Shown piece by piece: positions 1 to 64,000 of a DNA stretch of 64,000 bases. Source of the DNA: Scytolyngbya sp. HA4215-MV1 (GTDB taxonomy: Bacteria > Cyanobacteriota > Cyanobacteriia > Leptolyngbyales > Leptolyngbyaceae); the NCBI GenBank assembly GCA_019359045.1, contig JAHHIA010000002.1:490401-554400 (forward strand). Direction: 5' to 3'. The first letter of the stretch is position 1, and each line of letters begins with the position of its first letter. Made by a program: the position numbers and the translations under genes. The notes under the pieces were generated by a model. The model did no database searches. It saw nothing but the letters and a program-made list of their open reading frames with translations, and was not told the DNA's origin.

Positions 1-1
1 G

Positions 2-532
2 ACGGTGTTGCGTCCTGCAGATGGCACAGAAACCTCTGGGGCTTACAAAGTAGCAGTGGAGAATGCCAACCAGAAGAAACCCACGTTGCTAGCACTCTCT
101 CGGTTGCCACAGCCTAACCTGGCTGGAACCTCGATCGAGGGTGTGACCAAGGGTGGCTACACCATCTCCGATAGCCAAGGTACGCCTGACTTGATCTTGA
201 TTGGCACGGGGAGCGAATTGCAACTATGTGCCGCTGCGGCTGACCAACTGCGGAGCGAAGGCAAGAAAGTGCGAGTGGTTTCGTTTGTTTCGTGGGAGTT
301 ATTTGAAGCACAAGATGCGGCGTATAAGGAGTCGGTGCTACCTAAGGCTGTGACGAAGCGCTTGGTAGTGGAAGCGGCTTCGAGCTTTGGCTGGTGCAAG
401 TATGTCGGCGGCGAAGGTGATATTATCAGCATCGATCGCTTTGGTGCTTCGGCTCCGGGCAATGTGTGTCTAGAAAAGTTTGGCTACACTGTGGAGAATG
501 TGTTGGCAAAAGCGAAGACGCTGTTGGGTTAA
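2..532 (+). CDS. tkt: Transketolase, C-terminal part (cut by window edge)
   Basis: Thiamine-diphosphate enzyme of the Calvin cycle and pentose phosphate pathway that moves two-carbon ketol units between sugar phosphates. The reading frame is open to the window edge, so about 177 C-terminal codons are present and the 5' part lies outside. The LRPADGTETSGAY stretch, the ALSRLPQPNL stretch and the C-terminal SIDRFGASAPG segment are typical of the last two transketolase domains. The GTG at position 5 is internal, not a start. It converges on the minus-strand cupS operon, whose terminator lies at 702-740. Confidence 0.95.
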   Translation, partial: TVLRPADGTETSGAYKVAVENANQKKPTLLALSRLPQPNLAGTSIEGVTKGGYTISDSQGTPDLILIGTGSELQLCAAAADQLRSEGKKVRVVSFVSWELFEAQDAAYKESVLPKAVTKRLVVEAASSFGWCKYVGGEGDIISIDRFGASAPGNVCLEKFGYTVENVLAKAKTLLG

Positions 533-701
533 TTAGCTGATTGCTAGCGAATTGACTGCGAGTTCGTAAAATTGATGGGATGGTGGGATGAAGCGCGTTG
601 CTGAGGTCTTGCCGTCCCATTGATTTGATGCATTGATTACTAACGAGAGAGAATTACCAAGCGTGTGACACTACATCCTGATTGACAGACTGGTTCTCTC
701 C

Positions 702-740
702 AAAAATTTCAGGAGGGCAGAAAACATCAGCCCTCCTGAA
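702..740 (-). terminator. Rho-independent terminator of the cupS operon
   Basis: A perfect 11-bp stem (TTCAGGAGGGC at 708-718 with its complement at 730-740) and an 11-nt loop is preceded on the plus strand by AAAAA (702-706). Read on the minus strand it is therefore a GC-rich hairpin followed by a T-run. It lies 43 bp past the cupS stop codon and so closes the ndhF3-ndhD3-cupA-cupS transcript. Confidence 0.8.
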
Positions 741-783
741 GGGGTTCGATCGTTCTCTTTGAGAACGCATTCAGTATCCGGAA

Positions 784-1185
784 CTAGCCCATCAAAATCA
801 CGTTGTCGATTATATGAATGACGCCGTTATCTGCTTCAATGTCGGCTGCAACTACGGTGGCATTTTTTACTTCAAACCCATCTTCTGTATTGACTCGAAT
901 GGGTGACCCTTCGATCGAAGTGACCACGCCTAATTGCTCCAAATCAGCTTTCATTAACTTCCCTGACACGACATGAAAGGTCAGAATTCGAGTGAGCTGA
1001 GGCACATTTTGCACCAACGTTTGCACTGTTCCTGGAGGTAACTTAGCAAACGCCGCATCATTGGGCGCAAATACGGTAAAAGGACCGGGGCTTTTCAAAA
1101 CATCTACTAAACCAGCGACTTGCACAGCGGTGACTAGCGTTTGAAAGGAGCCTGCACCGACTGCAATATCAACGATATCTGCCAT
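784..1185 (-). CDS. cupS: CupS, fasciclin-fold subunit of the NDH-1MS CO2-uptake complex
   Basis: A 133-residue protein that is a single FAS1 (fasciclin) domain: the [17 protein letters not shown] motif is at residues 53-69, followed by [10 protein letters not shown] and the C-terminal [11 protein letters not shown] motif. It has no signal peptide, unlike secreted fasciclins. CupS of Thermosynechococcus has a fasciclin-like fold and closes the ndhF3-ndhD3-cupA-cupS operon. This gene sits in exactly that place, 95 bp after cupA, so CupS is the best call rather than a generic adhesion protein. An AAGGA Shine-Dalgarno sequence precedes the ATG. The name rests on fold plus position, since the sequence itself only shows FAS1. 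Confidence 0.88.
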
Positions 1186-1280
1186 GAGTTTGTCCTTGAT
1201 GGGGAAGAAGTGTGTGGAGAAATGGGGGATGGGGAGATGGAGATAAATTTTACTCTCCTGACTCCCGATTCCCCCCCTAC

Positions 1281-2573
1281 TTACCGATAATCCTGCTTCT
1301 GAATATTCCGAAGTCTGGCTTCTGGACGTTTGAAGCGATCGAGTTGCGCTTCAAAGAAAGCGCGGTTGGCTTCCAAGTGTTTAGGGTTGGGATCATCCAG
1401 GGGATAGAGCAGCGCAGTTCTCAGGGCTTGAATGACGGCTGAGGTAACGCAGTACATCGATCTCTGGAAGCTAATTCCCAACTGGATCAGCGTGTCATCT
1501 TCCCCTCGACAATGTTTCTGGTAATACTCCACCAGATAAGGAGGCAAAAAGTGCAGCATATCCTGCATTAACAGGGTGGGAGGAATCCCAGCCGTACCGA
1601 CTGGAAACACATCAGCGTAAAGAATTCCAAAGTGAAAGTCTTTCTGATCTTCGGGGACCTGTTTCGCCTGAGCGTTGTAGGATTTGGTGCCTCGGAAGGG
1701 AGAAGTGCGGTAGAACACGGCTTCTACATAGGGGAGTGCCGCTTCGTAGAGCCACATGAAGCCTTTCGATTTGGGGATGATTTCGTAGCATTCACCCCGA
1801 ATATAAACGTGATGATAAATAGGACGACCTGCGATCGCAAAAATGCCATTTACCAGAAAGTTCATCGCTTCTGGAACGCTGGTCAGTTTCCCTTCATCAT
1901 ACAAATCCGACATTTCAAAAAACACAGGAGCCATAATTTCCCAGAACAACCCCAGATTGGCGTAGTAGGACATTTGGCGACATTGTTCTAGAAACATGTC
2001 AGGAAATAGTTTGTATAATCCCAACATCAATGGGTTGTATTTGAAATATGCCTTGATAGCGCGATCAGCATTTGCTTTGTACTCGTCACTATCGAGGTAA
2101 GGGTCAAATTGTCCGCCCATCCCCCGATGCCAGAGCATTGCCCGCATACATTCTTCGGCAAACTCCATGTTGATGCGATCGTGCCAGAGGTGGTGGAACA
2201 GCTTGGGCATCTTGAAAGTTTCGCCCTTTTCCATAAAGGCCAGCAGTTCTGGATGTGCGGTTGCTTCACCTCGCCAGATTCGCAAATCGGCGTCATCACC
2301 TGCGTAGTGGTTATGGAGATCGAGATATTCCTGCGAAATGAAGTACTTGAACATAGGCAGCGGATCGAGGAATACTTGCTCAGCAATATAGAGCAAGTCC
2401 CGCCAGTAAAAGTCCATCGGTACGGCATACGCTTTGTACAGGCCGATGATCTGCATCAGGTTTTCTGGCGTATCGGGTAACATGGCACCGCCTGCTTCCA
2501 GGCGATGAATCACATCGGCAAATTCGTGTTCAGAGGGGGGAAGTGCAGTTTTGGTTGGAGTTGCGAGGGTCAT
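1281..2573 (-). CDS. cupA: CO2 hydration protein CupA (ChpY), inducible NDH-1MS complex
   Basis: A 430-residue soluble subunit that docks on the membrane arm of NDH-1MS and carries out redox-driven hydration of CO2 to bicarbonate on the cytoplasmic face of the thylakoid. Family marks are the [10 protein letters not shown] block (H131, D132, R133), the [19 protein letters not shown] block and the [11 protein letters not shown] block near the C terminus. The conserved His/Arg cluster is where structures of this complex place the metal site; that mapping is by family, not proven here. Its length of about 430 and its ndhF3-ndhD3 partners make it CupA, not the shorter CupB encoded at 25.8 kb. It lies downstream of ndhD3 and upstream of cupS in one minus-strand operon. 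Confidence 0.95.
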
Positions 2574-2771
2574 AGTGGTCGGAAAATAGATGGTTGGGGT
2601 GAGGAGACGGTAATAGGGAGAAGGGTTCGGAGTCAGGTCATGTTGCAGTCACTTAAGCTAGAAGCTCTGCGATCGCGGCACAGGAGGATGAGACTCTGGA
2701 GAGTGGTTTCCAGCGGATTATGAGAATGAGCGCTTGATGCTTTTAGACTTCTGACTCCTCGCTCCTGATTC

Positions 2772-4295
2772 CTAATTTCTGAATGTAGGTGTTTGAAATC
2801 CGCTCATGGTTGGCTGGTCATTGAGCGCCACCTGCTCAACATGATTGGTCGTTAACGCCGCAACCATCACATTGGTGGTGGGTTCTGTCCACCGCAATAG
2901 CCAGGTTGGTTGCACACCCAGGAACAGAATCAGCGCTGCTAAAACCAGGGCAGGTGTTTGCTCACGCATTGTCACCTGGGGATAGTAAGCAGTGTCGTTG
3001 TCCAACTTGCCGAAGCAGGTGCGATTCAGCAAAATCACAAAGTAAACTGCCGTCAATCCACTGGCGATGATGCATAACAGCGTAATAATTGGAAAAGTGG
3101 AGAAACTACCTTGAAAAACTAGGAATTCTGCCACAAAACCCACTAAACCAGGAATACCAGCGCTTGCCATACCACCCACGACCAAGAGAGAACTGGTGAG
3201 CGGTAGACCCCGAATGGGATTCAACAGACCGTTCAATTGATCCAATTCACGGGTACCAACTTTGGCTTCTACCACACCCACTAGGTAAAACAACAGCGCC
3301 AGAATTAAGCCGTGGCTGACCATTTGCCCGATCGCCCCCAGCAGACTGAGCTGCGTTCCGGCAGCACAAGCTACCAGCACATACCCCATGTGTCCAATGG
3401 AACTATATGCCACCATGCGCTTGATATCCGTTTGGGAAATTGCAGTCAGCGCACCATACAACACACTCACAACCCCAATAATGGCTAACCCCGGTGAAAC
3501 CAAGGTCCAGGTTTCTGGAAACAACTGCAAGCCAAATCGGACGATGCCATAAGTACCCAACTTTGCCAAAATGCCGCCCAGTAAGATTGCGACTGGCGGA
3601 GAGGCTTCCACATAGGCATCGGGTAACCAGGTATGTAGTGGAATCAAAGGGGTTTTAATACCAAACCCAACTAGCAAGATAGTTAACAGAATCAGTTGTG
3701 CATTCAGGGGCAAATTGCTAGGGGAAACCGCATTGTAATCAAAACTGGAGGAACCACTCAGCCAGGTTAACCCTAAAAAACCGACCAGAATCAGCACACC
3801 TGAAACGGCAGTATAGATGAGGAACTTCATCGCTGCATAATCGCGTTTTTGACCGCCCCAGATAGCAATCATTAAATACAGCGGAATCAGTTCGACCTCA
3901 TAAAACAATACGAACAGCAATAGGTTTTGGGCAAGAAAGGCTCCGGCGATGCCCCCACAGACTAACAAGGTCAGCACATAAAATAGACGAGGACGAATGA
4001 TCTGCTCACTACTGCTGTAAATGACAATCCAGATCAGCACACTGTTGAGCGCGAGTAGAGGCAGGGACAAGCCATCGACTCCCAAAGTGTAGGTCAAACC
4101 CAGCGAGTCGAGCCAGGGTAAGACTTCTTGCATTTGCATTGCCGAAGTGCCAAGGTCAAATCGCCAGAGTAAAGAAAGTGTCCATAGCAGGTTGAGGGTT
4201 GCGATCGTCAAGGCTGCCAAACGCGACCGATTCATCGGCACCAGACTGATCAGCGCAGCCCCAAAAATAGGTAACCAGATAAGAGTACTGAGCAT
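2772..4295 (-). CDS. ndhD3: NDH-1MS membrane subunit NdhD3
   Basis: A 507-residue polytopic antiporter-like subunit (complex I ND4/NuoM family) of the low-CO2-inducible NDH-1MS complex in the thylakoid membrane. It shows the FYEVELIPLYLMIAIWGG segment with the conserved transmembrane Glu, the PLIPLHTWLPDAYVEASPP segment and the YSSIGHMGYVLVACAAG segment of proton-pumping subunits. Start is the ATG at 4295, 63 bp after the ndhF3 stop. The number 3 comes from operon context (with cupA and a fasciclin-like cupS); the paralogue at 27-28.5 kb sits with cupB and is ndhD4. Confidence 0.94.
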   Translation of the reverse strand: MLSTLIWLPIFGAALISLVPMNRSRLAALTIATLNLLWTLSLLWRFDLGTSAMQMQEVLPWLDSLGLTYTLGVDGLSLPLLALNSVLIWIVIYSSSEQIIRPRLFYVLTLLVCGGIAGAFLAQNLLLFVLFYEVELIPLYLMIAIWGGQKRDYAAMKFLIYTAVSGVLILVGFLGLTWLSGSSSFDYNAVSPSNLPLNAQLILLTILLVGFGIKTPLIPLHTWLPDAYVEASPPVAILLGGILAKLGTYGIVRFGLQLFPETWTLVSPGLAIIGVVSVLYGALTAISQTDIKRMVAYSSIGHMGYVLVACAAGTQLSLLGAIGQMVSHGLILALLFYLVGVVEAKVGTRELDQLNGLLNPIRGLPLTSSLLVVGGMASAGIPGLVGFVAEFLVFQGSFSTFPIITLLCIIASGLTAVYFVILLNRTCFGKLDNDTAYYPQVTMREQTPALVLAALILFLGVQPTWLLRWTEPTTNVMVAALTTNHVEQVALNDQPTMSGFQTPTFRN

Positions 4296-4358
4296 AGTTG
4301 GAAAAGGATGAAGGTGGAGATAGGGAAGGGAAAGGCGGTTAGCGATGTATAGTCGGTT

Positions 4359-6197
4359 TTACAATTGCGGTGACCACAGCATCAAACCACCGACAAGCAA
4401 GGCTCCCAGCACGATCGTGAGAACGTAGGATTGTGCCTGCCCAGAGGTGCTGTATTTCAAGGTTTGTCCACTAAAAATTGTGACAATCCCAAACAGATTC
4501 ACAATGCCATCCACAATATAGCGATCGACCCAAGAAGTAATCTGAGATACCAGCCCCACACTAAATACGATGCTGAGACGGTACAACTTTGCCGTATAGA
4601 AATCATGTGCCAGCAAATCCTGAAGCCCATGGAGGGGAAATTGTACTGGCTTTGCTACGGCATTGCTCAGATAAACCACGGCTCCAATCCCACAGCCTGT
4701 CAAACTTGACCAAAGCAACAACAGCGCTACATCTTTGTTCAACTCTACCCAGCTAGGTAATAGGGCAAAGGATTGCAGAAGCATGGGTAAATGGACGACA
4801 AAGCCAAGCAAAATCATCATGGGTAATATCATCAACCAGTGCACTTCAGGCGATCTCTGTGCCATCTGCTTCGCTTTTCCCCCGAAGATTAGACTAAACA
4901 CACGAGTCAAACTGAATGCTGTTACCCCATTCACCAACAATACCAAGCCCAGCAACCAGGGTTGTGTACTCCACAAACTATCTGCCAACTGCAACAGTGC
5001 CCAAAAGCTCCCCAGAGGTGGCAATCCAATTAAACCAGCCGCACCGATAATAAATGCCAAACCCGAAATGGGACGACGGGACCACAGTCCGCCCAATTGG
5101 GTTACATCCTGGGTGGTGCTGTTCCAAATCACGGCTCCTACACTCATGACCAGCAATGCAATCGCTAACGCATGAGTCAGGACCAACAAGAGTGCTGCCT
5201 GAATTTGATTGACCCCTACCGCAATAAATACCAGACCCATGTAAGCTGTCACTGAGTACGACAAGGTTCGCTTGACGTCAATCTGCGCCAGCGCAATCAA
5301 AGAACCCCCGATCGCACTAATTGAACCAATCACCACCAACGTTGTCATCACCACTGAAGACAAAGCCAGTACCGGCGCTAACCTAATCAGCACCCAAGCT
5401 CCCGTTGCCACTACGACCGAGTTCCGCAAAATCGTACTGGGGAGTGGACCTTCCATGGCTTCATCTAACCACAAGTGCAAGGGAAACTGAGCGCACTTAC
5501 CCATGGGACCTGCGATTAGAGCCAATCCCACCAACGTCATCACGGTTGGATCAACCTCCGCAGTTTGCGCCCAAGCTGCCAATTCGGTAAAGTTCCAGGT
5601 GCCCGCCAGGGGCAACAATGCCACCACTCCCATCAGCAAGAACAAGTCACCTACCCGTTTTGTCAGGAATGCATCTCGCGCTCCCGTCACCACTAGAGAT
5701 TGATTGAACCAGAACCCAACCAGCAGATAAGTGCCTAGGGTCAAAATTTCTAGAACGATGTAACTGAAAAATAGTGAATTACACAGAACCAGGGCACACA
5801 TTCCTGCTTCGAAGAGTGCCAGCAGCGAAAAGAATCGTGCCCAGCCCCAATCCATTTCGAGGTAGCCGATCGCATACACTTGAGCCAATAGATTTAACCC
5901 AGTAATCACTACAGTGGCTGCCACGGTTAAGGCAGAAATCTCGATCGGCAGAGTCAGATCAAGATTGGCAACCTGCAACCAGGGAAAAAACAACTGTTTG
6001 GCGGGTTGATTCCAGACCATTGGTAAAACCAGCAGTCCGTGTAAAAACGACAAAAACGTCATTAACAAATTCAAATAGCCTGCCGGTCGAGGACCCGTGA
6101 GGCGAGTAATTGAAGGAAACCAAAGCGCAGATAGCACAGCACCTGCTAGCGCATAGCAAGGTACCAGCCAGATGCTCTCGAGGAGAATCTGATCCAT
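4359..6197 (-). CDS. ndhF3: NDH-1MS membrane subunit NdhF3
   Basis: A 612-residue ND5/NuoL-family subunit, the distal proton-channel module of NDH-1MS that carries CupA. It has about 15-16 hydrophobic segments, with the antiporter motifs AGPMGKCAQFPLHLWLDEAM and MEGPLPSTILRNSVVVATGA, and a C-terminal amphipathic region containing ITSWVDRYIVDGIVNLFG. First gene of the ndhF3-ndhD3-cupA-cupS operon; the ATG at 6197 opens with MDQILLESIWLVP. In other cyanobacteria this operon is induced by carbon limitation through the LysR repressor NdhR (CcmR). The upstream A/T-rich leader fits such control but no confident operator could be defined. Confidence 0.94.
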   Translation of the reverse strand: MDQILLESIWLVPCYALAGAVLSALWFPSITRLTGPRPAGYLNLLMTFLSFLHGLLVLPMVWNQPAKQLFFPWLQVANLDLTLPIEISALTVAATVVITGLNLLAQVYAIGYLEMDWGWARFFSLLALFEAGMCALVLCNSLFFSYIVLEILTLGTYLLVGFWFNQSLVVTGARDAFLTKRVGDLFLLMGVVALLPLAGTWNFTELAAWAQTAEVDPTVMTLVGLALIAGPMGKCAQFPLHLWLDEAMEGPLPSTILRNSVVVATGAWVLIRLAPVLALSSVVMTTLVVIGSISAIGGSLIALAQIDVKRTLSYSVTAYMGLVFIAVGVNQIQAALLLVLTHALAIALLVMSVGAVIWNSTTQDVTQLGGLWSRRPISGLAFIIGAAGLIGLPPLGSFWALLQLADSLWSTQPWLLGLVLLVNGVTAFSLTRVFSLIFGGKAKQMAQRSPEVHWLMILPMMILLGFVVHLPMLLQSFALLPSWVELNKDVALLLLWSSLTGCGIGAVVYLSNAVAKPVQFPLHGLQDLLAHDFYTAKLYRLSIVFSVGLVSQITSWVDRYIVDGIVNLFGIVTIFSGQTLKYSTSGQAQSYVLTIVLGALLVGGLMLWSPQL

Positions 6198-6442
6198 AGA
6201 TAGAATGACCTCTTATTGTCAAAAGCCTGCGTCGCAAGTCACCCCTGGAACTGCCTAAGACAGCAGCCTTGAGAACCAGAAGTTCACTTGCTTGATTAAG
6301 ATAATATAAGAAGACGACATAATTAAAAATCAATAGTTTCAATTTTATAAATAGATCTAAGTCTATTCATTGGTGTATGACCGATTTGCGCGCTGCTACC
6401 GTCAGGGTTTGCCTTTTTGCCAAATGACTGGGATTCATGCAT
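6198..6442 (-). promoter_or_regulatory. Upstream region of the ndhF3 operon
   Basis: About 245 bp between ccaA and ndhF3, both on the minus strand, with an A/T-rich part at about 6290-6370. On the minus strand a TATATTAT stretch near 6302-6310 could be a -10 box. An imperfect AATCAAT/TCAATTT arrangement near 6328-6345 resembles the AT-rich half-sites bound by LysR-type regulators such as NdhR. The exact sites are inferred; only the base composition and the motifs are seen. Confidence 0.4.
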
Positions 6443-7213
6443 TCAGTGTTCTTGCGGTGTCAGTCTGCTGTGTGCTTCTAAATTTTCCCATTCTGATCGG
6501 GAAGCAGGTTCTGAAATGGTGGGAGGGGCTTGAATCTGAGTCAGTTCGCACGCAACTGGAGCAGGAATTAAGTCGGGCAAGTCCGTAGAAACCTGAGCTT
6601 GGGGCAAGACATAATTATGGCTATTGGGGTCATAAGCCATCACTTCCCCTGTAGTCAGGTTATAAATCCAACCATAAATTTTGAGCTTGCCCTGATAAAG
6701 TCTGGAATGAATGACTGGATAGGTTTTTAGATTTTCGATCTGGGTCAAGACATTCTCCGCGATCGCAATTTCCAACAGATCTTCACCTTGCAAGTGGCTA
6801 TAGTTTTCCTTGACTAACCGCCGTGTGGCTTCTGCCTGCTTTAGCCAGTTGTACATCAAAGGCATATCTTCTTGCAGTTCATTGAGTTTTAATAACCCGT
6901 TAATCGCTCCGCAATGGGAATGTCCGCAGACAATAATTTGCTCAATGCCAAGGGAATGAATTGCGTATTCTACTGTTGCTCCTTCACCACTATTGGTGGC
7001 TCCAAAAGGAGGAATAATATTGCCAGCATTGCGAATAATAAAAAGTTCTCCGACTTCTGCCTGAGTAATTAAATTGGGCACAATTCGAGAATCAGAACAG
7101 GTAATAAACAATACCCTCGGTTTCTGACCCTGGGTTAATTCAATAAATAAATCTTGGTGGGCAGAAAAGTAAGTATTCTTAAACTCTCCCAATCCTCTAA
7201 TGAGCTTTTTCAT
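6443..7213 (-). CDS. ccaA: Beta-class carbonic anhydrase CcaA (IcfA), carboxysomal type
   Basis: A 256-residue zinc enzyme that converts bicarbonate to CO2; the CcaA type acts inside the beta-carboxysome. Zinc ligands are C39 (in CSDSR, with the D41/R43 dyad), H98 and C101 (GHSHCGA). The sequence matches the CcaA pattern along its length, including AGNIIPP, LLKLNELQE, EATRRLV and the C-terminal GWIYNLTTGEVMAYD. The C-terminal tail is about 20 residues shorter than in model CcaA proteins. It lies 245 bp upstream of ndhF3 on the same strand and so may share low-CO2 control. CcaA is recruited by CcmM, encoded 25 kb away in this window. Confidence 0.93.
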   Translation of the reverse strand: MKKLIRGLGEFKNTYFSAHQDLFIELTQGQKPRVLFITCSDSRIVPNLITQAEVGELFIIRNAGNIIPPFGATNSGEGATVEYAIHSLGIEQIIVCGHSHCGAINGLLKLNELQEDMPLMYNWLKQAEATRRLVKENYSHLQGEDLLEIAIAENVLTQIENLKTYPVIHSRLYQGKLKIYGWIYNLTTGEVMAYDPNSHNYVLPQAQVSTDLPDLIPAPVACELTQIQAPPTISEPASRSEWENLEAHSRLTPQEH

Positions 7214-7469
7214 GACGCCAGCCCTGTTGTTGCAACGATTGAGTTGGATAAGGTGAATAACTCGTGTCTTTCCTAAAAAATATGGAAGACGTTTGGTTTA
7301 AAAATATTGTGATGTCATCCTACCCTGAGTTTTTACTCAATCACGACTTCAAAAACAGTTTGTTGTAATACTCAGGACACCGGGTTATCGGATTTGGCGA
7401 TGCCCCATTCTCTGCGGGAAATGCGATTTCTTTTCCAATATCGCTATTGCTCAGACTGTCAACATGATT

Positions 7470-7560
7470 TGAGTTATGTTCTAGACATGTTGTTGGTATT
7501 TTTGAAAGCTCTGCTCAGCAAAGCTTTCAAAAATACCAACAACACTTTTGAAGCACTACC
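7470..7560. repeat. Dispersed hairpin repeat, copy 1
   Basis: A perfect 22-bp inverted repeat (arms 7489-7510 and 7522-7543, outer end GTTGTTGGTATTTTTGAAAG) around an 11-nt loop containing CTCAGCA. Flanking bases GTTATGTTCTAGACATGT on the left and ACTTTTGAAGCACTAC on the right recur at the other copies (48.2 kb, and inverted with altered arms at 25.7 kb), which defines an element of about 85-90 bp. It has no coding capacity. It lies in the intergenic gap 7214-7899, which is otherwise non-coding apart from the promoter at 7789-7820. Confidence 0.85.
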
Positions 7561-7788
7561 TACGATTCGATTGGGCTGTAGGGGCAAAAATGGCTGAAAC
7601 CCAATCAAAAATCTTGTGCCAAATACTAACTAAGCCCCGACGAAATCTGGATCGTATTTTGTTTGAGGCTCTAAGACAATTGTGACGATCTCAAGCCACC
7701 TCAACCCAAAATTCATTACCTGGCATATCGGCTGAAACAACCGATTCATCAATCGATTAAAAATGTCATGTTTTCTTGACCAAATTGT

Positions 7789-7820
7789 TTGACTACGAAC
7801 AGTCTTTAGTCTAATAATAT
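7789..7820 (+). promoter_or_regulatory. Sigma-70-type promoter of the small secreted protein gene
   Basis: TTGACT at 7789-7794 is a near-consensus -35 box. After a 17-bp spacer comes TAATAA (7812-7817), overlapping TAATAT, as the -10. This leaves a 5' leader of about 75 nt before the ATG at 7900, which has an AGGAGA ribosome binding site. GACT/AGTC half-sites inside the spacer could bind a regulator, but that is speculative. Confidence 0.6.
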
Positions 7821-7899
7821 AAATAGTGACAGTGCAGCTTAGTACTGAACTCAAAAATTCTATCCACACATTTCACTCACTACACACAGGAGAACTTTT

Positions 7900-8256
7900 A
7901 TGCAACGCTTCATTTTGGCTAGTTTGACGACTCTCGTGCTTGCAACAGCGATCGCCCCGGCTGCCAAAGCAGAATCCACGGCGGTTAATCTTTACACTGT
8001 CAGCACCGCTAAGGCCTCATCAGCTCAACTGACCCCCGCTCAATTGGTGGCACTGGCAAATCAGGGCTATTTCAAAGTTCAAGGTATTCCTGGCAGTGCA
8101 GTGTTGACGGCGCAATACAATCTGGGCAACATTCGTGCTCAAGATCTCGTTGAAGGTGCAATCCAGGCAAATCGGCTCTCCCCCCAAGCTGCGAACGATG
8201 CGGGGTATATCGCTGCGGTGGATAGCCAGTTGCGAACCATCAACCTCAACTTCTAG
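7900..8256 (+). CDS. Small exported protein of unknown function
   Basis: A 118-residue protein with a clear Sec signal peptide: basic MQR, hydrophobic FILASLTTLVLATAIA, then a likely AKA|E cleavage near residue 24. The mature part of about 94 residues has no Cys and includes LTPAQLVALANQGYFKVQGIPG and a second helical stretch (RLSPQAANDAGYIAAVDSQL). I do not recognise a named family. An AGGAGA ribosome binding site and a good promoter (7789-7820) support it being real. It is monocistronic and followed by the MITE-like element. It would act in the periplasm, thylakoid lumen or outside the cell. Confidence 0.85.
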   Translation: MQRFILASLTTLVLATAIAPAAKAESTAVNLYTVSTAKASSAQLTPAQLVALANQGYFKVQGIPGSAVLTAQYNLGNIRAQDLVEGAIQANRLSPQAANDAGYIAAVDSQLRTINLNF

Positions 8257-8316
8257 AACGTCTGATATTGGATGTGCCTTGTCTGAGGGCGTGATCCGCC
8301 TTCAGACAGGCTGGCG

Positions 8317-8456
8317 CTGATTGACTGACAAAACTCCTCAAATCCTGATTCTTGCGTAGGTTGGGTTAGCGTGAGCGTAACCCAACGCAACCGCTGTTGG
8401 TGTTGGGTTTCACGTTGTTCAACCCAACCTACAAAAAAGATTTGTCAGTCAATCAG
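8317..8456. mobile_element. MITE-like element with 16-bp terminal inverted repeats and a 10-bp target duplication
   Basis: The ends CTGATTGACTGACAAA (8317-8332) and its exact complement (8441-8456) bound a 140-bp non-coding element. The 10-mer CAGGCTGGCG occurs directly on both sides (8307-8316 and 8457-8466), as expected for a target-site duplication. Inside is a second inverted repeat, GTAGGTTGGGTT to AACCCAACCTAC (about 8357-8432), a motif widespread in cyanobacterial intergenic DNA. It encodes no transposase, so it would need one supplied in trans. The duplication length fits several IS families (IS4-like among them); the family is not resolved. Confidence 0.75.
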
Positions 8457-8579
8457 CAGGCTGGCGGGAGGTCGTGTGTGTTTAGTCTCTGACCCAAGTG
8501 CTCTGATGCCGCTTCGATCGTCCACAATGTCAGCAAAATTTGATTAAAAAGTATCAGGAAAAGATAACTTTAGTAGTTT

Positions 8580-9050
8580 ATGCTACAGAAAAATCCTATA
8601 TTTAAAGAAGGTCTACTCTCTGGACAGCTACTCTACCTTACTTTGCACTCTTTGCCGTCAATGATTATGAACCATGTACTTCACGCGACTGATGCCCAAA
8701 CCCTTGCCAGACATCGGGATAATCTACTGGCATCTCTGTCTCGCCGTCTAGAAATCGCCAGAGCGGCTAAAAACGCTCAATTAATCGAACTGCTGGAACA
8801 AGAGAAACGGCAGCTTGCCACTGACAAAACACTTCCCCAAGCCTCAAAACCATTGAGCGTCTGGTTCAATGGCTTTGTGAAAAAACTGGTTCAAACGATC
8901 GCAGGTAGCGCTGAACTAGAAGCTTTTCAGTTTAAGAATGGCAGCGATCTTTGGTGGTATGCCTTCGACCCTCGTACAGGTCGTTGTATCTATGCCGATT
9001 CTGAGGCAGAACTGCGGTTGTGGATTGAAACCAACTATCAGGGCAGATAG
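8580..9050 (+). CDS. Conserved hypothetical protein, helical N-terminus and compact C-terminal domain
   Basis: Up to 156 residues. The real start is uncertain: the ATGs at 8661 and 8667 (MIMNHVLHATDAQT) begin just before the conserved-looking part, and no candidate has a convincing ribosome binding site. The N-terminal half is a charged helical region (ARHRDNLLASLSRRLEIARA then LLEQEKRQL). The C-terminal half (SVWFNGFVKKL, GSDLWWYAFDPRTGRCIYADS, LRLWIETNY) looks like a small folded domain. I do not recognise a function. It has no signal peptide or membrane segment. It is followed by a strong bidirectional terminator. Confidence 0.75.
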   Translation: MLQKNPIFKEGLLSGQLLYLTLHSLPSMIMNHVLHATDAQTLARHRDNLLASLSRRLEIARAAKNAQLIELLEQEKRQLATDKTLPQASKPLSVWFNGFVKKLVQTIAGSAELEAFQFKNGSDLWWYAFDPRTGRCIYADSEAELRLWIETNYQGR

Positions 9051-9074
9051 AGACGGACGACATGAGGATCCAAA

Positions 9075-9101
9075 CAAAAAACGCTCATTGAGCGTTTTTT
9101 T
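9075..9101. terminator. Bidirectional rho-independent terminator
   Basis: AAAAAACGCTCA-T-TGAGCGTTTTTT forms a near-perfect palindrome with A-runs and T-runs on both sides, so it works on either strand. It separates the convergent genes ending at 9050 (plus) and 9127 (minus). Confidence 0.88.
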
Positions 9102-9126
9102 GATGGTGCTTGCTCAATTGATGAGG

Positions 9127-12063
9127 CTATTCAATTGATGGCAATTGTTGCGATACTCGTTGAATCGGTAACTCGATCTGGAACTCGGTTCCCTGCCCTG
9201 GTTCAGAAACGCATCGAAGGGAACCACCGTGCTTCTCGACTACAATCTGGTAACTGATTGAGAGCCCCAGTCCGGTGCCTTTGCCAGAGGGTTTGGTAGT
9301 AAAGAAGGGATTAAAGAGTTGCGACCGTACTTTCTCCGGCATCCCTGGTCCATTGTCGATGATAGAGATCTGGACGAAATCAGAACCGTTGACTGTAGTA
9401 CGAATGTGGATCGCTGGGGCGTGATCAGATTGAGAGGCGGCGGACTCCGTGGTTGTGACCTCACTTGCAACCCCTACTTCTTCGATCGCATCAATCGCAT
9501 TGACCAGAATGTTCATAAAAACCTGATTGATCTGTCCGGCATAGCATTCCACTGGCGGAATCTCGCCATAATCTTTAATGATTTGAATGTCGGCGTTACC
9601 AGGTCGAGATTTTAACCGATTACCTAAAATCATTAGGGTGCTGTCAATGCCTTCGTGCAGATCGACGGCTTTTTGCTCCACTTGATCGATGCGAGAAAAG
9701 GTGCGTAGCGATCGCACAATGTCGCGAATGCGATCGGCTCCCACTTTCATCGAAGCCAGCAATTTGGGCAAATCTTCGATCAAAAAATCGAGATCGATGC
9801 GATCTGCTTCTGCGGCGATCTCGTCCGAAGGTTGCGGATATTCGGTTTGGTAAAGGTACAAAAGCTCCAATAAATCCTGAATGTAAAGATTTGCGTGAGT
9901 CAGATTGCCATGAATAAAATTGACTGGGTTGTTGATTTCATGGGCAACCCCTGCTACCAATTGTCCCAGGGAAGACATCTTTTCGCTTTGCACCAGTTGA
10001 GCTTCTGCCTGACGCAATTCTTGGAGGGTAACCATCAACGCCTGTGCCTGTGCTCGTTGTTGGGCTTCTGCCTGGCGCAGGGTTTGTTCGACCTGCTTGC
10101 GTTCAGTCATGTCGCGCAAAATCACTACATATTCAGATAGCCATTGACGCTGAGATGCTTGAGAAATGGCGACCTCAACAATTCGTGCCGAGTGATCGGG
10201 TTGTAGTAAGGTTTGTTCGCTGCGGGCGATCCAACCCGCAGGGTTTCCTGTTAAGGCGGGCAGCAGTTCATTCAACGGTTGCCCAATCAATTGGGAACTG
10301 GTCATCGCAAATAACTTTTGGGTTGCAGGGTTGACCTGGCAAATGATGCCTTCGGAATCAAGCACCACAATGGCATCTAAGGCAACGACGAAGAGTTGTT
10401 CCGCTTTCTCTCTCGCTTCAATAATGGAAGTGACTTGGGGCAGACTGGTCCAACAGGCGATCGCAATGCTGGTAAAGGAGATCGTCAACAGCAACACAAT
10501 GAACAGACTGGTAATCAGGTTGCTATCTGCACCTTCAAAATACGATCGCAAACTCCAAACAATGATGGCAGTACTGCACACAAGCACCAGCAAAATGCCA
10601 ACCTGCAAGGCAACGAAATCCTGAATTTTCTCTTTAGCAGGTGTTCGATAGTGGCGTTCCCACCAATCGGGATGACACCAGGACAAGGGGACACGCCGAA
10701 TGCCTTGATCGATCGCGAGTAAACCGGCTGGAATCAGTAACCCTACTATAAAGTCAATCCAATCCCAGGCAATCCCGCCGACCACTAGCACCACACCCTC
10801 GATCACAAAAAATGCGAATGACCAACGAGGTAGCCACACTTGGGGCTGGTGCCGTTGCAACCATAAGCCCAAATGGGTCGCTACGATCGAGGCAAAGTAG
10901 CCCGTTCCCGTCACCATGACCACGCGGGAAACATCGCCCCACACGACTGCCACCAAACTCATGAGGAGTGTGAAAATCAACGCTGGACCCAATACCCCAC
11001 GGCGAGAGACCACCGCAAAAACCGGCGACAAGTAGCCATCTAATGCCAGTTGATACAAAATGCGCGGCGAATTGGAAAAGCCCGTGGCACAACTCAACAA
11101 ACAGGCAGACGCTATCAAAAACGTGACCAACAATGAAGCCGATTCACCCCAAAACGGTTGAGCTGCTGTCAATAAATTTAGGAAGGCATTATCTCCCGCT
11201 TCCTGGCTTCCTAATCGCATCAACACCCAGGAACCGCCCAAATACACGATGGGGATACTCCAGGCAGTAACCGAAAGACACTTCAAGGTGGCAGTGGGGC
11301 GGCGACTATCAGCGACAAAGGAAGAGGCTGTCTCGCAAGCGTAGACGGCATAAACTGCAATAAAAAACCATTTTGCCCACTTGACCCACTCAAAGGGTGC
11401 CCAATAGGTTGGGAGCAATCCGGGACTTTCCGCAGCCAGGCTAAGCCACCCCAACCCCTGAATACAAAAAGTCAGCAAAAATCCGATCGCTGGGATGATA
11501 AAAAATAAATGCAGAATGCCCAACGCCCGGGTGCCACTCAGCGCTACGATAAACGCCAGCACGGTAAATCCCAATTTTAAAAGAATTTCTGGGCAGGCAA
11601 TTCCCAAGACCGTCAGATTTGCTTTGATCAGGTCGGTCAGGATGATGGCGTTGACGAGAGGCACTGCTGCCCAACCAAAAAAGTACCCGATCGCCGAATA
11701 GGCTGCCAACCAGGGATAGCTTTCGAGTAGGCGAGCTGTGTAGTTAGGGGTGCCTCCTGCGATCGTCTGCCAGTGTTGCCCCAATCGCTTGACCTGTAAG
11801 TTCAGCAGGATGCCAACGATCGCGCCAGGCACCCAGACAAAAATTGCCTGGGTGCCCAGGGCTGCATGCATTGCCGGGGCAGGTCCTAGCCAAAGCAGCA
11901 ACCCACTAAAGCCAAAGCCCCAGGTTTCCAGAGCGCTTAGGCTGGGTTGGAGGCGAAACGGTGAGCTATGCTTCGCTGTAACAGGCAGAACCGCTTCGGG
12001 TGAAATATGATTCACTTGAACCAGCATTTCATTCACAGGCTTGACACGAGTGCCAGCATTCAT
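9127..12063 (-). CDS. APC-family permease fused to a PAS-histidine kinase
   Basis: A 978-residue membrane sensor kinase. Residues 40-455 form an amino-acid/polyamine permease-like (APC) domain with about 12 hydrophobic segments. Two more membrane helices follow (485-508, 515-540). Next come a PAS domain (about 550-655, ending RDMTERKQ), a short coiled coil (656-695), the phosphoacceptor segment with H708 (GVAHEINNP) and a HATPase domain with the N, G1 (DNGPGMP) and G2 (GKGTGLGL) boxes intact. The architecture resembles CbrA-type transporter-kinases, with APC in place of SSS, and suggests sensing of an imported or bound solute. No response regulator gene is adjacent. The start is the ATG at 12063. 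Whether the permease part transports or only senses is unknown. Confidence 0.9.
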   Translation of the reverse strand: MNAGTRVKPVNEMLVQVNHISPEAVLPVTAKHSSPFRLQPSLSALETWGFGFSGLLLWLGPAPAMHAALGTQAIFVWVPGAIVGILLNLQVKRLGQHWQTIAGGTPNYTARLLESYPWLAAYSAIGYFFGWAAVPLVNAIILTDLIKANLTVLGIACPEILLKLGFTVLAFIVALSGTRALGILHLFFIIPAIGFLLTFCIQGLGWLSLAAESPGLLPTYWAPFEWVKWAKWFFIAVYAVYACETASSFVADSRRPTATLKCLSVTAWSIPIVYLGGSWVLMRLGSQEAGDNAFLNLLTAAQPFWGESASLLVTFLIASACLLSCATGFSNSPRILYQLALDGYLSPVFAVVSRRGVLGPALIFTLLMSLVAVVWGDVSRVVMVTGTGYFASIVATHLGLWLQRHQPQVWLPRWSFAFFVIEGVVLVVGGIAWDWIDFIVGLLIPAGLLAIDQGIRRVPLSWCHPDWWERHYRTPAKEKIQDFVALQVGILLVLVCSTAIIVWSLRSYFEGADSNLITSLFIVLLLTISFTSIAIACWTSLPQVTSIIEAREKAEQLFVVALDAIVVLDSEGIICQVNPATQKLFAMTSSQLIGQPLNELLPALTGNPAGWIARSEQTLLQPDHSARIVEVAISQASQRQWLSEYVVILRDMTERKQVEQTLRQAEAQQRAQAQALMVTLQELRQAEAQLVQSEKMSSLGQLVAGVAHEINNPVNFIHGNLTHANLYIQDLLELLYLYQTEYPQPSDEIAAEADRIDLDFLIEDLPKLLASMKVGADRIRDIVRSLRTFSRIDQVEQKAVDLHEGIDSTLMILGNRLKSRPGNADIQIIKDYGEIPPVECYAGQINQVFMNILVNAIDAIEEVGVASEVTTTESAASQSDHAPAIHIRTTVNGSDFVQISIIDNGPGMPEKVRSQLFNPFFTTKPSGKGTGLGLSISYQIVVEKHGGSLRCVSEPGQGTEFQIELPIQRVSQQLPSIE

Positions 12064-12164
12064 TCAGAAATTTATTCGAGCGTGGTAGGTATTCACCCAC
12101 AAGTTAATGCAAGTCAGCCATTCGATTTGTAAGCAAGCCATCAATTTGCAGGATGAACCTCCAT

Positions 12165-12214
12165 ATCTGGCCGGATCTTCACAATTTCAATCTGGCTGGA
12201 TCTTCACAATTTCA
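12165..12214. repeat. Tandem 25-bp duplication
   Basis: Two adjacent 25-bp units (12165-12189 and 12190-12214), each starting ATCTGG and ending CACAATTTCA, differ at one base. They lie in the 189-bp gap between the SpoIID-like gene and the permease-kinase gene, upstream of the latter on the minus strand. It is either a recent slippage duplication or a doubled regulator site. Confidence 0.8.
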
Positions 12215-12252
12215 GAATTCATGCTCAGACAATTCACGGCACAACGATCTAA

Positions 12253-13446
12253 CTACCGCACCTGAATTTTTGCCAAACTTGATCCTTTATAGTAGTGCAG
12301 CACGATTTGCTGATAGTTAAAGCCCTTCTGTGCCAGATTATAGGCTCCCCACTGGCTCATACCTAAACCATGCCCAAAGCCTCGCCCAATGATCTGAAAT
12401 GCGATCGGGGGTTGCTGGTTCTTGGCAGCACTTGCCACGGAACCATACTGAGGTACGACTTCAAACAATGTGCTCTTCAGCCCCAAAGCCGAACGCAAAC
12501 TTTCACCACTGATGTTGCGGCTACCTGCATCTCCCACCACCTTCATCGTAATGATTCTGCCGTGGGGAGTCGTGCGTTCTGGAGTCAGTGAGATGATATT
12601 CCCCACCCCAGAAATTTTCTGGCTCAGTTCGCTGCGAGAGAAGTTGACAGTCCATTGAAAAACAGGAGTACCCTGATCAAAATCGGGCACGGCTCTCAAA
12701 TAGGGCAATGCCTGTACCCAAATATCCTCGACATTTTCGGTGTAGCCACCTGAAGAAGAGTGAAAGACTGCTTCAATGATTTGTCCGTTATAGGTGAGAA
12801 CTTGACCTTCGGTGGCGTTGACGGCTGCTTGAGTTGTAGTGCATTCTTTCTCAATTCCACCATAGACTTGCCATGCTGCCGTGTCTCCTAGGTCAAACAT
12901 GCCATTGCCAGCGCTTTGTCGTTGCTTTAGGGCATAAGAACGGGCGGCAACTGCCTGTGCTTTTAGGGCTTCTAGGGGCCAGTTACAACTCATTTCAGCT
13001 CCTAGAACACTGTAGAGGTATTGTTCTAGATCCACGTAGTTGACTGCGGTTAAGCCGTTGCCGCTGGGGACGACCAGCACCCGCCCCCGATACCAGCGAT
13101 CGCCAATCCAGACATAGCCATCACCACTGGGCTGAATCCAGATTTCTCCAGCATGCCAGCGATCGATCGCCACTTTGCCACTTTCCAGTTGGGCATCAAA
13201 GGCGTTCATGGGTTCGATCTCACCCAGCGCATTGCCAGTTCCATCGGTGACAACTGCCTTGGTCGAACTACCGACTCGTATTTGGCTCGCCCCTTCTTCG
13301 ATCGCCACTCGCAAATCAAGAGCTGCCTGAGCAGGGGCAGCCATTACCAACCAGACGATCGCCGATAGCCACCAGTACCGTCGCCCCAAGTGGGACATTC
13401 TTTGAAGCTGAGTCAATAAGACCTTGGGGAAACAGTTGAGCGCCAT
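12253..13446 (-). CDS. SpoIID/LytB-domain protein, probable cell-wall glycan lytic factor
   Basis: A 397-residue protein. An N-terminal basic stretch and a hydrophobic segment (about residues 24-40, ending APAQAA) act as signal peptide or anchor. The SpoIID domain covers about 130-395, with VDLEQYLYSVLGAEMSCNWP, LKAQAVAARSYAL and the C-terminal GFGHGLGMSQWGAYNLA motif. SpoIID proteins are lytic transglycosylases acting on peptidoglycan glycan strands stripped of stem peptides. Cyanobacteria do not sporulate, so the role here is probably envelope remodelling. It lies downstream of a 400-bp divergent intergenic region shared with the GST gene. Family call is firm, exact activity inferred. Confidence 0.9.
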   Translation of the reverse strand: MALNCFPKVLLTQLQRMSHLGRRYWWLSAIVWLVMAAPAQAALDLRVAIEEGASQIRVGSSTKAVVTDGTGNALGEIEPMNAFDAQLESGKVAIDRWHAGEIWIQPSGDGYVWIGDRWYRGRVLVVPSGNGLTAVNYVDLEQYLYSVLGAEMSCNWPLEALKAQAVAARSYALKQRQSAGNGMFDLGDTAAWQVYGGIEKECTTTQAAVNATEGQVLTYNGQIIEAVFHSSSGGYTENVEDIWVQALPYLRAVPDFDQGTPVFQWTVNFSRSELSQKISGVGNIISLTPERTTPHGRIITMKVVGDAGSRNISGESLRSALGLKSTLFEVVPQYGSVASAAKNQQPPIAFQIIGRGFGHGLGMSQWGAYNLAQKGFNYQQIVLHYYKGSSLAKIQVR

Positions 13447-13872
13447 TACTTGTGCAGTCTCCTCTCATGTGGGTTGGGAAGCTGAGTTGGGGAGTAGGGA
13501 ATCATTCGCAATCCGCTGGGAGGGAGCCCCCTCCGTCGCCTAATATAATGAATTTTCTTTAAATTGAGACAGTTCTTAAGAAAAAAAGTTCGGGAAAAAC
13601 AGATCTTCTCACATCTTACGGTTGTGTCATTGGCACCCGTCTAAGTCTATACCGTCTTTGCCCATGGGTTCAGGACAGATGGGAACGAGATGGATAATAC
13701 GAATTGCCCAACTTTTCCAGGAGCGATCGACCGGACTCGTCAAAACGCAGTTTAAAAAAGTTTAAAGTAAGGGTGTTGCATTGACGTAACTTTGTCATGT
13801 CTGACGGAAGCGAAACACATTCGCGCTCCTGTGACAACCCTTGCATGACTCGTGGATCACTTTGAGAACAAA
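13447..13872. promoter_or_regulatory. Divergent intergenic region, SpoIID-like versus GST gene
   Basis: About 425 bp with an A-rich core (13545-13600). A TTGACG-like box near 13780 and ACGTAACTTTGTCATGTCTGACG at 13784-13806 lie upstream of the GST gene, and the second holds a weak inverted GTCA/TGAC arrangement. No ORF here looks real: the minus-strand frame at 13670-13894 has no family features and overlaps the GST start. Confidence 0.4.
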
Positions 13873-15090
13873 ATGACAGCCCCATCTCAGACAATGGCTC
13901 CTCTCAGTTGGACAGCCCTAGAAGCCCTCACCGATTTTCAACTCGATCGAGTCAATGGACCAACTAACGCGCAATCGCGATTGCGTCTCTTTGGTAGATC
14001 AGAATCCGATGTGCGGGTAACGCTGTATCGCGACCACCACGCCTGGTGTCCCTATTGCCAGAAAATTTGGTTGTGGCTCGAGGAAAAACAAATCCCCTAC
14101 CGCATCGAAAAAGTGACCATGTTTTGCTATGGGGAGAAAGAAAGCTGGTACAAACGCAAGGTGCCATCAGGGATGTTACCTGCGATCGAACTCGACGGTC
14201 GTTTGATTACCGAAAGCGACGACATCTTGATGGCTCTGGAGCGAGTATTTGGCGCTTTAGGTTTGGGGATGGAAGACCGCCAAGTCATGCCCCTGCGGCA
14301 ACTCGAACGGTTACTCTTTCGTGCCTGGTGCGCCTGGCTTTGCTATCCCGCTTCGCCCCGGCAAGACCAAGCCAATCGGGAGCAATTTACCAGCGTGGTT
14401 GCCAGGGTTGAAGCAGCCCTCGATCGCACGCCAGGACCCTATTTTCTAGAGGAGTTTGGCACTGCCGATGTCATCTTCACGCCGTATGTAGAACGGATGA
14501 ATGCCAGCCTTTTCTACTACAAAGGCTATTCTCTGCGAGAAGACAATGTACGCTTGTCCAATTGGTTTGATGCGATGGAAAACCGCCCGACCTATCGGGG
14601 CACCCAAAGCGATTTTCATACCCATGTCCATGATTTGCCGCCTCAAATGGGCGGTTGTTGGGAAAACGACGATCCACAGACCAAAACGAACCAAGCACGA
14701 GTCGATCACGGACCCTGGGATGGGCTACCCGATGTCACCTATCCGGAGCCTGAAACCTCTCGCGCTGAGGCGCTGCGCCGGGTACTCAAGCATCGTGCCG
14801 ATATTATTCGAGTGAATCCGGCAGATGACTTACTGGTGGATGAAGCCTTGCGTTGCAGTTTGACCTATCTGATGACTCGCGAAATTTGCACACCTCCACC
14901 TGGATCAGATGGGGCGCTGCGCTATCTGCGCGATCGCATTAGTGTGCCCAGAGATATGTCCATTTACGCCGCCAAGCGCTTACGGGAAGCGCTGGAGACG
15001 GCTGCTGCTCTGGTAGGAGATGGTCAGGGTGCGCCCATTCCGGTACGACATCGCCGAGATCAGGACCCCGCAAACTTTGCCAAGCATTAA
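13873..15090 (+). CDS. Glutathione S-transferase family protein with CPYC active site
   Basis: A 405-residue protein from the ATG at 13873; an in-frame GTG 21 bp upstream is possible but less likely. The N-terminal thioredoxin-fold domain carries a glutaredoxin-like CPYC motif (C59, C62) and the cis-Pro/Ser glutathione motif ([22 protein letters not shown]). A helical GST C-terminal domain follows, then an extension of about 130 residues (after [20 protein letters not shown]) beyond the usual GST length of 200-250. The CPYC site suggests reductase or deglutathionylation chemistry rather than classic conjugation. It lies 77 bp upstream of rnz on the same strand. Confidence 0.9.
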
Positions 15091-15167
15091 TATAGAAGGA
15101 GTGAATCCTGCTGAGAAATCGGTTTGGCAGGCTCGGTTGCAAAAACTTACTTCAGGTCGATTTCGTT

Positions 15168-16127
15168 TTGCAGATTACATTTCTAGGCACAAGTTCCGGT
15201 GTACCGACGAGATCGCGCAATGTTTCCAGCGTGGCGCTCCGCCTGCCTCAGCGGGCAGAAGTTTGGCTGTTCGATTGTGGGGAAGGGACCCAACACCAAA
15301 TTCTGCGAAGTGAAATCAGGAGTAGCCAACTCCGCCGCATTTTTGTCACCCACATGCATGGCGATCACATCTTTGGCTTGATGGGGTTGTTGGCAAGTTG
15401 TGGCTTGGCGGGCAATCCCGATCGGATTGATATCTATGGCCCTCCCGGCTTGCAAGACTATCTCAAAGCTGCCGGACGCTACTCCCAAACCCACTTTTCT
15501 TATCCGATTCAAGTGCATACCGTTGAACCCGGCAAACTCTATGAAGATGATGAATTTGTCGTCAGTTGCGGCTTGCTCAAACATCGCGTTCCCGCTTTTG
15601 GCTACCGAATTGCCGAAAAAGATCGGGCTGGACGGTTCGATGTGGCAAAGGCGAGCGACCTGGGCATTCCCTCGGGTCCGTTGTATGGCGAACTAAAACG
15701 CGGCGGCACCGTGACCCTGCCCGATGGACGCACTATCCACGGCAGCGACCTCTGCGCCCCGCCCGAAACCGGACGCAAGTTTGTTTATTGCACTGATACG
15801 GTCTTCTACGAAGGCTCGATCGAGCTGGCACAAGATGCTGATTTGCTGATACACGAAGCCACCTTTGCCCATGCTGATGCCGAAATGGCATACCAACGGC
15901 TTCACTCCACTTCCACCATGGCAGCCCAAGTTGCTCTCTTTGCTCAGGTCAAGCAACTGATCATCACTCACTTCAGTCCTCGCTATGCCCCTGGCAACGC
16001 GATTCAACTCGGCGATTTGCTGCAAGAAGCCAGAGCCATTTTTCCAAATACCCACATGGCGCACGACTTTATGGTTTACGATATTCCCCGGAGACAACCC
16101 GCCGAACCCCTCCCAGTAACCGTGTGA
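15168..16127 (+). CDS. rnz: Ribonuclease Z (tRNA 3' processing endonuclease)
   Basis: A 319-residue metallo-beta-lactamase-fold nuclease that removes the 3' trailer of tRNA precursors. The zinc-binding HMHGDH motif is at residues 62-67, the [13 protein letters not shown] exosite region follows, and the HEATFAHAD and ITHFSPRY ligand motifs come later. The start is TTG at 15168: the translation [20 protein letters not shown] matches the normal RNase Z N terminus and no ATG or GTG lies nearby in frame. AGGTCG upstream is a weak ribosome binding site. It ends within 2 bp of the lysS start, so the two are translationally close. Confidence 0.95.
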
Positions 16128-16129
16128 AC

Positions 16130-17677
16130 ATGTCCACTCCTTCCTCCCAACCTCCCGCTCAGCCAACTTCTACTTTGGAAGAAATCCGCGCTACTCGTCT
16201 GGAGAAGGTGGATCAACTCAAACAGTTGGGACAAAATCCCTATGCCTATGGCTGGGAAATGACCCACCATGCCGCCGATTTGCAGACCAAGTTTGCCGAT
16301 TTACCCGATGGTGAAGAAGTTGACTTAGAAGTCTCGATTGCCGGACGCATTCTGGCGCGGCGCGTGTTTGGCAAGCTAGCATTTTTCAGTCTGCAAGACG
16401 AAACAGGCACCATTCAGCTTTATTTGGACAAAAAGCGCATCGAAGCTGAAATGGCAGATCCTCCGAATGCCTTTAATCATTTGAAGCAATTGACCGATGT
16501 GGGCGATTTTCTCGGGGTGAAAGGCACCATCAAGCGCACCGAAAAAGGGGAACTCTCGGTCTATGTGCGCCAATACAGTATTCTGACCAAATCGCTGTTG
16601 CCCTTGCCAGACAAGTGGCATGGCTTGACCGATGTGGCCAAGCGCTATCGCCAGCGCTATGTGGATTTGATTGTCAATCCCGAAGTGCGAGAGACCTTTC
16701 GGCGGCGGGCATTGATAACGGCTGCTATTCGTCGCTATCTCGATCAACAGGGCTTTATTGAAATCGAAACCCCCGTTCTGATGACCGAAGCCGGAGGCGC
16801 AGAAGCGCGTCCCTTCATCACCTATCACAACACCCTGGAAATGGAGTTGTACCTACGGATTGCCACCGAACTCCACCTGAAGCGGTTGATTGTAGGTGGG
16901 TTTGAGAAGGTGTTTGAGTTAGGACGAATTTTCCGCAATGAAGGCATTTCAACTCGCCATAATCCGGAATTCACCACGATCGAAATCTATCAAGCCTATG
17001 CAGACTACAACGATATGATGGCGCTGACCGAAGCCATTGTGGTCTATGCCTGTCAATCGGTGTTGGGCATCCTGCGAGTGGAATATCAGGGGCAGACGAT
17101 CGATCTTACCCCACCCTGGCGCAGAGTCACCATGCATGACTTGGTGCAAGAAAAAACGGGAGTTGATTTTAGCCAATTTTCATCCCTGTCCGAAGCCAAA
17201 GCCGCAGCAACCAAAGTTGGCATTCAGGGGGTAGAGGAGTGCGAGTCGATCGGTAAGTTATTGAACGAAGCCTTCGAGCAAAAAGGTGAAGAAACCCTAA
17301 TTCAGCCTACCTTTGTGTTGGACTACCCTGTAGAAATCTCGCCTCTTGCCAAACCCCACCGGGCGAAGCCAGGACTGGTAGAACGGTTTGAGTTATTCAT
17401 CGTCGGGCGCGAAACTGCCAACAGCTTCTCTGAGTTGACCGATCCTCTGGATCAACGTCAACGTTTAGAAGCCCAATCTGCCCGCAAAGCCGCTGGGGAT
17501 TTGGAAGCTCATGGGGTGGATGAGGACTTTTTAACAGCGCTGGAATACGGAATGCCGCCGACAGGAGGGCTGGGCATCGGCATCGATCGCCTGGTTATGC
17601 TCTTGACCAATTCCCCCAGTATCCGGGATGTGATCGCTTTTCCCCTGCTCAAGCCCGAAAAATCTGAAGAAGTTTAG
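16130..17677 (+). CDS. lysS: Lysyl-tRNA synthetase, class II
   Basis: About 515 residues from the ATG at 16130; an in-frame GTG at 16124 overlaps the rnz stop and is an alternative. It charges tRNA-Lys. An N-terminal OB-fold anticodon-binding domain (about 60-170, [19 protein letters not shown]) is followed by the class II catalytic core: motif 1 near [17 protein letters not shown], motif 2 [17 protein letters not shown] and motif 3 [13 protein letters not shown]. Length is standard. It forms a two-gene unit with rnz and converges on the selD fusion gene with only 21 bp between the stops. Confidence 0.97.
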
Positions 17678-17698
17678 TTCCGAGTGCAGTCTCGTTAC

Positions 17699-20008
17699 TC
17701 AACCCTTCACGAAGATCGTGCCTGCGTCCCCCATGCCAACCCTCCCCACTAGAGCACTGTGGGCATAGCCCAATGCCTTAAGGGCAGCAAGACAAGCAGA
17801 TGCTTGCTGCTCAGGAATACTTGCCAGCAACCCGCCCGAAGTTTGGGGATCGAAGAGCAAGGGGAACAAGGGGCGATCATTCACTTCAGAGACATTCGTA
17901 ATCCATTGTGTTGCCCGAAAATTCTGCGGGTACAAAGAACTGACAATACCCTGCTGAGCCATCGCTTGAGCACCAGGCAGAACCGGAATAGCGCCCAAGT
18001 CTAACTCAACGGCAACCCCAGAAGCTCGTACCATTTCTACTAGGTGTCCTAGCAAGCCAAACCCGGTCACATCCGTGCAGGCACTTGCCCCATGCGCTAG
18101 CAGACAAGTTGCTGCTGCCTGGTTAGAAATCAGCATTCCGGCGATCGCCGCATCGATCCACTGAGCTTTTGCCTGTTGCTGCATCTCAGCTGCAAACAAC
18201 GTCCCGGTGCCAATTGCTTTGGTGAGCACGAGCGCCTGTCCCAATTGCATCCCCCCTTTGCGCAACCAGCGATCGGGGTACGCCAATCCATTACAAGTTA
18301 AACCAAACGCTAACTCAGTCCCTTCGCTGGTATGTCCCCCCACTAAAACTGCGCCCGCTGTTTGCAAAACCTGGTTCGCCCCCGAGAGCAACTGGTACAG
18401 CGTTTCTTCCTGCTGGGTTGCCGCTGCATAGGGAATCGTGACGATCGCCAACGCACTTTGCGGGGTCGCCCCCATTGCAAACAAATCGCTCAAACAATGA
18501 TGAGCACTAATCTGTCCAAACAAAAACGGATCATTGACCAACGTCCGAAAATAGTCCACCGTTTGCACTAAGACCTGTCCCGTTGGCACCTTTACCACTG
18601 CCGCATCATCCACTGTCTCCAGCCCAATCAGGACATCGGTTCTAGAACTTGGCGGGTACTCCTTTCTGTCCGCAGGAGAGAGCTGTTTACAATGTTCATC
18701 GGTTTGAATTCGGCGTAAAACTCGTTCTAGCGTTTCTCCCCCCACCTTTGCGCCGCACCCAGCACAGTGCATCAATGATGGAGGAAAGGGATCAATCGCA
18801 TCTGTGGCGAGAGGGGTTGCCGTGGTCATGGCAGTCACCTCAGCACTCATCGCTGGCAACGCTCGAAACTGCTGCATAAACTGTCGATCGATTCGATCCT
18901 TCCATTGCCATCCCCAGCGGGATTGCCATCCCCATCCTCCACGGGTCGCAACCGCCGAACGATCGCCCGTGCCGATCAAACTTAAGTACGCCTTTTGCGG
19001 ATGAAATGGTTTTAGTGGTTGATTTTGTAAAAAACGCTGCAAGTTCTCAAATAAAGGCTTGCCCTGTCGCACCGCAAATACCCCTGCTTTGGGGCGAGGA
19101 TAGTGAATCATGCTGGCAATATCTCCTGCTGCAAATACATAGGGATGTGATGCCGACTGCAGCGTATCCTGTACCTGAATAAACCCCTCGGTATCGACTG
19201 CCAGTCCTGCCTTGCTTAGCCAATCTGGAGCAGAGGCTTGTGTAACCCAAAATACGGTGTCACAATCAACTCCCCTACCAGATTCACATTGAATCCTGCC
19301 CTGGCTCACCGCCTGAACAGATTCGTTCAAATGTAAGCAAATCCCTCGCGCTAATAAAATACGCTTCATCCGTCGGCGTACCCATCGGTTATGGGTTGAC
19401 ATCAGCTCAGAACCACGATGAAATAAATGAATTTTTAATCGATCGTCCGATTGCTTCGCCTCGAGCAAAATCTGACGTAATCGTTGCTGCATATTGAGTG
19501 CCAACTCCACACCCCCTGTTCCGCCTCCTACGATTCCTAAAGTTACCGGACGATCGGGCACTCTCACCAGACGATCGCACATCGCTTGCCACGCCGCCAA
19601 AAAGTTTGGCACCGGTTTTGCAGGCACCACAAACTGGTGAATTCCTGCAACATCCGGCAACTTCGGCGTACTGCCAATATCGATCGATACCGTATCAAAC
19701 GCCACTGGCGGACGATTCGCACAGATCACGCGACGATTTGGTAAATCCAACCCAACCGCACGATCTAGATACAGTTGCGCCCCGGCAAATCGCGCCAATA
19801 ACCGCAGATCAATGTGGCAGTCTTCATGGGAATAGATCCCTGCCACATGCCCCGGCAACATTCCTGAATAGGGCGTATCCGATGTTTGTGTAATCAACGT
19901 CAATCGCACCCCTGGCAAAGGCTTCATGCCAAACAGTCGCAATGCAATTGCATGGCTGTGTCCACCCCCCACCAGCACCAAATCTTGCCCGATCGGAACA
20001 TTCATCAC
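17699..20008 (-). CDS. selD: FAD/NAD(P) oxidoreductase fused to selenide, water dikinase (SelD)
   Basis: A 769-residue bifunctional protein. Residues 1-385 are a pyridine-nucleotide-disulfide-oxidoreductase-like module: FAD site VLVGGGHSHA at 11-20, NAD(P) site LGIVGGGTGGVEL at 157-169, and VFAAGDIASM at 291-300. Residues 412-769 are SelD, which makes selenophosphate from selenide and ATP, with the HCAGCGAK active-site loop at 414-421 (C415, C418, K421), DDAAVVKVP, VGGHTSEGTEL and FDPQTSGGLL. This fusion is known in cyanobacteria. The flavin module may supply or reduce selenium, an inference. The product probably serves 2-selenouridine in tRNA; no selenoprotein machinery is seen in the window. 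Confidence 0.93.
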   Translation of the reverse strand: MMNVPIGQDLVLVGGGHSHAIALRLFGMKPLPGVRLTLITQTSDTPYSGMLPGHVAGIYSHEDCHIDLRLLARFAGAQLYLDRAVGLDLPNRRVICANRPPVAFDTVSIDIGSTPKLPDVAGIHQFVVPAKPVPNFLAAWQAMCDRLVRVPDRPVTLGIVGGGTGGVELALNMQQRLRQILLEAKQSDDRLKIHLFHRGSELMSTHNRWVRRRMKRILLARGICLHLNESVQAVSQGRIQCESGRGVDCDTVFWVTQASAPDWLSKAGLAVDTEGFIQVQDTLQSASHPYVFAAGDIASMIHYPRPKAGVFAVRQGKPLFENLQRFLQNQPLKPFHPQKAYLSLIGTGDRSAVATRGGWGWQSRWGWQWKDRIDRQFMQQFRALPAMSAEVTAMTTATPLATDAIDPFPPSLMHCAGCGAKVGGETLERVLRRIQTDEHCKQLSPADRKEYPPSSRTDVLIGLETVDDAAVVKVPTGQVLVQTVDYFRTLVNDPFLFGQISAHHCLSDLFAMGATPQSALAIVTIPYAAATQQEETLYQLLSGANQVLQTAGAVLVGGHTSEGTELAFGLTCNGLAYPDRWLRKGGMQLGQALVLTKAIGTGTLFAAEMQQQAKAQWIDAAIAGMLISNQAAATCLLAHGASACTDVTGFGLLGHLVEMVRASGVAVELDLGAIPVLPGAQAMAQQGIVSSLYPQNFRATQWITNVSEVNDRPLFPLLFDPQTSGGLLASIPEQQASACLAALKALGYAHSALVGRVGMGDAGTIFVKG

Positions 20009-20123
20009 TCGTTTTCCCTAACCTTCCTCTCGATCTTGCCTCACACCCCACACCCATTCCCCTCCCCGTTAGTTTCTCCACAAAACTGGGCATACTCAAC
20101 TAACCCTACGGAGAACAGTACCC

Positions 20124-20441
20124 ATGCACCCCCGCCATGCCCAAGGCCAAATTCGCCCCAAAATCAGCACTATGCCTCGCCAGAAAACCGAGGCGGCTGC
20201 TTATCTCGATATTTACAAACTGGTCAATGAGAAAAAGCGACTTCAGCAAGAACTCGGGATTTTAGAAGAGCGGCGAGTGCTTATTCAGCAGCGATTAGAA
20301 GTGATTGAGCAGCAAGTGGCAGGTCTCGAAAAAGATGCCCATCGGCTGCGTGACCATGACCCCGCCCCCATCGCGCCTGCGACAATTCCCGCTAAAGTCG
20401 CCCCTTCAGACAACTTTGACACCCTTTTTCTGGAATACTAA
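20124..20441 (+). CDS. gvpV: Coiled-coil protein, probable gas vesicle protein GvpV
   Basis: 105 residues from the ATG at 20124, which has a GGAG box 10 nt upstream; an internal ATG at 20172 is an alternative start. A basic N-terminus leads into YLDIYKLVNEKKRLQQELG, a heptad-rich coiled coil over about residues 25-75, then a Pro/Ala-rich tail ending FDTLFLEY. This pattern recalls cyanobacterial GvpV, a minor gas vesicle assembly protein. The nearby gvpF/L-family gene at 23.2 kb supports the call, since gvpV and gvpW are neighbours in other cyanobacteria. The name rests on pattern and context. A terminator follows at 20530. Confidence 0.6.
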   Translation: MHPRHAQGQIRPKISTMPRQKTEAAAYLDIYKLVNEKKRLQQELGILEERRVLIQQRLEVIEQQVAGLEKDAHRLRDHDPAPIAPATIPAKVAPSDNFDTLFLEY

Positions 20442-20529
20442 ATACCTCACAATGAGCACGGAGTACTCCAAACTCAGAAATTGGCTCGAATTCGGTATTT
20501 CGTTCCGGTGTAGGTTATCGCTCCTGACT

Positions 20530-20567
20530 TCCCCTCAGCCTTTTTGGGATCTGAGGGGATTTTATTT
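20530..20567 (+). terminator. Rho-independent terminator after the gvpV-like gene
   Basis: A 9-bp stem TCCCCTCAG (20530-20538) with CTGAGGGGA (20551-20559) and a 12-nt loop is followed by TTTTATTTG. It lies about 90 bp past the gvpV-like stop. Confidence 0.8.
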
Positions 20568-20860
20568 GTAAATTTTTATTTTTAATTGTCAACACTTTAC
20601 TTGTTGGAGAGAGATTGAACAGTAATCAGAATTAGCCAGCGTGGTTGACAAAATTTCTAACCAGAATGGGAATCTTATTAAAGATAGGGATTGAATCACT
20701 CTAAAAAATAATGGGCAAGGTCACTTTCCGACTTCCAATCACCGAGCCTGCTGTTCTAGAGTGTTTAATCGGATGATGAAATCCACAACCCTCAGTGGAG
20801 ATTCTGGTAGGGGCATCCATCGAATTGCGAGTGACTTGTGTTCCGTGAAGATCTAAGCCC
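20568..20860 (+). promoter_or_regulatory. Leader region of the 766-residue gene
   Basis: About 290 bp, A/T-rich at first (20568-20720), with no believable ORF. TTGACA at about 20645-20650 could be a -35 box. The final 100 bp before the ATG at 20861 lack a clear Shine-Dalgarno sequence. Nothing else was recognised. Confidence 0.3.
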
Positions 20861-23161
20861 ATGATTGAACCTCAGACTGCCCCTGTTTCTTCCACTTCCT
20901 TCAACCAGAGTGCGATCGCTCGCACGCAAGCCGGGACGATTGTGGAGCCTGGACGGTTCTCTTTACAGACAGTGGGTAAAACTATCCTGCGGTTACAAGA
21001 TCCAGCGATTTTGCATCAGCCGACCCCTGCCGCAGTGCCTTGGCAAGCTGTAGAAGCCATGCAGCAATTGGTGGAACTCGTAACCCGTCTGAGATCGCCT
21101 GCAGGGGGATGTCCGCCAGAGTTGGAACCAACCCCGATTAGCCTTTCTCCCTACGTCAGAGAGGAGATAGAAGAAGTCTTGGTGGCGTTGCAAGGATTCT
21201 CCACATCCGCTCCTGCTCATGCGCTTTTGAATACGCCTTATCTACCAGTTGAAGATTTGATCCCTCAGCTTCTCTGGCATGTCGCTCGTAGCTCCTATGC
21301 AGTAATGCAATTGATAGAAGGAGTGCCAGCTCAGATCAAACCAGCCGGGCAAGATTGGCAAACAGGCATGGTACGGCTAGTTGCCTTGCTAGAAGCTGAA
21401 GTCGCTGAGAGTCAATGGTCATTTGATTTGGTCACTCGCCGCCCCTTGTTAGATCCTCTGGCACCGACCACCCTCTTACAATTTGATTGGCAGACGACTG
21501 CTGGCATCCTCGACGCGACTACTCTTCAGGCAGAAACTGAGCACGTGCTTGTCGAAACTGATGAGACTGTCGAGCAGCATCTAGAGCATTTACAACAAAT
21601 CATTTGTACGATCGCTTCAGGTATCCAGCCCTTGACCGAAGGGCTAAAGGTCGATCTCCTGGAACCTGGAAAAGGATGGCAATCAGGGCTGTTGAGGCTG
21701 CGATTTAATTTTGAGTTTGCCTCGGACTGGCAAGCAGAAATTATCGATTGTTCGGAAGAATCTGAGTCTCACGTCTCGGTAGCCCCGCAGACAAACGCTA
21801 CACAAAGAACCGCCCCTCAGACCGCCACAGTCCCATCCTCTACCGTTAATCCTTCTATCCCATCCGTCTCAATCTCAGACGATCGCTCAACTACGGCGCT
21901 TACCTTAGAAGAATTCGCTGCTGCTGTCGCAAAGGCAAACGGATTCCCCATCCCCGAACAGGCAGACGATTTTTTGGCAACTAATACCTTGGAAGAGTTT
22001 GCGATTGACCTTACGGCTCCTTCTTACGATCGAGACACCGCGTCATCCATCGTGCCTGAGAGTCTCCAACCCCAAGAAGGAACCCTGGAGGAATTCGCTA
22101 TTCAAATTGCTGAAGTATTAGGCGAAGCCGCGGTCAGTCAACCGCACTGGGTAGAAGCCGCTACCACTTTGGAAGACTTTGTGGTAGATGTTGCGCAGGC
22201 GATCGAACCTGCTCCAGCTTCAACTCCAGAGATCCCAGAACCGACTGTCACTTTAGAAGACTTTTTCCGCGAAGTTGACGCATCTGAACCGATTTCACCG
22301 ATCGAGGTTTTGCCGATTGATTCAGTCGCCTCTCCAGCAACTCATTCAGTTTGGACGGAATTGGCTGATAGATCCCAAACGATCGATATCGCTTCCGTCG
22401 AAATCTTAACGGCTAGCTTCGATCGGCAAATAGAAACTACTGACTATTTCCCTGCCTCAAACTTGCCAACTGAGGAACTTTACCCGGAAGCTGAAACCAC
22501 GCTGACTTTTCGATTGGTGGATACCGCGCTTCAACAGACATTTTCTCAAGCCACTGCCCAACAGCACCTCACCACTCGTCTACTCAAATATCCTGAAATT
22601 TCATCTGATCAGCGAGATGTGTGGCTCATTGAGCAAGCCTGGGATTCACTGCAATTTTTAGAATCCGCAACTAAGACTCCCGCAGCATCCGAAACAAAAC
22701 TTACAGAATGGATGCCTTACTTACTCTGGCAAATTAGCCGGGCTTCCTATGAAATGATGCGATTAATTGGTGGGATTGAAGCCACCGTTTTGCAACCCCA
22801 TTGGGGCTGGAAACTGGGGATCTTGAGAATGTTGGTAATGTTACAAATCACCACGGTGGGAGATACCTGGGAAATGGATCTGGCAACGGGGCAACCAGTT
22901 CCTACGGATTTCTTACCGCTTGATCCGAGAGCGATCGTCCGTTCCGATCAGCTACCGCAGTACCAACAACCGACCCTGGCAGAAATTCTCGCCAAAGAAA
23001 TGATTGCTCAAGCTCAGACAGCTACCCCCGAAATTAAGCAATGGATGGCAGGGTGCCCGGTAGAGCTGCGATCGAGCAATGGCGATTGGCAGCCTGCTAC
23101 TTTAAAACTTATTCTCAGCCTGGAGTTTGATCTGGGAATACAAACGATAAACTATCGATAG
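20861..23161 (+). CDS. Large unrecognised protein with duplicated domains and five TLEEF repeats, in a gas vesicle gene block
   Basis: 766 residues, no signal peptide, acidic overall. Two copies of one domain are visible: near residues 140-300 (LLWHVARSSYAVMQLIEG, then GKGWQSGLLRLRFNFEF) and 620-766 (LLWQISRASYEMMRLIGG, then GDWQPATLKLILSLEF). Each has a helix with W/S-R-x-S-Y, a G-W beta stretch and a second W-rich beta stretch. Between them, a low-complexity Thr/Pro/Ser linker holds five short motifs starting near residues 347, 374, 407, 435 and 464 (TLEEFAAAVA, TLEEFAIDLT, TLEEFAIQIA, TLEDFVVDVA, TLEDFFREVD). Each looks like a short amphipathic helix, spaced about 28-34 residues apart. I do not recognise a family. 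Its neighbours are a gvpV-like and a gvpF/L-family gene, 80 bp away, on the same strand. A scaffold or adaptor role is possible but inferred. Confidence 0.85.
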   Translation: MIEPQTAPVSSTSFNQSAIARTQAGTIVEPGRFSLQTVGKTILRLQDPAILHQPTPAAVPWQAVEAMQQLVELVTRLRSPAGGCPPELEPTPISLSPYVREEIEEVLVALQGFSTSAPAHALLNTPYLPVEDLIPQLLWHVARSSYAVMQLIEGVPAQIKPAGQDWQTGMVRLVALLEAEVAESQWSFDLVTRRPLLDPLAPTTLLQFDWQTTAGILDATTLQAETEHVLVETDETVEQHLEHLQQIICTIASGIQPLTEGLKVDLLEPGKGWQSGLLRLRFNFEFASDWQAEIIDCSEESESHVSVAPQTNATQRTAPQTATVPSSTVNPSIPSVSISDDRSTTALTLEEFAAAVAKANGFPIPEQADDFLATNTLEEFAIDLTAPSYDRDTASSIVPESLQPQEGTLEEFAIQIAEVLGEAAVSQPHWVEAATTLEDFVVDVAQAIEPAPASTPEIPEPTVTLEDFFREVDASEPISPIEVLPIDSVASPATHSVWTELADRSQTIDIASVEILTASFDRQIETTDYFPASNLPTEELYPEAETTLTFRLVDTALQQTFSQATAQQHLTTRLLKYPEISSDQRDVWLIEQAWDSLQFLESATKTPAASETKLTEWMPYLLWQISRASYEMMRLIGGIEATVLQPHWGWKLGILRMLVMLQITTVGDTWEMDLATGQPVPTDFLPLDPRAIVRSDQLPQYQQPTLAEILAKEMIAQAQTATPEIKQWMAGCPVELRSSNGDWQPATLKLILSLEFDLGIQTINYR

Positions 23162-23241
23162 GCGGATTTTAATCTTGGAACCGATCCCCAATCCTATGAT
23201 TGGGAACTCCGCTCTTCCTATTTCTTCCGTTCTCAGGGCAG

Positions 23242-23913
23242 ATGTATATCTATGCTTTTTGCAAAACTCCTGATGCTTCTCTAGCGATGCCCAAGGGGAT
23301 TTCAGGTTCAGTGCAGTTGGTTGGGAATGATCAGGTGTCAGCTCTCGTTGAGCCAGAAATTGACTTAGAGAAAATTCAATCGCAAGATGAACAACTCCTT
23401 CAGGCAGTTCTCGCGCACGATCGCACTACACGGGAGCTATTTGAACAAACCACCATCTTGCCCCTTCGGTTTGGCACTTTTTTCCTATCCGAAGAGCGGT
23501 TGCAAGAGCATCTAGAAACTCAAAAAGTAGACTATCTGACCAAATTGAACTGGTTGCAAGATAAAGCTGAATATACCCTGAAACTGGCCCCAGCAGATTT
23601 GTCGGAATCGCCCATTGCGCCAGAAATTACTGGGAAGCAATATTTTCTTGCCAAGAAACAACAATATCAGGCTCAATTAGCGCGGCAGCAGCAGCAACAA
23701 GCCGAGTGGGTAGCTCTAGTGCAGACGATCGCGCTTTCTTACCCCAATCCATTTATCAGCGAGAGCCAGGAAGATGCGCCCCATCGCATTTACCTTCTGG
23801 TCAGCCGACAAGAGGAAGCTATCCTCATGCATCATCTCCAAACGTGGCAAAATCAATGCGCCTATTGGCAACTGCAATTGGGAGAAGCGCTGCCGCCTTA
23901 TCACTTCGTTTGA
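23242..23913 (+). CDS. Gas vesicle protein, GvpF/GvpL family (possibly GvpW)
   Basis: 223 residues from the ATG at 23242; the frame is open further upstream to 23200, but homologues begin at MYIYAFCKTP. Family marks are the N-terminal beta strand YIYAFC, LEKIQSQDEQLLQAVLAHDRTTRELF, the ILPLRFGTFF strand and a long helical region with a Gln tract (about 155-165). GvpF/L proteins are minor components that chaperone GvpA during vesicle nucleation. A separate family member at 36.4 kb is the better GvpF, so this copy, next to a gvpV-like gene, may correspond to GvpW. It lies directly downstream of the 766-residue gene. Confidence 0.85.
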   Translation: MYIYAFCKTPDASLAMPKGISGSVQLVGNDQVSALVEPEIDLEKIQSQDEQLLQAVLAHDRTTRELFEQTTILPLRFGTFFLSEERLQEHLETQKVDYLTKLNWLQDKAEYTLKLAPADLSESPIAPEITGKQYFLAKKQQYQAQLARQQQQQAEWVALVQTIALSYPNPFISESQEDAPHRIYLLVSRQEEAILMHHLQTWQNQCAYWQLQLGEALPPYHFV

Positions 23914-23927
23914 ATAGAGCGGGAATT

Positions 23928-23963
23928 AGGAGTCAGGAGTCAGAAGTCAGGAGTCAAGAATCA
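23928..23963. repeat. Heptameric short tandem repeat (AGGAGTC type)
   Basis: Five tandem heptamers close to AGGAGTC (AGGAGTC, AGGAGTC, AGAAGTC, AGGAGTC, AAGAATC) start 15 bp after the gvpF/L-family stop codon. Such short tandemly repeated repetitive sequences are characteristic of cyanobacteria. Shorter, degenerate relatives are at about 2747-2775 (reverse orientation) and 25650-25670. Confidence 0.8.
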
Positions 23964-24090
23964 GCCGTTAGGGATCTCTTTCCCTCACCCCTTTACTCCT
24001 TTCACCCCTTCACTCCCTCACCCTCCCTCCACCCTCAATTTTGATCAATACTGAGAAAGAGCCGAAATTAGGTACTTCGAGGAAAAACGC

Positions 24091-25599
24091 ATGGATTTGA
24101 GATCGACAGATACCCAATACCTGGATTGGTCTGGTGATGGATTGGCGATCGGGTTGTTTGAAGACCAGGTGGAATTGACTGGGGATCTGGCAGAGTTGGA
24201 TGGCAAACTGGCAGGTACGCTCAAGGAATTAATTGCCGAAGTCGAGTTTAAAGGGAAGGAAGGGAATAGTGCAGTGACTCGTGTAGGCGGCAACAACCGG
24301 GTTCGTAAAGTGATTCTGGTGGGGTTAGGCAAGCCAGAGATACTGAAGCCAGACAACTTGAGACGAGCAGCGGCAGTGAGTGCCAAACTGGCAAAAAAGG
24401 AGCGCTGCAAGACGGTCGGCATTTATTTGCCGATATGGAATAATGACCCGGCAACCACGACGCAAGTGCTGGCTGAAGGGGTGCAACTGGCTCTCTATAA
24501 GGACAATCGCTTTAAATCTGATCTTGAAGAAAAGGGATCTCAAGTTGAACAGGTTGAGTTGCTGGGTTTGGGTGGGCAGGAGGGAGCGATCGCCCGTGCT
24601 CATCAGATTTGCTCTGGAGTCATCTTGGCGCGGGAGTTAGTTGCGGCTCCTGCAAATGTGGTAACCCCAATTACGTTGGCAGAAACGGCACAGGCGATCG
24701 CTCAAGCACACGGATTAGACCTAGAAATTTTAGAACGGGAAGATTGCGAAAAATTGGGCATGGGTGCCTTTCTAGGGGTCGCTCAGGCATCCGATTTGCC
24801 ACCCAAATTCATTCATCTTACCTATAGGCCAAAAGGTACTCCCCACCGCAAACTGGCAGTTATTGGCAAAGGACTTACCTTTGATTCGGGTGGACTCAAC
24901 ATTAAAGTGTCGGGTAGTGGCATTGAAATGATGAAAACAGACATGGGAGGATCAGCTGCTACTTTGGGTGCAGCCAAAGTCATCGGGCAACTGAAACCGG
25001 ACAGTGAAGTCCATTTTATTGTGGCAGCGACGGAGAACATGATCAGTGGACATGCGATGCACCCCGGCGATATTCTAACGGCTTCTAACGGCAAGACGAT
25101 TGAAATCAATAACACCGATGCTGAGGGACGACTGACCTTAGCAGATGCGCTGGTGTTTGCTGAAAAATTGGGTGTTGATGTCATTGTCGATCTGGCAACC
25201 CTAACTGGTGCATGCGTGGTGGCGCTGGGCGATGACATTGCCGGGTTGTGGAGTACTGATGATGGGGTCGCGCAAGAACTGACTCAGGCAAGTGAACTAG
25301 CAGGTGAAAAACTTTGGCGGATGCCGATGGAAGAAAAATACTTTGAAGGGATGAAGTCGATCGTTGCTGACATGAAAAATACGGGACCTCGCGTGGGAGG
25401 TGCTATTACCGCTGCCCTGTTTCTGAAACAGTTTGTCAAGGAAACCACTTGGGCGCACCTGGACATTGCTGGACCCGTGTGGACGGACAAAGAAAATGGC
25501 TACAACGGGGCAGGTGCTACAGGCTTTGGTGTTCGTACATTGGTTAACTGGGTGTTAAATTCATCCGCAGTCTCTGGCGAGAAATCATCGATCGGTTAA
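24091..25599 (+). CDS. pepA: Leucyl aminopeptidase, M17 family
   Basis: A 502-residue cytosolic dizinc exopeptidase that trims N-terminal residues from peptides and recycles glutathione or its degradation products. The M17 signature [14 protein letters not shown] is present, with the metal/catalytic segments [14 protein letters not shown] and [10 protein letters not shown], and the [23 protein letters not shown]-terminal block. Length is typical. The ATG at 24091 gives an N-terminal macro-like domain of normal length. It sits between the detached gas vesicle block and the NDH-1MS' operon with no obvious functional tie, and converges on cupB across a hairpin repeat. Confidence 0.96.
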
Positions 25600-25699
25600 T
25601 GAGGGCTAGTTTTTTCTCCTACCCGCAATGCACGCTAGTTTAAAAATCCAGGAGTCAGAATCTCGAATGGTGAAGTCCTTCTGATTTTTGAATTCTGAC

Positions 25700-25800
25700 T
25701 TCTGGGTAGGGTTTCAAAGAGATTTTTGGGAGTTTTGAATGCTTTGCTCAGCAAAGCATTCAAAACTCCCAAAACCTGTCTAGAACATAACCGATTCGTG
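25700..25800. repeat. Dispersed hairpin repeat, copy 3 (inverted, with compensatory changes)
   Basis: A perfect 25-bp inverted repeat (arms 25724-25748 and 25750-25774) centred on a single C at 25749; the inner GCTTTGCT-C-AGCAAAGC is identical to copy 2. The outer arms read TTTTGGGAGTTTTGAAT instead of the GTTGTTGGTATTTTTGAAA of the other copies, with matching changes in both arms. The flank CTGTCTAGAACATAAC is the reverse complement of the left flank of copy 1, so the element is inverted here. It lies between the convergent genes pepA and cupB. Confidence 0.85.
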
Positions 25801-25844
25801 AATTGCCCCTTGGACTTGACTTATTTGAGACCGAAGAAAAAGGA

Positions 25845-26990
25845 TCAATCATTCTGGAGCGTGATCAACCGTGAGTCTGCCAGACGTTTTACCCAACTTC
25901 CTAAATAAATGTGATTTGCTTGCTGTTCGGTTGGGTTGGTTGTGGTAATCGGGTAAGGCGCTAATCCCAAAATTGCTGCTGTCGTGACACAGAACATCGA
26001 TTTTTGAAAACTGATGCAAATTTTGACCCGTAAGTCTTCTTCTCCCCGAAGCCCCATTCGGTAAAGATCATGCAGATATTCTGGCAAGAAATGCGTCATG
26101 TCTTGCATCAGCAGCGTTGGTGGAATTCCTGCCCCCCCGATCGGCAGAGGATCGGCATAGAGTGCCCCATAGCAAAACTGGCTTTGATCAGCTGAGATCT
26201 GATGGGATTGGGCATTGTAGGTAACGGTTCCCCGAAACGGAAAAGAACGGAAGAAAACTGCCTCGACATAGGGAACGGCAGTATCCATCAGAAAGGTTAG
26301 ACCTGCTGAAGCAGGCAAAATATCGTAAGTTTGGTTGCCAATTTTGACTTGATACACGATCGGCTTGCTGGCTGCTTCTACAAGTCCTACCAAGATGTGA
26401 TCCACGACATCCCCGATCGACTGAATTTCACCACGATCGTAGCGATCTGAAAGATCGAGAAACATGGCGCTCATCACGGTCCAAAATTGCCCTAGAGCGC
26501 TGTAGTAAGCCATTACACGCACTTGTTCCAGCAGAAATTCGGGAAACAGACGATTGCACCCCAACATCAGCGGATTACCAGCCAGCTTTGCCTGAATTGC
26601 CTTTTGGGCTAATTGACGAAACTCATCACTGTCCAGGTAATCATCCAATTTGCCGCCACCATGCCAGAACATGGCTTTCATGCAGTATTCAGAAAACTCA
26701 TAGTTGATGCGATCGTGCCACCAATGCCGTAATAACTTACTGGCAGTCACTTCACCATTGAAGTATTTGAAAAAGGGAAAGAGGACTAAAAATTGATACT
26801 CGGCGATATAAGTGAGATTCAACCGATAAGCATTGAGTACTTCGCCATAGCTCTTCAAAATGCCTACCACTTCGATGAGATTATCGGGAGAATTCGGTAG
26901 CAATGCCCCGCCCGTTTCCAGACGACGAACAATCTCTTCCAGGGTTTGGCTGGCAGGTGGCAATACAGTCTGTCCAGTTTTCTGTGGCAT
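25845..26990 (-). CDS. cupB: CO2 hydration protein CupB (ChpX), constitutive NDH-1MS' complex
   Basis: A 381-residue paralogue of CupA. It shares the HWWHDRINYEF block (H92, D93, R94), [21 protein letters not shown] and ISFQKSMFCVTTAAIL, but is about 50 residues shorter: it lacks the insert that follows the N-terminal third of CupA and the long C-terminal tail. In this family that length difference separates CupB (constitutive, lower-affinity uptake) from CupA. It follows ndhD4 without a gap (ndhD4 stop at 26991, cupB ATG at 26990), so the two are translationally coupled. Last gene of ndhF4-ndhD4-cupB. Confidence 0.95.
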   Translation of the reverse strand: MPQKTGQTVLPPASQTLEEIVRRLETGGALLPNSPDNLIEVVGILKSYGEVLNAYRLNLTYIAEYQFLVLFPFFKYFNGEVTASKLLRHWWHDRINYEFSEYCMKAMFWHGGGKLDDYLDSDEFRQLAQKAIQAKLAGNPLMLGCNRLFPEFLLEQVRVMAYYSALGQFWTVMSAMFLDLSDRYDRGEIQSIGDVVDHILVGLVEAASKPIVYQVKIGNQTYDILPASAGLTFLMDTAVPYVEAVFFRSFPFRGTVTYNAQSHQISADQSQFCYGALYADPLPIGGAGIPPTLLMQDMTHFLPEYLHDLYRMGLRGEEDLRVKICISFQKSMFCVTTAAILGLAPYPITTTNPTEQQANHIYLGSWVKRLADSRLITLQND

Positions 26991-28517
26991 CTAGGGCATC
27001 CTCTCTTCGGAACGATCGCTGTTGGCAGCAGTTTGAGCAGCAGTGACTTGCGCGATCGTTGGGAAATGGCTTACCAAAGTGGTTGTACTGACCTCGGTCC
27101 AACGGGAAAGCCAGATCGGTTGAATGCCGAAGGTGACAACAAGCAATGCCAACGAAATCGCAGGTAACCGCTCCGCCCAGCGCACTCTTGGCAGATTCAT
27201 GACAGATTCCGAGAGGCGACCAAAAAATACCTTATTGACCAATAGCAGCAGATAAACTGCGGTTAAGCCAGTTCCAATCATACACAGCAGTGTTTGTACC
27301 GGAAAAACTGGAAAACTGCCTCGGAAAACCAGAAATTCTGCCATAAAGCCCACCATTCCAGGAATGCCCGCACTTGCCATTGCGCCCAAAACCATCAAAC
27401 TGCCTAATACGGGCAATCCGCGTTCTGGGTTCAGCAGCCCACGTAGCAGATCGATATCCCGACTGCCAGTTTTGGCATATACCCCACCGACCAACAAAAA
27501 TAAGAGTCCTGAAATTAAGCCATGGCTGACCATTTGCATGACAGCCCCTAACATACTCAAAGGACTTGCAGCAGCTCCTGCCAACAAAATGAATCCCATA
27601 TGCCCGATCGAACTGTAGGCAACCATTTTCTTCATGTCTTTTTGGGCGATCGCTGTAAATGATCCATACAGCACACTGACGACTGCCCAACTGGCTAACC
27701 AAGGAGACAATAGCACCCAAGCATCAGGAAACATTCCCAGCCCGAACCGGAACAATCCATAGGTGCCTAATTTCAGTAAAACCCCTGCCAGCAGCACCGA
27801 AATGGGTGTCGAAGCTTCCACATGAGCATCGGGTAGCCAGGTATGAAAGGGAACCAGCGGAATTTTGATACCGAACCCAACCAGCAACGCTCCTAGCAAT
27901 GCTACCTGCACCGTCAGTGGTAGAGTCTGCTGCTTCAGAACGGCATAGTCAAACGTAGTGGAACCCGTCAACCATGCCAGTCCCAAAAATGCAATCAAGA
28001 TTAGCACGCCAGAAACAGCGGTGTAGATCAAAAATTTTGTGGCAGCATAACCGCGTCGAGGTCCCCCCCAGATGGCGATCAGTAAATAGAGCGGAATTAA
28101 TTCTATTTCATAGAAAATAAAAAACAATAATACATTCTGAGCCAAAAAAGCCCCCGATACTGATGCGTTCAGTAGCAGCATTAAGGTGTAGTAGAGCCGG
28201 GGACGTACAGTGAAGCGATCGCTACTCCACAGAGCAATTAACGTGAGAACCGCATTCATCACCAGTAAGGGAAATGCCAACCCATCAACCCCTAACTGAT
28301 AATTCAACCCCAGTGGCTCGATCCAAGGGAGTTGTTCTGTAAACTGAAAATCACTCAAGCTGGGGTCAAACTGAATACCTAGCAAAATCGAGACAATGAC
28401 AGTAGCCCCAATCAACCCCAGCGAGAGGAAACGCGGATAGCTTGCTCCCCAAGCACTAGGCAACAGCGTGACCAAAACTGCTCCCAGCAGCGGTATCCAG
28501 ATCAAAGCACTGAGCAT
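26991..28517 (-). CDS. ndhD4: NDH-1MS' membrane subunit NdhD4
   Basis: A 508-residue ND4-family proton-channel subunit from the ATG at 28517 (MLSALIWIPLLGAVLVTLLP); an in-frame alternative start lies 12 bp upstream. It has the FYEIELIPLYLLIAIWGG, PLVPFHTWLPDAHVEAS and YSSIGHMGFILLAGAAA motifs. It is the paralogue of ndhD3 at 2.8-4.3 kb; the number follows the cupB partner. It lies downstream of ndhF4 (about 160 bp gap) and abuts cupB. Confidence 0.94.
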   Translation of the reverse strand: MLSALIWIPLLGAVLVTLLPSAWGASYPRFLSLGLIGATVIVSILLGIQFDPSLSDFQFTEQLPWIEPLGLNYQLGVDGLAFPLLVMNAVLTLIALWSSDRFTVRPRLYYTLMLLLNASVSGAFLAQNVLLFFIFYEIELIPLYLLIAIWGGPRRGYAATKFLIYTAVSGVLILIAFLGLAWLTGSTTFDYAVLKQQTLPLTVQVALLGALLVGFGIKIPLVPFHTWLPDAHVEASTPISVLLAGVLLKLGTYGLFRFGLGMFPDAWVLLSPWLASWAVVSVLYGSFTAIAQKDMKKMVAYSSIGHMGFILLAGAAASPLSMLGAVMQMVSHGLISGLLFLLVGGVYAKTGSRDIDLLRGLLNPERGLPVLGSLMVLGAMASAGIPGMVGFMAEFLVFRGSFPVFPVQTLLCMIGTGLTAVYLLLLVNKVFFGRLSESVMNLPRVRWAERLPAISLALLVVTFGIQPIWLSRWTEVSTTTLVSHFPTIAQVTAAQTAANSDRSEERMP

Positions 28518-28675
28518 GAGTAGAACCAACTCCCAACGAAACGGTTTACTTCCAAAGCTTGCCAGCGTACATCATTTAGAGCATTCATCAAGTGGAGCAT
28601 TCGAGAATAAGCATTCTGCTATCAATAATCAATGCTACAAAACACTACACTATCTATCCTGCATCCTCTAAATCG

Positions 28676-30541
28676 CTAACTTGCGATCGACATGAGATGA
28701 GATAAGAAGGGAAAACTTAGCACCACACCGATCAACGCCATTGCCAATAAAATTGTCATAACATACAGCTGCGATTTTCCAAATCCGCTGTACTTCAAAC
28801 CCTCACCACTGACCAGCGTAAACAGCCCCACCAAATTCACCATGCCATCTACAATGTAGCGATCGATCCAGGCAGCTAGCTTAGATAACAAACTCACCAC
28901 CAGAACTACACTCAACTGATAAATTCGCAAAATACCAAAGTCTTCAGCTAACAAAACCTGAACTGGCTTCCAGGGAAACCGAATTGGTTTCTCCCAACCA
29001 GAATTGGCATAGATCCATGCACCTAAACCAGCCCCTACTAGAGTAGAGAGCATGAGCGAAATAGCAACTCGCCAGTTCACTGCACTCCAACCTGGCAACA
29101 GACCCCAGCGATACAACATCAATGGCATTAGCAACGTCAGGATAACCAGCGCCACCATTGGCACTGCCTGTGCCCACCCCACTTCTGGCGCTCTGCGTGT
29201 TTTCGGCTTCACCTCGCCCATAAAGACCAGACCAAATACCCGCATCAGACTAAATGCCGTCAGCCCATTAAATAGCAAAACCACAATATCCAACCAGAGC
29301 GGCACAACCCACAAGCCATCGATCCACTGCAACATTGCCCAAAAACCACCCAATGGAGGCATTGCAAGAACGCCCATCGCTCCAATGATGTATGCACCAG
29401 TCGTAAAAGGCATGCGGCTCGCTAGCCCACCCATCTCAGTCAAATCTTGGGTATAGGTAACATTCATCACACCACCGACACTTAAGAAGATCAAAGCTTT
29501 TGTAATGGCATGGGTAAAGAGCAAGATCAGTGCCAGTTCGGTTTGCCCCATGCCCACTGCAATAAAAACGAGTCCCAAATAGCTATTGGTAGAATGGGAT
29601 AGGGCGCGTTTGATATCGATTTGAGCGATCGCCACCAGAGCCGCTCCGATCGCTGTCATCGTTCCCAAAATCAACAAGACATTCAAAACTACTGGCGACA
29701 GGGACAGCACTGGCTGAAGCTTAATCAACACATAAGCCCCACAGGCAACCACCACCGAGTTTCTTAGAATTGAAGCAGGATTAGGTCCCTCCATTGCCTC
29801 ATCTAACCAAAGGTGCAGTGGAAACTGGGCACACTTACCAACGGGACCCGCAATCAATGCTAGCCCCAACAAAGTTGCAACATTGGGGTCGAGCACGGTT
29901 GTCTCAGCCCATGCCCATTGGGTCAGATCAGAAAAATTCAAACTGCCTGTAAAGGTGGAAACCGCAACGACTCCCATCAGCAAAATTAGATCTCCGACCC
30001 GTTTTGTTAAGAATGCATCTCGCGCTGCAGTGACCACCAGAGGCTGCACATACCAAAAACCCACCAATAAATAAGTGGAAAGTGTCAGCATTTCCAAAAG
30101 GGCATAACTCAAGAACAATGAGTCACTGAGCACAATGCCAGTCATTGCCCCTTCAAAGAAACCCATTAGACCGAAGAACCGAGCAAGCCCCCAGTCAATC
30201 TCCATGTAGCCCAGTGCGTAAAGCTGCGCTAGAAGGCTCAATCCCGTGATCAAAACTGCCGCCCCAACGCTCACGGGGGAAATCTCTAGTGAAAACGACA
30301 AATCCAGATCGACTGCGCGGAACCACTGGAATTCTAAAAGTTGATGTGGCTGTCCCAAAGTCATTTGCCACACCCAAACACTATGAGCTAATGACAAAAG
30401 TGTCATCAATAAATTGAAGTAAGCAGCTGGGCGGGGACCCGTCCGACGAATGATCCCCATTGACCATGGCAGGGTCAAAACTGCGCCAATTAAGCCGTAG
30501 GTTGGAATCCACCAACTCGTCTGGATAAGAAATTCATGCAT
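28676..30541 (-). CDS. ndhF4: NDH-1MS' membrane subunit NdhF4
   Basis: A 621-residue ND5-family subunit that carries CupB. The ATG at 30541 (MHEFLIQTSWWIP) is preceded by AAAGGA and is preferred over the longer frame that opens at 30592. Antiporter motifs AGPVGKCAQFPLHLWLDEAM and MEGPNPASILRNSVVVACGA, and the C-terminal LAAWIDRYIVDGMVNLVG, match NdhF3 closely. It is transcribed divergently from the ccm operon across a 660-bp region. This ndhF4-ndhD4-cupB arrangement beside ccmK is also known in Nostoc-type genomes. Confidence 0.94.
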   Translation of the reverse strand: MHEFLIQTSWWIPTYGLIGAVLTLPWSMGIIRRTGPRPAAYFNLLMTLLSLAHSVWVWQMTLGQPHQLLEFQWFRAVDLDLSFSLEISPVSVGAAVLITGLSLLAQLYALGYMEIDWGLARFFGLMGFFEGAMTGIVLSDSLFLSYALLEMLTLSTYLLVGFWYVQPLVVTAARDAFLTKRVGDLILLMGVVAVSTFTGSLNFSDLTQWAWAETTVLDPNVATLLGLALIAGPVGKCAQFPLHLWLDEAMEGPNPASILRNSVVVACGAYVLIKLQPVLSLSPVVLNVLLILGTMTAIGAALVAIAQIDIKRALSHSTNSYLGLVFIAVGMGQTELALILLFTHAITKALIFLSVGGVMNVTYTQDLTEMGGLASRMPFTTGAYIIGAMGVLAMPPLGGFWAMLQWIDGLWVVPLWLDIVVLLFNGLTAFSLMRVFGLVFMGEVKPKTRRAPEVGWAQAVPMVALVILTLLMPLMLYRWGLLPGWSAVNWRVAISLMLSTLVGAGLGAWIYANSGWEKPIRFPWKPVQVLLAEDFGILRIYQLSVVLVVSLLSKLAAWIDRYIVDGMVNLVGLFTLVSGEGLKYSGFGKSQLYVMTILLAMALIGVVLSFPFLSHLMSIAS

Positions 30542-31204
30542 TGAAACGGTTCCTTTTAACCCGATCGCCACCCATAGAGTCCAGCAACTCAATCCAAAAA
30601 GTTTTCTTAAAGTTGCTTATAGAAAAACGTCGATAACGAAATCAATACCCGCAGAGCAAAATGCATTAAATAACCAAAAACTTTAGATAGGAAAAGAGCC
30701 TAAATTAAGTCCGATTTTTAACTAAAGTAAACTGTTTCTAAGCGAAAAGCAATCACGGAAACAAGCTGATAACGGTTATAAAAATGGCTTATATTAGATC
30801 ATTCTATGATTTTCATAGAACAAAATCTATGATTATTTTATAGAGCTCGCTCTATAAGGAGATAGGTTCTGATAGATTATTTCCAAGTAGAACGTTTGCA
30901 TGTGTCGCTTTTTCGCTATCCTAATAAAGCAGTCTAGAATCCCTTTTCTAACGTGATCTGACTTCAAGATGGTGCTCAAAGCTCACTCAAAATTCTGAGT
31001 TTGCTGCACTATTAGGTCAGTTTTATTAATGACTGCTATTTGGAACTATCATCGAGCTTTATCTTGTCAAACAAAAAAGACCACTCTATGCTGAGATCAA
31101 TCCGGTAAAACCCTTGGTAAGGTTGGGGATCATTGCCACTTCCGTCTCATTTTTTGCCCTGAGATTTCACAATTTTTAGTTTCACTTGTTAGGAGAATTT
31201 ACAA
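30542..31204. promoter_or_regulatory. Divergent promoter region, ndhF4 operon versus ccm operon
   Basis: 663 bp of A/T-rich DNA with no credible ORF. Two inverted repeats stand out: TTCTATGA-TTT-TCATAGAA (30802-30820) and TTATAGAG-CTCG-CTCTATAA (30838-30857), with a further ATCTATGATTATTTTATAG between them. These repeated CTAT/ATAG half-sites look like operators for a LysR-type regulator of carbon acquisition, an inference. TTAGGAGAA just before the ccmK ATG at 31205 is its ribosome binding site. The 5' leader of ccmK may be several hundred bases long. Confidence 0.5.
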
Positions 31205-31513
31205 ATGCCGATTGCGGTAGGAATGATTGAAACGAAAGGCTTCCCCGCAGTAGTCGAGGCTGCTGATGCCATGGTTAAAGCCGCCCGTGTCACGCTTGTG
31301 GGTTACGAAAAAATCGGCAGTGGTCGCGTTACCGTGATTGTGCGGGGCGATGTTTCCGAAGTGCAGGCATCTGTCTCTGCTGGCATTGAGTCAGTTAAGC
31401 GGGTAAATGGTGGTGAAGTCCTCTCGACTCATATCATTGCGCGCCCTCACGAAAACCTGGAATATGTCTTACCCATCCGTTACACCGAAGTCGTAGAACA
31501 ATTTCGAAGTTGA
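31205..31513 (+). CDS. ccmK2: Carboxysome shell hexamer protein CcmK (CcmK2-like)
   Basis: A 102-residue single BMC-domain protein that forms the hexagonal tiles of the beta-carboxysome shell facets. Starts [20 protein letters not shown]; the pore loop KIGSGR (residues 36-41) is conserved. First gene of ccmK-ccmK-ccmL-ccmM-ccmN-ccmO. It is nearly identical to the next gene over the first 100 residues. The K2 number is by length (about 103 residues, as in Synechocystis CcmK2) and order, and is tentative. The ribosome binding site is TTAGGAGAA. Confidence 0.93.
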
Positions 31514-31610
31514 TGCGATCGGTCGATCGTAAGACCTATTGGCTATTTCCAGGCCTCTCTTTCTGTTGGTTCTTTTTAGATTTTGTTTACCCGTTAAGGA
31601 GTCAAGTACG

Positions 31611-31952
31611 ATGGCAATCGCAGTTGGGATGGTAGAAACCTTGGGCTTTCCTGCTGTTGTGGAAGCCGCAGACGCAATGGTCAAAGCAGCTCGTGTAACC
31701 TTGGTTGGTTACGAAAAAATTGGCAGCGGTCGTGTCACTGTCATTGTCCGAGGCGACGTTTCTGAAGTGCAAGCATCCGTTGCTGCAGGTCTAGAAAGTG
31801 TTCGTCGAGTCAATGGTGGGCAGGTTGTCTCCAGCCACATCATTGCTCGTCCCCACGAAAACCTGGAGTATGTTCTACCGATTCGTTACACCGAAGCAGT
31901 AGAACCGTTCCGTGAAAGCGTGAGCGGCATCCGTCCCTTGAGAGGTGCATAA
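31611..31952 (+). CDS. ccmK1: Carboxysome shell hexamer protein CcmK (CcmK1-like)
   Basis: 113 residues from the ATG at 31611, which follows an AAGGAG box; the frame extends 72 bp further upstream but that part is not BMC sequence. A single BMC domain with KIGSGR pore loop plus a C-terminal extension ([19 protein letters not shown]) that gives it the CcmK1 length. It is a tandem duplicate of the preceding gene, differing mostly in the last helix and tail. The two probably form mixed or alternate facet tiles. Confidence 0.93.
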
Positions 31953-31998
31953 AAGGTTAACGTTCCATTTTTGTCCTCTCAGAGGCGTGTAGAGTTCA

Positions 31999-32298
31999 AT
32001 GCAAATTGCCGAAGTTCGTGGCACGGTTGTTAGTACCCAGAAAGAACCCAGTCTGACAGGGGTAAAGTTCTTGATTGTGCAACTTCTCGATCAGGATGGT
32101 AACCCATTACCGCAATACGAAGTCGCGTTAGATAATGTGGGTGCAGGAGTGGGGGAATGGGTGCTTGTGAGTCGAGGAAGTGCTGCTCGTCAGGTGCCAG
32201 GAAGTGACAAACGTCCTGCTGATGCGGCAGTCATTGCCATCATTGACACGATCAGTGCTGGTAATCGTTCTCTGTATAGCAAGCGCGATCAGTACTAG
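31999..32298 (+). CDS. ccmL: Carboxysome vertex pentamer protein CcmL
   Basis: A 99-residue EutN/CcmL-family protein whose pentamers cap the vertices of the icosahedral shell. MQIAEVRGTVVSTQKEPSLTG, then YEVALDNVGAGVGEWVLVSRGSAAR and DAAVIAIIDTI are the family signatures. It lies 46 bp after the second ccmK and is followed by a 396-bp spacer before ccmM, long for this operon. Confidence 0.95.
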   Translation: MQIAEVRGTVVSTQKEPSLTGVKFLIVQLLDQDGNPLPQYEVALDNVGAGVGEWVLVSRGSAARQVPGSDKRPADAAVIAIIDTISAGNRSLYSKRDQY

Positions 32299-32694
32299 AC
32301 TCGCCCCAGTTTCATTGAAGTTGCCAGACTTCTTGTATAGGAAAGGTTCATTTGGGTTACGCAGCGATCAGCTTGCTTGACAAAAGTGAATTTCTACAAG
32401 AAGTCTATTTATCGCTTCTGATTAGGACGACTCAATCATTACCTGGCAAAGAGATTATCTGTCTTACAAGCTAAAGTTTAGTTTTCATGACGATGTTGCT
32501 ATAAAGCAGTCGGCGGATCAATGACAGAACGAAGCTTCATCGTAATGGTTGGAGCTTCAGCCGTAGGTTCAGGTAATGATTTTCCACTCGATCGAGTGGA
32601 AGCCAAAAATGTCCAATCGAGGACAAATATTTTGTCTTGGTCGAACCTGACTTGCAGAGAGTTCTGCTATATTTTCCGTTGGAGAGATTAATCT
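32299..32694 (+). promoter_or_regulatory. Structured ccmL-ccmM spacer
   Basis: A 396-bp non-coding spacer inside the ccm operon. It holds a 12-bp inverted repeat AATCATTACCTG (32434-32445) with its complement at 32570-32581, enclosing smaller stems such as GAAGCTTC (about 32531-32538) against GGAGCTTC (about 32551-32558). Directly after it is the perfect 20-bp palindrome TTCCACTCGATCGAGTGGAA (32582-32601). GGAGAG precedes the ccmM ATG. It could be a folded leader or an internal processing or promoter region for ccmM; no riboswitch class was recognised. Confidence 0.5.
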
Positions 32695-34380
32695 ATGGCT
32701 GTCCGTAGTTATGCAGCTCCTCCTACGCCCTGGTCACGCACACTGGCTGAACCCAGTATTGATAAAACGGCCTACGTGCATTCTTCTTCCAACATTATTG
32801 GGGATGTCAAAATTGGTCCAGATGTGATGGTCGCCCCGGGCACCTCCATTCGGGCTGATGAAGGCAGTCCCTTTCATATTGGTGAGGGTACGAATGTTCA
32901 GGATGGTGTGGTTATCCACGGGTTAGAGCAGGGGCGTGTTGTTGGCGATGACCAGAATTCTTATTCTGTTTGGATTGGGAGAGACTCGTCCATTACCCAC
33001 ATGGCACTAATTCATGGTCCTGCTTATGTAGGGGATAACTGTTTTATTGGATTTCGTTCAACTGTATTTAATGCGCGGGTGGGTCATGGATGCATTGTGA
33101 TGATGCATGCCTTGATTCAAGATGTAGAAATTCCACCTGGCAAGTATGTCGCTTCTGGATCAATTATCACCAACCAGCAGCAAGCCGATCGTCTGCCGGA
33201 TGTGCAAGATTCAGATGTAAAATTTGCGACTCACGTTGTTGGGATTAATGATGCATTGCGATCAGGCTATCGCTGCGCCGAAAGTATTGCCTGTATTAAT
33301 CCGTTGCGTGATGAGCTCAATCAGGCGGAGACCGCTAGCGGGTCAAATTCAACAAGTAATGGTTCACATAGTCAGGCATACGCAGGGGGAAATCACTTGA
33401 ATTCTGATGTGGTAGATCAAATCCGATATCTGCTTAACCAGGGCTTCCGAATTGGGACTGAGCACGCCGACGAACGTCGTTTCCAAACCAGTTCCTGGAA
33501 AAGCTGTGCACCGATTCAGGCAACTCGCGAATCGGAAGTACTGGCAGAGTTGCAAACTTGTCTCAATGAGCATACGGGTGAATATGTCAGGCTCATTGGT
33601 ATTGATACTCGGCTGAAAAAGCGGGTAGCTGAAACCATTATTCAGCGTCCTGGTAATAAAACTGTTCAAACGTCTGGGCGATCGAATAACTATGTTCAGC
33701 CTGCTGCAAGCAGCCATTCTGCTAGCAGCTATACGAATAACAGCTACGCTTCTGCGGGTGGTTTGGTATCAGAGGTGGCTGAGCAAGTCCGACAACTACT
33801 GGCTCAAGGCTATCGAATTGGCATGGAACATGCCGATGAACGCCGATTCCAGACCAGTTCCTGGAGCAGTTGCAGTCCGATTCAATCTACTCGCCAGGCA
33901 GATGTGATGGCAGGGTTGGAGGCTTGTGTAAAAGAGCACGGCGGCGAATATGTCCGTTTAATTGGCATTGATCCCAAAGTGAAGCGTCGGGTGCTTGAGC
34001 TAATTATTCAACGCCCAGCTGGCAAAACGGTACAATCCAGCGGCCGCTCTACTAGCTATGTTGCTTCTGCGCCATCGAGTGCTAGCAAATCCTCCTACAC
34101 TAGCTCTAGCTTGAAGTCGGAAGTTGTCGATCAGGTTCGTCAGTTATTGGCGCAGGGCTATCAGATCAGTACTGAATATGCAGACAAGCGCCGTTTTCAG
34201 ACTAGTTCTTGGCACAGCAACGGCATTATTCAAGTGAATCGAGAAGTTGAGGTGCTGGCAAATCTAGAATCTCTCCTGGCGGTTCATAGCAGTGACTATG
34301 TTCGGCTAATCGGTATCGAACCTAAAACCAAGCGGCGAGTGGTCGAATCGATTATTCACCGCCCCGGGAAAAAGCAATGA
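32695..34380 (+). CDS. ccmM: Carboxysome scaffold CcmM (gamma-carbonic-anhydrase domain plus three SSUL repeats)
   Basis: 561 residues. Residues 1-200 form a left-handed beta-helix gamma-carbonic-anhydrase domain with zinc-ligand histidines H75, H102 and H107. C194 and C200 match the disulfide needed for activity in Thermosynechococcus CcmM, so this domain is probably active. After a Ser/Asn linker come three Rubisco-small-subunit-like (SSUL) modules, near 235-325, 355-447 and 468-561. Each has the [12 protein letters not shown] or [12 protein letters not shown] and [16 protein letters not shown] motifs and they condense Rubisco. The first two SSULs carry a Cys pair 18 residues apart (C271/C289 in the first) for redox control; the third lacks it. 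An internal start for the short form is described separately. Confidence 0.97.
33384..33399 (+). promoter_or_regulatory. Internal ribosome binding site and TTG start for short CcmM (M35-type)
   Basis: AGGGGGA (33384-33390) lies 6 nt before an in-frame TTG (33397-33399), codon 235 of ccmM, at the junction of linker and first SSUL module. Translation from here gives 327 residues (about 36 kDa) with all three SSULs, the size of the M35 form made by internal initiation in Synechococcus elongatus. The spacing and the strong purine box are seen; use as a start is inferred. Confidence 0.65.
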
Positions 34381-34503
34381 ACTAGGGAGGAGCTGCTTAC
34401 CATTGCTTAACTCGTAAGGAATGAGGTCAGGTCAGGTGCTGGGTGTCAAACAACTTGTCACACCTAGTGCCTGACTTCTGCCTAAAGGATATTAAAACGA
34501 CCC

Positions 34504-35076
34504 ATGCCAACTTCGTATTATTACCATATAAGTGGGGACGTAACGATTCATGAAAGTGCCACGATCGCCCCTGGAGTCATTCTTCAGGCAGATCCTAACA
34601 GTCGCATTATCATCGAATCAGGGGTTTGCATTGGTAGCGGTTCTGTCTTACATGCCCATGAAGGAACGTTAGAAATTGCCCAAAGCGTTACGATTGGAAC
34701 GAAGGTGTTGCTGATTGGCAAACTAAAGATTGGAGCAAACGCCTGTATTGGTTCTGCTTCTACCCTGTTCAACTGTTCCTTAGAAGCTGGACAGGTTATC
34801 CCTCCCGATTCCTTATTAGGAAATTGTGGTCGTCAGGTAGAAGTCTTAGAAACTGCTGATACAGCTATCCCGACACCTGGCCCTGAGCAATCTGTCTCTC
34901 CAGACTCCTCTTCCTCGGATGATTCTCAGACGACCGCTGAATGGTCAGTCTTTCAGGCTTCGGGTAAGGTGCAAGGGAAAGTATATGGACAAGTGTATGT
35001 CAGCCGGATTATTGCAAAAATGATGCCCAATTCCAAACAATTTGGAACGCCGCAGGATAACCAACCTCAGTCATGA
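34504..35076 (+). CDS. ccmN: Carboxysome assembly protein CcmN
   Basis: 190 residues. The N-terminal hexapeptide-repeat beta-helix (about 10-125) binds CcmM. A flexible Pro/Ser/Asp-rich linker (about 125-160) leads to a C-terminal amphipathic encapsulation helix (VYGQVYVSRIIAKMMPNS, about 165-182) that recruits the CcmK shell. The ATGA overlap with ccmO (35073-35076) indicates translational coupling. Confidence 0.95.
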   Translation: MPTSYYYHISGDVTIHESATIAPGVILQADPNSRIIIESGVCIGSGSVLHAHEGTLEIAQSVTIGTKVLLIGKLKIGANACIGSASTLFNCSLEAGQVIPPDSLLGNCGRQVEVLETADTAIPTPGPEQSVSPDSSSSDDSQTTAEWSVFQASGKVQGKVYGQVYVSRIIAKMMPNSKQFGTPQDNQPQS

Positions 35077-35879
35077 GCTTACTAGAAGACTATACAGATA
35101 CTGCACTGGGTCTAGTTTCTGTGGGAAGTTTCCCAGCGATCGTGGGGATCGCTGACACGATGCTGAAATCAGCAGGGGTTCATCTCGTTGGGTACGAAAA
35201 AATTGGGAGTGGGCTTTGTACAGCGGTGGTGCGGGGTGGCATTGCTGATGTGCGGTTAGCAGTTGAAGCTGGTGCGGAAGTGGCTGAGCAATATGGACAA
35301 CCTGCTTCAACTTTAGTGATTGCCAGACCTATGCCAAATTTGGAAGCTGTTCTACCGATCGGCAATCGTCTAGCACAATTAGCTAGTGGTCGAGGCAATA
35401 GCCGTCTGAGCAACCAGGCAGTCGGTCTGCTCGAAACTCGTGGTTTTCCAGCGATGGTAGGGGCTGCTGATGCGATGCTCAAAGCCGCTGATGTGGTCTT
35501 AGCAGCTCATGAAGTTACAGGCGCAGGTTTGTGTACAGCAATTATTCGAGGCAATGTGGCAAATGTGGCGATCGCACTCGATGTCGGAATGCATGAAGCT
35601 GAGCGTATTGGCGAATTACACGCCGTCATGCTAGTACCTCGTCCGCTAGATGACTTGGATCAAACCCTTCCTCTGGCAAGTTGCTGGCTCGAAAAACCTG
35701 AACCGCTCCGGATGCCGATCGCGATTAAAGAGCAGCAGAAAGACTTGCTTGCTATTCCTGATCTCAAACAGATTACCGTCGAGAAAGAAGAGATTCCCTT
35801 AGCAGAAGTCGAAATCGTCAAGGAACTTCCTCTGTTCTTGGCTGAGCTGCCCCCTGAACCGCAAAATCCTCAGGAATAA
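35073..35879 (+). CDS. ccmO: Tandem-BMC carboxysome shell protein CcmO
   Basis: 268 residues with two BMC domains (about 10-95 and 112-200: ALGLVSVGSFPAIVGIADTM and AVGLLETRGFPAMVGAADAM), giving pseudohexameric trimers needed for shell closure. A C-terminal acidic tail of about 60 residues (EEIPLAEVEIVKELPLFLAEL) follows. Last gene of the ccm operon, overlapping ccmN by 4 bp and converging on the gas vesicle gene gvpG. Rubisco genes do not follow, so rbcLS must be elsewhere. Confidence 0.95.
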   Translation: MSLLEDYTDTALGLVSVGSFPAIVGIADTMLKSAGVHLVGYEKIGSGLCTAVVRGGIADVRLAVEAGAEVAEQYGQPASTLVIARPMPNLEAVLPIGNRLAQLASGRGNSRLSNQAVGLLETRGFPAMVGAADAMLKAADVVLAAHEVTGAGLCTAIIRGNVANVAIALDVGMHEAERIGELHAVMLVPRPLDDLDQTLPLASCWLEKPEPLRMPIAIKEQQKDLLAIPDLKQITVEKEEIPLAEVEIVKELPLFLAELPPEPQNPQE

Positions 35880-35989
35880 TTTCCTATTTTTTTAATAGCG
35901 CTCTACCGCGCTCAATCAAGACCTCAAAGGCGAAATTTAAAGTCTCTTCTTTTAAGGAAAAACTCTTCCTGAAGAATTAGGACTCGATT

Positions 35990-36238
35990 TCACTCATCCT
36001 CTGCATTTGCAGCAGCCCTCGCTTCATCTTCCAAGGCTTGAATCGCGAGTAGCAATTCTTCCTCCTGAATTTCAAACTCCTTTTCGGGAATTTCACCCAT
36101 ATCAAAAGCAAGTTGTAGCGCCAGTAACCGCTTACCTAAGTTTTCTTTGTCATCCAGCTCCGCATCTGCGTGTTCTTGGATTTGTTCAGCAATCCAGCCG
36201 ATGCCAGTGATAGGAGCGAAAAGCAGACGGAGGAGCAT
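35990..36238 (-). CDS. gvpG: Gas vesicle protein GvpG
   Basis: 82 residues from the ATG at 36238. The open frame begins further upstream, but family members start at a LLRLLFAPITG-like hydrophobic stretch, as here. The rest is an acidic helical region (AEQIQEHADAELDDKENLGKRLLALQLAFDMGEIPEKEFE), typical of GvpG. It is an assembly cofactor acting with GvpF/L in vesicle nucleation. Last gene of the minus-strand gvp cluster, 160 bp after gvpF. Confidence 0.92.
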   Translation of the reverse strand: MLLRLLFAPITGIGWIAEQIQEHADAELDDKENLGKRLLALQLAFDMGEIPEKEFEIQEEELLLAIQALEDEARAAANAEDE

Positions 36239-36398
36239 AAGAAGTTGGGTAAGAGGGGTGGTAGGGGAAGAAGGGACGGTCAGACACAAGCATGAAAAAA
36301 ACAAGATACAGTAAGAGGAGGTAAAGCTTTTTAACGCCAGATTTCTAATACTGACTCTGACTTTCCAACTCTCTGAAAACCTAAAACCTGATATACCG

Positions 36399-37142
36399 CT
36401 AATCTAACTGATCTAAGCGTGCAAAGTTATAGGGGGCAGTGAAGTTGTTATAACGAATTTTAAGTCGCTGCTCGAATTGTTCATCCAGTGCTTCAACTTG
36501 CTGGCTAAAGTTAGCTTCAGAGTCCCAATCAATCAAATAGGCAGCATTGTAGATCATGGTATCGGTCATCAGATCATTTTCGGCGATCGTGATTGCCATA
36601 GGGTTAAGAATTGCCTGAAATGCTTCAATAATCTCCTTTTTGCGTTGAGCCATTGCTTTCTCGATCGCCTGCCCAATTGCCACCACCTCATCCATGCTCA
36701 AATTTTTCCCTTCTAAACTGTCACGCTTTAACCTCAGAGCATCATCTTCTGCCATGAGTGACTGGAGTTCCGTCTGATTGTCCCAAAACAACTTGATCCC
36801 CACTTCCCGATACCCGTCCAATTTCTGAAACAGCTTTTCCAGACTTTCTCGATGGGGGGCCGTGAGTTGTTGAGTCACTGCTTCCCAGCTTTCTACAATT
36901 AAGCCAAACTGCAACGGTAATAAAGTCCGATAACCTGCCTGCATTGCTTGCTCCAACACTTTCTCGTGCCCCAGCAAATTGCGCCGACTGGCAAGATATC
37001 GTTCCTGTAATGCTTCAGAGTAGAGGAATGCAAATCCATCGACCACTTGTTTATAGACGGGCTGCTGATCCAAGCCTTTGAGTTCTAAATCCTCAGGACC
37101 TGGAGTGGGAAAAATACCGTAGAGGTAGAGTCGATTGCCCAT
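36399..37142 (-). CDS. gvpF: Gas vesicle protein GvpF (GvpF/L family)
   Basis: 247 residues, ATG at 37142. The N-terminal domain opens RLYLYGIFPTPG and contains ILPLQFG-type strands (LLPLQFGLIVES). The second, helical domain (GYREVGIKLFWDN, then a long charged helix) ends with MIYNAAYLIDWD and APYNFARLDQLD, the classic GvpF C-terminal pattern. It binds GvpA during nucleation. It lies between gvpK and gvpG in the cluster. The other family member at 23.2 kb is shorter and lacks the full MIYNAAYL segment. Confidence 0.94.
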   Translation of the reverse strand: MGNRLYLYGIFPTPGPEDLELKGLDQQPVYKQVVDGFAFLYSEALQERYLASRRNLLGHEKVLEQAMQAGYRTLLPLQFGLIVESWEAVTQQLTAPHRESLEKLFQKLDGYREVGIKLFWDNQTELQSLMAEDDALRLKRDSLEGKNLSMDEVVAIGQAIEKAMAQRKKEIIEAFQAILNPMAITIAENDLMTDTMIYNAAYLIDWDSEANFSQQVEALDEQFEQRLKIRYNNFTAPYNFARLDQLD

Positions 37143-37249
37143 AGGAAGTAATGAGGGTGCAAGAGTGAAGAGGAGAAGAAGTAGAAGTTGACACTGAGAA
37201 GCTCATTCCACTGGATGAATATGAGTTATTCTCTCGATCTCCGCAATAC

Positions 37250-37768
37250 TTAAAGTGGCTTTGCGGTCAAAACCAATTGTAATCTGGCATGAATTAGCTC
37301 AAGATTTGCCAATCCCAAGTTGACATCACCCTGGAGGACAACACCAGTATTGAGAAGTCGATCAAGGAGTTCTAAAATTGTGGGATTGGCAGTGTTTTCA
37401 CCAGGATAGTAACCGCCTGTTTTGGGTAGCAGCGTTCCCACTTCACCCAAATCGATGTTGAGATCAGCCGGATTAATCTCGAACACATCGCACAGTTGAA
37501 CCACTTGTTCTTCAAGTTTTCGGAGGCTCTCTGCTGCGCGTTCGAGGTCTTGGTCACTCAGTTCGCCTTCTTCCATACGGCGAATAACTTGTGCTTCCAT
37601 TAGTTGTCGGACTAACTCTACTACCGTTAACAATAACGGAGCCAGCCCTGCATCTTTGCTGGCTTTAGGAGGGTTGGGAATAGCTTGAATGGGTAAATCG
37701 GGAGAAGACACCTGGTTTGGGTTGCGATCGCCTAGTGCAATTGTAGGCAGGTAAATCAGATTCAACAT
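37250..37768 (-). CDS. gvpK: Gas vesicle protein GvpK
   Basis: 172 residues from the ATG at 37768; the longer frame (to 37879) overlaps the zinc-knuckle gene and is unlikely to be used. The GvpK domain (about 50-160) has LAPLLLTVVELVRQLMEAQVIRRMEEG, EQVVQLCDVFEINPADLNIDLGEVG and NLGLANLELIHARL. GvpK is a conserved assembly protein required for vesicle formation. It lies 17 bp downstream of the zinc-knuckle ORF and 107 bp upstream of gvpF. Confidence 0.93.
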   Translation of the reverse strand: MLNLIYLPTIALGDRNPNQVSSPDLPIQAIPNPPKASKDAGLAPLLLTVVELVRQLMEAQVIRRMEEGELSDQDLERAAESLRKLEEQVVQLCDVFEINPADLNIDLGEVGTLLPKTGGYYPGENTANPTILELLDRLLNTGVVLQGDVNLGLANLELIHARLQLVLTAKPL

Positions 37769-37785
37769 CAATTGCGAGTTCGTTT

Positions 37786-38142
37786 TTAACTGGCAGAATC
37801 TACCAGCCCCGAACCATGACACAAGTAGCAATACAAGCCATTTGCTTGATTCGTTCCTGTTCCCCCACAACGTGGACAACTAAATGAGCGGTTTGCTTGA
37901 GATTGCACAGCTTTGCCACCACAGGCAAGGCAAGGATTACGAGTTCCCGTAGGAGAAATTCCTGTTTTCCGACAATAGACACAGTCTATCAAAGGAAGTG
38001 TTACCCAATGAGTTCCGGTTCCATGACAGGCTTGGCAGGTTGATTGAGGAGACATCACACCAAAGCGATCGCGTCCTTTGCCCTGACAATAGGCACACTG
38101 AACCTGAACACTGCCTGAGAGGGGTAAATTTTGCTGAATCAT
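37786..38142 (-). CDS. DnaJ-type zinc-knuckle protein without a J domain, inside the gvp cluster
   Basis: 118 residues with six Cys-rich knuckles: CAYCQGKG, CQACHGTG, CVYCRKTG, CLACGGKA, CPRCGGTG and CYLCHGSG. This is the CxxCxGxG pattern of the DnaJ central zinc domain, which holds two Zn from four knuckles. Six knuckles imply up to three Zn sites. There is no J domain, so it cannot act as a standard Hsp70 partner. It is tightly packed between gvpK (17 bp) and the small ORF upstream, so it is probably co-transcribed. A thiol-redox or unfolded-protein-binding role for gas vesicle proteins is an inference. I do not know a standard gvp name for it. Confidence 0.85.
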   Translation of the reverse strand: MIQQNLPLSGSVQVQCAYCQGKGRDRFGVMSPQSTCQACHGTGTHWVTLPLIDCVYCRKTGISPTGTRNPCLACGGKAVQSQANRSFSCPRCGGTGTNQANGLYCYLCHGSGLVDSAS

Positions 38143-38194
38143 GATGTGCCTCTAGAAGGACTTAGTAGTTCTAGTAACACACACCCTGGGCTGA

Positions 38195-38389
38195 TCAAAT
38201 GATTCGGTTGCGGTACATTGTATCCAGCCATTGACGACGCGCTTCATTTGAGAGTGTTTGAGCCATACCAGACATCATCCGTGCGCGATCGCTGGCAACA
38301 ACGTAGGTTTTACCCAGCAAGCTACTTGAGCGAGAACTCAAAATTGTTCTGCTGGTTGGAATCTGTTTCATCGTTCTAATCGTAATCAT
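38195..38389 (-). CDS. Possible small basic protein in the gvp cluster
   Basis: Up to 64 residues from the ATG at 38389; a GTG at 38401 and an ATG at 38371 (MKQIPTSRTIL) are alternatives. The sequence is Ser/Arg-rich at first (SRTILSSRSSSLLGKTYVVASD), then helical (SNEARRQWLDTMYRN). No Shine-Dalgarno sequence and no recognised family. The reason to list it is location: it fills the gap between gvpJ and the zinc-knuckle gene on the same strand. Confidence 0.4.
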   Translation of the reverse strand: MITIRTMKQIPTSRTILSSRSSSLLGKTYVVASDRARMMSGMAQTLSNEARRQWLDTMYRNRII

Positions 38390-38496
38390 GCGTGCGCTCA
38401 CTCATATCCAGTAGGCTGTGTGGGTATTGTTTGTAAAAGGATTGTGGTAGGTTCCTGGCATCCTTAGATAAAAATACTCACTTTTACAGGGTGATC

Positions 38497-38922
38497 TCAA
38501 AACTCCAGCATATCCAGTGAGAGTTCAGACTCATCGTGATTAGTTGCAACACTTCCGTTCGCAGGCGGTAAGCGCAGCGCACGCAATTCAGTTTCCAAAC
38601 TTTCTACGCGTTGTTGCAGCTTTTGGTTTGCTTCTAACAGATTTTGAGTTTGAGAACTAAAGTGGGGATTGTTTTCCCACCAGTTAATTCCAATTTCTCT
38701 GGCTTTATCCACCGAAGAAATCAACAGCCGAATGCGGATATTGAGCAACTCTGTAGACGCAACAGAGACCGAAATATCCCCTGCAATCACGATGCCTTTA
38801 TCGAGCACGCGCTCCAGTACATCTGCCAGAGTTGAGCCTTGTGTTGAAGTCGTAATGGCTCTGGCTGAGTCACGAGGTGCAATGGGTGAAGAACTTGCCC
38901 TGGTTGGTGTGGTCATGGTCAT
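38497..38922 (-). CDS. gvpJ: Gas vesicle protein GvpJ (GvpA/J/M family)
   Basis: 141 residues. The GvpA-like core (about 28-78: [49 protein letters not shown]) is preceded by a Ser/Thr/Arg-rich head and followed by an extended helical tail ([21 protein letters not shown]) with an acidic end. GvpJ is a minor, GvpA-like protein of the vesicle tips. Its start codon overlaps the gvpN stop (ATGA), so it is translationally coupled to gvpN. Confidence 0.93.
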
Positions 38923-40373
38923 GATGCAACCTCTACATTCACAAAGAATAAGCGATCGCGCTGCACAACTCGACCTTGCTCCGACAGAGATCTGAGCGCA
39001 TCAACCGTTTGAAATCTGTCCAACTGAAGTGCTTTTTCAATCTGAGAAAGCTTTGCACCAGGATTATCCTGAATATAAGTATAAATCTCTCGCTCATGAG
39101 GGACTACTGCCGCAACCGAAGCTGGTACTGTTTCTACCGCTTCGGTTGCTAAAGGATGCGCCTCTGCAAGTATGGCTTTAGTCGGCAATTCATTCTCTTG
39201 CTGCAAAGGTAATTGATTCTCATCAGGTCTAGGTGATTTCTCCTGGTTAGGCATCACCATTTCAGCTACCTCTGCTGGCAGTTCAGTCGCTTCTGCCTGG
39301 ACTGAAGCCAACTTTTCCGGCTCAATTTTGGACTGAATGGACTCAAGAAGGTTAGCTGGTGCTGGCTCAATCTTTTCAGTGCCAGCGGTCAGCGAAACAG
39401 CCGATGCTTGGATGGTGGTTTGTTCGGGTTCAGGGGTTTCTACAGCTCCCACGATCGGCAAATCATCAAATTCAGATTGTTCTAGGTCAAGTCCTACCAT
39501 TTCATTCAGCAAATCCCACAGAATGGTAGTTGCTTCAGCAAAAGGCAAGGCTGAGCGTGATAACAATACATCACAGCACACATCCCGGAATTCCGAATTC
39601 TCAGCTAAAACGAAAATTTCATGTTCTCGGCACACTTTGGCAATCATGAGACCGGAACGCAATCCAGATGCTTTATCTGTCTTGGTTCTGATGCGGAATT
39701 CTTTTACCAGCCGAACAATTAATACAGCACTGGCACGATCGATTTCAGTTTTCTGGACCAGAATTTCCTGTTGCGTCAGTTCATCTGGCTCTGGCATGTT
39801 GATAGTAACCAGGCGATCCAGCAGGGCATCTTGAGTAGCGTGAACTCCACAATACTCTTCTGGGTTTGAAGTGAAGATGGCCCGGAAATTTGGACTGACG
39901 CGAATATATTCGCTGCGGTTATTGCTGGGTGGTAATACTAACAGCTTTTCTTCCAGAGCAGATAATAGTACGTTGTTTACTTCTGGGCGAGAACGGTTGA
40001 ACTCGTCGTAAACCAGAGTAAATCCCTCTCGGCAAGCCAAGGTAAGGCGAGAATCGACCCAGTTCTGCCGTAGCTCATCTTCGACTTTGACAACGCTGTG
40101 GATAAAGTTGTCTACTACTTTTTTACGAGTGTAGCCCGATTGGTTACCAATCAAGTCAGAGGTTTTGAACTCGTCATCGCCAAAGATCAGCATGATAGGA
40201 CGGGCGATTAAATCCGCCAGATGCAGTGCCAGAGTGGTTTTGCCAGTGCCTGCCGGACCTCGCAGATGCACCGAAAAGCCCGATTGCAAATAGCGCAAGG
40301 CTCGGATAGCCACTCTTTCGACGGAGGGAGTGCTGACAAATCGCCGGGGGCTGGCTCGAAGTACAGTGGTCAC
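38919..40373 (-). CDS. gvpN: Gas vesicle ATPase GvpN with a C-terminal winged-helix-like extension
   Basis: 484 residues, about 100 longer than the usual GvpN. The MoxR-like AAA+ domain (1-300) has Walker [10 protein letters not shown] at 39-47, Walker [11 protein letters not shown], a sensor segment FTSNPEEY and an arginine-rich [12 protein letters not shown] region. A low-complexity Glu/Pro/Ala linker (about 310-420) leads to a C-terminal module (about 425-484: [21 protein letters not shown], then [24 protein letters not shown]) with winged-helix character. The same module ends GvpC, the adjacent gene. GvpN drives vesicle growth. It lies 100 bp downstream of gvpC and overlaps gvpJ. Confidence 0.95.
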
Positions 40374-40473
40374 AGTTGATCCTCTTAAATGAAATTAGGA
40401 TGGGAGTAAATTCAATGAGATGGGGGATGGGTCTATTGTTGGTTCTGCTGCCTAACTGCTGTTGATTGGTTTA

Positions 40474-41721
40474 TTAAACAAACGTTTCTTGTGCGAGATA
40501 GACGCGATCTCGCTGTGTGACTAGTCCTTTTTTAATCAAAGATCGCAGAGCATCGACTGCTTGAAACCGACTAATTCCCAAAGCTGACTCGATTTGAGTT
40601 AACCGTGCGCCTTGAATTTCATGGATGTAGTTGTAGACATCCTTCTCATAAACGATCGCATCTTCCAGAATTGCCTTGGTGCCTTGGGTAGGCGGTACAG
40701 TTTCAACGGAAGGCATTGTCGCTACCGATACCTCAACGTTATTCACCACGGGGTTGGTAGGTTTGTTTTCCGCAACAGGTGTCGAGACAACTGGCGCCGA
40801 GGCGACAGGCGGACTCGGTGGAGCACTAGGAACCACCGTTAGCGATCGAGGTGTGCTCTTTACAGCTGGCTCTTTGGCAGTCGGTTGGGTTACTTGTACG
40901 GATGAGGACGACGAGTGAGTTCCCCAAACGGTTTGATGCAAATTTGCCTGAAATGCTTTCAGCTCTGTTCGAAACTCGCCTAAACGGGTGAACAAGCTTT
41001 GAACTTCCGCAAAACGATCGTCACGGCTTTGGCTTAGTGTTTGACTCAGCTGTTCGGCGCGCTGTTGCCGTTGAGTTGCTACTTCTAGCAGATAAAGCTC
41101 AACTTCCTGACGAAGATTGTCGGTGAAGGCTGCCAGATCCTGAGTAAGTTGCATTTTGACCTGGAGGCGCTGCTGCTGGTTGATGGCTAGAGATTGCTGG
41201 GTATCAATTCGCAAAGCTTCGACTTCTGATTGGATTTGCTGGTGCAAAAGCTGGATTTCTTGCCGCAGCGCAACGACTGTTGTGGCCAGGCGGGTGTGGA
41301 ATGCTTGCAAATCTTGAGAAAGTTGTTGAGCCATGGTGGAGCGTTCAGCTCTCGTCAATGCCAGAAATTCAACCGTTTGATGTTGAAGTGCCTGAACAAA
41401 AGCATCCAGTTGTTGTGCTAATGCCTGTGCTTGTGCTTGACGCCGATCATTCGCGCTACTTAAGAACGCCTGAGTTTCTTGCTGAAGTGTTTGACAAAAT
41501 TGTTGCAACTCTGACTGAAACTTTTGGCATTGGAGGCTGCGAACTTTTTCGTTCTGCATCAAGCTCTCACGGAACAGGCTCAAATCATCCCGTAGCTGCG
41601 CTGCCGTATGTTGGCGTTCTTGCCGTGCTGATGCCAGAGATTCTTGGACTTGTTGTTGACGTTGCGCGAATTCTTGCTGGCGGTGTTGACGTTGCGCCTG
41701 CCACTCATGTCTTAGAGCCAT
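40474..41721 (-). CDS. gvpC: Gas vesicle outer-surface protein GvpC, long form
   Basis: 415 residues from the ATG at 41721, which has GGGAGGAAT just upstream; the frame opens earlier but without a comparable site. After a Gln/Arg-rich head come about five 33-residue-type helical repeats (about 40-270) with the L..F...L pattern (KFQSELQQFCQTLQQETQAFL, ALAQQLDAFVQALQHQTVEFL, QLTQDLAAFTDNLRQEVELYL). These bind along the GvpA ribs and stiffen the vesicle. A Pro/Ser/Val-rich linker (about 275-350) leads to a C-terminal winged-helix-like module (VYNYIHEIQGARLTQIESAL, then RFQAVDALRSLIKKG) shared with GvpN. It is far longer than the 193-residue Anabaena GvpC. Confidence 0.92.
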   Translation of the reverse strand: MALRHEWQAQRQHRQQEFAQRQQQVQESLASARQERQHTAAQLRDDLSLFRESLMQNEKVRSLQCQKFQSELQQFCQTLQQETQAFLSSANDRRQAQAQALAQQLDAFVQALQHQTVEFLALTRAERSTMAQQLSQDLQAFHTRLATTVVALRQEIQLLHQQIQSEVEALRIDTQQSLAINQQQRLQVKMQLTQDLAAFTDNLRQEVELYLLEVATQRQQRAEQLSQTLSQSRDDRFAEVQSLFTRLGEFRTELKAFQANLHQTVWGTHSSSSSVQVTQPTAKEPAVKSTPRSLTVVPSAPPSPPVASAPVVSTPVAENKPTNPVVNNVEVSVATMPSVETVPPTQGTKAILEDAIVYEKDVYNYIHEIQGARLTQIESALGISRFQAVDALRSLIKKGLVTQRDRVYLAQETFV

Positions 41722-41795
41722 TCGAGATTCCTCCCGTGAGTTGGAGATGGATGAATTTAGAGAATGCTGGGGTTGGAAAGGAGAGAAATCGGAAA

Positions 41796-41823
41796 GTTGA
41801 GGAGCCAGGCTTGACTCCTCAAC
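41796..41823 (-). promoter_or_regulatory. gvpA-gvpC intercistronic hairpin
   Basis: A 9-bp stem (GTTGAGGAG at 41796-41804 with CTCCTCAAC at 41815-41823) and a 10-nt loop begins 10 bp after the gvpA stop codon. No T-run follows on the minus strand, so it is more likely an mRNA-stabilising or attenuating hairpin than a full terminator. That would leave gvpA transcripts in excess over gvpC, as the protein ratio in gas vesicles requires. Confidence 0.65.
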
Positions 41824-41833
41824 ACCACACACA

Positions 41834-42052
41834 CTAAGCAGCAGGAACAGCAGCTTGAGCAGTCAAACCAACTGCTTCAGCGTACTTGAGGTAGGTTTCT
41901 ACGGAGGCGATCACGACACGAGCTTCAATTGCTAGCAATTCGATACCGACTAAAGAAACACGAACCCAAGCATCAATCACGATTCCTTTGTCGAGAATAC
42001 GATCGACAACTTCAGCCAAGCTTGAGGAAGAGTTTACTTTTTCGACAGCCAT
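41834..42052 (-). CDS. gvpA: Major gas vesicle shell protein GvpA
   Basis: 72 residues, almost the canonical cyanobacterial Gvp[21 protein letters not shown], the [23 protein letters not shown] two-helix/two-strand rib core and the C-terminal tail [10 protein letters not shown]. It polymerises into the ribbed, gas-permeable wall. It has an AGGA ribosome binding site upstream. Only one copy is seen, whereas many cyanobacteria carry several tandem gvpA genes. First structural gene of the cluster, preceded by a 354-bp promoter region. Confidence 0.97.
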
Positions 42053-42406
42053 GGTTTTAATCCTGTAGTGAATTTGAATTGGAACTTGGTTCGCCTTGCC
42101 CCTTCCCTTGTCAAGTAGGGATTGTTTTGGGTTTGGCTTCCGTCACTAGGATAGACATCCAACGAGTCGAGAATAGCCAGGACAAACACTGAACCTTACT
42201 GATATGTTGGGGGCGGTGTTCGCAGAATTACGGAGATGCTTAGCATTTATTTATATTGTAAAGAGATAATTTCAGATACGGAGAGATACCTGAAAAGCTT
42301 GCCTAGTGAAGTCATTCCGTAAAATCACAGGAAAGTTTTTGGGGATTCTACGGAACGACTCGAAGAGCTGAAAGATAAATTTTTACGGATTATTCCGGTT
42401 GTCTTC
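42053..42406 (-). promoter_or_regulatory. gvpA upstream region with five TACGGA motifs
   Basis: 354 bp without an ORF. The hexamer TACGGA occurs at 42229-42234, 42277-42282, 42349-42354 and 42384-42389, and in reverse (TCCGTA) at 42316-42321. Starts are 33-48 bp apart, and most copies sit in the context T-T/A-TACGGA-A/T. This is well above chance for so short a stretch and suggests a multi-site operator or activator array for gas vesicle genes. TATTTATATTGTAAAG at about 42247-42262 may hold the core promoter. Confidence 0.5.
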
Positions 42407-42673
42407 CTAATCTGTTTGTACTCTGCGCTCAAACTCTTCACGGGTTTGTTCGACTTGTGCCAGAGCGATCGGGTAGATATCAGAATGTTCTTGCTTCAGC
42501 CAAGCCAACAAACGAGCCAGTTGGGCGTTTCTCAGATCCAAATCTGTTTGAAAAATGGCTGCTGTTGCTATGTGTGCAGCATATTCGGGTGGATGACCCT
42601 GGGTGATAAATGTGGCCGTAAGGGCTGCTAACGCTTGTTGTTTAACTGGGTCAGTATTTTGTTCAGAAATCAT
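42407..42673 (-). CDS. Unrecognised 88-residue protein between the AAA ATPase and gvpA
   Basis: 88 residues, predicted largely helical: VKQQALAALTATFITQGHPPEY, then AAHIATAAIFQTDLDLRNAQLARLLAWLKQE and a charged tail QTREEFERRVQTD. No Cys, no signal peptide, no membrane segment, and no family I recognise. It starts 20 bp after the AAA ATPase stop on the same strand, so the two are almost certainly co-transcribed. It lies 354 bp before gvpA. An accessory or adaptor role for the ATPase is a guess from position. Confidence 0.75.
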   Translation of the reverse strand: MISEQNTDPVKQQALAALTATFITQGHPPEYAAHIATAAIFQTDLDLRNAQLARLLAWLKQEHSDIYPIALAQVEQTREEFERRVQTD

Positions 42674-42693
42674 CGGGTTAACGAATTTTGTAA

Positions 42694-44538
42694 TCAGGTT
42701 GATGAACGTTGCTCGGTCAAAATTTGATGGGCAACAGCAAAGTCATCCATCGTGATTTGGATGCTGCTGGGGTCAGTGGCACCTTGGGCACGGTAGCGAC
42801 GAATCGCTTCTAGGGCTGCCTGGTTAGTAAGCAGTGCCAGATCAGCTCCATTCCAGCCTTCGGTATGGGTTGCCCAATGTGCCAGGTCAACTTCGGTCAA
42901 GGGCCGATCGTTGTTATGCACCTGCAAAATGGCAAAGCGACTGGATTGGTCAGGCAAATCTACTTTCAGTTGCAGATCCAAGCGCCCAGCCCGAAGTAGC
43001 GCAGGATCAAGGGCGTCGGGGCGATTGGTTGCGCCGACTAGCAGCACATTAGGGCACCCCTGAAGACCATCTAGTTCAGTTAAAAGCTGCCCAACAACGC
43101 GATCGCTTACTCCGGAATCACCTGCAAAGCGTCCGCGTGCTGGTGCTAAGGTATCAATTTCATCGACAAAGACGACACAGGGAGCTGCTTGTCGTGCTTT
43201 GGTAAATAGCTCTCGCACTGCTTGTTCTGCAGCCCCGACCCAACGACTCAATAGTTCAGGACCATTGATCGCGATGAAGTTTGCTCGTGCCTGGGAAGCG
43301 ACTGCTTTTGCCAGTAGCGTTTTTCCAGTGCCGGGTGGTCCCCAAAGCAGAATGCCACGGGGGGCTTTTGCGCCCGTCTGTTGGTAAAGTTCAGGGTAGA
43401 GAAGGGCGCCCTCAACGGACTCTTGCAGGGTTTGTTTGATGTCTGCCAAGCCGCCAATGTCGTCCCAGGCAATGTTAGGAGATTCGACCTCAACCGATCG
43501 CAGCACCGAAGGTTTGATTTCTTTGAGGGCTTGCAGAAAATCTGCCTGTATGACAGTCATATTTTCAGGAATGGGGTCTGCAAGGGAAAGAACCTGCCGT
43601 CGCAATGCTGTGTAGGCAGCTTTTTGGCAAACTGCTTTTAGGTCTGCGCCTACCATGCCCACTGAGAGATCCGCGATCGCTGCTAAATCGACCGATTCAT
43701 CCAATGGCATGATGCGGGTGAGAATGGCGAGAATTTCCTGTCTGCCTGCCCGATCAGGCACCCGAAACTGCACTTCGCGATCGAACCGACCGGGACGGCG
43801 TAAGGCTGGATCGAGATGATCAGGACGATTCGTGGCCGCTAAAACAATCACTCCTTTGGTGTTGGCAAACCCATCCATTAGGCTGAGAAGTTGAGCCACA
43901 ACGCGCTTCTCAACTTCACCTTCTACCTTGCTGCGATCGGGCGCAAGGCTATCAATCTCATCAATAAACACAATGCAGGGAGCCGCCTTAGCCGCTTTCT
44001 CAAAAATGTTGCGCAGGCGACCTTCTGCTTCGCCATAGTATTTGCCCATGACTTCGGGACCCACAATGGCGATGTAGTTGACACCGAGTTCTTCTGCCAA
44101 GACACGAGCTGTGAGGGTTTTGCCCGTGCCTGGTGGTCCTACTAAAAGAACCCCGCGTGTTGGCTCTAATCCCAACCGATCCAGTAAGTCCGATCGTTTG
44201 AGGGGAATCTCAACAAGTTCTCGCAATTCACGAAGAATTTCTGTTAATCCCCCTACGTTTTGCAGGTGGGATGTGGGCGCATCTGCACCTGGGACGGGCG
44301 GGGGCGTTATGATTACGTCTGGGTCAGAAGTTGGGTTGGAGGTGGTTGATGCGGCGGTGGAATGGGTTTTCATCCGGCTAACCCCCATCCCCGTTGGAAT
44401 GTTGCCCTGGGGGGGAATATTACTGAGAGAACGAGCGTTGATCTGAATATTGGTCTTCAGTTCTCCCTTTTCTGCCTTTTCTTCTAATGCTTTGGCAATT
44501 TCTAGTAATTGCTCAAATCCTTTAAATAAATCACTCAT
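42694..44538 (-). CDS. Two-domain AAA+ ATPase, CDC48/p97-like, next to gas vesicle genes
   Basis: 614 residues from the ATG at 44538 (MSDLFKGFEQLLEIAKALEE); the frame is open 67 codons further, but that part is arginine-rich non-homologous sequence. A charged N-terminal helix (1-30) and a low-complexity linker replace the p97 N domain. D1: Walker A GPPGTGKT, Walker B CIVFIDEID, sensor AATNRPD, Arg finger region RRPGRFDR. D2: GPPGTGKT, CVVFVDEID, GATNRPD, LLRAGRLDL. Both domains look catalytically intact. It is a protein unfoldase or segregase type. CDC48-like genes occur beside gvp genes in other bacteria, so a role in vesicle assembly or quality control is plausible but unproven. Confidence 0.9.
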   Translation of the reverse strand: MSDLFKGFEQLLEIAKALEEKAEKGELKTNIQINARSLSNIPPQGNIPTGMGVSRMKTHSTAASTTSNPTSDPDVIITPPPVPGADAPTSHLQNVGGLTEILRELRELVEIPLKRSDLLDRLGLEPTRGVLLVGPPGTGKTLTARVLAEELGVNYIAIVGPEVMGKYYGEAEGRLRNIFEKAAKAAPCIVFIDEIDSLAPDRSKVEGEVEKRVVAQLLSLMDGFANTKGVIVLAATNRPDHLDPALRRPGRFDREVQFRVPDRAGRQEILAILTRIMPLDESVDLAAIADLSVGMVGADLKAVCQKAAYTALRRQVLSLADPIPENMTVIQADFLQALKEIKPSVLRSVEVESPNIAWDDIGGLADIKQTLQESVEGALLYPELYQQTGAKAPRGILLWGPPGTGKTLLAKAVASQARANFIAINGPELLSRWVGAAEQAVRELFTKARQAAPCVVFVDEIDTLAPARGRFAGDSGVSDRVVGQLLTELDGLQGCPNVLLVGATNRPDALDPALLRAGRLDLQLKVDLPDQSSRFAILQVHNNDRPLTEVDLAHWATHTEGWNGADLALLTNQAALEAIRRYRAQGATDPSSIQITMDDFAVAHQILTEQRSST

Positions 44539-44680
44539 CTGCCAGTACCGTTGGGTTGAAAGCTCGATAAGACGGCTCTTTGCAATGCACCGTTCGCAAT
44601 TGAGGAGACCCTTTAGCGAGTAGCTAAACCCTAATCGCTCAAGCCACGCTCTGTAATAAGTGTTCCCACTGAATTTTGGT

Positions 44681-46606
44681 ATGAAGCAGTTCGATCGTTT
44701 AAATCTGGCAATGTTTAGCGGCAAGGGAGGGGTTGGCAAAACGACGCTTTCCTGTAGCTTTGCTTATTATTGGGCAAAGAAATTTCCAACTGAAAAGATT
44801 TTGCTCTTATCGACTGATCCGGCACATTCGTTGGGAGATGTCTTGCAACTGCCAGTTCACGAAGTACCCGAAGCCGTTTTAGAGCAGTCCAATCTGAAGG
44901 TGCAGGCACTGGATGCTCGTAACTTGCTGGAAGACTTTAAAGCAAAGTATGGTGAAGTTTTGGAACTGCTGGTTGAACGAGGCAGTTTCGTGCAAACCGA
45001 AGATTTGTCACCAGTTTGGGATTTGGGATTTCCTGGACTGGATGAATTAATGAGTATTTTGGAAATTCAACGCCTATTGTGTGAACATGCGGTCGATCGC
45101 ATTGTGGTAGATATGGCTCCCAGTGGTCACACACTGAACCTATTTGGCTTGATGGACTTCCTGGATCAATTTTTGAGTGCATTAGAGCTTTTTCAGGAAA
45201 AGCATCGGTTCATTAGCCAATCGTTTACAGGGCGTTATACCGCTGATGTGGCAGATCAGTTTTTGCAAGACATGAAAACTGATCTCATGAGGGGGCGACA
45301 ATTGCTGCAAAACCGGGATTTTACTGCCTGTCTGGTGGTGGCGATCGCCGAGCCCATGAGCCTGCTGGAAACCCAACGCTTTCTAGAAGCATTAGAAAAA
45401 TTGCACATCCCATTTGGTGGACTGTTTGTGAATCGGGTAGTGACGAACGCAGACTCATCGCCCCAAACTGGTAAGCCCAACCCTCAACCGCTACCGACTA
45501 CTGCTCGACTCGATCGCTACGCTGAGCAACAACAGTTGCTGCAAAAATTCACTGCCCTGACAGATGCTCAACCCCTCTTTACAGTGTTGCAGCAAGTCGA
45601 AGAACCAGTAGGGTTACCTGCACTGGCACACCTCCTGACCCAAGTTCAACCGATTGAAGGGCATCTCAATCTAATTCAGCCGCCTGCGATCGTTTTTCCA
45701 GACCCAGTTCTCCCCAGTTTCAGTGATTTTGTCGTTGAGGGACGACAACTGATTTTAGTGGGCGGTAAGGGCGGTGTTGGTAAAACAACAGTAGCGGCAG
45801 CGATCGCCTGGGGCATGGCAGAAAAACATCCTGATCGCAGGATTCGGGTAATCTCGATCGATCCGGCTCATTCATTGGGGGATGCTTTGGGTCAAACACT
45901 GGGGCATCAGTCAATACAGCTCACGTCGAACCTGAGTGGACAAGAAGTCAATGCTGACTTCGTGCTGGATCAATTTCGGCAAGACTATCTTTGGGAACTT
46001 GCAGAGATGATGAGTGGCGAATCTGGCAATGCAGAAAGTACGCTCAAAATTGCTTATGGACCTGAAGCCTGGCGCAAAATTGTTGCTCAAGCTTTGCCCG
46101 GAATTGACGAAATCCTTTCCCTCATCACTGTAATGGAATTGCTGGAATCCAAAGCGCAGGATTTGATTATTTTAGATACGGCACCCACTGGACATCTGCT
46201 GCGTTTCTTGGAAATGCCTTCGGCATTGGGAGACTGGCTCGCCTGGATCTTTAAGCTCTGGATTAAGTATCAAGATGTGTTGGGAAGAACTGAGTTTATG
46301 GGGCGGTTACGAACCTTACGCCAGCGGGTGATGCAGGCACAGAAAAAGCTGAGAGATGCTCAGTACACCGAATTCATTGGGGTCGTGCAGGCGCAATCTG
46401 CAATTACCGCCGAAGCGCAGCGATTATCAGCCTCCCTGGACAAGATGGGAATTGCCCAACGCTATATTGTGCATAACCGTTATGAAAGGGGACAACTGCT
46501 GCTCGGTGAATTGTTTATCGGCAAAACGATCGTCCACTTACCACAATTACCCCGTTCCATTGCTCCTTTAGAAAGAATTATTGGGGCAGCAAGCTTGTTA
46601 TTTTAG
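44681..46606 (+). CDS. Tandem ArsA/Get3-like ATPase, divergent from the gvp cluster
   Basis: About 641 residues from the ATG at 44681; a GTG at 44660 is possible. It holds two complete ArsA/Get3 P-loop domains, each with a deviant Walker A: GKGGVGKTT at 14-22, and again near residue 363. DPAHSLGD switch-I motifs (near 48 and 400) and APSGHT/APTGHLLR segments (near 147 and 504) follow. The metal-binding Cys triad of arsenite pumps is absent and no arsB/arsR genes are near. A Get3-like membrane- or hydrophobic-protein targeting role is therefore more likely than arsenite export. It is 142 bp from, and divergent to, the CDC48-like gene, so a shared promoter region is likely. A link to GvpA handling is inference. 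Confidence 0.9.
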   Translation: MKQFDRLNLAMFSGKGGVGKTTLSCSFAYYWAKKFPTEKILLLSTDPAHSLGDVLQLPVHEVPEAVLEQSNLKVQALDARNLLEDFKAKYGEVLELLVERGSFVQTEDLSPVWDLGFPGLDELMSILEIQRLLCEHAVDRIVVDMAPSGHTLNLFGLMDFLDQFLSALELFQEKHRFISQSFTGRYTADVADQFLQDMKTDLMRGRQLLQNRDFTACLVVAIAEPMSLLETQRFLEALEKLHIPFGGLFVNRVVTNADSSPQTGKPNPQPLPTTARLDRYAEQQQLLQKFTALTDAQPLFTVLQQVEEPVGLPALAHLLTQVQPIEGHLNLIQPPAIVFPDPVLPSFSDFVVEGRQLILVGGKGGVGKTTVAAAIAWGMAEKHPDRRIRVISIDPAHSLGDALGQTLGHQSIQLTSNLSGQEVNADFVLDQFRQDYLWELAEMMSGESGNAESTLKIAYGPEAWRKIVAQALPGIDEILSLITVMELLESKAQDLIILDTAPTGHLLRFLEMPSALGDWLAWIFKLWIKYQDVLGRTEFMGRLRTLRQRVMQAQKKLRDAQYTEFIGVVQAQSAITAEAQRLSASLDKMGIAQRYIVHNRYERGQLLLGELFIGKTIVHLPQLPRSIAPLERIIGAASLLF

Positions 46607-46797
46607 AGAGTTTTGGCCCAACAATTTGGGCACTGTAAATCGATTTGGAGCGGTAGAGGATGCCTATTGCAAAAGCGATAAGCGGTATGAGTTTTGTAAA
46701 AGTGGGCTGAAGCTGACGAGAGATGGCATGTCAATCAAAAAGCTGAGTTTGTACGTTATTCTAAAATTCGCTAAGAACGTCCAAGGAAGTTTTAATT

Positions 46798-47622
46798 ATG
46801 GCAGGCGAGCCAATTCCAGTTCTGGTCAACGGTGCAGCGGGAAAAATGGGGCGTGAGGTGATCAAAGCCATCGCTCAGGCAGAAGACATGGTGTTGATGG
46901 GTGCGGTCGATCGCAGCCCTCAGGTTCAGGGGCAAGATGCCGGAGAACTGGCAGGGATTGCTCCGCTAGAGGTGCCCATTACCAATGATTTTCAACCCAT
47001 GCTGGCATTTGTCTCGCAAGAAAAGCTGCCTGGTGTGATGGTGGACTTTACCCATCCTGATTCGGTGTTTGAGAATGTGCGTTCCGCGATCGCCTATGGA
47101 GTGCGTCCCGTGATTGGCACGACGGGACTTAGCCCAGAACAGATTCAAGACCTGGCAGAATTTGCCGATAAAGCCAGCACAGGCTGTGTAATTGCCCCCA
47201 ACTTCTCGATCGGGATGGTGCTACTTCAGCAGGCTGCTATCCAGGCTTCCCAATACTTCGACCATGTCGAAATCATTGAATTGCACCACAACCAAAAGGC
47301 AGATGCTCCCAGTGGAACTGCTTTGCAAACCGCTCAATTGCTGGCAGAAATGGGCAAAACCTTCAATCCTGCTTCGGTTCAGGAAACCGAAAAGCTAGCT
47401 GGAGCCAGAGGCAGTTTAGCAGCAGAAGGGATTCGTATCCATAGTGTGCGGTTGCCTGGACTCATTGCTCATCAAGAAGTTATTTTTGGTGCATCCGGGC
47501 AAGTTTATACCTTACGACACGATACCAGCGATCGCGCTTGCTACATGCCTGGTGTATTGTTAGCAGTTCGCAAGGTCGTGCAGTTGAAATCTCTGGTCTA
47601 TGGATTAGAGAAAATCCTCTAA
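46798..47622 (+). CDS. dapB: 4-hydroxy-tetrahydrodipicolinate reductase
   Basis: 274 residues. It reduces the product of DapA with NAD(P)H in the lysine/diaminopimelate pathway. The Rossmann motif [14 protein letters not shown] is at 10-23, the catalytic-region motif [15 protein letters not shown] near 160-174, and the C-terminal [15 protein letters not shown] completes the family pattern. AAGGAAG precedes the ATG. Monocistronic, with a 190-bp non-coding gap after the ArsA-like gene. Confidence 0.97.
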
Positions 47623-47752
47623 TTACTCATTGTGCGAGATCGGCAAAAGGTTAGAAGCCGCAGTCGCCTGGGGCAGATTCCCAGGTAGGAGGAAGACACC
47701 TTGCGACCCACTGGTTACTCTTCCTAATCCCTTCATCCTTCCCATTTCCTTT

Positions 47753-47793
47753 AAAAAAAATTGCCTGACTCTATAAGCCCCCAGAGTCAGGCA
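47753..47793 (-). terminator. Rho-independent terminator reading on the minus strand
   Basis: TGCCTGACTCT (47762-47772) pairs perfectly with 47783-47793 around a 10-nt loop. AAAAAAAA at 47753-47760 on the plus strand becomes a T8 run on the minus strand. Only the minus-strand orientation has the T-tract, yet no minus-strand gene lies upstream of it (the next is cobH, beyond the plus-strand gene at 48476-49225). It may end a small RNA from 47.8-48.4 kb, or serve dapB weakly in the other direction. Confidence 0.7.
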
Positions 47794-48229
47794 GTCTACC
47801 TGTAAGGACGCTTTCCTAGCCAGAAAAACCAAATCAACTCAGTTGCCCCCTAGTTGTTCAGTTTTTCTGAGCGCGTTCCTCAGATGTATCTTAATTCTGC
47901 GGCAACTTTTTGCCAAATACCTCGGCACAAATATGGATATTTTGTAGGAAGATGCCTTGTCGATAGGACGGCTAAAACCGTATTTCCTCTGATCTGCAGA
48001 ATCTGGAGTTCGATTCTTTTGGATTGTAGATTCTGGATTGTGGATTTTGGCAGCGTTGCTGACTCAGCTTCTCAGCCATTTATTTACCATGATCACCTGG
48101 ATATGCTCCTAGTCCAATTGTGCAATTGGGATTACGGCATTTGTTGTCCGGCAAGCGTCAGCACTGAACTGAGATCAATGCCTCAAAATCTGCTTGAATT
48201 GCCCTGCCAGTGGGTTATGTTGTAGACAT
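47794..48229. other. Non-coding stretch with a nested hairpin
   Basis: This 440-bp part of the 850-bp gap between dapB and the 48.5-kb gene has no believable ORF. At 47821-47869 the 9-bp arms CAGAAAAAC and GTTTTTCTG enclose a smaller CAACT/AGTTG stem, which could be part of a minus-strand RNA ending at the terminator at 47753. At 48021-48050 there are short imperfect GGATTGTAGATTCT/GGATTGTGGATTTT direct repeats. Confidence 0.4.
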
Positions 48230-48302
48230 GTTGTTGGTATTTTTGAAAGCTTTGCTCAGCAAAGCTTTCAAAAATACCAACAACACCTTTGAAGCACTAC
48301 TT
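48210..48302. repeat. Dispersed hairpin repeat, copy 2
   Basis: A perfect 27-bp inverted repeat (48230-48256 and 48258-48284) with a single C at the centre (48257). Outer arms GTTGTTGGTATTTTTGAAA are the same as copy 1 at 7.5 kb; the inner GCTTTGCT is the same as copy 3. The left flank GTTATGTTGTAGACAT and right flank ACCTTTGAAGCACTAC match copy 1 with single changes. Confidence 0.85.
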
Positions 48303-48475
48303 GCCAGTGCTAGGCTCGTAGAAGTCGATTGGTCAATTTTGAATTGTAGAAGTACAAATTGAATTGCTACCAAGATTTGTCTGTCAGGAAATGACAACAC
48401 TTGGTGCCGATGCTGCAAAACTCGCGACAATACATGCACAATCCTGAATGTTTTTGGTGAAACCAGTTCTCATCT

Positions 48476-49225
48476 ATGATGATCCCGCTGACCCGTAAGA
48501 AGTTTGAAGATCTGATCCCTTTAATCGCCACCGGGGCTCAGTATGTTTATTACTGGGGCAAACTCCCAGATTTTCTACGACGATTACTTTTTTCAGTCGT
48601 GGGGGTCGTGCTGGTGCTCTGGCTGGGTAGCTTTCTGGGAGAAGGTGGCAGTTTGCTACGGTTTGTTTTGGGGATTACAACTGGATTTTATTGGTTATGG
48701 GGACCCGTACTATGGGCAAGCCTCAGAAATGCTGAATGTCGGAAGTTTCAATATAGCGGCTTTTGGCAAGGGCGGGTACTGGATATGTATATTACGGAGG
48801 AGTTGATCGGCAAGGAGGAGACGGTTAACAAGCGGGGTGAATTGGTCATTGTAGAAAACCGGGAACGCCGGCTAAATTTGCAAGTTGGGGATGAATCAGG
48901 CTTTACCGACACCATTCAGGTGCCGCTCAAGCGCAATCATCAGGCGATCGCACCGGGGGATATTGCCCAGATGGTGGTGATGTCTTACCGGGGTGACTTA
49001 GGTAAAATTGCCAAAACGACCGACATCTACATCTTGAGTCACGATCTTTGGGTTAGCGATTATCCCTACTTGCAACGAGATGTATTTGTTGATGTCAGTC
49101 GTCAACTCAAGTCACGCACCCGTGACAAGTTTGGAGATGAGCCACGAGCAAAACGCCCTTCTAGACAGCGTCAACAGCCGCGTAGGAAGCCATCAAATGC
49201 AGAGATGGAAGATTATTGGACTTAG
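48476..49225 (+). CDS. Conserved cyanobacterial membrane protein, function unknown
   Basis: 249 residues (ATG at 48476 or 48479). Two to three hydrophobic segments lie in the first 90 residues (LLFSVVGVVLVLWLGSFLG, LLRFVLGITTGFYWLWGPVLWA). A soluble beta-rich region follows (RVLDMYITEELIGKEE, LNLQVGDESGFTDTIQVPLK, DIAQMVVMSY) and then a strongly basic tail (KRPSRQRQQPRRKP). Similar proteins are sometimes labelled phosphate ABC permease, but no transporter motif is visible. The 3' end overlaps the cobH stop by 4 bp on the opposite strand. Confidence 0.88.
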   Translation: MMIPLTRKKFEDLIPLIATGAQYVYYWGKLPDFLRRLLFSVVGVVLVLWLGSFLGEGGSLLRFVLGITTGFYWLWGPVLWASLRNAECRKFQYSGFWQGRVLDMYITEELIGKEETVNKRGELVIVENRERRLNLQVGDESGFTDTIQVPLKRNHQAIAPGDIAQMVVMSYRGDLGKIAKTTDIYILSHDLWVSDYPYLQRDVFVDVSRQLKSRTRDKFGDEPRAKRPSRQRQQPRRKPSNAEMEDYWT

Positions 49226-49851
49226 CCAACGCTGTTGTTCTCACGCCCGTATGCTTGCCATGCCAGATCCACGAGTCCGTTCACGATCGCCGACGCAACT
49301 ACTGCACTCCCCTTGCGCCCTTCAATGCGGATATGAGGCACGAGCGAGTCTTCCAGTCGTTGCTTGGTCTCAGCTACATCCAAAAAACCAGAAGGGGTGC
49401 CAACCACCAGTGCCGGACGAATCTCTTCTGCCTGGATCAAGTCAACGATGGCTGAGAGGGCAGTTTGTGCCTGTCCAATTACAAAAATTCCTTCAGGATA
49501 ACGTCGTGCCAGGGTCTCAATTCCCCAAGCAGCACGGGTCTTGTCCTTCTGAGGGCGGGTCAGTGCTTCCATGCTGCAATAGACGGGGTTCGCAAAGGTA
49601 TTTTGAATATTAGACGTAATGCCGACCTGCACCATGGGAACATCGACCACAATGGTGGTTCGGGCTGCTAAGGCAGCAGCGCCCGATTGAAGTGCCAGGT
49701 CTGAAAAACGAATCAGAGATTTGTACTCAAAGTCTGCGGTTGTGTAGATGACTCGCCGCACAATTTCGTATTCTGCGGGCGAAAAAGCATGTTCACCGAT
49801 TTCGCGATCGATAATTGCCAAACTTTGAGCATCGGTTGTGTGCCATTCCAT
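49222..49851 (-). CDS. cobH: Precorrin-8X methylmutase (CobH/CbiC)
   Basis: 209 residues. It moves the methyl group from C-11 to C-12 to give hydrogenobyrinate/cobyrinate in B12 biosynthesis. Family marks are EYEIVRRVIYTTADFEYKSLIRF, VVDVPMVQVGI, a central FVIGQAQTALSAIVDLI and PALVVGTPSGFLDVAETK. The ATG at 49851 (MEWHTTDAQSLAIIDREIG) matches the family N terminus. It stands alone here rather than in a cob cluster. Confidence 0.95.
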   Translation of the reverse strand: MEWHTTDAQSLAIIDREIGEHAFSPAEYEIVRRVIYTTADFEYKSLIRFSDLALQSGAAALAARTTIVVDVPMVQVGITSNIQNTFANPVYCSMEALTRPQKDKTRAAWGIETLARRYPEGIFVIGQAQTALSAIVDLIQAEEIRPALVVGTPSGFLDVAETKQRLEDSLVPHIRIEGRKGSAVVASAIVNGLVDLAWQAYGRENNSVG

Positions 49852-50205
49852 TACAACTTGGGGGGTAGACGGCTGAAATTGTCCGGCGCAATTCTCTGTT
49901 CCGGTGCAATTGATTGGATCTCTTGCGTCTGGGTGAGCGATACTAAAGCTCCAGCCGAAATCAAAGCTGCCGATTTTTAGACAAATTTAGGAAGTATATA
50001 ATGATACTCCTTTGATCTGCTTACGGAAGAGCCAATTGATGAAAAGTGGTGAACTCGATTTAGTGCACAACTTTCACCTGAATGATATCCCAAACGATCT
50101 GCTGATATTTTGGAAAGCTTCATTTAAGCAACCTTCCCAAAATATCAAGTAGTTGTCCGAACAGAACCTAATCAAACCGAACCCGATCGCTGAGTTTTGG
50201 GGGAT
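49852..50205. other. Intergenic region with a possible fourth, divergent hairpin repeat
   Basis: 354 bp without a gene, upstream of cobH. At 50103-50147 an 11-bp stem TGATATTTTGG with CCAAAATATCA encloses a second AAG/CTT stem and a GCTT/AAGC tip. The layout, and a GTTCTGTTCGGACAACT flank in reverse orientation, recall the repeat at 7.5, 25.7 and 48.2 kb, but the identity is low. TATATAATG at about 49995-50003 could be a promoter -10. Confidence 0.45.
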
Positions 50206-51030
50206 TTAAGTTTCGGAAGTGCTGGATTGATTCATCACAGCAGAAAGGTAAGCGACCAAAGCGCCAATGAGAAAACCCGACACATTCCGAATTAAAGGTA
50301 ACCATTCAGAAGTGCGGGAGACAACCGGACCAATCCCAAACGCAATGAATAGAATGCCCCACAGTGGCGAAAAAATTAAAGCCCATTGCCAGGCAACGAT
50401 TTGACCTTCTTTACGGGGCTGGGCGGCAAACCCCATCACCAGACCTCCCACGACTGACGTAACCAGCGTGAGAATCCATTGTTCTCTCGGTAAACCGGGT
50501 ACGACCCGGCATCCTCCCTGCCGCAAGCATCCTTGAATTGAGGCTAGGGCTTCGAGAATAGATTCATCTTCGCCATGCTCTCGCACGAAGAATTGATTGC
50601 CAAAGCGAGTCTGTAACTCAATCCAAAAGGTTCGCGGTAACAGAGGATAAACAGCATCTCCGACGCTAAAGTTCAACAGGTTGCCCCCACGAGGATCTGC
50701 AACCAGGAGAATACTTTTTTCATCTAATCCCCAAAATTTTTTTACAGCCAAGCCAGGAGTACGATCGAACTGAGTTAATACTCTCAGTTTCCAGCCAGTT
50801 TCAGCTTCAAAGGTTTCTAAATTTTTGGATAAATCTTTTTCTTGGATACTGGTCAAAGATTTTGCCAGATCGATGATTGGAGTGGGAACTGCAGGTAATA
50901 AATCTGGATTGTTATAGGCATAGGCGGTTGACGAATTGCCCAGGCTGCCGATCGGACTAAGCCAAACCGACAAAGCCAGAAAAAGAATGGCAATAGAAGC
51001 TGAAAGTCTTTGATAAAAAGCGTGATGCAT
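50206..51030 (-). CDS. psb32: TPM-domain protein, Psb32-like photosystem II repair factor
   Basis: 274 residues. A signal peptide (basic start, hydrophobic IAILFLALSVWLSPIGSLG, likely cleavage near AYA) is followed by a TPM (TLP18.3) domain over about 45-175 (IIDLAKSLTSIQEKDLSKNLETFEAETGWKLRVLTQ, then GDAVYPLLPRTFWIELQTRFG). Two C-terminal membrane helices follow (WILTLVTSVVGGLVMGFAA, WALIFSPLWGILFIAFGIG). Psb32 of Synechocystis has this layout, sits in the thylakoid and protects or speeds repair of photosystem II. Psb32 rather than another TPM protein is by domain order and cyanobacterial context. Confidence 0.85.
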   Translation of the reverse strand: MHHAFYQRLSASIAILFLALSVWLSPIGSLGNSSTAYAYNNPDLLPAVPTPIIDLAKSLTSIQEKDLSKNLETFEAETGWKLRVLTQFDRTPGLAVKKFWGLDEKSILLVADPRGGNLLNFSVGDAVYPLLPRTFWIELQTRFGNQFFVREHGEDESILEALASIQGCLRQGGCRVVPGLPREQWILTLVTSVVGGLVMGFAAQPRKEGQIVAWQWALIFSPLWGILFIAFGIGPVVSRTSEWLPLIRNVSGFLIGALVAYLSAVMNQSSTSET

Positions 51031-51261
51031 GGGCGATCGCGATTCAGGTTTAAATACAAGAACAGTGGAACGGTTTCAAACTGCGTGTTACAACCGTTCA
51101 CCCAAAGATAACTTTTCTTTACAGTTGTTAATCTTAATCTAATACTACGAAGCTTTTGTCTGTGCCGTCAATCGCCCAGACAAGGATGCTGTGATTTGGG
51201 GATCATTGCTCACAGGGGGGAGCGGTGCAAAAATATCACCTCTGTCTGTGATATGCCCCTT

Positions 51262-51888
51262 TTATGGACGATAAGGAGGGGGGGGAAGCGATTCAGGATC
51301 GGTGTCTGCCCAAAGTGTCTCTAGATTTTCCGACTTCCAGGTTTCTACTGCTTCCAGTGTGGCTTCTGGAGATTGCTCTTTTTGAAAAGATTCATCTTCT
51401 AACTTAGAACGATGAGTATTGCTGGTTGCAGAGGCTGACTCGAAGTGCGTTGAGAATTCGGTGGTGGGATGGGCGATTGGGAGAAACCGATCGTTCGCTC
51501 GACGCATCGTCGAGTTATTTTTTTGAGAACGAGTAAAACTTTTCCAGGCAGCTTTGACTCCCACTAACACACTGCGAGTGGTGGTGCGAACTCGACTTGC
51601 CTGCTTCTTAACCCCTGTAATGCTCTGATCGACCTGTTTAACCACCTGTCCGGCACTTTGGACACCCTGGCTGACATCATCGGTCAGATTACTGATTTCA
51701 ATCCCAGTTAAACGAATGGCTTCTAACGTTGGCGGAAATTCTCGCTTCAAGGTATCAAATAGCTTTTCGGCACTGCGAGCGGCTCTTGCCAAATCGCGCA
51801 ATGCGGGGATTGCAACCGCTAGAACAATGGTCAGACTGACGGTTACGAAGAGAAAGGAAAGGATTAGCCAAAAAAGAGGATCAGTCAC
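51262..51888 (-). CDS. Membrane-anchored helical protein (DUF948-like)
   Basis: About 208 residues from a GTG at 51888 (VTDPLFWLILSFLFVT), chosen because the longer frame runs back through the upstream ytxH-like gene. One N-terminal membrane helix is followed by a long helical, coiled-coil-like cytoplasmic region (LARAARSAEKLFDTLKREFPPTLEAI, GVQSAGQVVKQVDQSITGVKK) and a disordered, Pro-rich tail. This resembles general-stress DUF948 proteins. The gap to the ytxH-like gene is 10 bp, so they are one operon. Confidence 0.8.
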   Translation of the reverse strand: MTDPLFWLILSFLFVTVSLTIVLAVAIPALRDLARAARSAEKLFDTLKREFPPTLEAIRLTGIEISNLTDDVSQGVQSAGQVVKQVDQSITGVKKQASRVRTTTRSVLVGVKAAWKSFTRSQKNNSTMRRANDRFLPIAHPTTEFSTHFESASATSNTHRSKLEDESFQKEQSPEATLEAVETWKSENLETLWADTDPESLPPPPYRP

Positions 51889-51898
51889 AAGACTTTGC

Positions 51899-52252
51899 CT
51901 ATCGCACGCGATCGCGAATTGAGGGGTGTACTTCGGGGGGTGCCGCAACATCAGCCTCCCCAGTCGCCTGCCGAGCGCGTTGGGTTGCTTCAATTCCCGT
52001 GGCGATCGCCTCCTTCAGGCGAACAAGGGTGCCATCCCAGCGCTTCAACGCCGATTCTGAAAGGCGGTCAGCCTGTATTTGCACACTGGTGGTCAGATCT
52101 TCTGCCAGCTCTGGCAAGGCTTCTGCTGATTTTTTGAGCAACTGGCGAGTTTCTCGACCCGCACGAGGAGCGATCAGCAACCCTGTCACTGCACCAATGA
52201 CAGTCCCGATCATCAACCCTCCAATAAATGAACCAGAGCGATTATTTGACAT
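51899..52252 (-). CDS. YtxH-domain protein
   Basis: 117 residues with a glycine-rich N-terminal membrane segment (FIGGLMIGTVIGAVTGLLIAP) followed by RAGRETRQLLKKSAEALPELAE, the YtxH signature, and a helical tail. Such proteins are linked with general stress and envelope functions. Operon partner of the DUF948-like gene, as in many bacteria. Confidence 0.88.
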   Translation of the reverse strand: MSNNRSGSFIGGLMIGTVIGAVTGLLIAPRAGRETRQLLKKSAEALPELAEDLTTSVQIQADRLSESALKRWDGTLVRLKEAIATGIEATQRARQATGEADVAAPPEVHPSIRDRVR

Positions 52253-52457
52253 AGCTTGGCTTACACCTTGTCTTAATCAGAACCTTTGTCTCAAACAGAA
52301 TCAACACGCCAGCTTGAAACCTGACACTACACTTTAGCCTAACCCAATGCTCTACTGCTTAAGGTTCTGCCGATTCTCAGAATATTTTTATCTCAGCTTG
52401 AAACACTGCGCTACGAGATGACTACAGAAAGCCTAAGACTGGACAAGTTCAAGCCAT

Positions 52458-52808
52458 CTAATTTCCTCTGTAAGAAGTTTTAAGTGATGGTTTAGCGTTT
52501 CGCAGCAGTACCGATTTCCTGGCCCAGAGCGTCCGTCCCAAATTGACTAAAACCAGAATCTGTTGAAGTCGTTGGAGCTGAATTTGCAAATTTTGATACT
52601 GTTGTTGCAGCCTGTACGATCCCGATTGCCCCTTCAAAATTGCGTCTGGCGCTGAGTGCAATACCTGATAAATGACTTGCTCAACATAAAGCAAGGTGTC
52701 TATGACTCGTGCCAGAGTCCGCCGAAGTTGCCGGAGTTTCCAGGCAACCCATAGGCAAATCAATGCCAGAAGCACATTGATGATCAGAACAACGGTCAGC
52801 AGCAGCAT
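52458..52808 (-). CDS. Small single-pass membrane protein with a coiled coil
   Basis: 116 residues. The N-terminal helix LLLTVVLIINVLLALICLWVAW is a membrane anchor. It is followed by a basic segment (KLRQLRRTLARVIDT), a Gln/Leu-rich coiled coil (RLQQQYQNLQIQLQRLQQI) and a basic end. No family name is recognised. It is similar in style to the two genes downstream of it and may belong to the same envelope-associated set, but a 205-bp gap separates them. Confidence 0.8.
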   Translation of the reverse strand: MLLLTVVLIINVLLALICLWVAWKLRQLRRTLARVIDTLLYVEQVIYQVLHSAPDAILKGQSGSYRLQQQYQNLQIQLQRLQQILVLVNLGRTLWARKSVLLRNAKPSLKTSYRGN

Positions 52809-52907
52809 GGAATATTCTCTGACGGCGATTTGTTTCTCAAGACTGGCAGTTCAATCCTTGAAAGCCTATTCTTTGAGTTCATCATAGCGGTGAACTTGGC
52901 AGGGATT

Positions 52908-53513
52908 TCAGAAAAACAGTTTCCAGAATTCTAGATAGCGAGCCACTAATAAACCCGCGATAAATCCAAACAGGTGCCCTTCCCAGGCGACTCTTTTGTT
53001 GGATGGTAGAAACCCTTGCAAAAATGCGCCGCCTTCGTACGCAACCAGCATCACTAGCATCATGACGGTGAGGAGCAGAGATAGCCCGTTGCGTTCAAAG
53101 TAACCTCGTAGAAGGAGAAATCCACCATAGCCATAAATGACGCCACTGGCACCAATGTAAATGGCATTGGCTCTGCCTAACAGCCAGGACGCGAAGCCTT
53201 CAAGAAGCATGATCACGATCGAAACGAGTACAAAGTCACTGATGCCTCGTAACAATACCAGCCCTCCCAACATAAAAAAGGCACCCGTATTGCCCGGCAG
53301 GTGCCCTAAACTGTCTTTCTCCGTACTATGCAAAAAGGGAGCCAGGGGTATCCCAATTAACCCAGTCAGGACACGTGGACGAATTCCCAAAGTATTGAGT
53401 GCACCTCCCATCAAAAAATTATAAAAGTGCACAATCCAGGTGGATGCGGCAATGGTGCCCAGGACGGCAACTCGATCGATCAGTGAATCAGCACTTCCCG
53501 GTAAGACTTCCAT
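52908..53513 (-). CDS. Rhomboid-family intramembrane protein, catalytic dyad present
   Basis: 201 residues with six hydrophobic segments. The rhomboid GASG box is at 121-124 (Ser123, in IYIGASGVIYGYGG), and His180 (AWEGHLFGFIAGLLVARY) provides the second catalytic residue, in the usual helix-4/helix-6 arrangement. An active serine protease is therefore likely. Upstream HSTEKDSLGHLPGNTGAFFMLGG resembles the helix-2 region. Substrates are unknown. Monocistronic. Confidence 0.88.
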   Translation of the reverse strand: MEVLPGSADSLIDRVAVLGTIAASTWIVHFYNFLMGGALNTLGIRPRVLTGLIGIPLAPFLHSTEKDSLGHLPGNTGAFFMLGGLVLLRGISDFVLVSIVIMLLEGFASWLLGRANAIYIGASGVIYGYGGFLLLRGYFERNGLSLLLTVMMLVMLVAYEGGAFLQGFLPSNKRVAWEGHLFGFIAGLLVARYLEFWKLFF

Positions 53514-53696
53514 ACACTTTGATACCGTGCGATCGCGATTAAACTACAATCAAGTAATTTTGTTTTTAGAATTATGGCTTGTCTTTGGAATCGAGAACAA
53601 AAAATATTGAATAGGCAGGAAAAATAATTGGACTAAGCCCATCAGCCATTCTCGAGATCGCGGCTTAGACTGAACAAAGTTGGTTTAGAGTAATCC

Positions 53697-55121
53697 ATGG
53701 ATTCTGTTGATCTGGCATTTACCCCGGCATTAGAACAAGCCAAACTGATTCGCCATCGGGAGGTTTCGCCTCTACAACTGGTCGAACTTTATCTAGAACG
53801 TATTGGGCGACTCAATCCCAAATTGGGCAGTTACTTCACGGTGATGGCGGAGCAGGCGATCGCAGATGCCAAAGCCAAAACCGAGAAACTGGCAGGTCAG
53901 GGCCTGAAGCACACGACTGACCTGCCCCCGTTTTTCGGGGTGCCCATTTCTATCAAAGACTTGAACCCCGTGGAAGGGGCACCTTGTAGCTTTGGGATGC
54001 GGATTTTGAAAAACCGGGTTGCCAATTTTGATGATGGGGTGGTCACCAAAATCAAGCAGGCAGGTTTCATCATTTTGGGGAAAACAGCGACGTCTGAAGT
54101 GGGCACATTGCCTTACAGCGAACCCAAGGGATTTTATCCTGCCCGCAATCCCTGGAATCTGGACTACACACCGGGAGGATCGAGTGGTGGGGCTGCTGCC
54201 GCTTTGGCGGCAGGACTCTGCGCTGTAGCGCAGGGATCAGATGGGGGGGGATCAATTCGGGGACCCGCCTTCTGTTGTGGCTTGGTGGGTATTAAGCCAT
54301 CACGGGGGCGGATTACTCATGCACCGCTGGGCGATCGTCTAGCAGGCGTTGCAACCAACGGACCGATCGGGCGAACGGTTGCCGATACGGCTGCCCTATT
54401 AGATGTGATGTCGGGCTATGTTCCCGGTGATCCTTACTGGATGCCTGACCCAGAACCCTCGTTTTTGGCAGCAACTCAGCAGCCTGTCGGGCCTCTGAGA
54501 ATTGCGTTTTCGACTGAACTGGCTCCGATCGGAGAAGCCCATCCCACCTGCAAACAGGCAGTGGTGGATACCGTCAAATTGTTAGAAGCGATGGGACATC
54601 AGGTTGAGCCGGGCTGTCCCGACTGTTCCGAACTAATTGAACCGTTTACCCTGATCTGGCAATCTATTCTGGCAGAAGCTGGGGTGCCTTTTTTCCTCTT
54701 AGGTGATGTGAATTGGTGGTTAGCCTGGCGAGCGCAGTTTTGCTCGACGGGCAAGTATTTGCGAGCCGTTGCCCAAATGCAGGCGATCGCGCGTAAGATT
54801 GTCACTTTTTTTGACCAATACGATGCGCTGGTGCTACCTGTTTATATGCACCCTACTATCCGAGTTGGGGAATGGGCAAAGCTAAGTCCTGCCAGGACGC
54901 TAGAGCGGATTATCAATTGGGTGGCACCCTGTCCGCCCTTTAATGCTTCAGGACAGCCTGCGATCGCTGTGCCGACGGGTTTTGCTGCCAATGGTTTGCC
55001 GGTCGGCGTGCAAATCGTGGGTCGTCCAGCAGCGGAAGCAACTTTAATTGCACTGGCGGCTCAAATTGAGGCAGCCCAACCTTGGAGCCACCATCGTCCG
55101 CCTTTGGCAACTGAGGGCTGA
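53697..55121 (+). CDS. Amidase-signature family hydrolase
   Basis: 474 residues. The Ser-cisSer-Lys triad is visible: Lys87 in PISIKDLNP, the [14 protein letters not shown] glycine/serine box, and the nucleophile region [12 protein letters not shown]-terminal [30 protein letters not shown] is typical. It could be a generic amidase or a GatA-like protein, but the lack of gatB/gatC neighbours and the specificity loops favour a free amidase. It converges on the response regulator gene with a 62-bp gap. Confidence 0.92.
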
Positions 55122-55183
55122 GTTGCGATACCATTTCGGATTGTGGATTGGCGTTCGTGTCGTGGTGCCTATCCAAAACGGTA

Positions 55184-55834
55184 TTACGAGGATTGCTCTG
55201 TGGTTGGCAAAGTTGAATGGACGAAGATTGCTGCCTGAGTGCGATCGCGCAAATTCAGCCGAGTCAGAATATGGGTTACATGATTCCTGACTGTTTTTTC
55301 TGAAATGTAGAGGGTTTGGGCAATTTCTCGATTGTTGGCACCTTGAGCAATAAGATGCAAAATTTCTTGTTCTCTGGGAGTTAGGTCTGCCCAGGCAAGT
55401 GATGGTTGGGCAGAGCTTGGTGGGGGCGGTTGCATCAGTTTGTGGGCAATGCCGGGTCCCAATTGGGTATAGCCTCGGTGTACCAGATGGATTGCCTGAG
55501 TCAATTCCTCAAAGGGGGTGTCTTTAAGCAAGTAGCCGGAGGCTCCATACTGGAGTGCCTGTCGAACATATACCTCATCATCAAAGGTAGTGAGAATGAG
55601 CACTTTGGTTTCTGGAAATCGCTGAGCAATTTCTTTCGTCGCTGCGACCCCATCCATCACGGGCATCCGGACATCCATTAAGACCACTTCGGGTTGTAAA
55701 GATTCCACCAGGGCGATCGCTGCTTGTCCATTTTCGGCTTCTCCCACGACCTGCAACTCGGCGTCTGCTTTCAGGAGTGCTCTCATGCCACGCCGGATTA
55801 GGTGTTGGTCATCAACGAGAAGGAGGGAAATCAT
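55184..55834 (-). CDS. LuxR/NarL-family response regulator
   Basis: 216 residues from the ATG at 55834. The receiver domain (1-120) has the acidic pair D8/D9, phosphoacceptor D54 (VLMDVRMPVMDG), and switch residues T and K in VLILTTFDDE and GYLLKDTPFEEL. The LuxR helix-turn-helix (about 150-212) has LTPREQEILHLIAQGANNREIAQTLYISEKTVRNHVTHIL. The likely partner is the HisKA_3 kinase at 57.7-58.9 kb on the same strand, separated by accessory DNA. The nearby GGGACAAATGTCCC palindrome could be its operator. Confidence 0.94.
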   Translation of the reverse strand: MISLLLVDDQHLIRRGMRALLKADAELQVVGEAENGQAAIALVESLQPEVVLMDVRMPVMDGVAATKEIAQRFPETKVLILTTFDDEVYVRQALQYGASGYLLKDTPFEELTQAIHLVHRGYTQLGPGIAHKLMQPPPPSSAQPSLAWADLTPREQEILHLIAQGANNREIAQTLYISEKTVRNHVTHILTRLNLRDRTQAAIFVHSTLPTTEQSS

Positions 55835-56201
55835 AGCGGGAAAGGTCAACTACCCAAGTGTGGCTTTCGGCAGTCAGTGTGTATGGGCGTGGTTAGACTG
55901 CGATCGCTTGCTTAAAGTCCATAATCCTGGTGCGTTTCCAGCAATTTATCGGCGGAGTAATTAGGAGTTGTTGTGGGGAACGCACCCTACAAGATCGGCG
56001 ATCGCACTGTAAATTCCTACACTTTGGTTATACCGGAACTGCAAGAATCAGTGCAGGCAGATACTAGCAGGTAGCCTTTCTGTGCGTCTCCACCCAGAGA
56101 CAAAGCAAGCGAAAGACCAAATTAAACGGCGGCAGATAACCTTGAACTTTTACCAATAACCTCTGTACCGTCCGCACTAACGCAGTGTTAGCTTGCCGAT
56201 A
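55835..56201. other. Intergenic gap between response regulator and toxin genes
   Basis: 367 bp with a few GCGATCGC-type octamers and no ORF, repeat or clear promoter that I can support. It begins the accessory stretch separating the response regulator from its likely kinase. Confidence 0.4.
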
Positions 56202-56471
56202 CTACAATCTTTGCAGTAACTCATCGTACTCTGAATGGATGCCAATCCAGAACCAATAAATGTGATCCTCTTCAAGCAAACCGAGAACTCGATAGTTTAA
56301 TCCAACACGGGCAGAATAAATTGGTTGGCGCTGACTAACTCGTTTAAACTGAATGCTATTGTGATAGGGATCTTCTAACCAGAGGGCATACGCTTTGTCG
56401 GCTTGCTCTTGAACTTTAATCGGGAGTTGATCAAGCTGTTTGCGAAATGCCTTTGTTACGCTCGATTTCAT
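56202..56471 (-). CDS. RelE/ParE-type toxin
   Basis: 89 residues with the compact beta-alpha fold of the RelE/ParE superfamily: TKAFRKQLDQLPIKVQEQADKAYALW, then FKRVSQRQPIYSARVGLNYRVLGLLEEDHIYWFWIGIHSEYDELL. The RVGLNYRVLG strand and the WIGIHSEYD end are typical of HigB/RelE-like mRNA interferases. The start overlaps the antitoxin stop by 4 bp (ATGA). mRNA cleavage at the ribosome is the usual activity; here it is inferred. Confidence 0.85.
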   Translation of the reverse strand: MKSSVTKAFRKQLDQLPIKVQEQADKAYALWLEDPYHNSIQFKRVSQRQPIYSARVGLNYRVLGLLEEDHIYWFWIGIHSEYDELLQRL

Positions 56472-56698
56472 TGTTTAAACGGAAAGATCTCATCAAGTGG
56501 AGTGATGTCTCCAGCTACAATATCTCGCCTTACCATTGCAGCTAAGCTATCCCACTGTTCGTCAGTTGTTGATTCAAAGCGAATTTTCCACTCTTTCTCA
56601 TCTTCTAGCTCAGCTAACAATCGAGTAGCAATAGCATCTTGTTCTTGATCTGGTAACTTTTCAAGTTCTGCAATAACACGTTGGAGTAATTCAGTCAT
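56468..56698 (-). CDS. Antitoxin partner of the RelE/ParE-type toxin
   Basis: 76 residues, acidic: ELLQRVIAELEKLPDQEQDAIATRLLAELEDEKEW, then SLAAMVRRDIVAGDITPLDE. The LPDQEQDAIATRLLAEL pattern and the ending are common in the small antitoxins found with such toxins in cyanobacteria. It sits upstream of, and overlaps, the toxin gene, so it is co-translated. It probably also represses the pair, as is usual for these modules. Confidence 0.82.
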   Translation of the reverse strand: MTELLQRVIAELEKLPDQEQDAIATRLLAELEDEKEWKIRFESTTDEQWDSLAAMVRRDIVAGDITPLDEIFPFKQ

Positions 56699-56880
56699 AT
56701 TTGAATGTAAGTCTAGTTTCTAAAACACATTACGAAAATCTACATTAAAATTTGTGTTACAATTCAAGCTCGGAAAACAAATTAACCTGTTCTGAAATTG
56801 ATATTTCTAAACCAGTTATAGGTCTAGAGGCTGGTAATGATCTGGAAGCTTTTCGTTTTTGAGGGATGCGCTCTGACGTT

Positions 56881-57399
56881 CTAATCAGATAGCAAAACCA
56901 ATTGTTTGGCTTCAGCTTTACGAATGATATCTTTATTTAAGATACTTGGTGTACAGCGTGAGCGGTCTTCTCTGATAACTTCTAAATCGCCATCTAGTAC
57001 CATCTGATGAATTACGCCCATATAGTCTTCGCGGGTTGCGGGGTGCTGCTCAACAATGCTAGAGGCTCCAATGGGAAGCGAATGATTTCCGCTGGACTGG
57101 AATTTGCAAATTCTGTGATGAATCATCATGATTGGGCTACTAATTTTGTACGCCAGTGGGCAGCCATCGAAACTGCTGCTGATATGCTTGGTTGCAAGAA
57201 CCTTTTACATATCTGGCCTGATCCTGCATTGAAGGACTACGTTGAGAGTGAGTGTTTAGAGACTTGGTGGTATCGACCAACTGTTGAATCCTGGGCAGCT
57301 TTGGAGCAAAACGACACTTGGACTAGCCAAAGTCATCGTGGATCTGAGCCAGAAAGTCAGCCCAAAAGCCCAAAAGCGGAGCATTGTCAGGTTGCTTAA
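56881..57399. other. Degenerate accessory DNA with two overlapping, opposed ORFs
   Basis: Two frames overlap on opposite strands, so at most one is real. Minus 56881-57129 (82 residues) contains EDYMGVIHQMVLDGDLEVIRED then SILNKDIIRKAEAKQLVLLSD, like the end of a small alpha/beta or winged protein without its N terminus. Plus 57007-57399 (130 residues) contains HHDWATNFVRQWAAIETAADML and a Trp-rich segment ECLETWWYRPTVESWAALE. I recognise neither. Both look like remnants of transferred genes rather than intact ones. Confidence 0.35.
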
Positions 57400-57450
57400 G
57401 GCAAGCTAACAACTTAATCATACGATTTTTTTTGGGGTAAGGTCTGACGT

Positions 57451-57583
57451 GGGACATCACCCAAAATTTTTGCGGGGTAAATACCCTGTAGCGGACATTA
57501 TCGAGAATTTTTCCGCATGATATGTCTGCATTGGGACATTATCACGACAAAGTATAGATACTCACATTTTATTTTTGGGACAT
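57451..57583. repeat. Ladder of GGGACAT repeats
   Basis: The heptamer GGGACAT or a one-base variant occurs at 57451, 57492 (CGGACAT), 57533 and 57577, spaced 41, 41 and 44 bp apart. The second and third are each followed by TATC (GGACATTATC). They lie between the degenerate ORFs and the histidine kinase stop, in A/T-rich DNA. Regular spacing of about four helical turns suggests protein-binding sites, as at the ends of Tn7/Tn5053-like transposons, or a regulator array. Confidence 0.55.
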
Positions 57584-57624
57584 TGCATTTCCAAGTTTCC
57601 AAATCTACACCCATCAAACTTTTG

Positions 57625-57655
57625 CATCAATGATTGTATTTGCAAATCATTGATG
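57625..57655 (-). terminator. Hairpin after the histidine kinase gene
   Basis: CATCAATGATT (57625-57635) pairs perfectly with 57645-57655 around a 9-nt loop, 26 bp past the kinase stop on the minus strand. It is followed by CAAAAGTTTG rather than a good T-run, so termination may be weak. Confidence 0.45.
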
Positions 57656-57680
57656 TAGTTCTGCGAAACTCGATCGCTCC

Positions 57681-58892
57681 TCATTCCCTTCCCGATTCCA
57701 GTGGAAACGTTGCTACGATTCGGCATCCTTTTCCAGGTGCAGTGTTGATTTCAAACCGTCCTGCCAGAGCGATCGTCCGCTCTTCCATGCCCTGAAGTCC
57801 AAAACCCGTCGTATTTTGCTGAAGATCGAAACCTTTGCCGTTATCTTGGACAATCACTTGGAAATTGGGATAGGTTCGTAGGGAAATTTCAACTTCTGTA
57901 GCAGCGGCGTATTTACAAATATTGGTTAGCGCTTCTTGCACAATGCGATAAGCCGCTGTTTGCACTTCTGGTGGGATAGGAGCGTTGATCGCCACCTGGT
58001 AAGTGGGTGAAAGCTGAGTAGAGCGGCGAAAGTCTTCCAGCAGGTGAGCGATCGCATCCGTGAGCGATCTTTCCTGGAGCGGATCGGAACGCAGCGTACC
58101 GACCGATCGACGCACTTCTTGCAACGTGGTTGAGCCAATTTGTTTAGCTTCTCGCAAGAGGTCTCTGGCTTCGTCCGGGGCTGAATCCAGCAGTTTGAGG
58201 GCCGCCTCCAGGTGCAGATTAAATGCAGTCAGCGAGTGTCCCAGAGAATCATGGATTTCGCGAGCAATGCGGTTGCGTTCTTGCAGCGTCGCTTGGTCTT
58301 CAATGCGGAGAGCATATTGGCGCAGACGGGCATTGGCAACGGCGAGTTGGTCGCGGCTAAGGCGCTCGGCAAGCACTGCATTCACTAAGGATTGCAGAAA
58401 GAAAATCACCAATCCCACCAACAACGCCACGCTAAACCAGGCAAAGCCAGAACGTTCTACCAGTAGCGCGGGTCGAGGTGGCGTGAAGGATCGAAACCGA
58501 TGCAGTAAGGTCACTAAGCAAAGCAGATAGGCGATCGTCGCCACGATCGTGCGACGAGAACCGACAAAAATCAAACAATTGCGAATCACCAACACCACAT
58601 AGAGAAACGGAAAAAGCCGAATCCCTCCCACCAGAGAAACCAACAAGATCAGGCTAATTTCCAGTCCGGTATATATCCCTTTTTGCCAAGGACGATCGGG
58701 CAATCGTAAGCCCATCAACGCAAACATGCCGAGCCCCAGCAAGTTGAGCAGGGGCAACCGGGGCAAAGCGTAAAAGCGAAAAGCAAAAAATTCGCTGAGG
58801 GTAATGATGCCCAGCAAGATCCATTCCAGGCGGAGCAGAAATCTAAGGGGATGGGAGGAAGGTTTCAAGCCAAAATCCAAAGCCAAAATCAT
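57681..58892 (-). CDS. Membrane histidine kinase, NarX/DesK type (HisKA_3)
   Basis: 403 residues. Five to six membrane helices lie in residues 20-175. A short linker helix (ERLSRDQLAVANARLRQYALRIEDQATLQ) leads to the HisKA_3 phosphoacceptor box with H214 (REIHDSLGHSLT). The HATPase domain has EALTNICKYAAATEVEI, VQDNGKGFDL and TGFGLQGMEERT. There is no extracytoplasmic domain, so it resembles intramembrane-sensing kinases of envelope stress (LiaS/DesK style). It pairs by type with the LuxR regulator at 55.2 kb. Divergent from the Spy-like gene. Confidence 0.93.
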   Translation of the reverse strand: MILALDFGLKPSSHPLRFLLRLEWILLGIITLSEFFAFRFYALPRLPLLNLLGLGMFALMGLRLPDRPWQKGIYTGLEISLILLVSLVGGIRLFPFLYVVLVIRNCLIFVGSRRTIVATIAYLLCLVTLLHRFRSFTPPRPALLVERSGFAWFSVALLVGLVIFFLQSLVNAVLAERLSRDQLAVANARLRQYALRIEDQATLQERNRIAREIHDSLGHSLTAFNLHLEAALKLLDSAPDEARDLLREAKQIGSTTLQEVRRSVGTLRSDPLQERSLTDAIAHLLEDFRRSTQLSPTYQVAINAPIPPEVQTAAYRIVQEALTNICKYAAATEVEISLRTYPNFQVIVQDNGKGFDLQQNTTGFGLQGMEERTIALAGRFEINTAPGKGCRIVATFPLESGRE

Positions 58893-58950
58893 CTCAACCG
58901 TAGCGTGTTGTACTCGATCGCTGCCAGAGCTAGAAGTCCTAATGAAAGTT

Positions 58951-58964
58951 GGGACAAATGTCCC
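58951..58964. promoter_or_regulatory. Perfect palindrome GGGACAAATGTCCC in a divergent promoter region
   Basis: A 14-bp perfect palindrome centred between the kinase start (58892, minus) and the Spy-like gene start (59050, plus). Its half-site GGGACA recurs in the ladder at 57.45-57.58 kb. Position and symmetry fit an operator for a dimeric LuxR-family regulator, perhaps the one at 55.2 kb. Confidence 0.5.
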
Positions 58965-59049
58965 GGTGCGATTCAGGGCAATTGCCTCAGGTAAATTCTA
59001 GTGCCCAAACCTACGATGAAATCACATCAACCACTTTGGAGGCAAACCC

Positions 59050-59475
59050 ATGAAACGTTCACTCATCGCAATTTTGGCAGGTGCACTGGTTTTGGTTTCT
59101 CCCCTGGTCGGTACGGTTGTACGGGCAGAATCGTTGCCTGTGCAGTCATTCTCAGCCCAAGAATTACCAGTGTTGCAAGGGATTAACCTGACCCCCCAGC
59201 AGCAAGCCCAGCTAACCCAAATTCGGACGCAAACCCGTAGCCAGATTCAGCAGATTTTGAGTACTGAACAGCGCAACCAGTTCAAATCGGCTTTGGAGCA
59301 AGGACAGGGATTGCAGCCAGCGATCGCAGCGATGAACTTGACGCCCACTCAGAAAACTCAACTGCGAGAAGTGTTTCGCAATGCCCGAACTCAGATGTCC
59401 AGCACCTTGACGCCAGAGCAAAAACAGCAACTGTTGCGAAATCTGCGATCTCAATTAATGGGGAGCAATCGGTAA
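59050..59475 (+). CDS. Spy/CpxP-like periplasmic protein with LTPxQ motifs
   Basis: 141 residues. A signal peptide (MKRSLIAILAGALVLVSPLVG, likely cleaved after VRA) is followed by an all-helical domain with three LTPxQ-type motifs (LTPQQQAQLTQIRTQ, LTPTQKTQLREVF, LTPEQKQQLLRNL). This is the LTXXQ family of Spy/CpxP, ATP-independent periplasmic chaperones and envelope-stress sensors. It has GGAGG 8 nt before the ATG. Being divergent from the kinase gene, it is a natural output or feedback partner of that two-component system. Confidence 0.88.
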   Translation: MKRSLIAILAGALVLVSPLVGTVVRAESLPVQSFSAQELPVLQGINLTPQQQAQLTQIRTQTRSQIQQILSTEQRNQFKSALEQGQGLQPAIAAMNLTPTQKTQLREVFRNARTQMSSTLTPEQKQQLLRNLRSQLMGSNR

Positions 59476-59659
59476 GCATTGCAGACTCAATCTCCCGCAA
59501 TTGAAGCGGTGGGGGCAGCATTCGACGCTCGATTCTGACAGGGCGCGATCGCGGATTCTCCAGAGGCTTTGCCCCTCACCTATCTCAGAACTGCATTTCT
59601 AAATAACGCATCTGCATGATTGACATTGTTCTTATTCACTCGTATTCAAGGAGACAACC

Positions 59660-60109
59660 ATGAAAGCGTTCTATCTCGTAATGGCTGGATTGACTCTCAG
59701 TCTGAGTGCTCTGCCTGCCCAGGCAAGAGACGTGGTAGGTCCGCGAGGGAGCACTGCCACAGGCTCCGGGGTAGTGGTGCCCAATGCTCAAGGGGGATAC
59801 AGCGGCACCGGGCAAGGTAGCTTTATCGGGGTAAATGGCAGCACCGGCAGCGGGCAAATTCGCTTCAAGACGAATGGACAAGGAAGTGCAACTTACAATG
59901 GTAGCGGCACGATGACTCGATCGAACGGTCAATTAGTCAATGTCACCACGACTGGAAGTAGCAGCTACAATTCCACCACTGGCTATAGTGGACAAAATAC
60001 GACCACCGTCAATGGCAACACTTACAATAGTGTGACCCAGGGTGGGACTTCGACAATCGCAACGCCGACAAATACTTATACCTATACTCGTAGAGCACCA
60101 TTCCGTTAG
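59660..60109 (+). CDS. Exported Gly/Ser/Thr/Asn-rich protein
   Basis: 149 residues. The signal peptide is MKAFYLVMAGLTLSLSALPA, with likely cleavage after AQA. The mature chain is low-complexity: GSTATGSGVVVPNAQGGYSGTGQGS, TGSSSYNSTTGYSGQNTTTVNGN, with a basic end (RRAPFR). The regular G-x-G-x and S/T/N-rich beta-like pattern suggests a surface or matrix protein. I do not recognise a family. AGGAG lies 7 nt before the ATG. Confidence 0.82.
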   Translation: MKAFYLVMAGLTLSLSALPAQARDVVGPRGSTATGSGVVVPNAQGGYSGTGQGSFIGVNGSTGSGQIRFKTNGQGSATYNGSGTMTRSNGQLVNVTTTGSSSYNSTTGYSGQNTTTVNGNTYNSVTQGGTSTIATPTNTYTYTRRAPFR

Positions 60110-60320
60110 TTCAATTTGAGACAAGAAAATCAACTTGAGAGGATGTTTGAAAAGGGATTCATTGTGATGCAAAGCGCTCGACGATTCCCTTAGCCTCTAG
60201 CCCGATCAGCCTCAAAGTCCCTCTTTTTGCTAGCGCAGCGGCACAGCAACGTGGGGATTGAAAGGGAGCGTGTCTGTTGCTACTTGCGATCGAACTTTTA
60301 AAACATCCTCTAAAATCCAG

Positions 60321-60351
60321 ACCCTAGCGTCTACAATCTAGACGCTAGGGT
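60321..60351 (+). terminator. Strong hairpin, probable terminator
   Basis: ACCCTAGCGTCTA (60321-60333) pairs perfectly with 60339-60351 around the loop CAATC, then TCTTTGCTT. It follows the secreted-protein gene by about 210 bp and lies 30 bp before the next ATG. A long, perfect 13-bp stem with a weak T-tract. Confidence 0.55.
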
Positions 60352-60381
60352 TCTTTGCTTCGCTGCGGGATACTAAAGGGT

Positions 60382-60858
60382 ATGAAGATTGTTTATCGCT
60401 TACGCCGAGCAATTCAACACCGCCCGATCGCACTGTTAGCCATTGTCGCTTACAAGGCTATTGAGGCAATTCTTTTGGCTGCAACTGCCATTGCCTTATT
60501 CTTAACTCTGGCAAATTATCGGACGCTGGTTGATATTTCGCAGCCCTATTTGTTGGAAGGGAAGTCAGGAATTATTCATTGGTTATTAGTCAAAATATTA
60601 AATGTTCATCCCAAAACATTTGAGTATGGCGGGATTACTGCGGCAGTTTATGCCTTAATCACCGCGATCGAGGCGATTGGATTATGGTATGAAAAAAAGT
60701 GGGCAAGCCTTCTAGTGATTGGCTTAGTTGGAATTAGCATTCCATTAGAGGTTTTTGAATTAGTGAAAGGATTCTCATTGCTAAAATTGATTGTTTTTGG
60801 CATCAATATTGCCGTATTTGGGTACTTGCTCGATGCCTTCCTGAAGCATAAACACTAA
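60382..60858 (+). CDS. DUF2127-family membrane protein
   Basis: 158 residues from the ATG at 60382, preceded by AAAGGG; the frame opens 27 bp earlier without a site. Four hydrophobic segments ([82 protein letters not shown]) are separated by short loops, with YKAIEA and LWYEKKWA family marks. The function of the family is unknown. It lies 31 bp upstream of the UPF0182 gene, so they are probably co-transcribed. Confidence 0.88.
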
Positions 60859-60889
60859 GATTTCTGCCAGAATTTCGCTCGGATTGCTC

Positions 60890-63800
60890 ATGAATTCTCG
60901 TGTCTTGAACCGTAGTTTTCGTTGGCTTGCTTTCATTTTGGCAGGAAGTGTTGCGATCGACCTAGGCGTTCGTTTACTTGCAGAAATATTCTGGTTTCAA
61001 GAACTGGGATATTTGAACCTCTTAAAGGTGCGACTGATCACCCAAGCCAGAGGCTTTGCGATCGTCACTTTGAGTTCAGCTTTTTTTCTGCTGACAAACT
61101 TAGTTCTGGCGCAAAAACTGAGGCATCGAACAGAAACTGAACAGGACAACGGCGATCACCAGCCAGCCAGAGAGATCTTCTCGCTTTATCCTTTAACCTT
61201 TCGTTGGTTGCTGCCGATCTCGCTCCTACTCGGTCTGACGATCGGGATGATTTTGCTACATTACGGAAAAATTGCGGCAGCTGCTTGGCAGCCACAATTG
61301 GGATTCTCGATTCCACCCACACCGCCGCAATTGAGTTGGCAATCCATGCGGCAACTGGTCTCCGTTCTGCCAGTACAATCAGCGATTTTCTGGCTGCAAT
61401 GGGGAGTGCTCCTGACTGGAACGATTGTTCTTCTCATCTTTCCCAACCCCGTTTTATGGGGCAGTGCGATCGGTCTCAGCGTCAGCTTTGGATTAGTGTG
61501 TGCCAGCCAATGGTCTCGGATTCTACAGTTTTTACATCCAACCCTGTTCCATCGTGCTGACCCGCTGTTTGGGCTAGATATCGGCTTCTACATTTTTCGG
61601 TTACCCGTTCTAGACATTTTGGCGTTTTGGTTGTTGGGAATTAGCTTGTTTGGACTGGTAGCGGTTACACTGACCTATTTAACGTCAGGGAACAGCCTGA
61701 GCCAGGGCAAGTTTTTGGGGTTTTCACAAGCGCAATATCGCCATCTTGCCGGGCTAGCAGGTTGCTGGTTACTCGCGATCGCACTGCGCTATTGGCTGAA
61801 CCGTTATGAATTGCTTTACTCCACCCGAGGCGTCGCCTACGGCGCGAGTTATACCGATTTTTGGGTCGAATTGCCTGCCTATAAACTCCTGAATCTCTTG
61901 GCAGTGCTAGTCGCATTCTTCCTATTTGGGTATGCCGCTTTGTCACCTACGCGGAAGTTGGCACAGTTTATCCATCGTCCGCATCGCCCCTTTCATTCAC
62001 TCCTGCCATGGGCTTGCCTGCTCTGGGTGGCGATCTCAATGACTGCTGCATTGCTGTCAACGGCTGTGCAACGATTTGCCGTTCAACCGAATGAACTGGA
62101 GCGAGAGCGCCCTTATATTCGTCGTGCGATTGCCCTAACGCGCGAAGCCTTTGCTTTGGAAGACATTGAGGTCAAAACCTTTGAGCCGAAAGATCGGTTG
62201 ACTGACCGCACCATTCAACAGAACAATCTCACCATTCGTAACATCCGACTTTGGGATACTCGCCCGCTCCTGCAAACCAATCGCCAACTACAGCAAATCC
62301 GCCCTTACTATCGCTTTCCGGGTGCAGATATCGATCGCTACACCTTGAAAAGTGAGGTCCCTCAAGTTGAAAAAGCGACGCCCTCGCTCGACCACAACTC
62401 GACTCTGGTTGAAAAACAACAGGTGTTGATTGCTGCACGCGAACTCGATTATCAGACGGTGCCCAAAGCTGCCCAAACCTGGGTAAATGAGCGCCTGATT
62501 TATACCCATGGTTACGGATTTACACTGAGTCCGGTCAATAAGGTGGCGCCTGGCGGATTACCCGATTACTTTGTTAAAGATATTGGGATTGAGCCGAAGA
62601 ATGGCGATTTGGGGGGGCTTAGAACCTCGAGCGATCGGATTCGTGCCAGTATTCCGATCGGACATCCGCGGATTTACTATGGTGAACTTGCTAATACCAA
62701 TGTGTTGGTGGGGACGCGGCAACCAGAGCTAGACTATCCCAGTGGTCGCGATAATGTCTACAATACTTACGCAGGTCGGGGTGGTGTATCGGTGGCATCG
62801 TTCTGGCAAAGAGGGTTGTATGCCCTTTATCTACGCGATGGGCACCTACTGTGGAGCCAGGATCTGACCCGACAAACCCGGCTTTTGTTTCGCCGCAATC
62901 TTCAACGCCGGGTGCAGGCGATCGCTCCTTTCCTACACTACGACAGCGATCCCTATCTAGTTGTGGCGGATATTGACGCTGGAGAGCAGCGCGAAGCGAG
63001 AACAGGAGAGCCAAAACTCAAGAGCCAAAACAATTTGTATTGGATGTTGGATGCTTACACCACCAGCGATCGCTACCCTTATTCTGACCCCGGCAACGAC
63101 GCTTTCAACTACATCCGCAACTCTGTCAAAGTCGTGATCGATGCCTACCACGGTTCTGTCAATTTCTATATTGCCGATCCGCAAGATCCGATTCTTGCCA
63201 GTTGGGCAAAGATCTTTCCGAATGTTTTCAAACCCCTTGATGCTTTACCAAAGGCACTACGAACCCACATCCGGTATCCGGTCGATTTGTTCAGTATTCA
63301 GTCTGAGCGATTATTGACCTATCACATGACTGATCCCCAGGTATTTTACAACCGCGAAGACCAGTGGCAGATTCCTCAAGAAATTTACGGTAGCAAATCT
63401 CAAACGGTTGAGCCTTATTACCTGATCACAAAGCTACCGACTGAAAAATCAGAAGAATTTATTCTACTTTTACCGTTTACCCCCACTCAGCGCCCCAATT
63501 TGGTTGCTTGGTTGGCGGCGCGATCGGATGGTAATAACTACGGCAAACTTTTGCTCTACCAGTTCCCCAAACAGCAATTGATTTATGGCACTGAGCAAAT
63601 CGAGGCCCGGATTAATCAAGATCCGGTAATTTCTCAGCAGATTTCGCTATGGAACCGGGAGGGATCACGAGCTGTGCAGGGAAATTTGCTGGTGATTCCG
63701 ATCGAGCAATCCCTACTTTATGTAGAACCCCTGTATTTGGAAGCCGAACAGAACAGTTTGCCAACGCTAGTGCGGGTCATTGTTGCCTACGAAAACCGAA

Positions 63801-63895
63801 TTGCCATGGCAGAAACGCTCGAAAAAGCGCTGCAATCAGTATTTCAAACTGCTCCACAAACGGCACCTGCGATCGTCCGATCCGTTAACCCATAA
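60890..63895 (+). CDS. UPF0182-family large membrane protein
   Basis: 1001 residues from the ATG at 60890. About seven membrane segments lie in the first 390 residues (for example [59 protein letters not shown]). A large extracytoplasmic region follows, with [46 protein letters not shown] and [38 protein letters not shown], the family signatures. The family is widespread in actinobacteria and cyanobacteria and its function is unknown. The final 105 bp of the window after its stop hold no gene. Confidence 0.93.
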
Positions 63896-64000
63896 GCTTA
63901 GAATGCTGACTTATCAAGCGGTATGTTTCCCAGACCCGGTGAAGCTGGGATCAATATCGTTTTCTAATGAAACCGACCCGGGGTCTCTGAGTTTGACTGC

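Follow-up and report, generated by a model that had tools for sequence, protein, structure and literature searches.

Genes and domain organization

The window, a stretch of 64,000 nucleotides from the 6.6 Mb genome of Scytolyngbya sp. HA4215-MV1, carries on its minus strand the genes of two gas-vesicle proteins, GvpN (38919-40373) and GvpC (40474-41721), which lie where the sequence-only reading of this DNA had placed them. The relatives of the window are cyanobacteria. In GvpN an AAA+ ATPase part (residues 1-303; minus strand, 39465..40373), with TIGR02640 covering residues 12-273 and AAA_5 scoring 67.3 bits, is followed by a probably disordered linker of low pLDDT (approximately residues 304-420; minus strand, 39114..39464) and by a C-terminal domain with a predicted winged-helix fold (approximately residues 424-479; minus strand, 38937..39104), located by a profile match (8.9e-24) and a full-length model. 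GvpC begins with a helical repeat part (residues 1-267; minus strand, 40921..41721) that TIGR02641 matches in two stretches. It continues with a linker rich in proline, serine and valine, read from the translation (approximately residues 268-355; minus strand, 40657..40920), and ends in a second domain of predicted winged-helix fold (approximately residues 356-411; minus strand, 40489..40656), located by a profile match (1.5e-27) and an AlphaFold2 model.

The score of TIGR02640 on the window GvpN is 397.2 bits compared to a cut-off of 266.8, which places the protein in the GvpN family. On the window GvpC TIGR02641 reaches 21.9 bits (cut-off 18.8), with the best of its two stretches at residues 77-108, so the 33-residue repeat is present; PF01304 scores 20.5 bits, slightly below its cut-off of 21. 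The window GvpC aligns from end to end with 30 domain-bearing second carriers from other loci (28 of the 49 in the nearer set described below, and two from further genomes), and all form one family (hhalign E 3.7e-85). At E ≤0.01 TIGR02641 matches 10 and PF01304 matches 4 of these 30 proteins, which points to a divergent repeat in the relatives.

Homology of the C-terminal domains

According to the sequence-only reading GvpN and GvpC end in the same module. We compared the last 65 residues of both proteins, which align without a gap over 53 residues, 28 of them identical, with a BLOSUM62 score of 150. The highest score among 2000 shuffles used as control was 47, the remaining parts of the two proteins score 38 against each other, and BLASTP gives E = 1.5e-16. 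The tails are clearly homologous domains of approximately 55 residues with a common ancestry. Over 54 compared residues, 27 are identical, 8 of these 27 share the codon, and the DNA is identical at 91 of 162 positions; the few shared codons and this level of DNA identity argue that the duplication is not recent. In the genome of the window only these two copies were found, the next matches having E >1.

Predicted fold and linkers

The module had been suspected of being a winged helix, and the structure predictions for the two proteins bear this out, agreeing on the order helix-helix-helix-strand-strand. The AlphaFold2 model of the GvpC domain, built with 39 aligned copies drawn from both proteins, has a pLDDT of 95.8 and a pTM of 0.78. 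In the full-length model of GvpN, for which the alignment consisted of 35 GvpN proteins only, the helices span residues 427-436, 442-449 and 453-465 and the strands residues 469-472 and 475-478, with a block-mean pLDDT of 81 for residues 421-430 and of 95-98 for residues 431-480. As a whole this model is of middling quality (mean pLDDT 70.1, with residues 66-102 also at low confidence). The three helices and the beta hairpin, or wing, of the winged-helix superfamily are found in both predicted domains.

In a comparison of the GvpC domain model with PDB structures the best match was 7bzh (Z 11.1, rmsd 1.0, 56 aligned), and further close folds were 1sfx (Z 10.9), Z-alpha domains, MarR-type regulators and RPA32C (4ou0; Z 10.2, rmsd 1.2, 56 aligned); 319 of the 997 compared chains had a Z of at least 8. 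Foldseek alone, given the short GvpC domain, returned nothing at E <0.001 (best 7.4e-3). By sequence the best PDB match was again 1sfx (E 0.004), and the Pfam family TrmB (PF01978) matches 36 of 39 domain copies at E ≤1, with a best value of 2.1e-9. With a gathering cut-off of 25.6 bits, TrmB scores 28.6 bits on the GvpC domain alone, 23.6 in whole GvpC and 14.6 in whole GvpN. The winged-helix fold of both domains is secure as a prediction. The domain resembles the winged helices of TrmB/MarR type (PF01978; 1sfx, 7bzh) in fold and in the succession of helix 2, helix 3 and wing, but differs from them in being tethered at the end of a coat protein and of an ATPase instead of standing alone as a regulator. 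RPA32C, whose winged helix also sits at the C-terminus after a linker, shares the fold and serves as a working analogy without demonstrated sequence kinship.

The long disordered linkers proposed in front of both modules find support in GvpN, where pLDDT falls below 50 at residues 304-339, 341-343 and 363-420 and the low-confidence stretch before the domain comprises approximately 115 residues; for GvpC the assignment is one of composition. The linker length in GvpN relatives has an approximate median of 66 residues (range 11-384 in 57 ORFs).

Distribution in cyanobacteria

We counted the domain in 386 genomes sampled evenly across the phylum (the even sample), with a threshold of E <1e-12. 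GvpN is present in 55 of these genomes, and among the candidates scored 18 of the 55 carry the domain on both proteins, 7 on GvpN only, none on GvpC only and 30 on neither. As at most 17 or at most 6 first-look candidates were scored per genome, copies may have been missed in these counts. Domain matches occur in 25 genomes of the even sample, all of which (25/25) have GvpN (Fisher p 3e-9, uncorrected for kinship); the domain thus goes together with gas vesicles. The second carrier in this sample was called GvpC by its position and the length of its open frame, and three genomes (G276, G332, G123) were inspected. In these three and in G374 the two genes lie approximately 5 to 6 kb apart and the domain is kept on both.

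A nearer set consisted of the best 80 of 96 loci obtained with a full-length GvpN query and is biased towards carriers, because the query contained a peptide of the domain. In these best 80 of 96 loci the domain was found on GvpN in 57 and on a second protein directly before gvpN in 49, namely on both in 42, on GvpN only in 15, on GvpC only in 7 and on neither in 16. While reading these numbers one must keep in mind that they include near-identical relatives, that four of the 15 loci with the GvpN copy only (L036, L042, L052, L059) end before gvpC, and that one of the seven with the GvpC copy only has a frame-broken GvpN copy. Co-occurrence on both proteins is therefore supported by the even sample, in which GvpC never carries the domain by itself, but it is not obligatory, as the seven such loci among the 80 nearer ones demonstrate. 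A plasmid of Nostoc sphaeroides represents the state with the GvpN copy only: a GvpC with four standard repeats and without the domain adjoins a domain-bearing GvpN.

The sequence-only reading had regarded both tails as foreign to classical GvpN and GvpC. This has to be modified: cyanobacterial GvpN proteins widely carry the domain, as does a GvpC type whose repeats have diverged, and some GvpN proteins that are without it show secondary loss. On the GvpN of Octadecabacter and of Methylosinus, two proteins searched with Pfam at E ≤0.1, no winged helix was found. Of the weaker matches in the even sample, the six inspected by eye (L118-L121, L123, L124) are other winged-helix-like proteins and were rejected as further carriers of the domain: whole or fragmentary STAND-type NTPases, plus two small proteins that resemble a winged helix.

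Duplication, selection and sequence features

A tree of the domain was calculated from 83 copies and 52 columns, and half of its inner branches are weak. The labels N (on GvpN) and C (on GvpC) change four times on the tree, compared to approximately 28 times in shuffles. In 200 bootstrap trees the N copies never form one group, the number of changes ranging from 2 to 5, while a tree constrained to keep the N copies together reaches a likelihood above that of the free search (p-AU 0.80). The data fit one old duplication into N and C copies, which the constrained tree does not reject; a single origin is unproved, because the bootstrap trees did not group the N copies.

Among pairs sharing 60% identity or more the median dN/dS is 0.096 for the GvpN copy (99 pairs) and 0.139 for the GvpC copy (188 pairs), with no value above 1; the pairs overlap and are not independent. 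A first estimate for the GvpC copy, made before this identity filter, was 0.165 (137 pairs). These ratios indicate that both copies are under purifying selection. The mean identity is 63% among C copies versus 42% among N copies, and the wing is truncated at its end in 25 of 58 N copies versus none of 50 C copies. An arginine occupies model column 28 in 56 of the 58 N copies and in all 50 C copies, and a wing arginine at column 49 is found in 48 of the 50 C copies. All 50 C copies are acidic at column 33 and have an aromatic residue in the wing at column 51. The mean net charge is +0.2 for the N copies (range -4 to +6, 58 copies) and +0.7 for the C copies (range -3 to +4, 50 copies).

Loss and remnants of the domain

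Stop-ridden or frame-broken remnants of the domain follow directly after the gvpN stop in 6 of 23 domain-less GvpN frames (L057, L074, L075, L080, L081, L083), with a best forward E per locus between 2e-9 and 0.01, compared to a best E of 0.48 on the reverse strand as control. At a further locus (L037) the GvpN copy is split across two frames, and four GvpN frames (L072, L077, L079, L082) stop inside the first helix. Taken together 11 of the 23 domain-less frames bear signs of a former domain, and by the same test none could be counted in the remaining 12. The records with such signs include Dolichospermum, Anabaena, Calothrix, Nodularia and Anabaenopsis. Judged from these remnants, some domain-less GvpN proteins, among them those of several Dolichospermum/Anabaena-type loci, are the product of secondary loss by decay of the GvpN copy. 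In 27 loci that have no GvpC copy, the region upstream of gvpN gave no remnant of it better than E 2.2 (best reverse-strand control 2.9).

Possible function of the C-terminal domains

Classical GvpC is located on the outer side of the gas-vesicle shell, and a GvpC of the window type should therefore show its heads on the vesicle surface. A docking module common to both proteins, as the sequence-only reading had proposed, is plausible by analogy with the GvpC of Halobacterium described below; RPA32C, one of the close fold matches, is a winged helix that binds proteins. In such a mechanism GvpN and GvpC would each bear a winged-helix head on a flexible C-terminal tether, and the GvpN head would bring the growth ATPase to the GvpC-coated surface, either by pairing with the GvpC head or through a partner common to both heads. 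GvpN recruited in this manner could then act at sites of new GvpA insertion. We infer that the ligand would be a protein, that GvpN and GvpC would meet through their heads, and that growth would be affected. To the proposal that the paralogous heads are protein-docking domains which recruit GvpN to the GvpC-coated shell we assign not quite an even chance, a value lowered slightly by the divergent GvpC type of the second carrier and by bootstrap trees that show no single origin.

A parallel exists in Halobacterium, where, in the accessible text of the reports, the C-terminal fragment of GvpC (aa 329-382) binds GvpC, GvpN and GvpO and the contacts with GvpN and GvpO are limited to this fragment (PMC9372576), and where a review suggests that binding of GvpN or GvpO to the C-terminus breaks the GvpC mesh at the insertion of GvpA (PMC9501494). 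Within genomes the two heads of the cyanobacterial proteins do not appear coadapted: the identity between N and C copy of the same genome is 45.4%, where permutation gives a mean of 44.9% (p 0.27, 25 representatives), and, with the GvpN core controlled for, N and C distances show a partial correlation of -0.02 (p 0.57, 28 representatives). Neither gene conversion nor N-C coadaptation inside genomes was observed in these tests. Pairing of the heads cannot be their sole use, because loci with the GvpC copy only (7/80) and genomes with the GvpN copy only (7/55) exist.

The closest fold and family matches of the domain are mostly DNA-binding proteins, which counts against protein docking and would suit heads that bind DNA or RNA and either signal to gvp transcription how much vesicle or GvpN/GvpC is present or anchor vesicles at the nucleoid. 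The structural neighbours 7bzh and 1sfx, the several Z-alpha and MarR-type folds, the broad agreement with TrmB and the conserved arginines of columns 28 and 49 can all be cited in its favor. We nevertheless consider nucleic-acid binding unlikely. GvpC is a protein of the shell surface, and the near-neutral net charge of the heads, together with the loss of the wing end in many N copies, is unlike what one shared DNA target would lead one to expect. The suggested link to transcription through the TACGGA region upstream of gvpA did not hold either: the window has five TACGGA/TCCGTA hexamers in 450 bp, and elsewhere 12 occur in the 45 further loci whose GvpC bears the domain (0.27 each) versus 9 in 23 loci without it (0.39 each). 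The hexamers do not track the domain, and a conserved operator of this type was rejected.

Slightly less probable is that the GvpC head mainly links GvpC to GvpC, knitting the coat or cross-linking neighboring vesicles into bundles, with a lesser role for the GvpN copy. The better conservation of the C copies with their invariant acidic and aromatic positions, the existence of loci with the GvpC copy only, and the strong signal between two C-terminal fragments in the accessible data on Halobacterium (rf 20.7; PMC9372576) would be in agreement with such a linker, but the N copy is the more widespread one in the even sample (25 genomes versus 18) and is likewise under purifying selection. A third Gvp protein, for example of GvpF/L, GvpJ or GvpK type, might instead be bound by both heads, which would then not bind each other. 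This would account for conservation without N-C coadaptation, and according to the accessible part of the review the C-terminal fragment of Halobacterium GvpC also binds GvpF, H, I and L (PMC9501494); we regard it as, by a small margin, the least probable of these three alternatives to a recruitment of GvpN through the heads.

Relation to known systems and implications

The similarity itself is partly in print. A study of Planktothrix from 2017 describes, in its accessible text, a stretch of 28 residues in the C-terminus of GvpC40 with 64% identity to Planktothrix GvpN, and a resemblance of this C-terminus to a 60-residue stretch of Geitlerinema GvpC; it assigns the 40 kDa GvpC to non-planktic strains and a shorter GvpC to planktic strains (PMC5259702). 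The same text is without domain limits, winged-helix fold, wider survey, duplication history, remnants and function (PMC5259702). In the open-access literature we found no earlier description of a winged-helix fold on GvpN or GvpC, older papers on Planktothrix GvpC lying outside this scope. As far as their accessible text goes, open-access GvpC papers that mention a helix-turn-helix concern regulators and haloarchaeal genomes. As far as the literature was searched, what is new comprises the fold and limits of the domain, its survey and duplication, the remnants and the data on selection.

The GvpC of Halobacterium salinarum similarly ends, after its repeats, in a small globular head, which unlike the present domain is described with a zinc-finger motif in the accessible text (PMC9372576). 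We looked for kinship of the domain with GvpC, GvpN and GvpO of pNRC200, one sequence each, and detected no homology; for GvpC the hhalign probability was 0.1%, obtained with a protein of 285 residues that is perhaps not the variant of PMC9372576. The end of this pNRC200 GvpC has a weak match to a zinc-finger family (ROS_MUCR, E 0.0013, below cut-off). The comparison is a weak test, because it rests on single sequences and possibly on another GvpC variant.

A broader picture may be drawn, although we think it improbable as a whole. Vesicle surfaces with winged-helix heads would be common in cyanobacteria and would recruit GvpN through its paralogous head, a DNA-binding fold having been turned into a docking code; haloarchaea would have arrived at a like solution by way of a zinc-finger-like head that is apparently unrelated; heads would be lost, leaving the decaying remnants, with a permanently planktonic life, and the usual laboratory vesicles would come from head-less lineages. 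Sphaerospermopsis, which we take to be planktonic, retains its GvpN copy, counter to such a loss. The idea of loss in planktonic forms is based on the organism names of the nearer set and on the contrast between benthic and planktic strains in the accessible text of PMC5259702.

The domain pair of GvpN and GvpC is real, old and conserved. According to the accessible text of an interaction study from 2024 it is unclear how assembly factors aid the insertion of shell proteins, GvpN being likely involved (PMC11445434), and a domain common to GvpN and the outer-surface protein GvpC offers a small, testable handle on shell growth. In loci of the Dolichospermum/Anabaena type, judging from records other than the laboratory strain of Anabaena flos-aquae, our data suggest that GvpN can be a reduced form, and work on such proteins may therefore miss a recruitment route that is kept in other cyanobacteria. 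A tethered GvpC head could also offer engineered vesicles a docking site of natural origin.

The upstream region of gvpA, taken as 450 bp (about 42053-42502 of the window), contains the hexamer TCCGTA/TACGGA five times compared to an expected 0.31 occurrences. In the 45 other gvp loci that encode the C-terminal winged-helix domain predicted for GvpC, the same hexamers were counted upstream of gvpA and occur 12 times in total.

Within the gas-vesicle cluster a single reading frame on the minus strand (37250-37879) contains both a GvpK domain (PF05121, residues 72-151) and a GvpA/J-type domain (PF00741, residues 167-205). This frame is overlapped by the gene of a 118-residue DnaJ-type CxxCxGxG zinc protein (37786-38142, minus strand; PF00684, 35.1 bits with a cut-off of 32.7), which is located between gvpJ and gvpK.

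The gvp cluster (35990-42052, minus strand) and a gene group on the plus strand (31205-35879) are arranged tail to tail. Judged from their translations, the genes of this group resemble carboxysome shell and ccm genes. Also adjoining the cluster, 42694-46606 encodes a tandem ArsA ATPase and a double AAA ATPase, the latter Cdc48-like as judged by eye. On Nostoc sphaeroides plasmid p4, too, the gvp genes are flanked by ArsA and AAA genes, and on Methylosinus pMSC49b they have a CDC48 AAA gene next to them.

The end of a halobacterial GvpC (pNRC200; L128 9310-10167) weakly matches the ROS_MUCR zinc fingers, with an E-value of 0.0013 and under the cut-off. Because of this match, a type of fold that commonly serves DNA binding may form the end of GvpC in both cyanobacteria and halobacteria.
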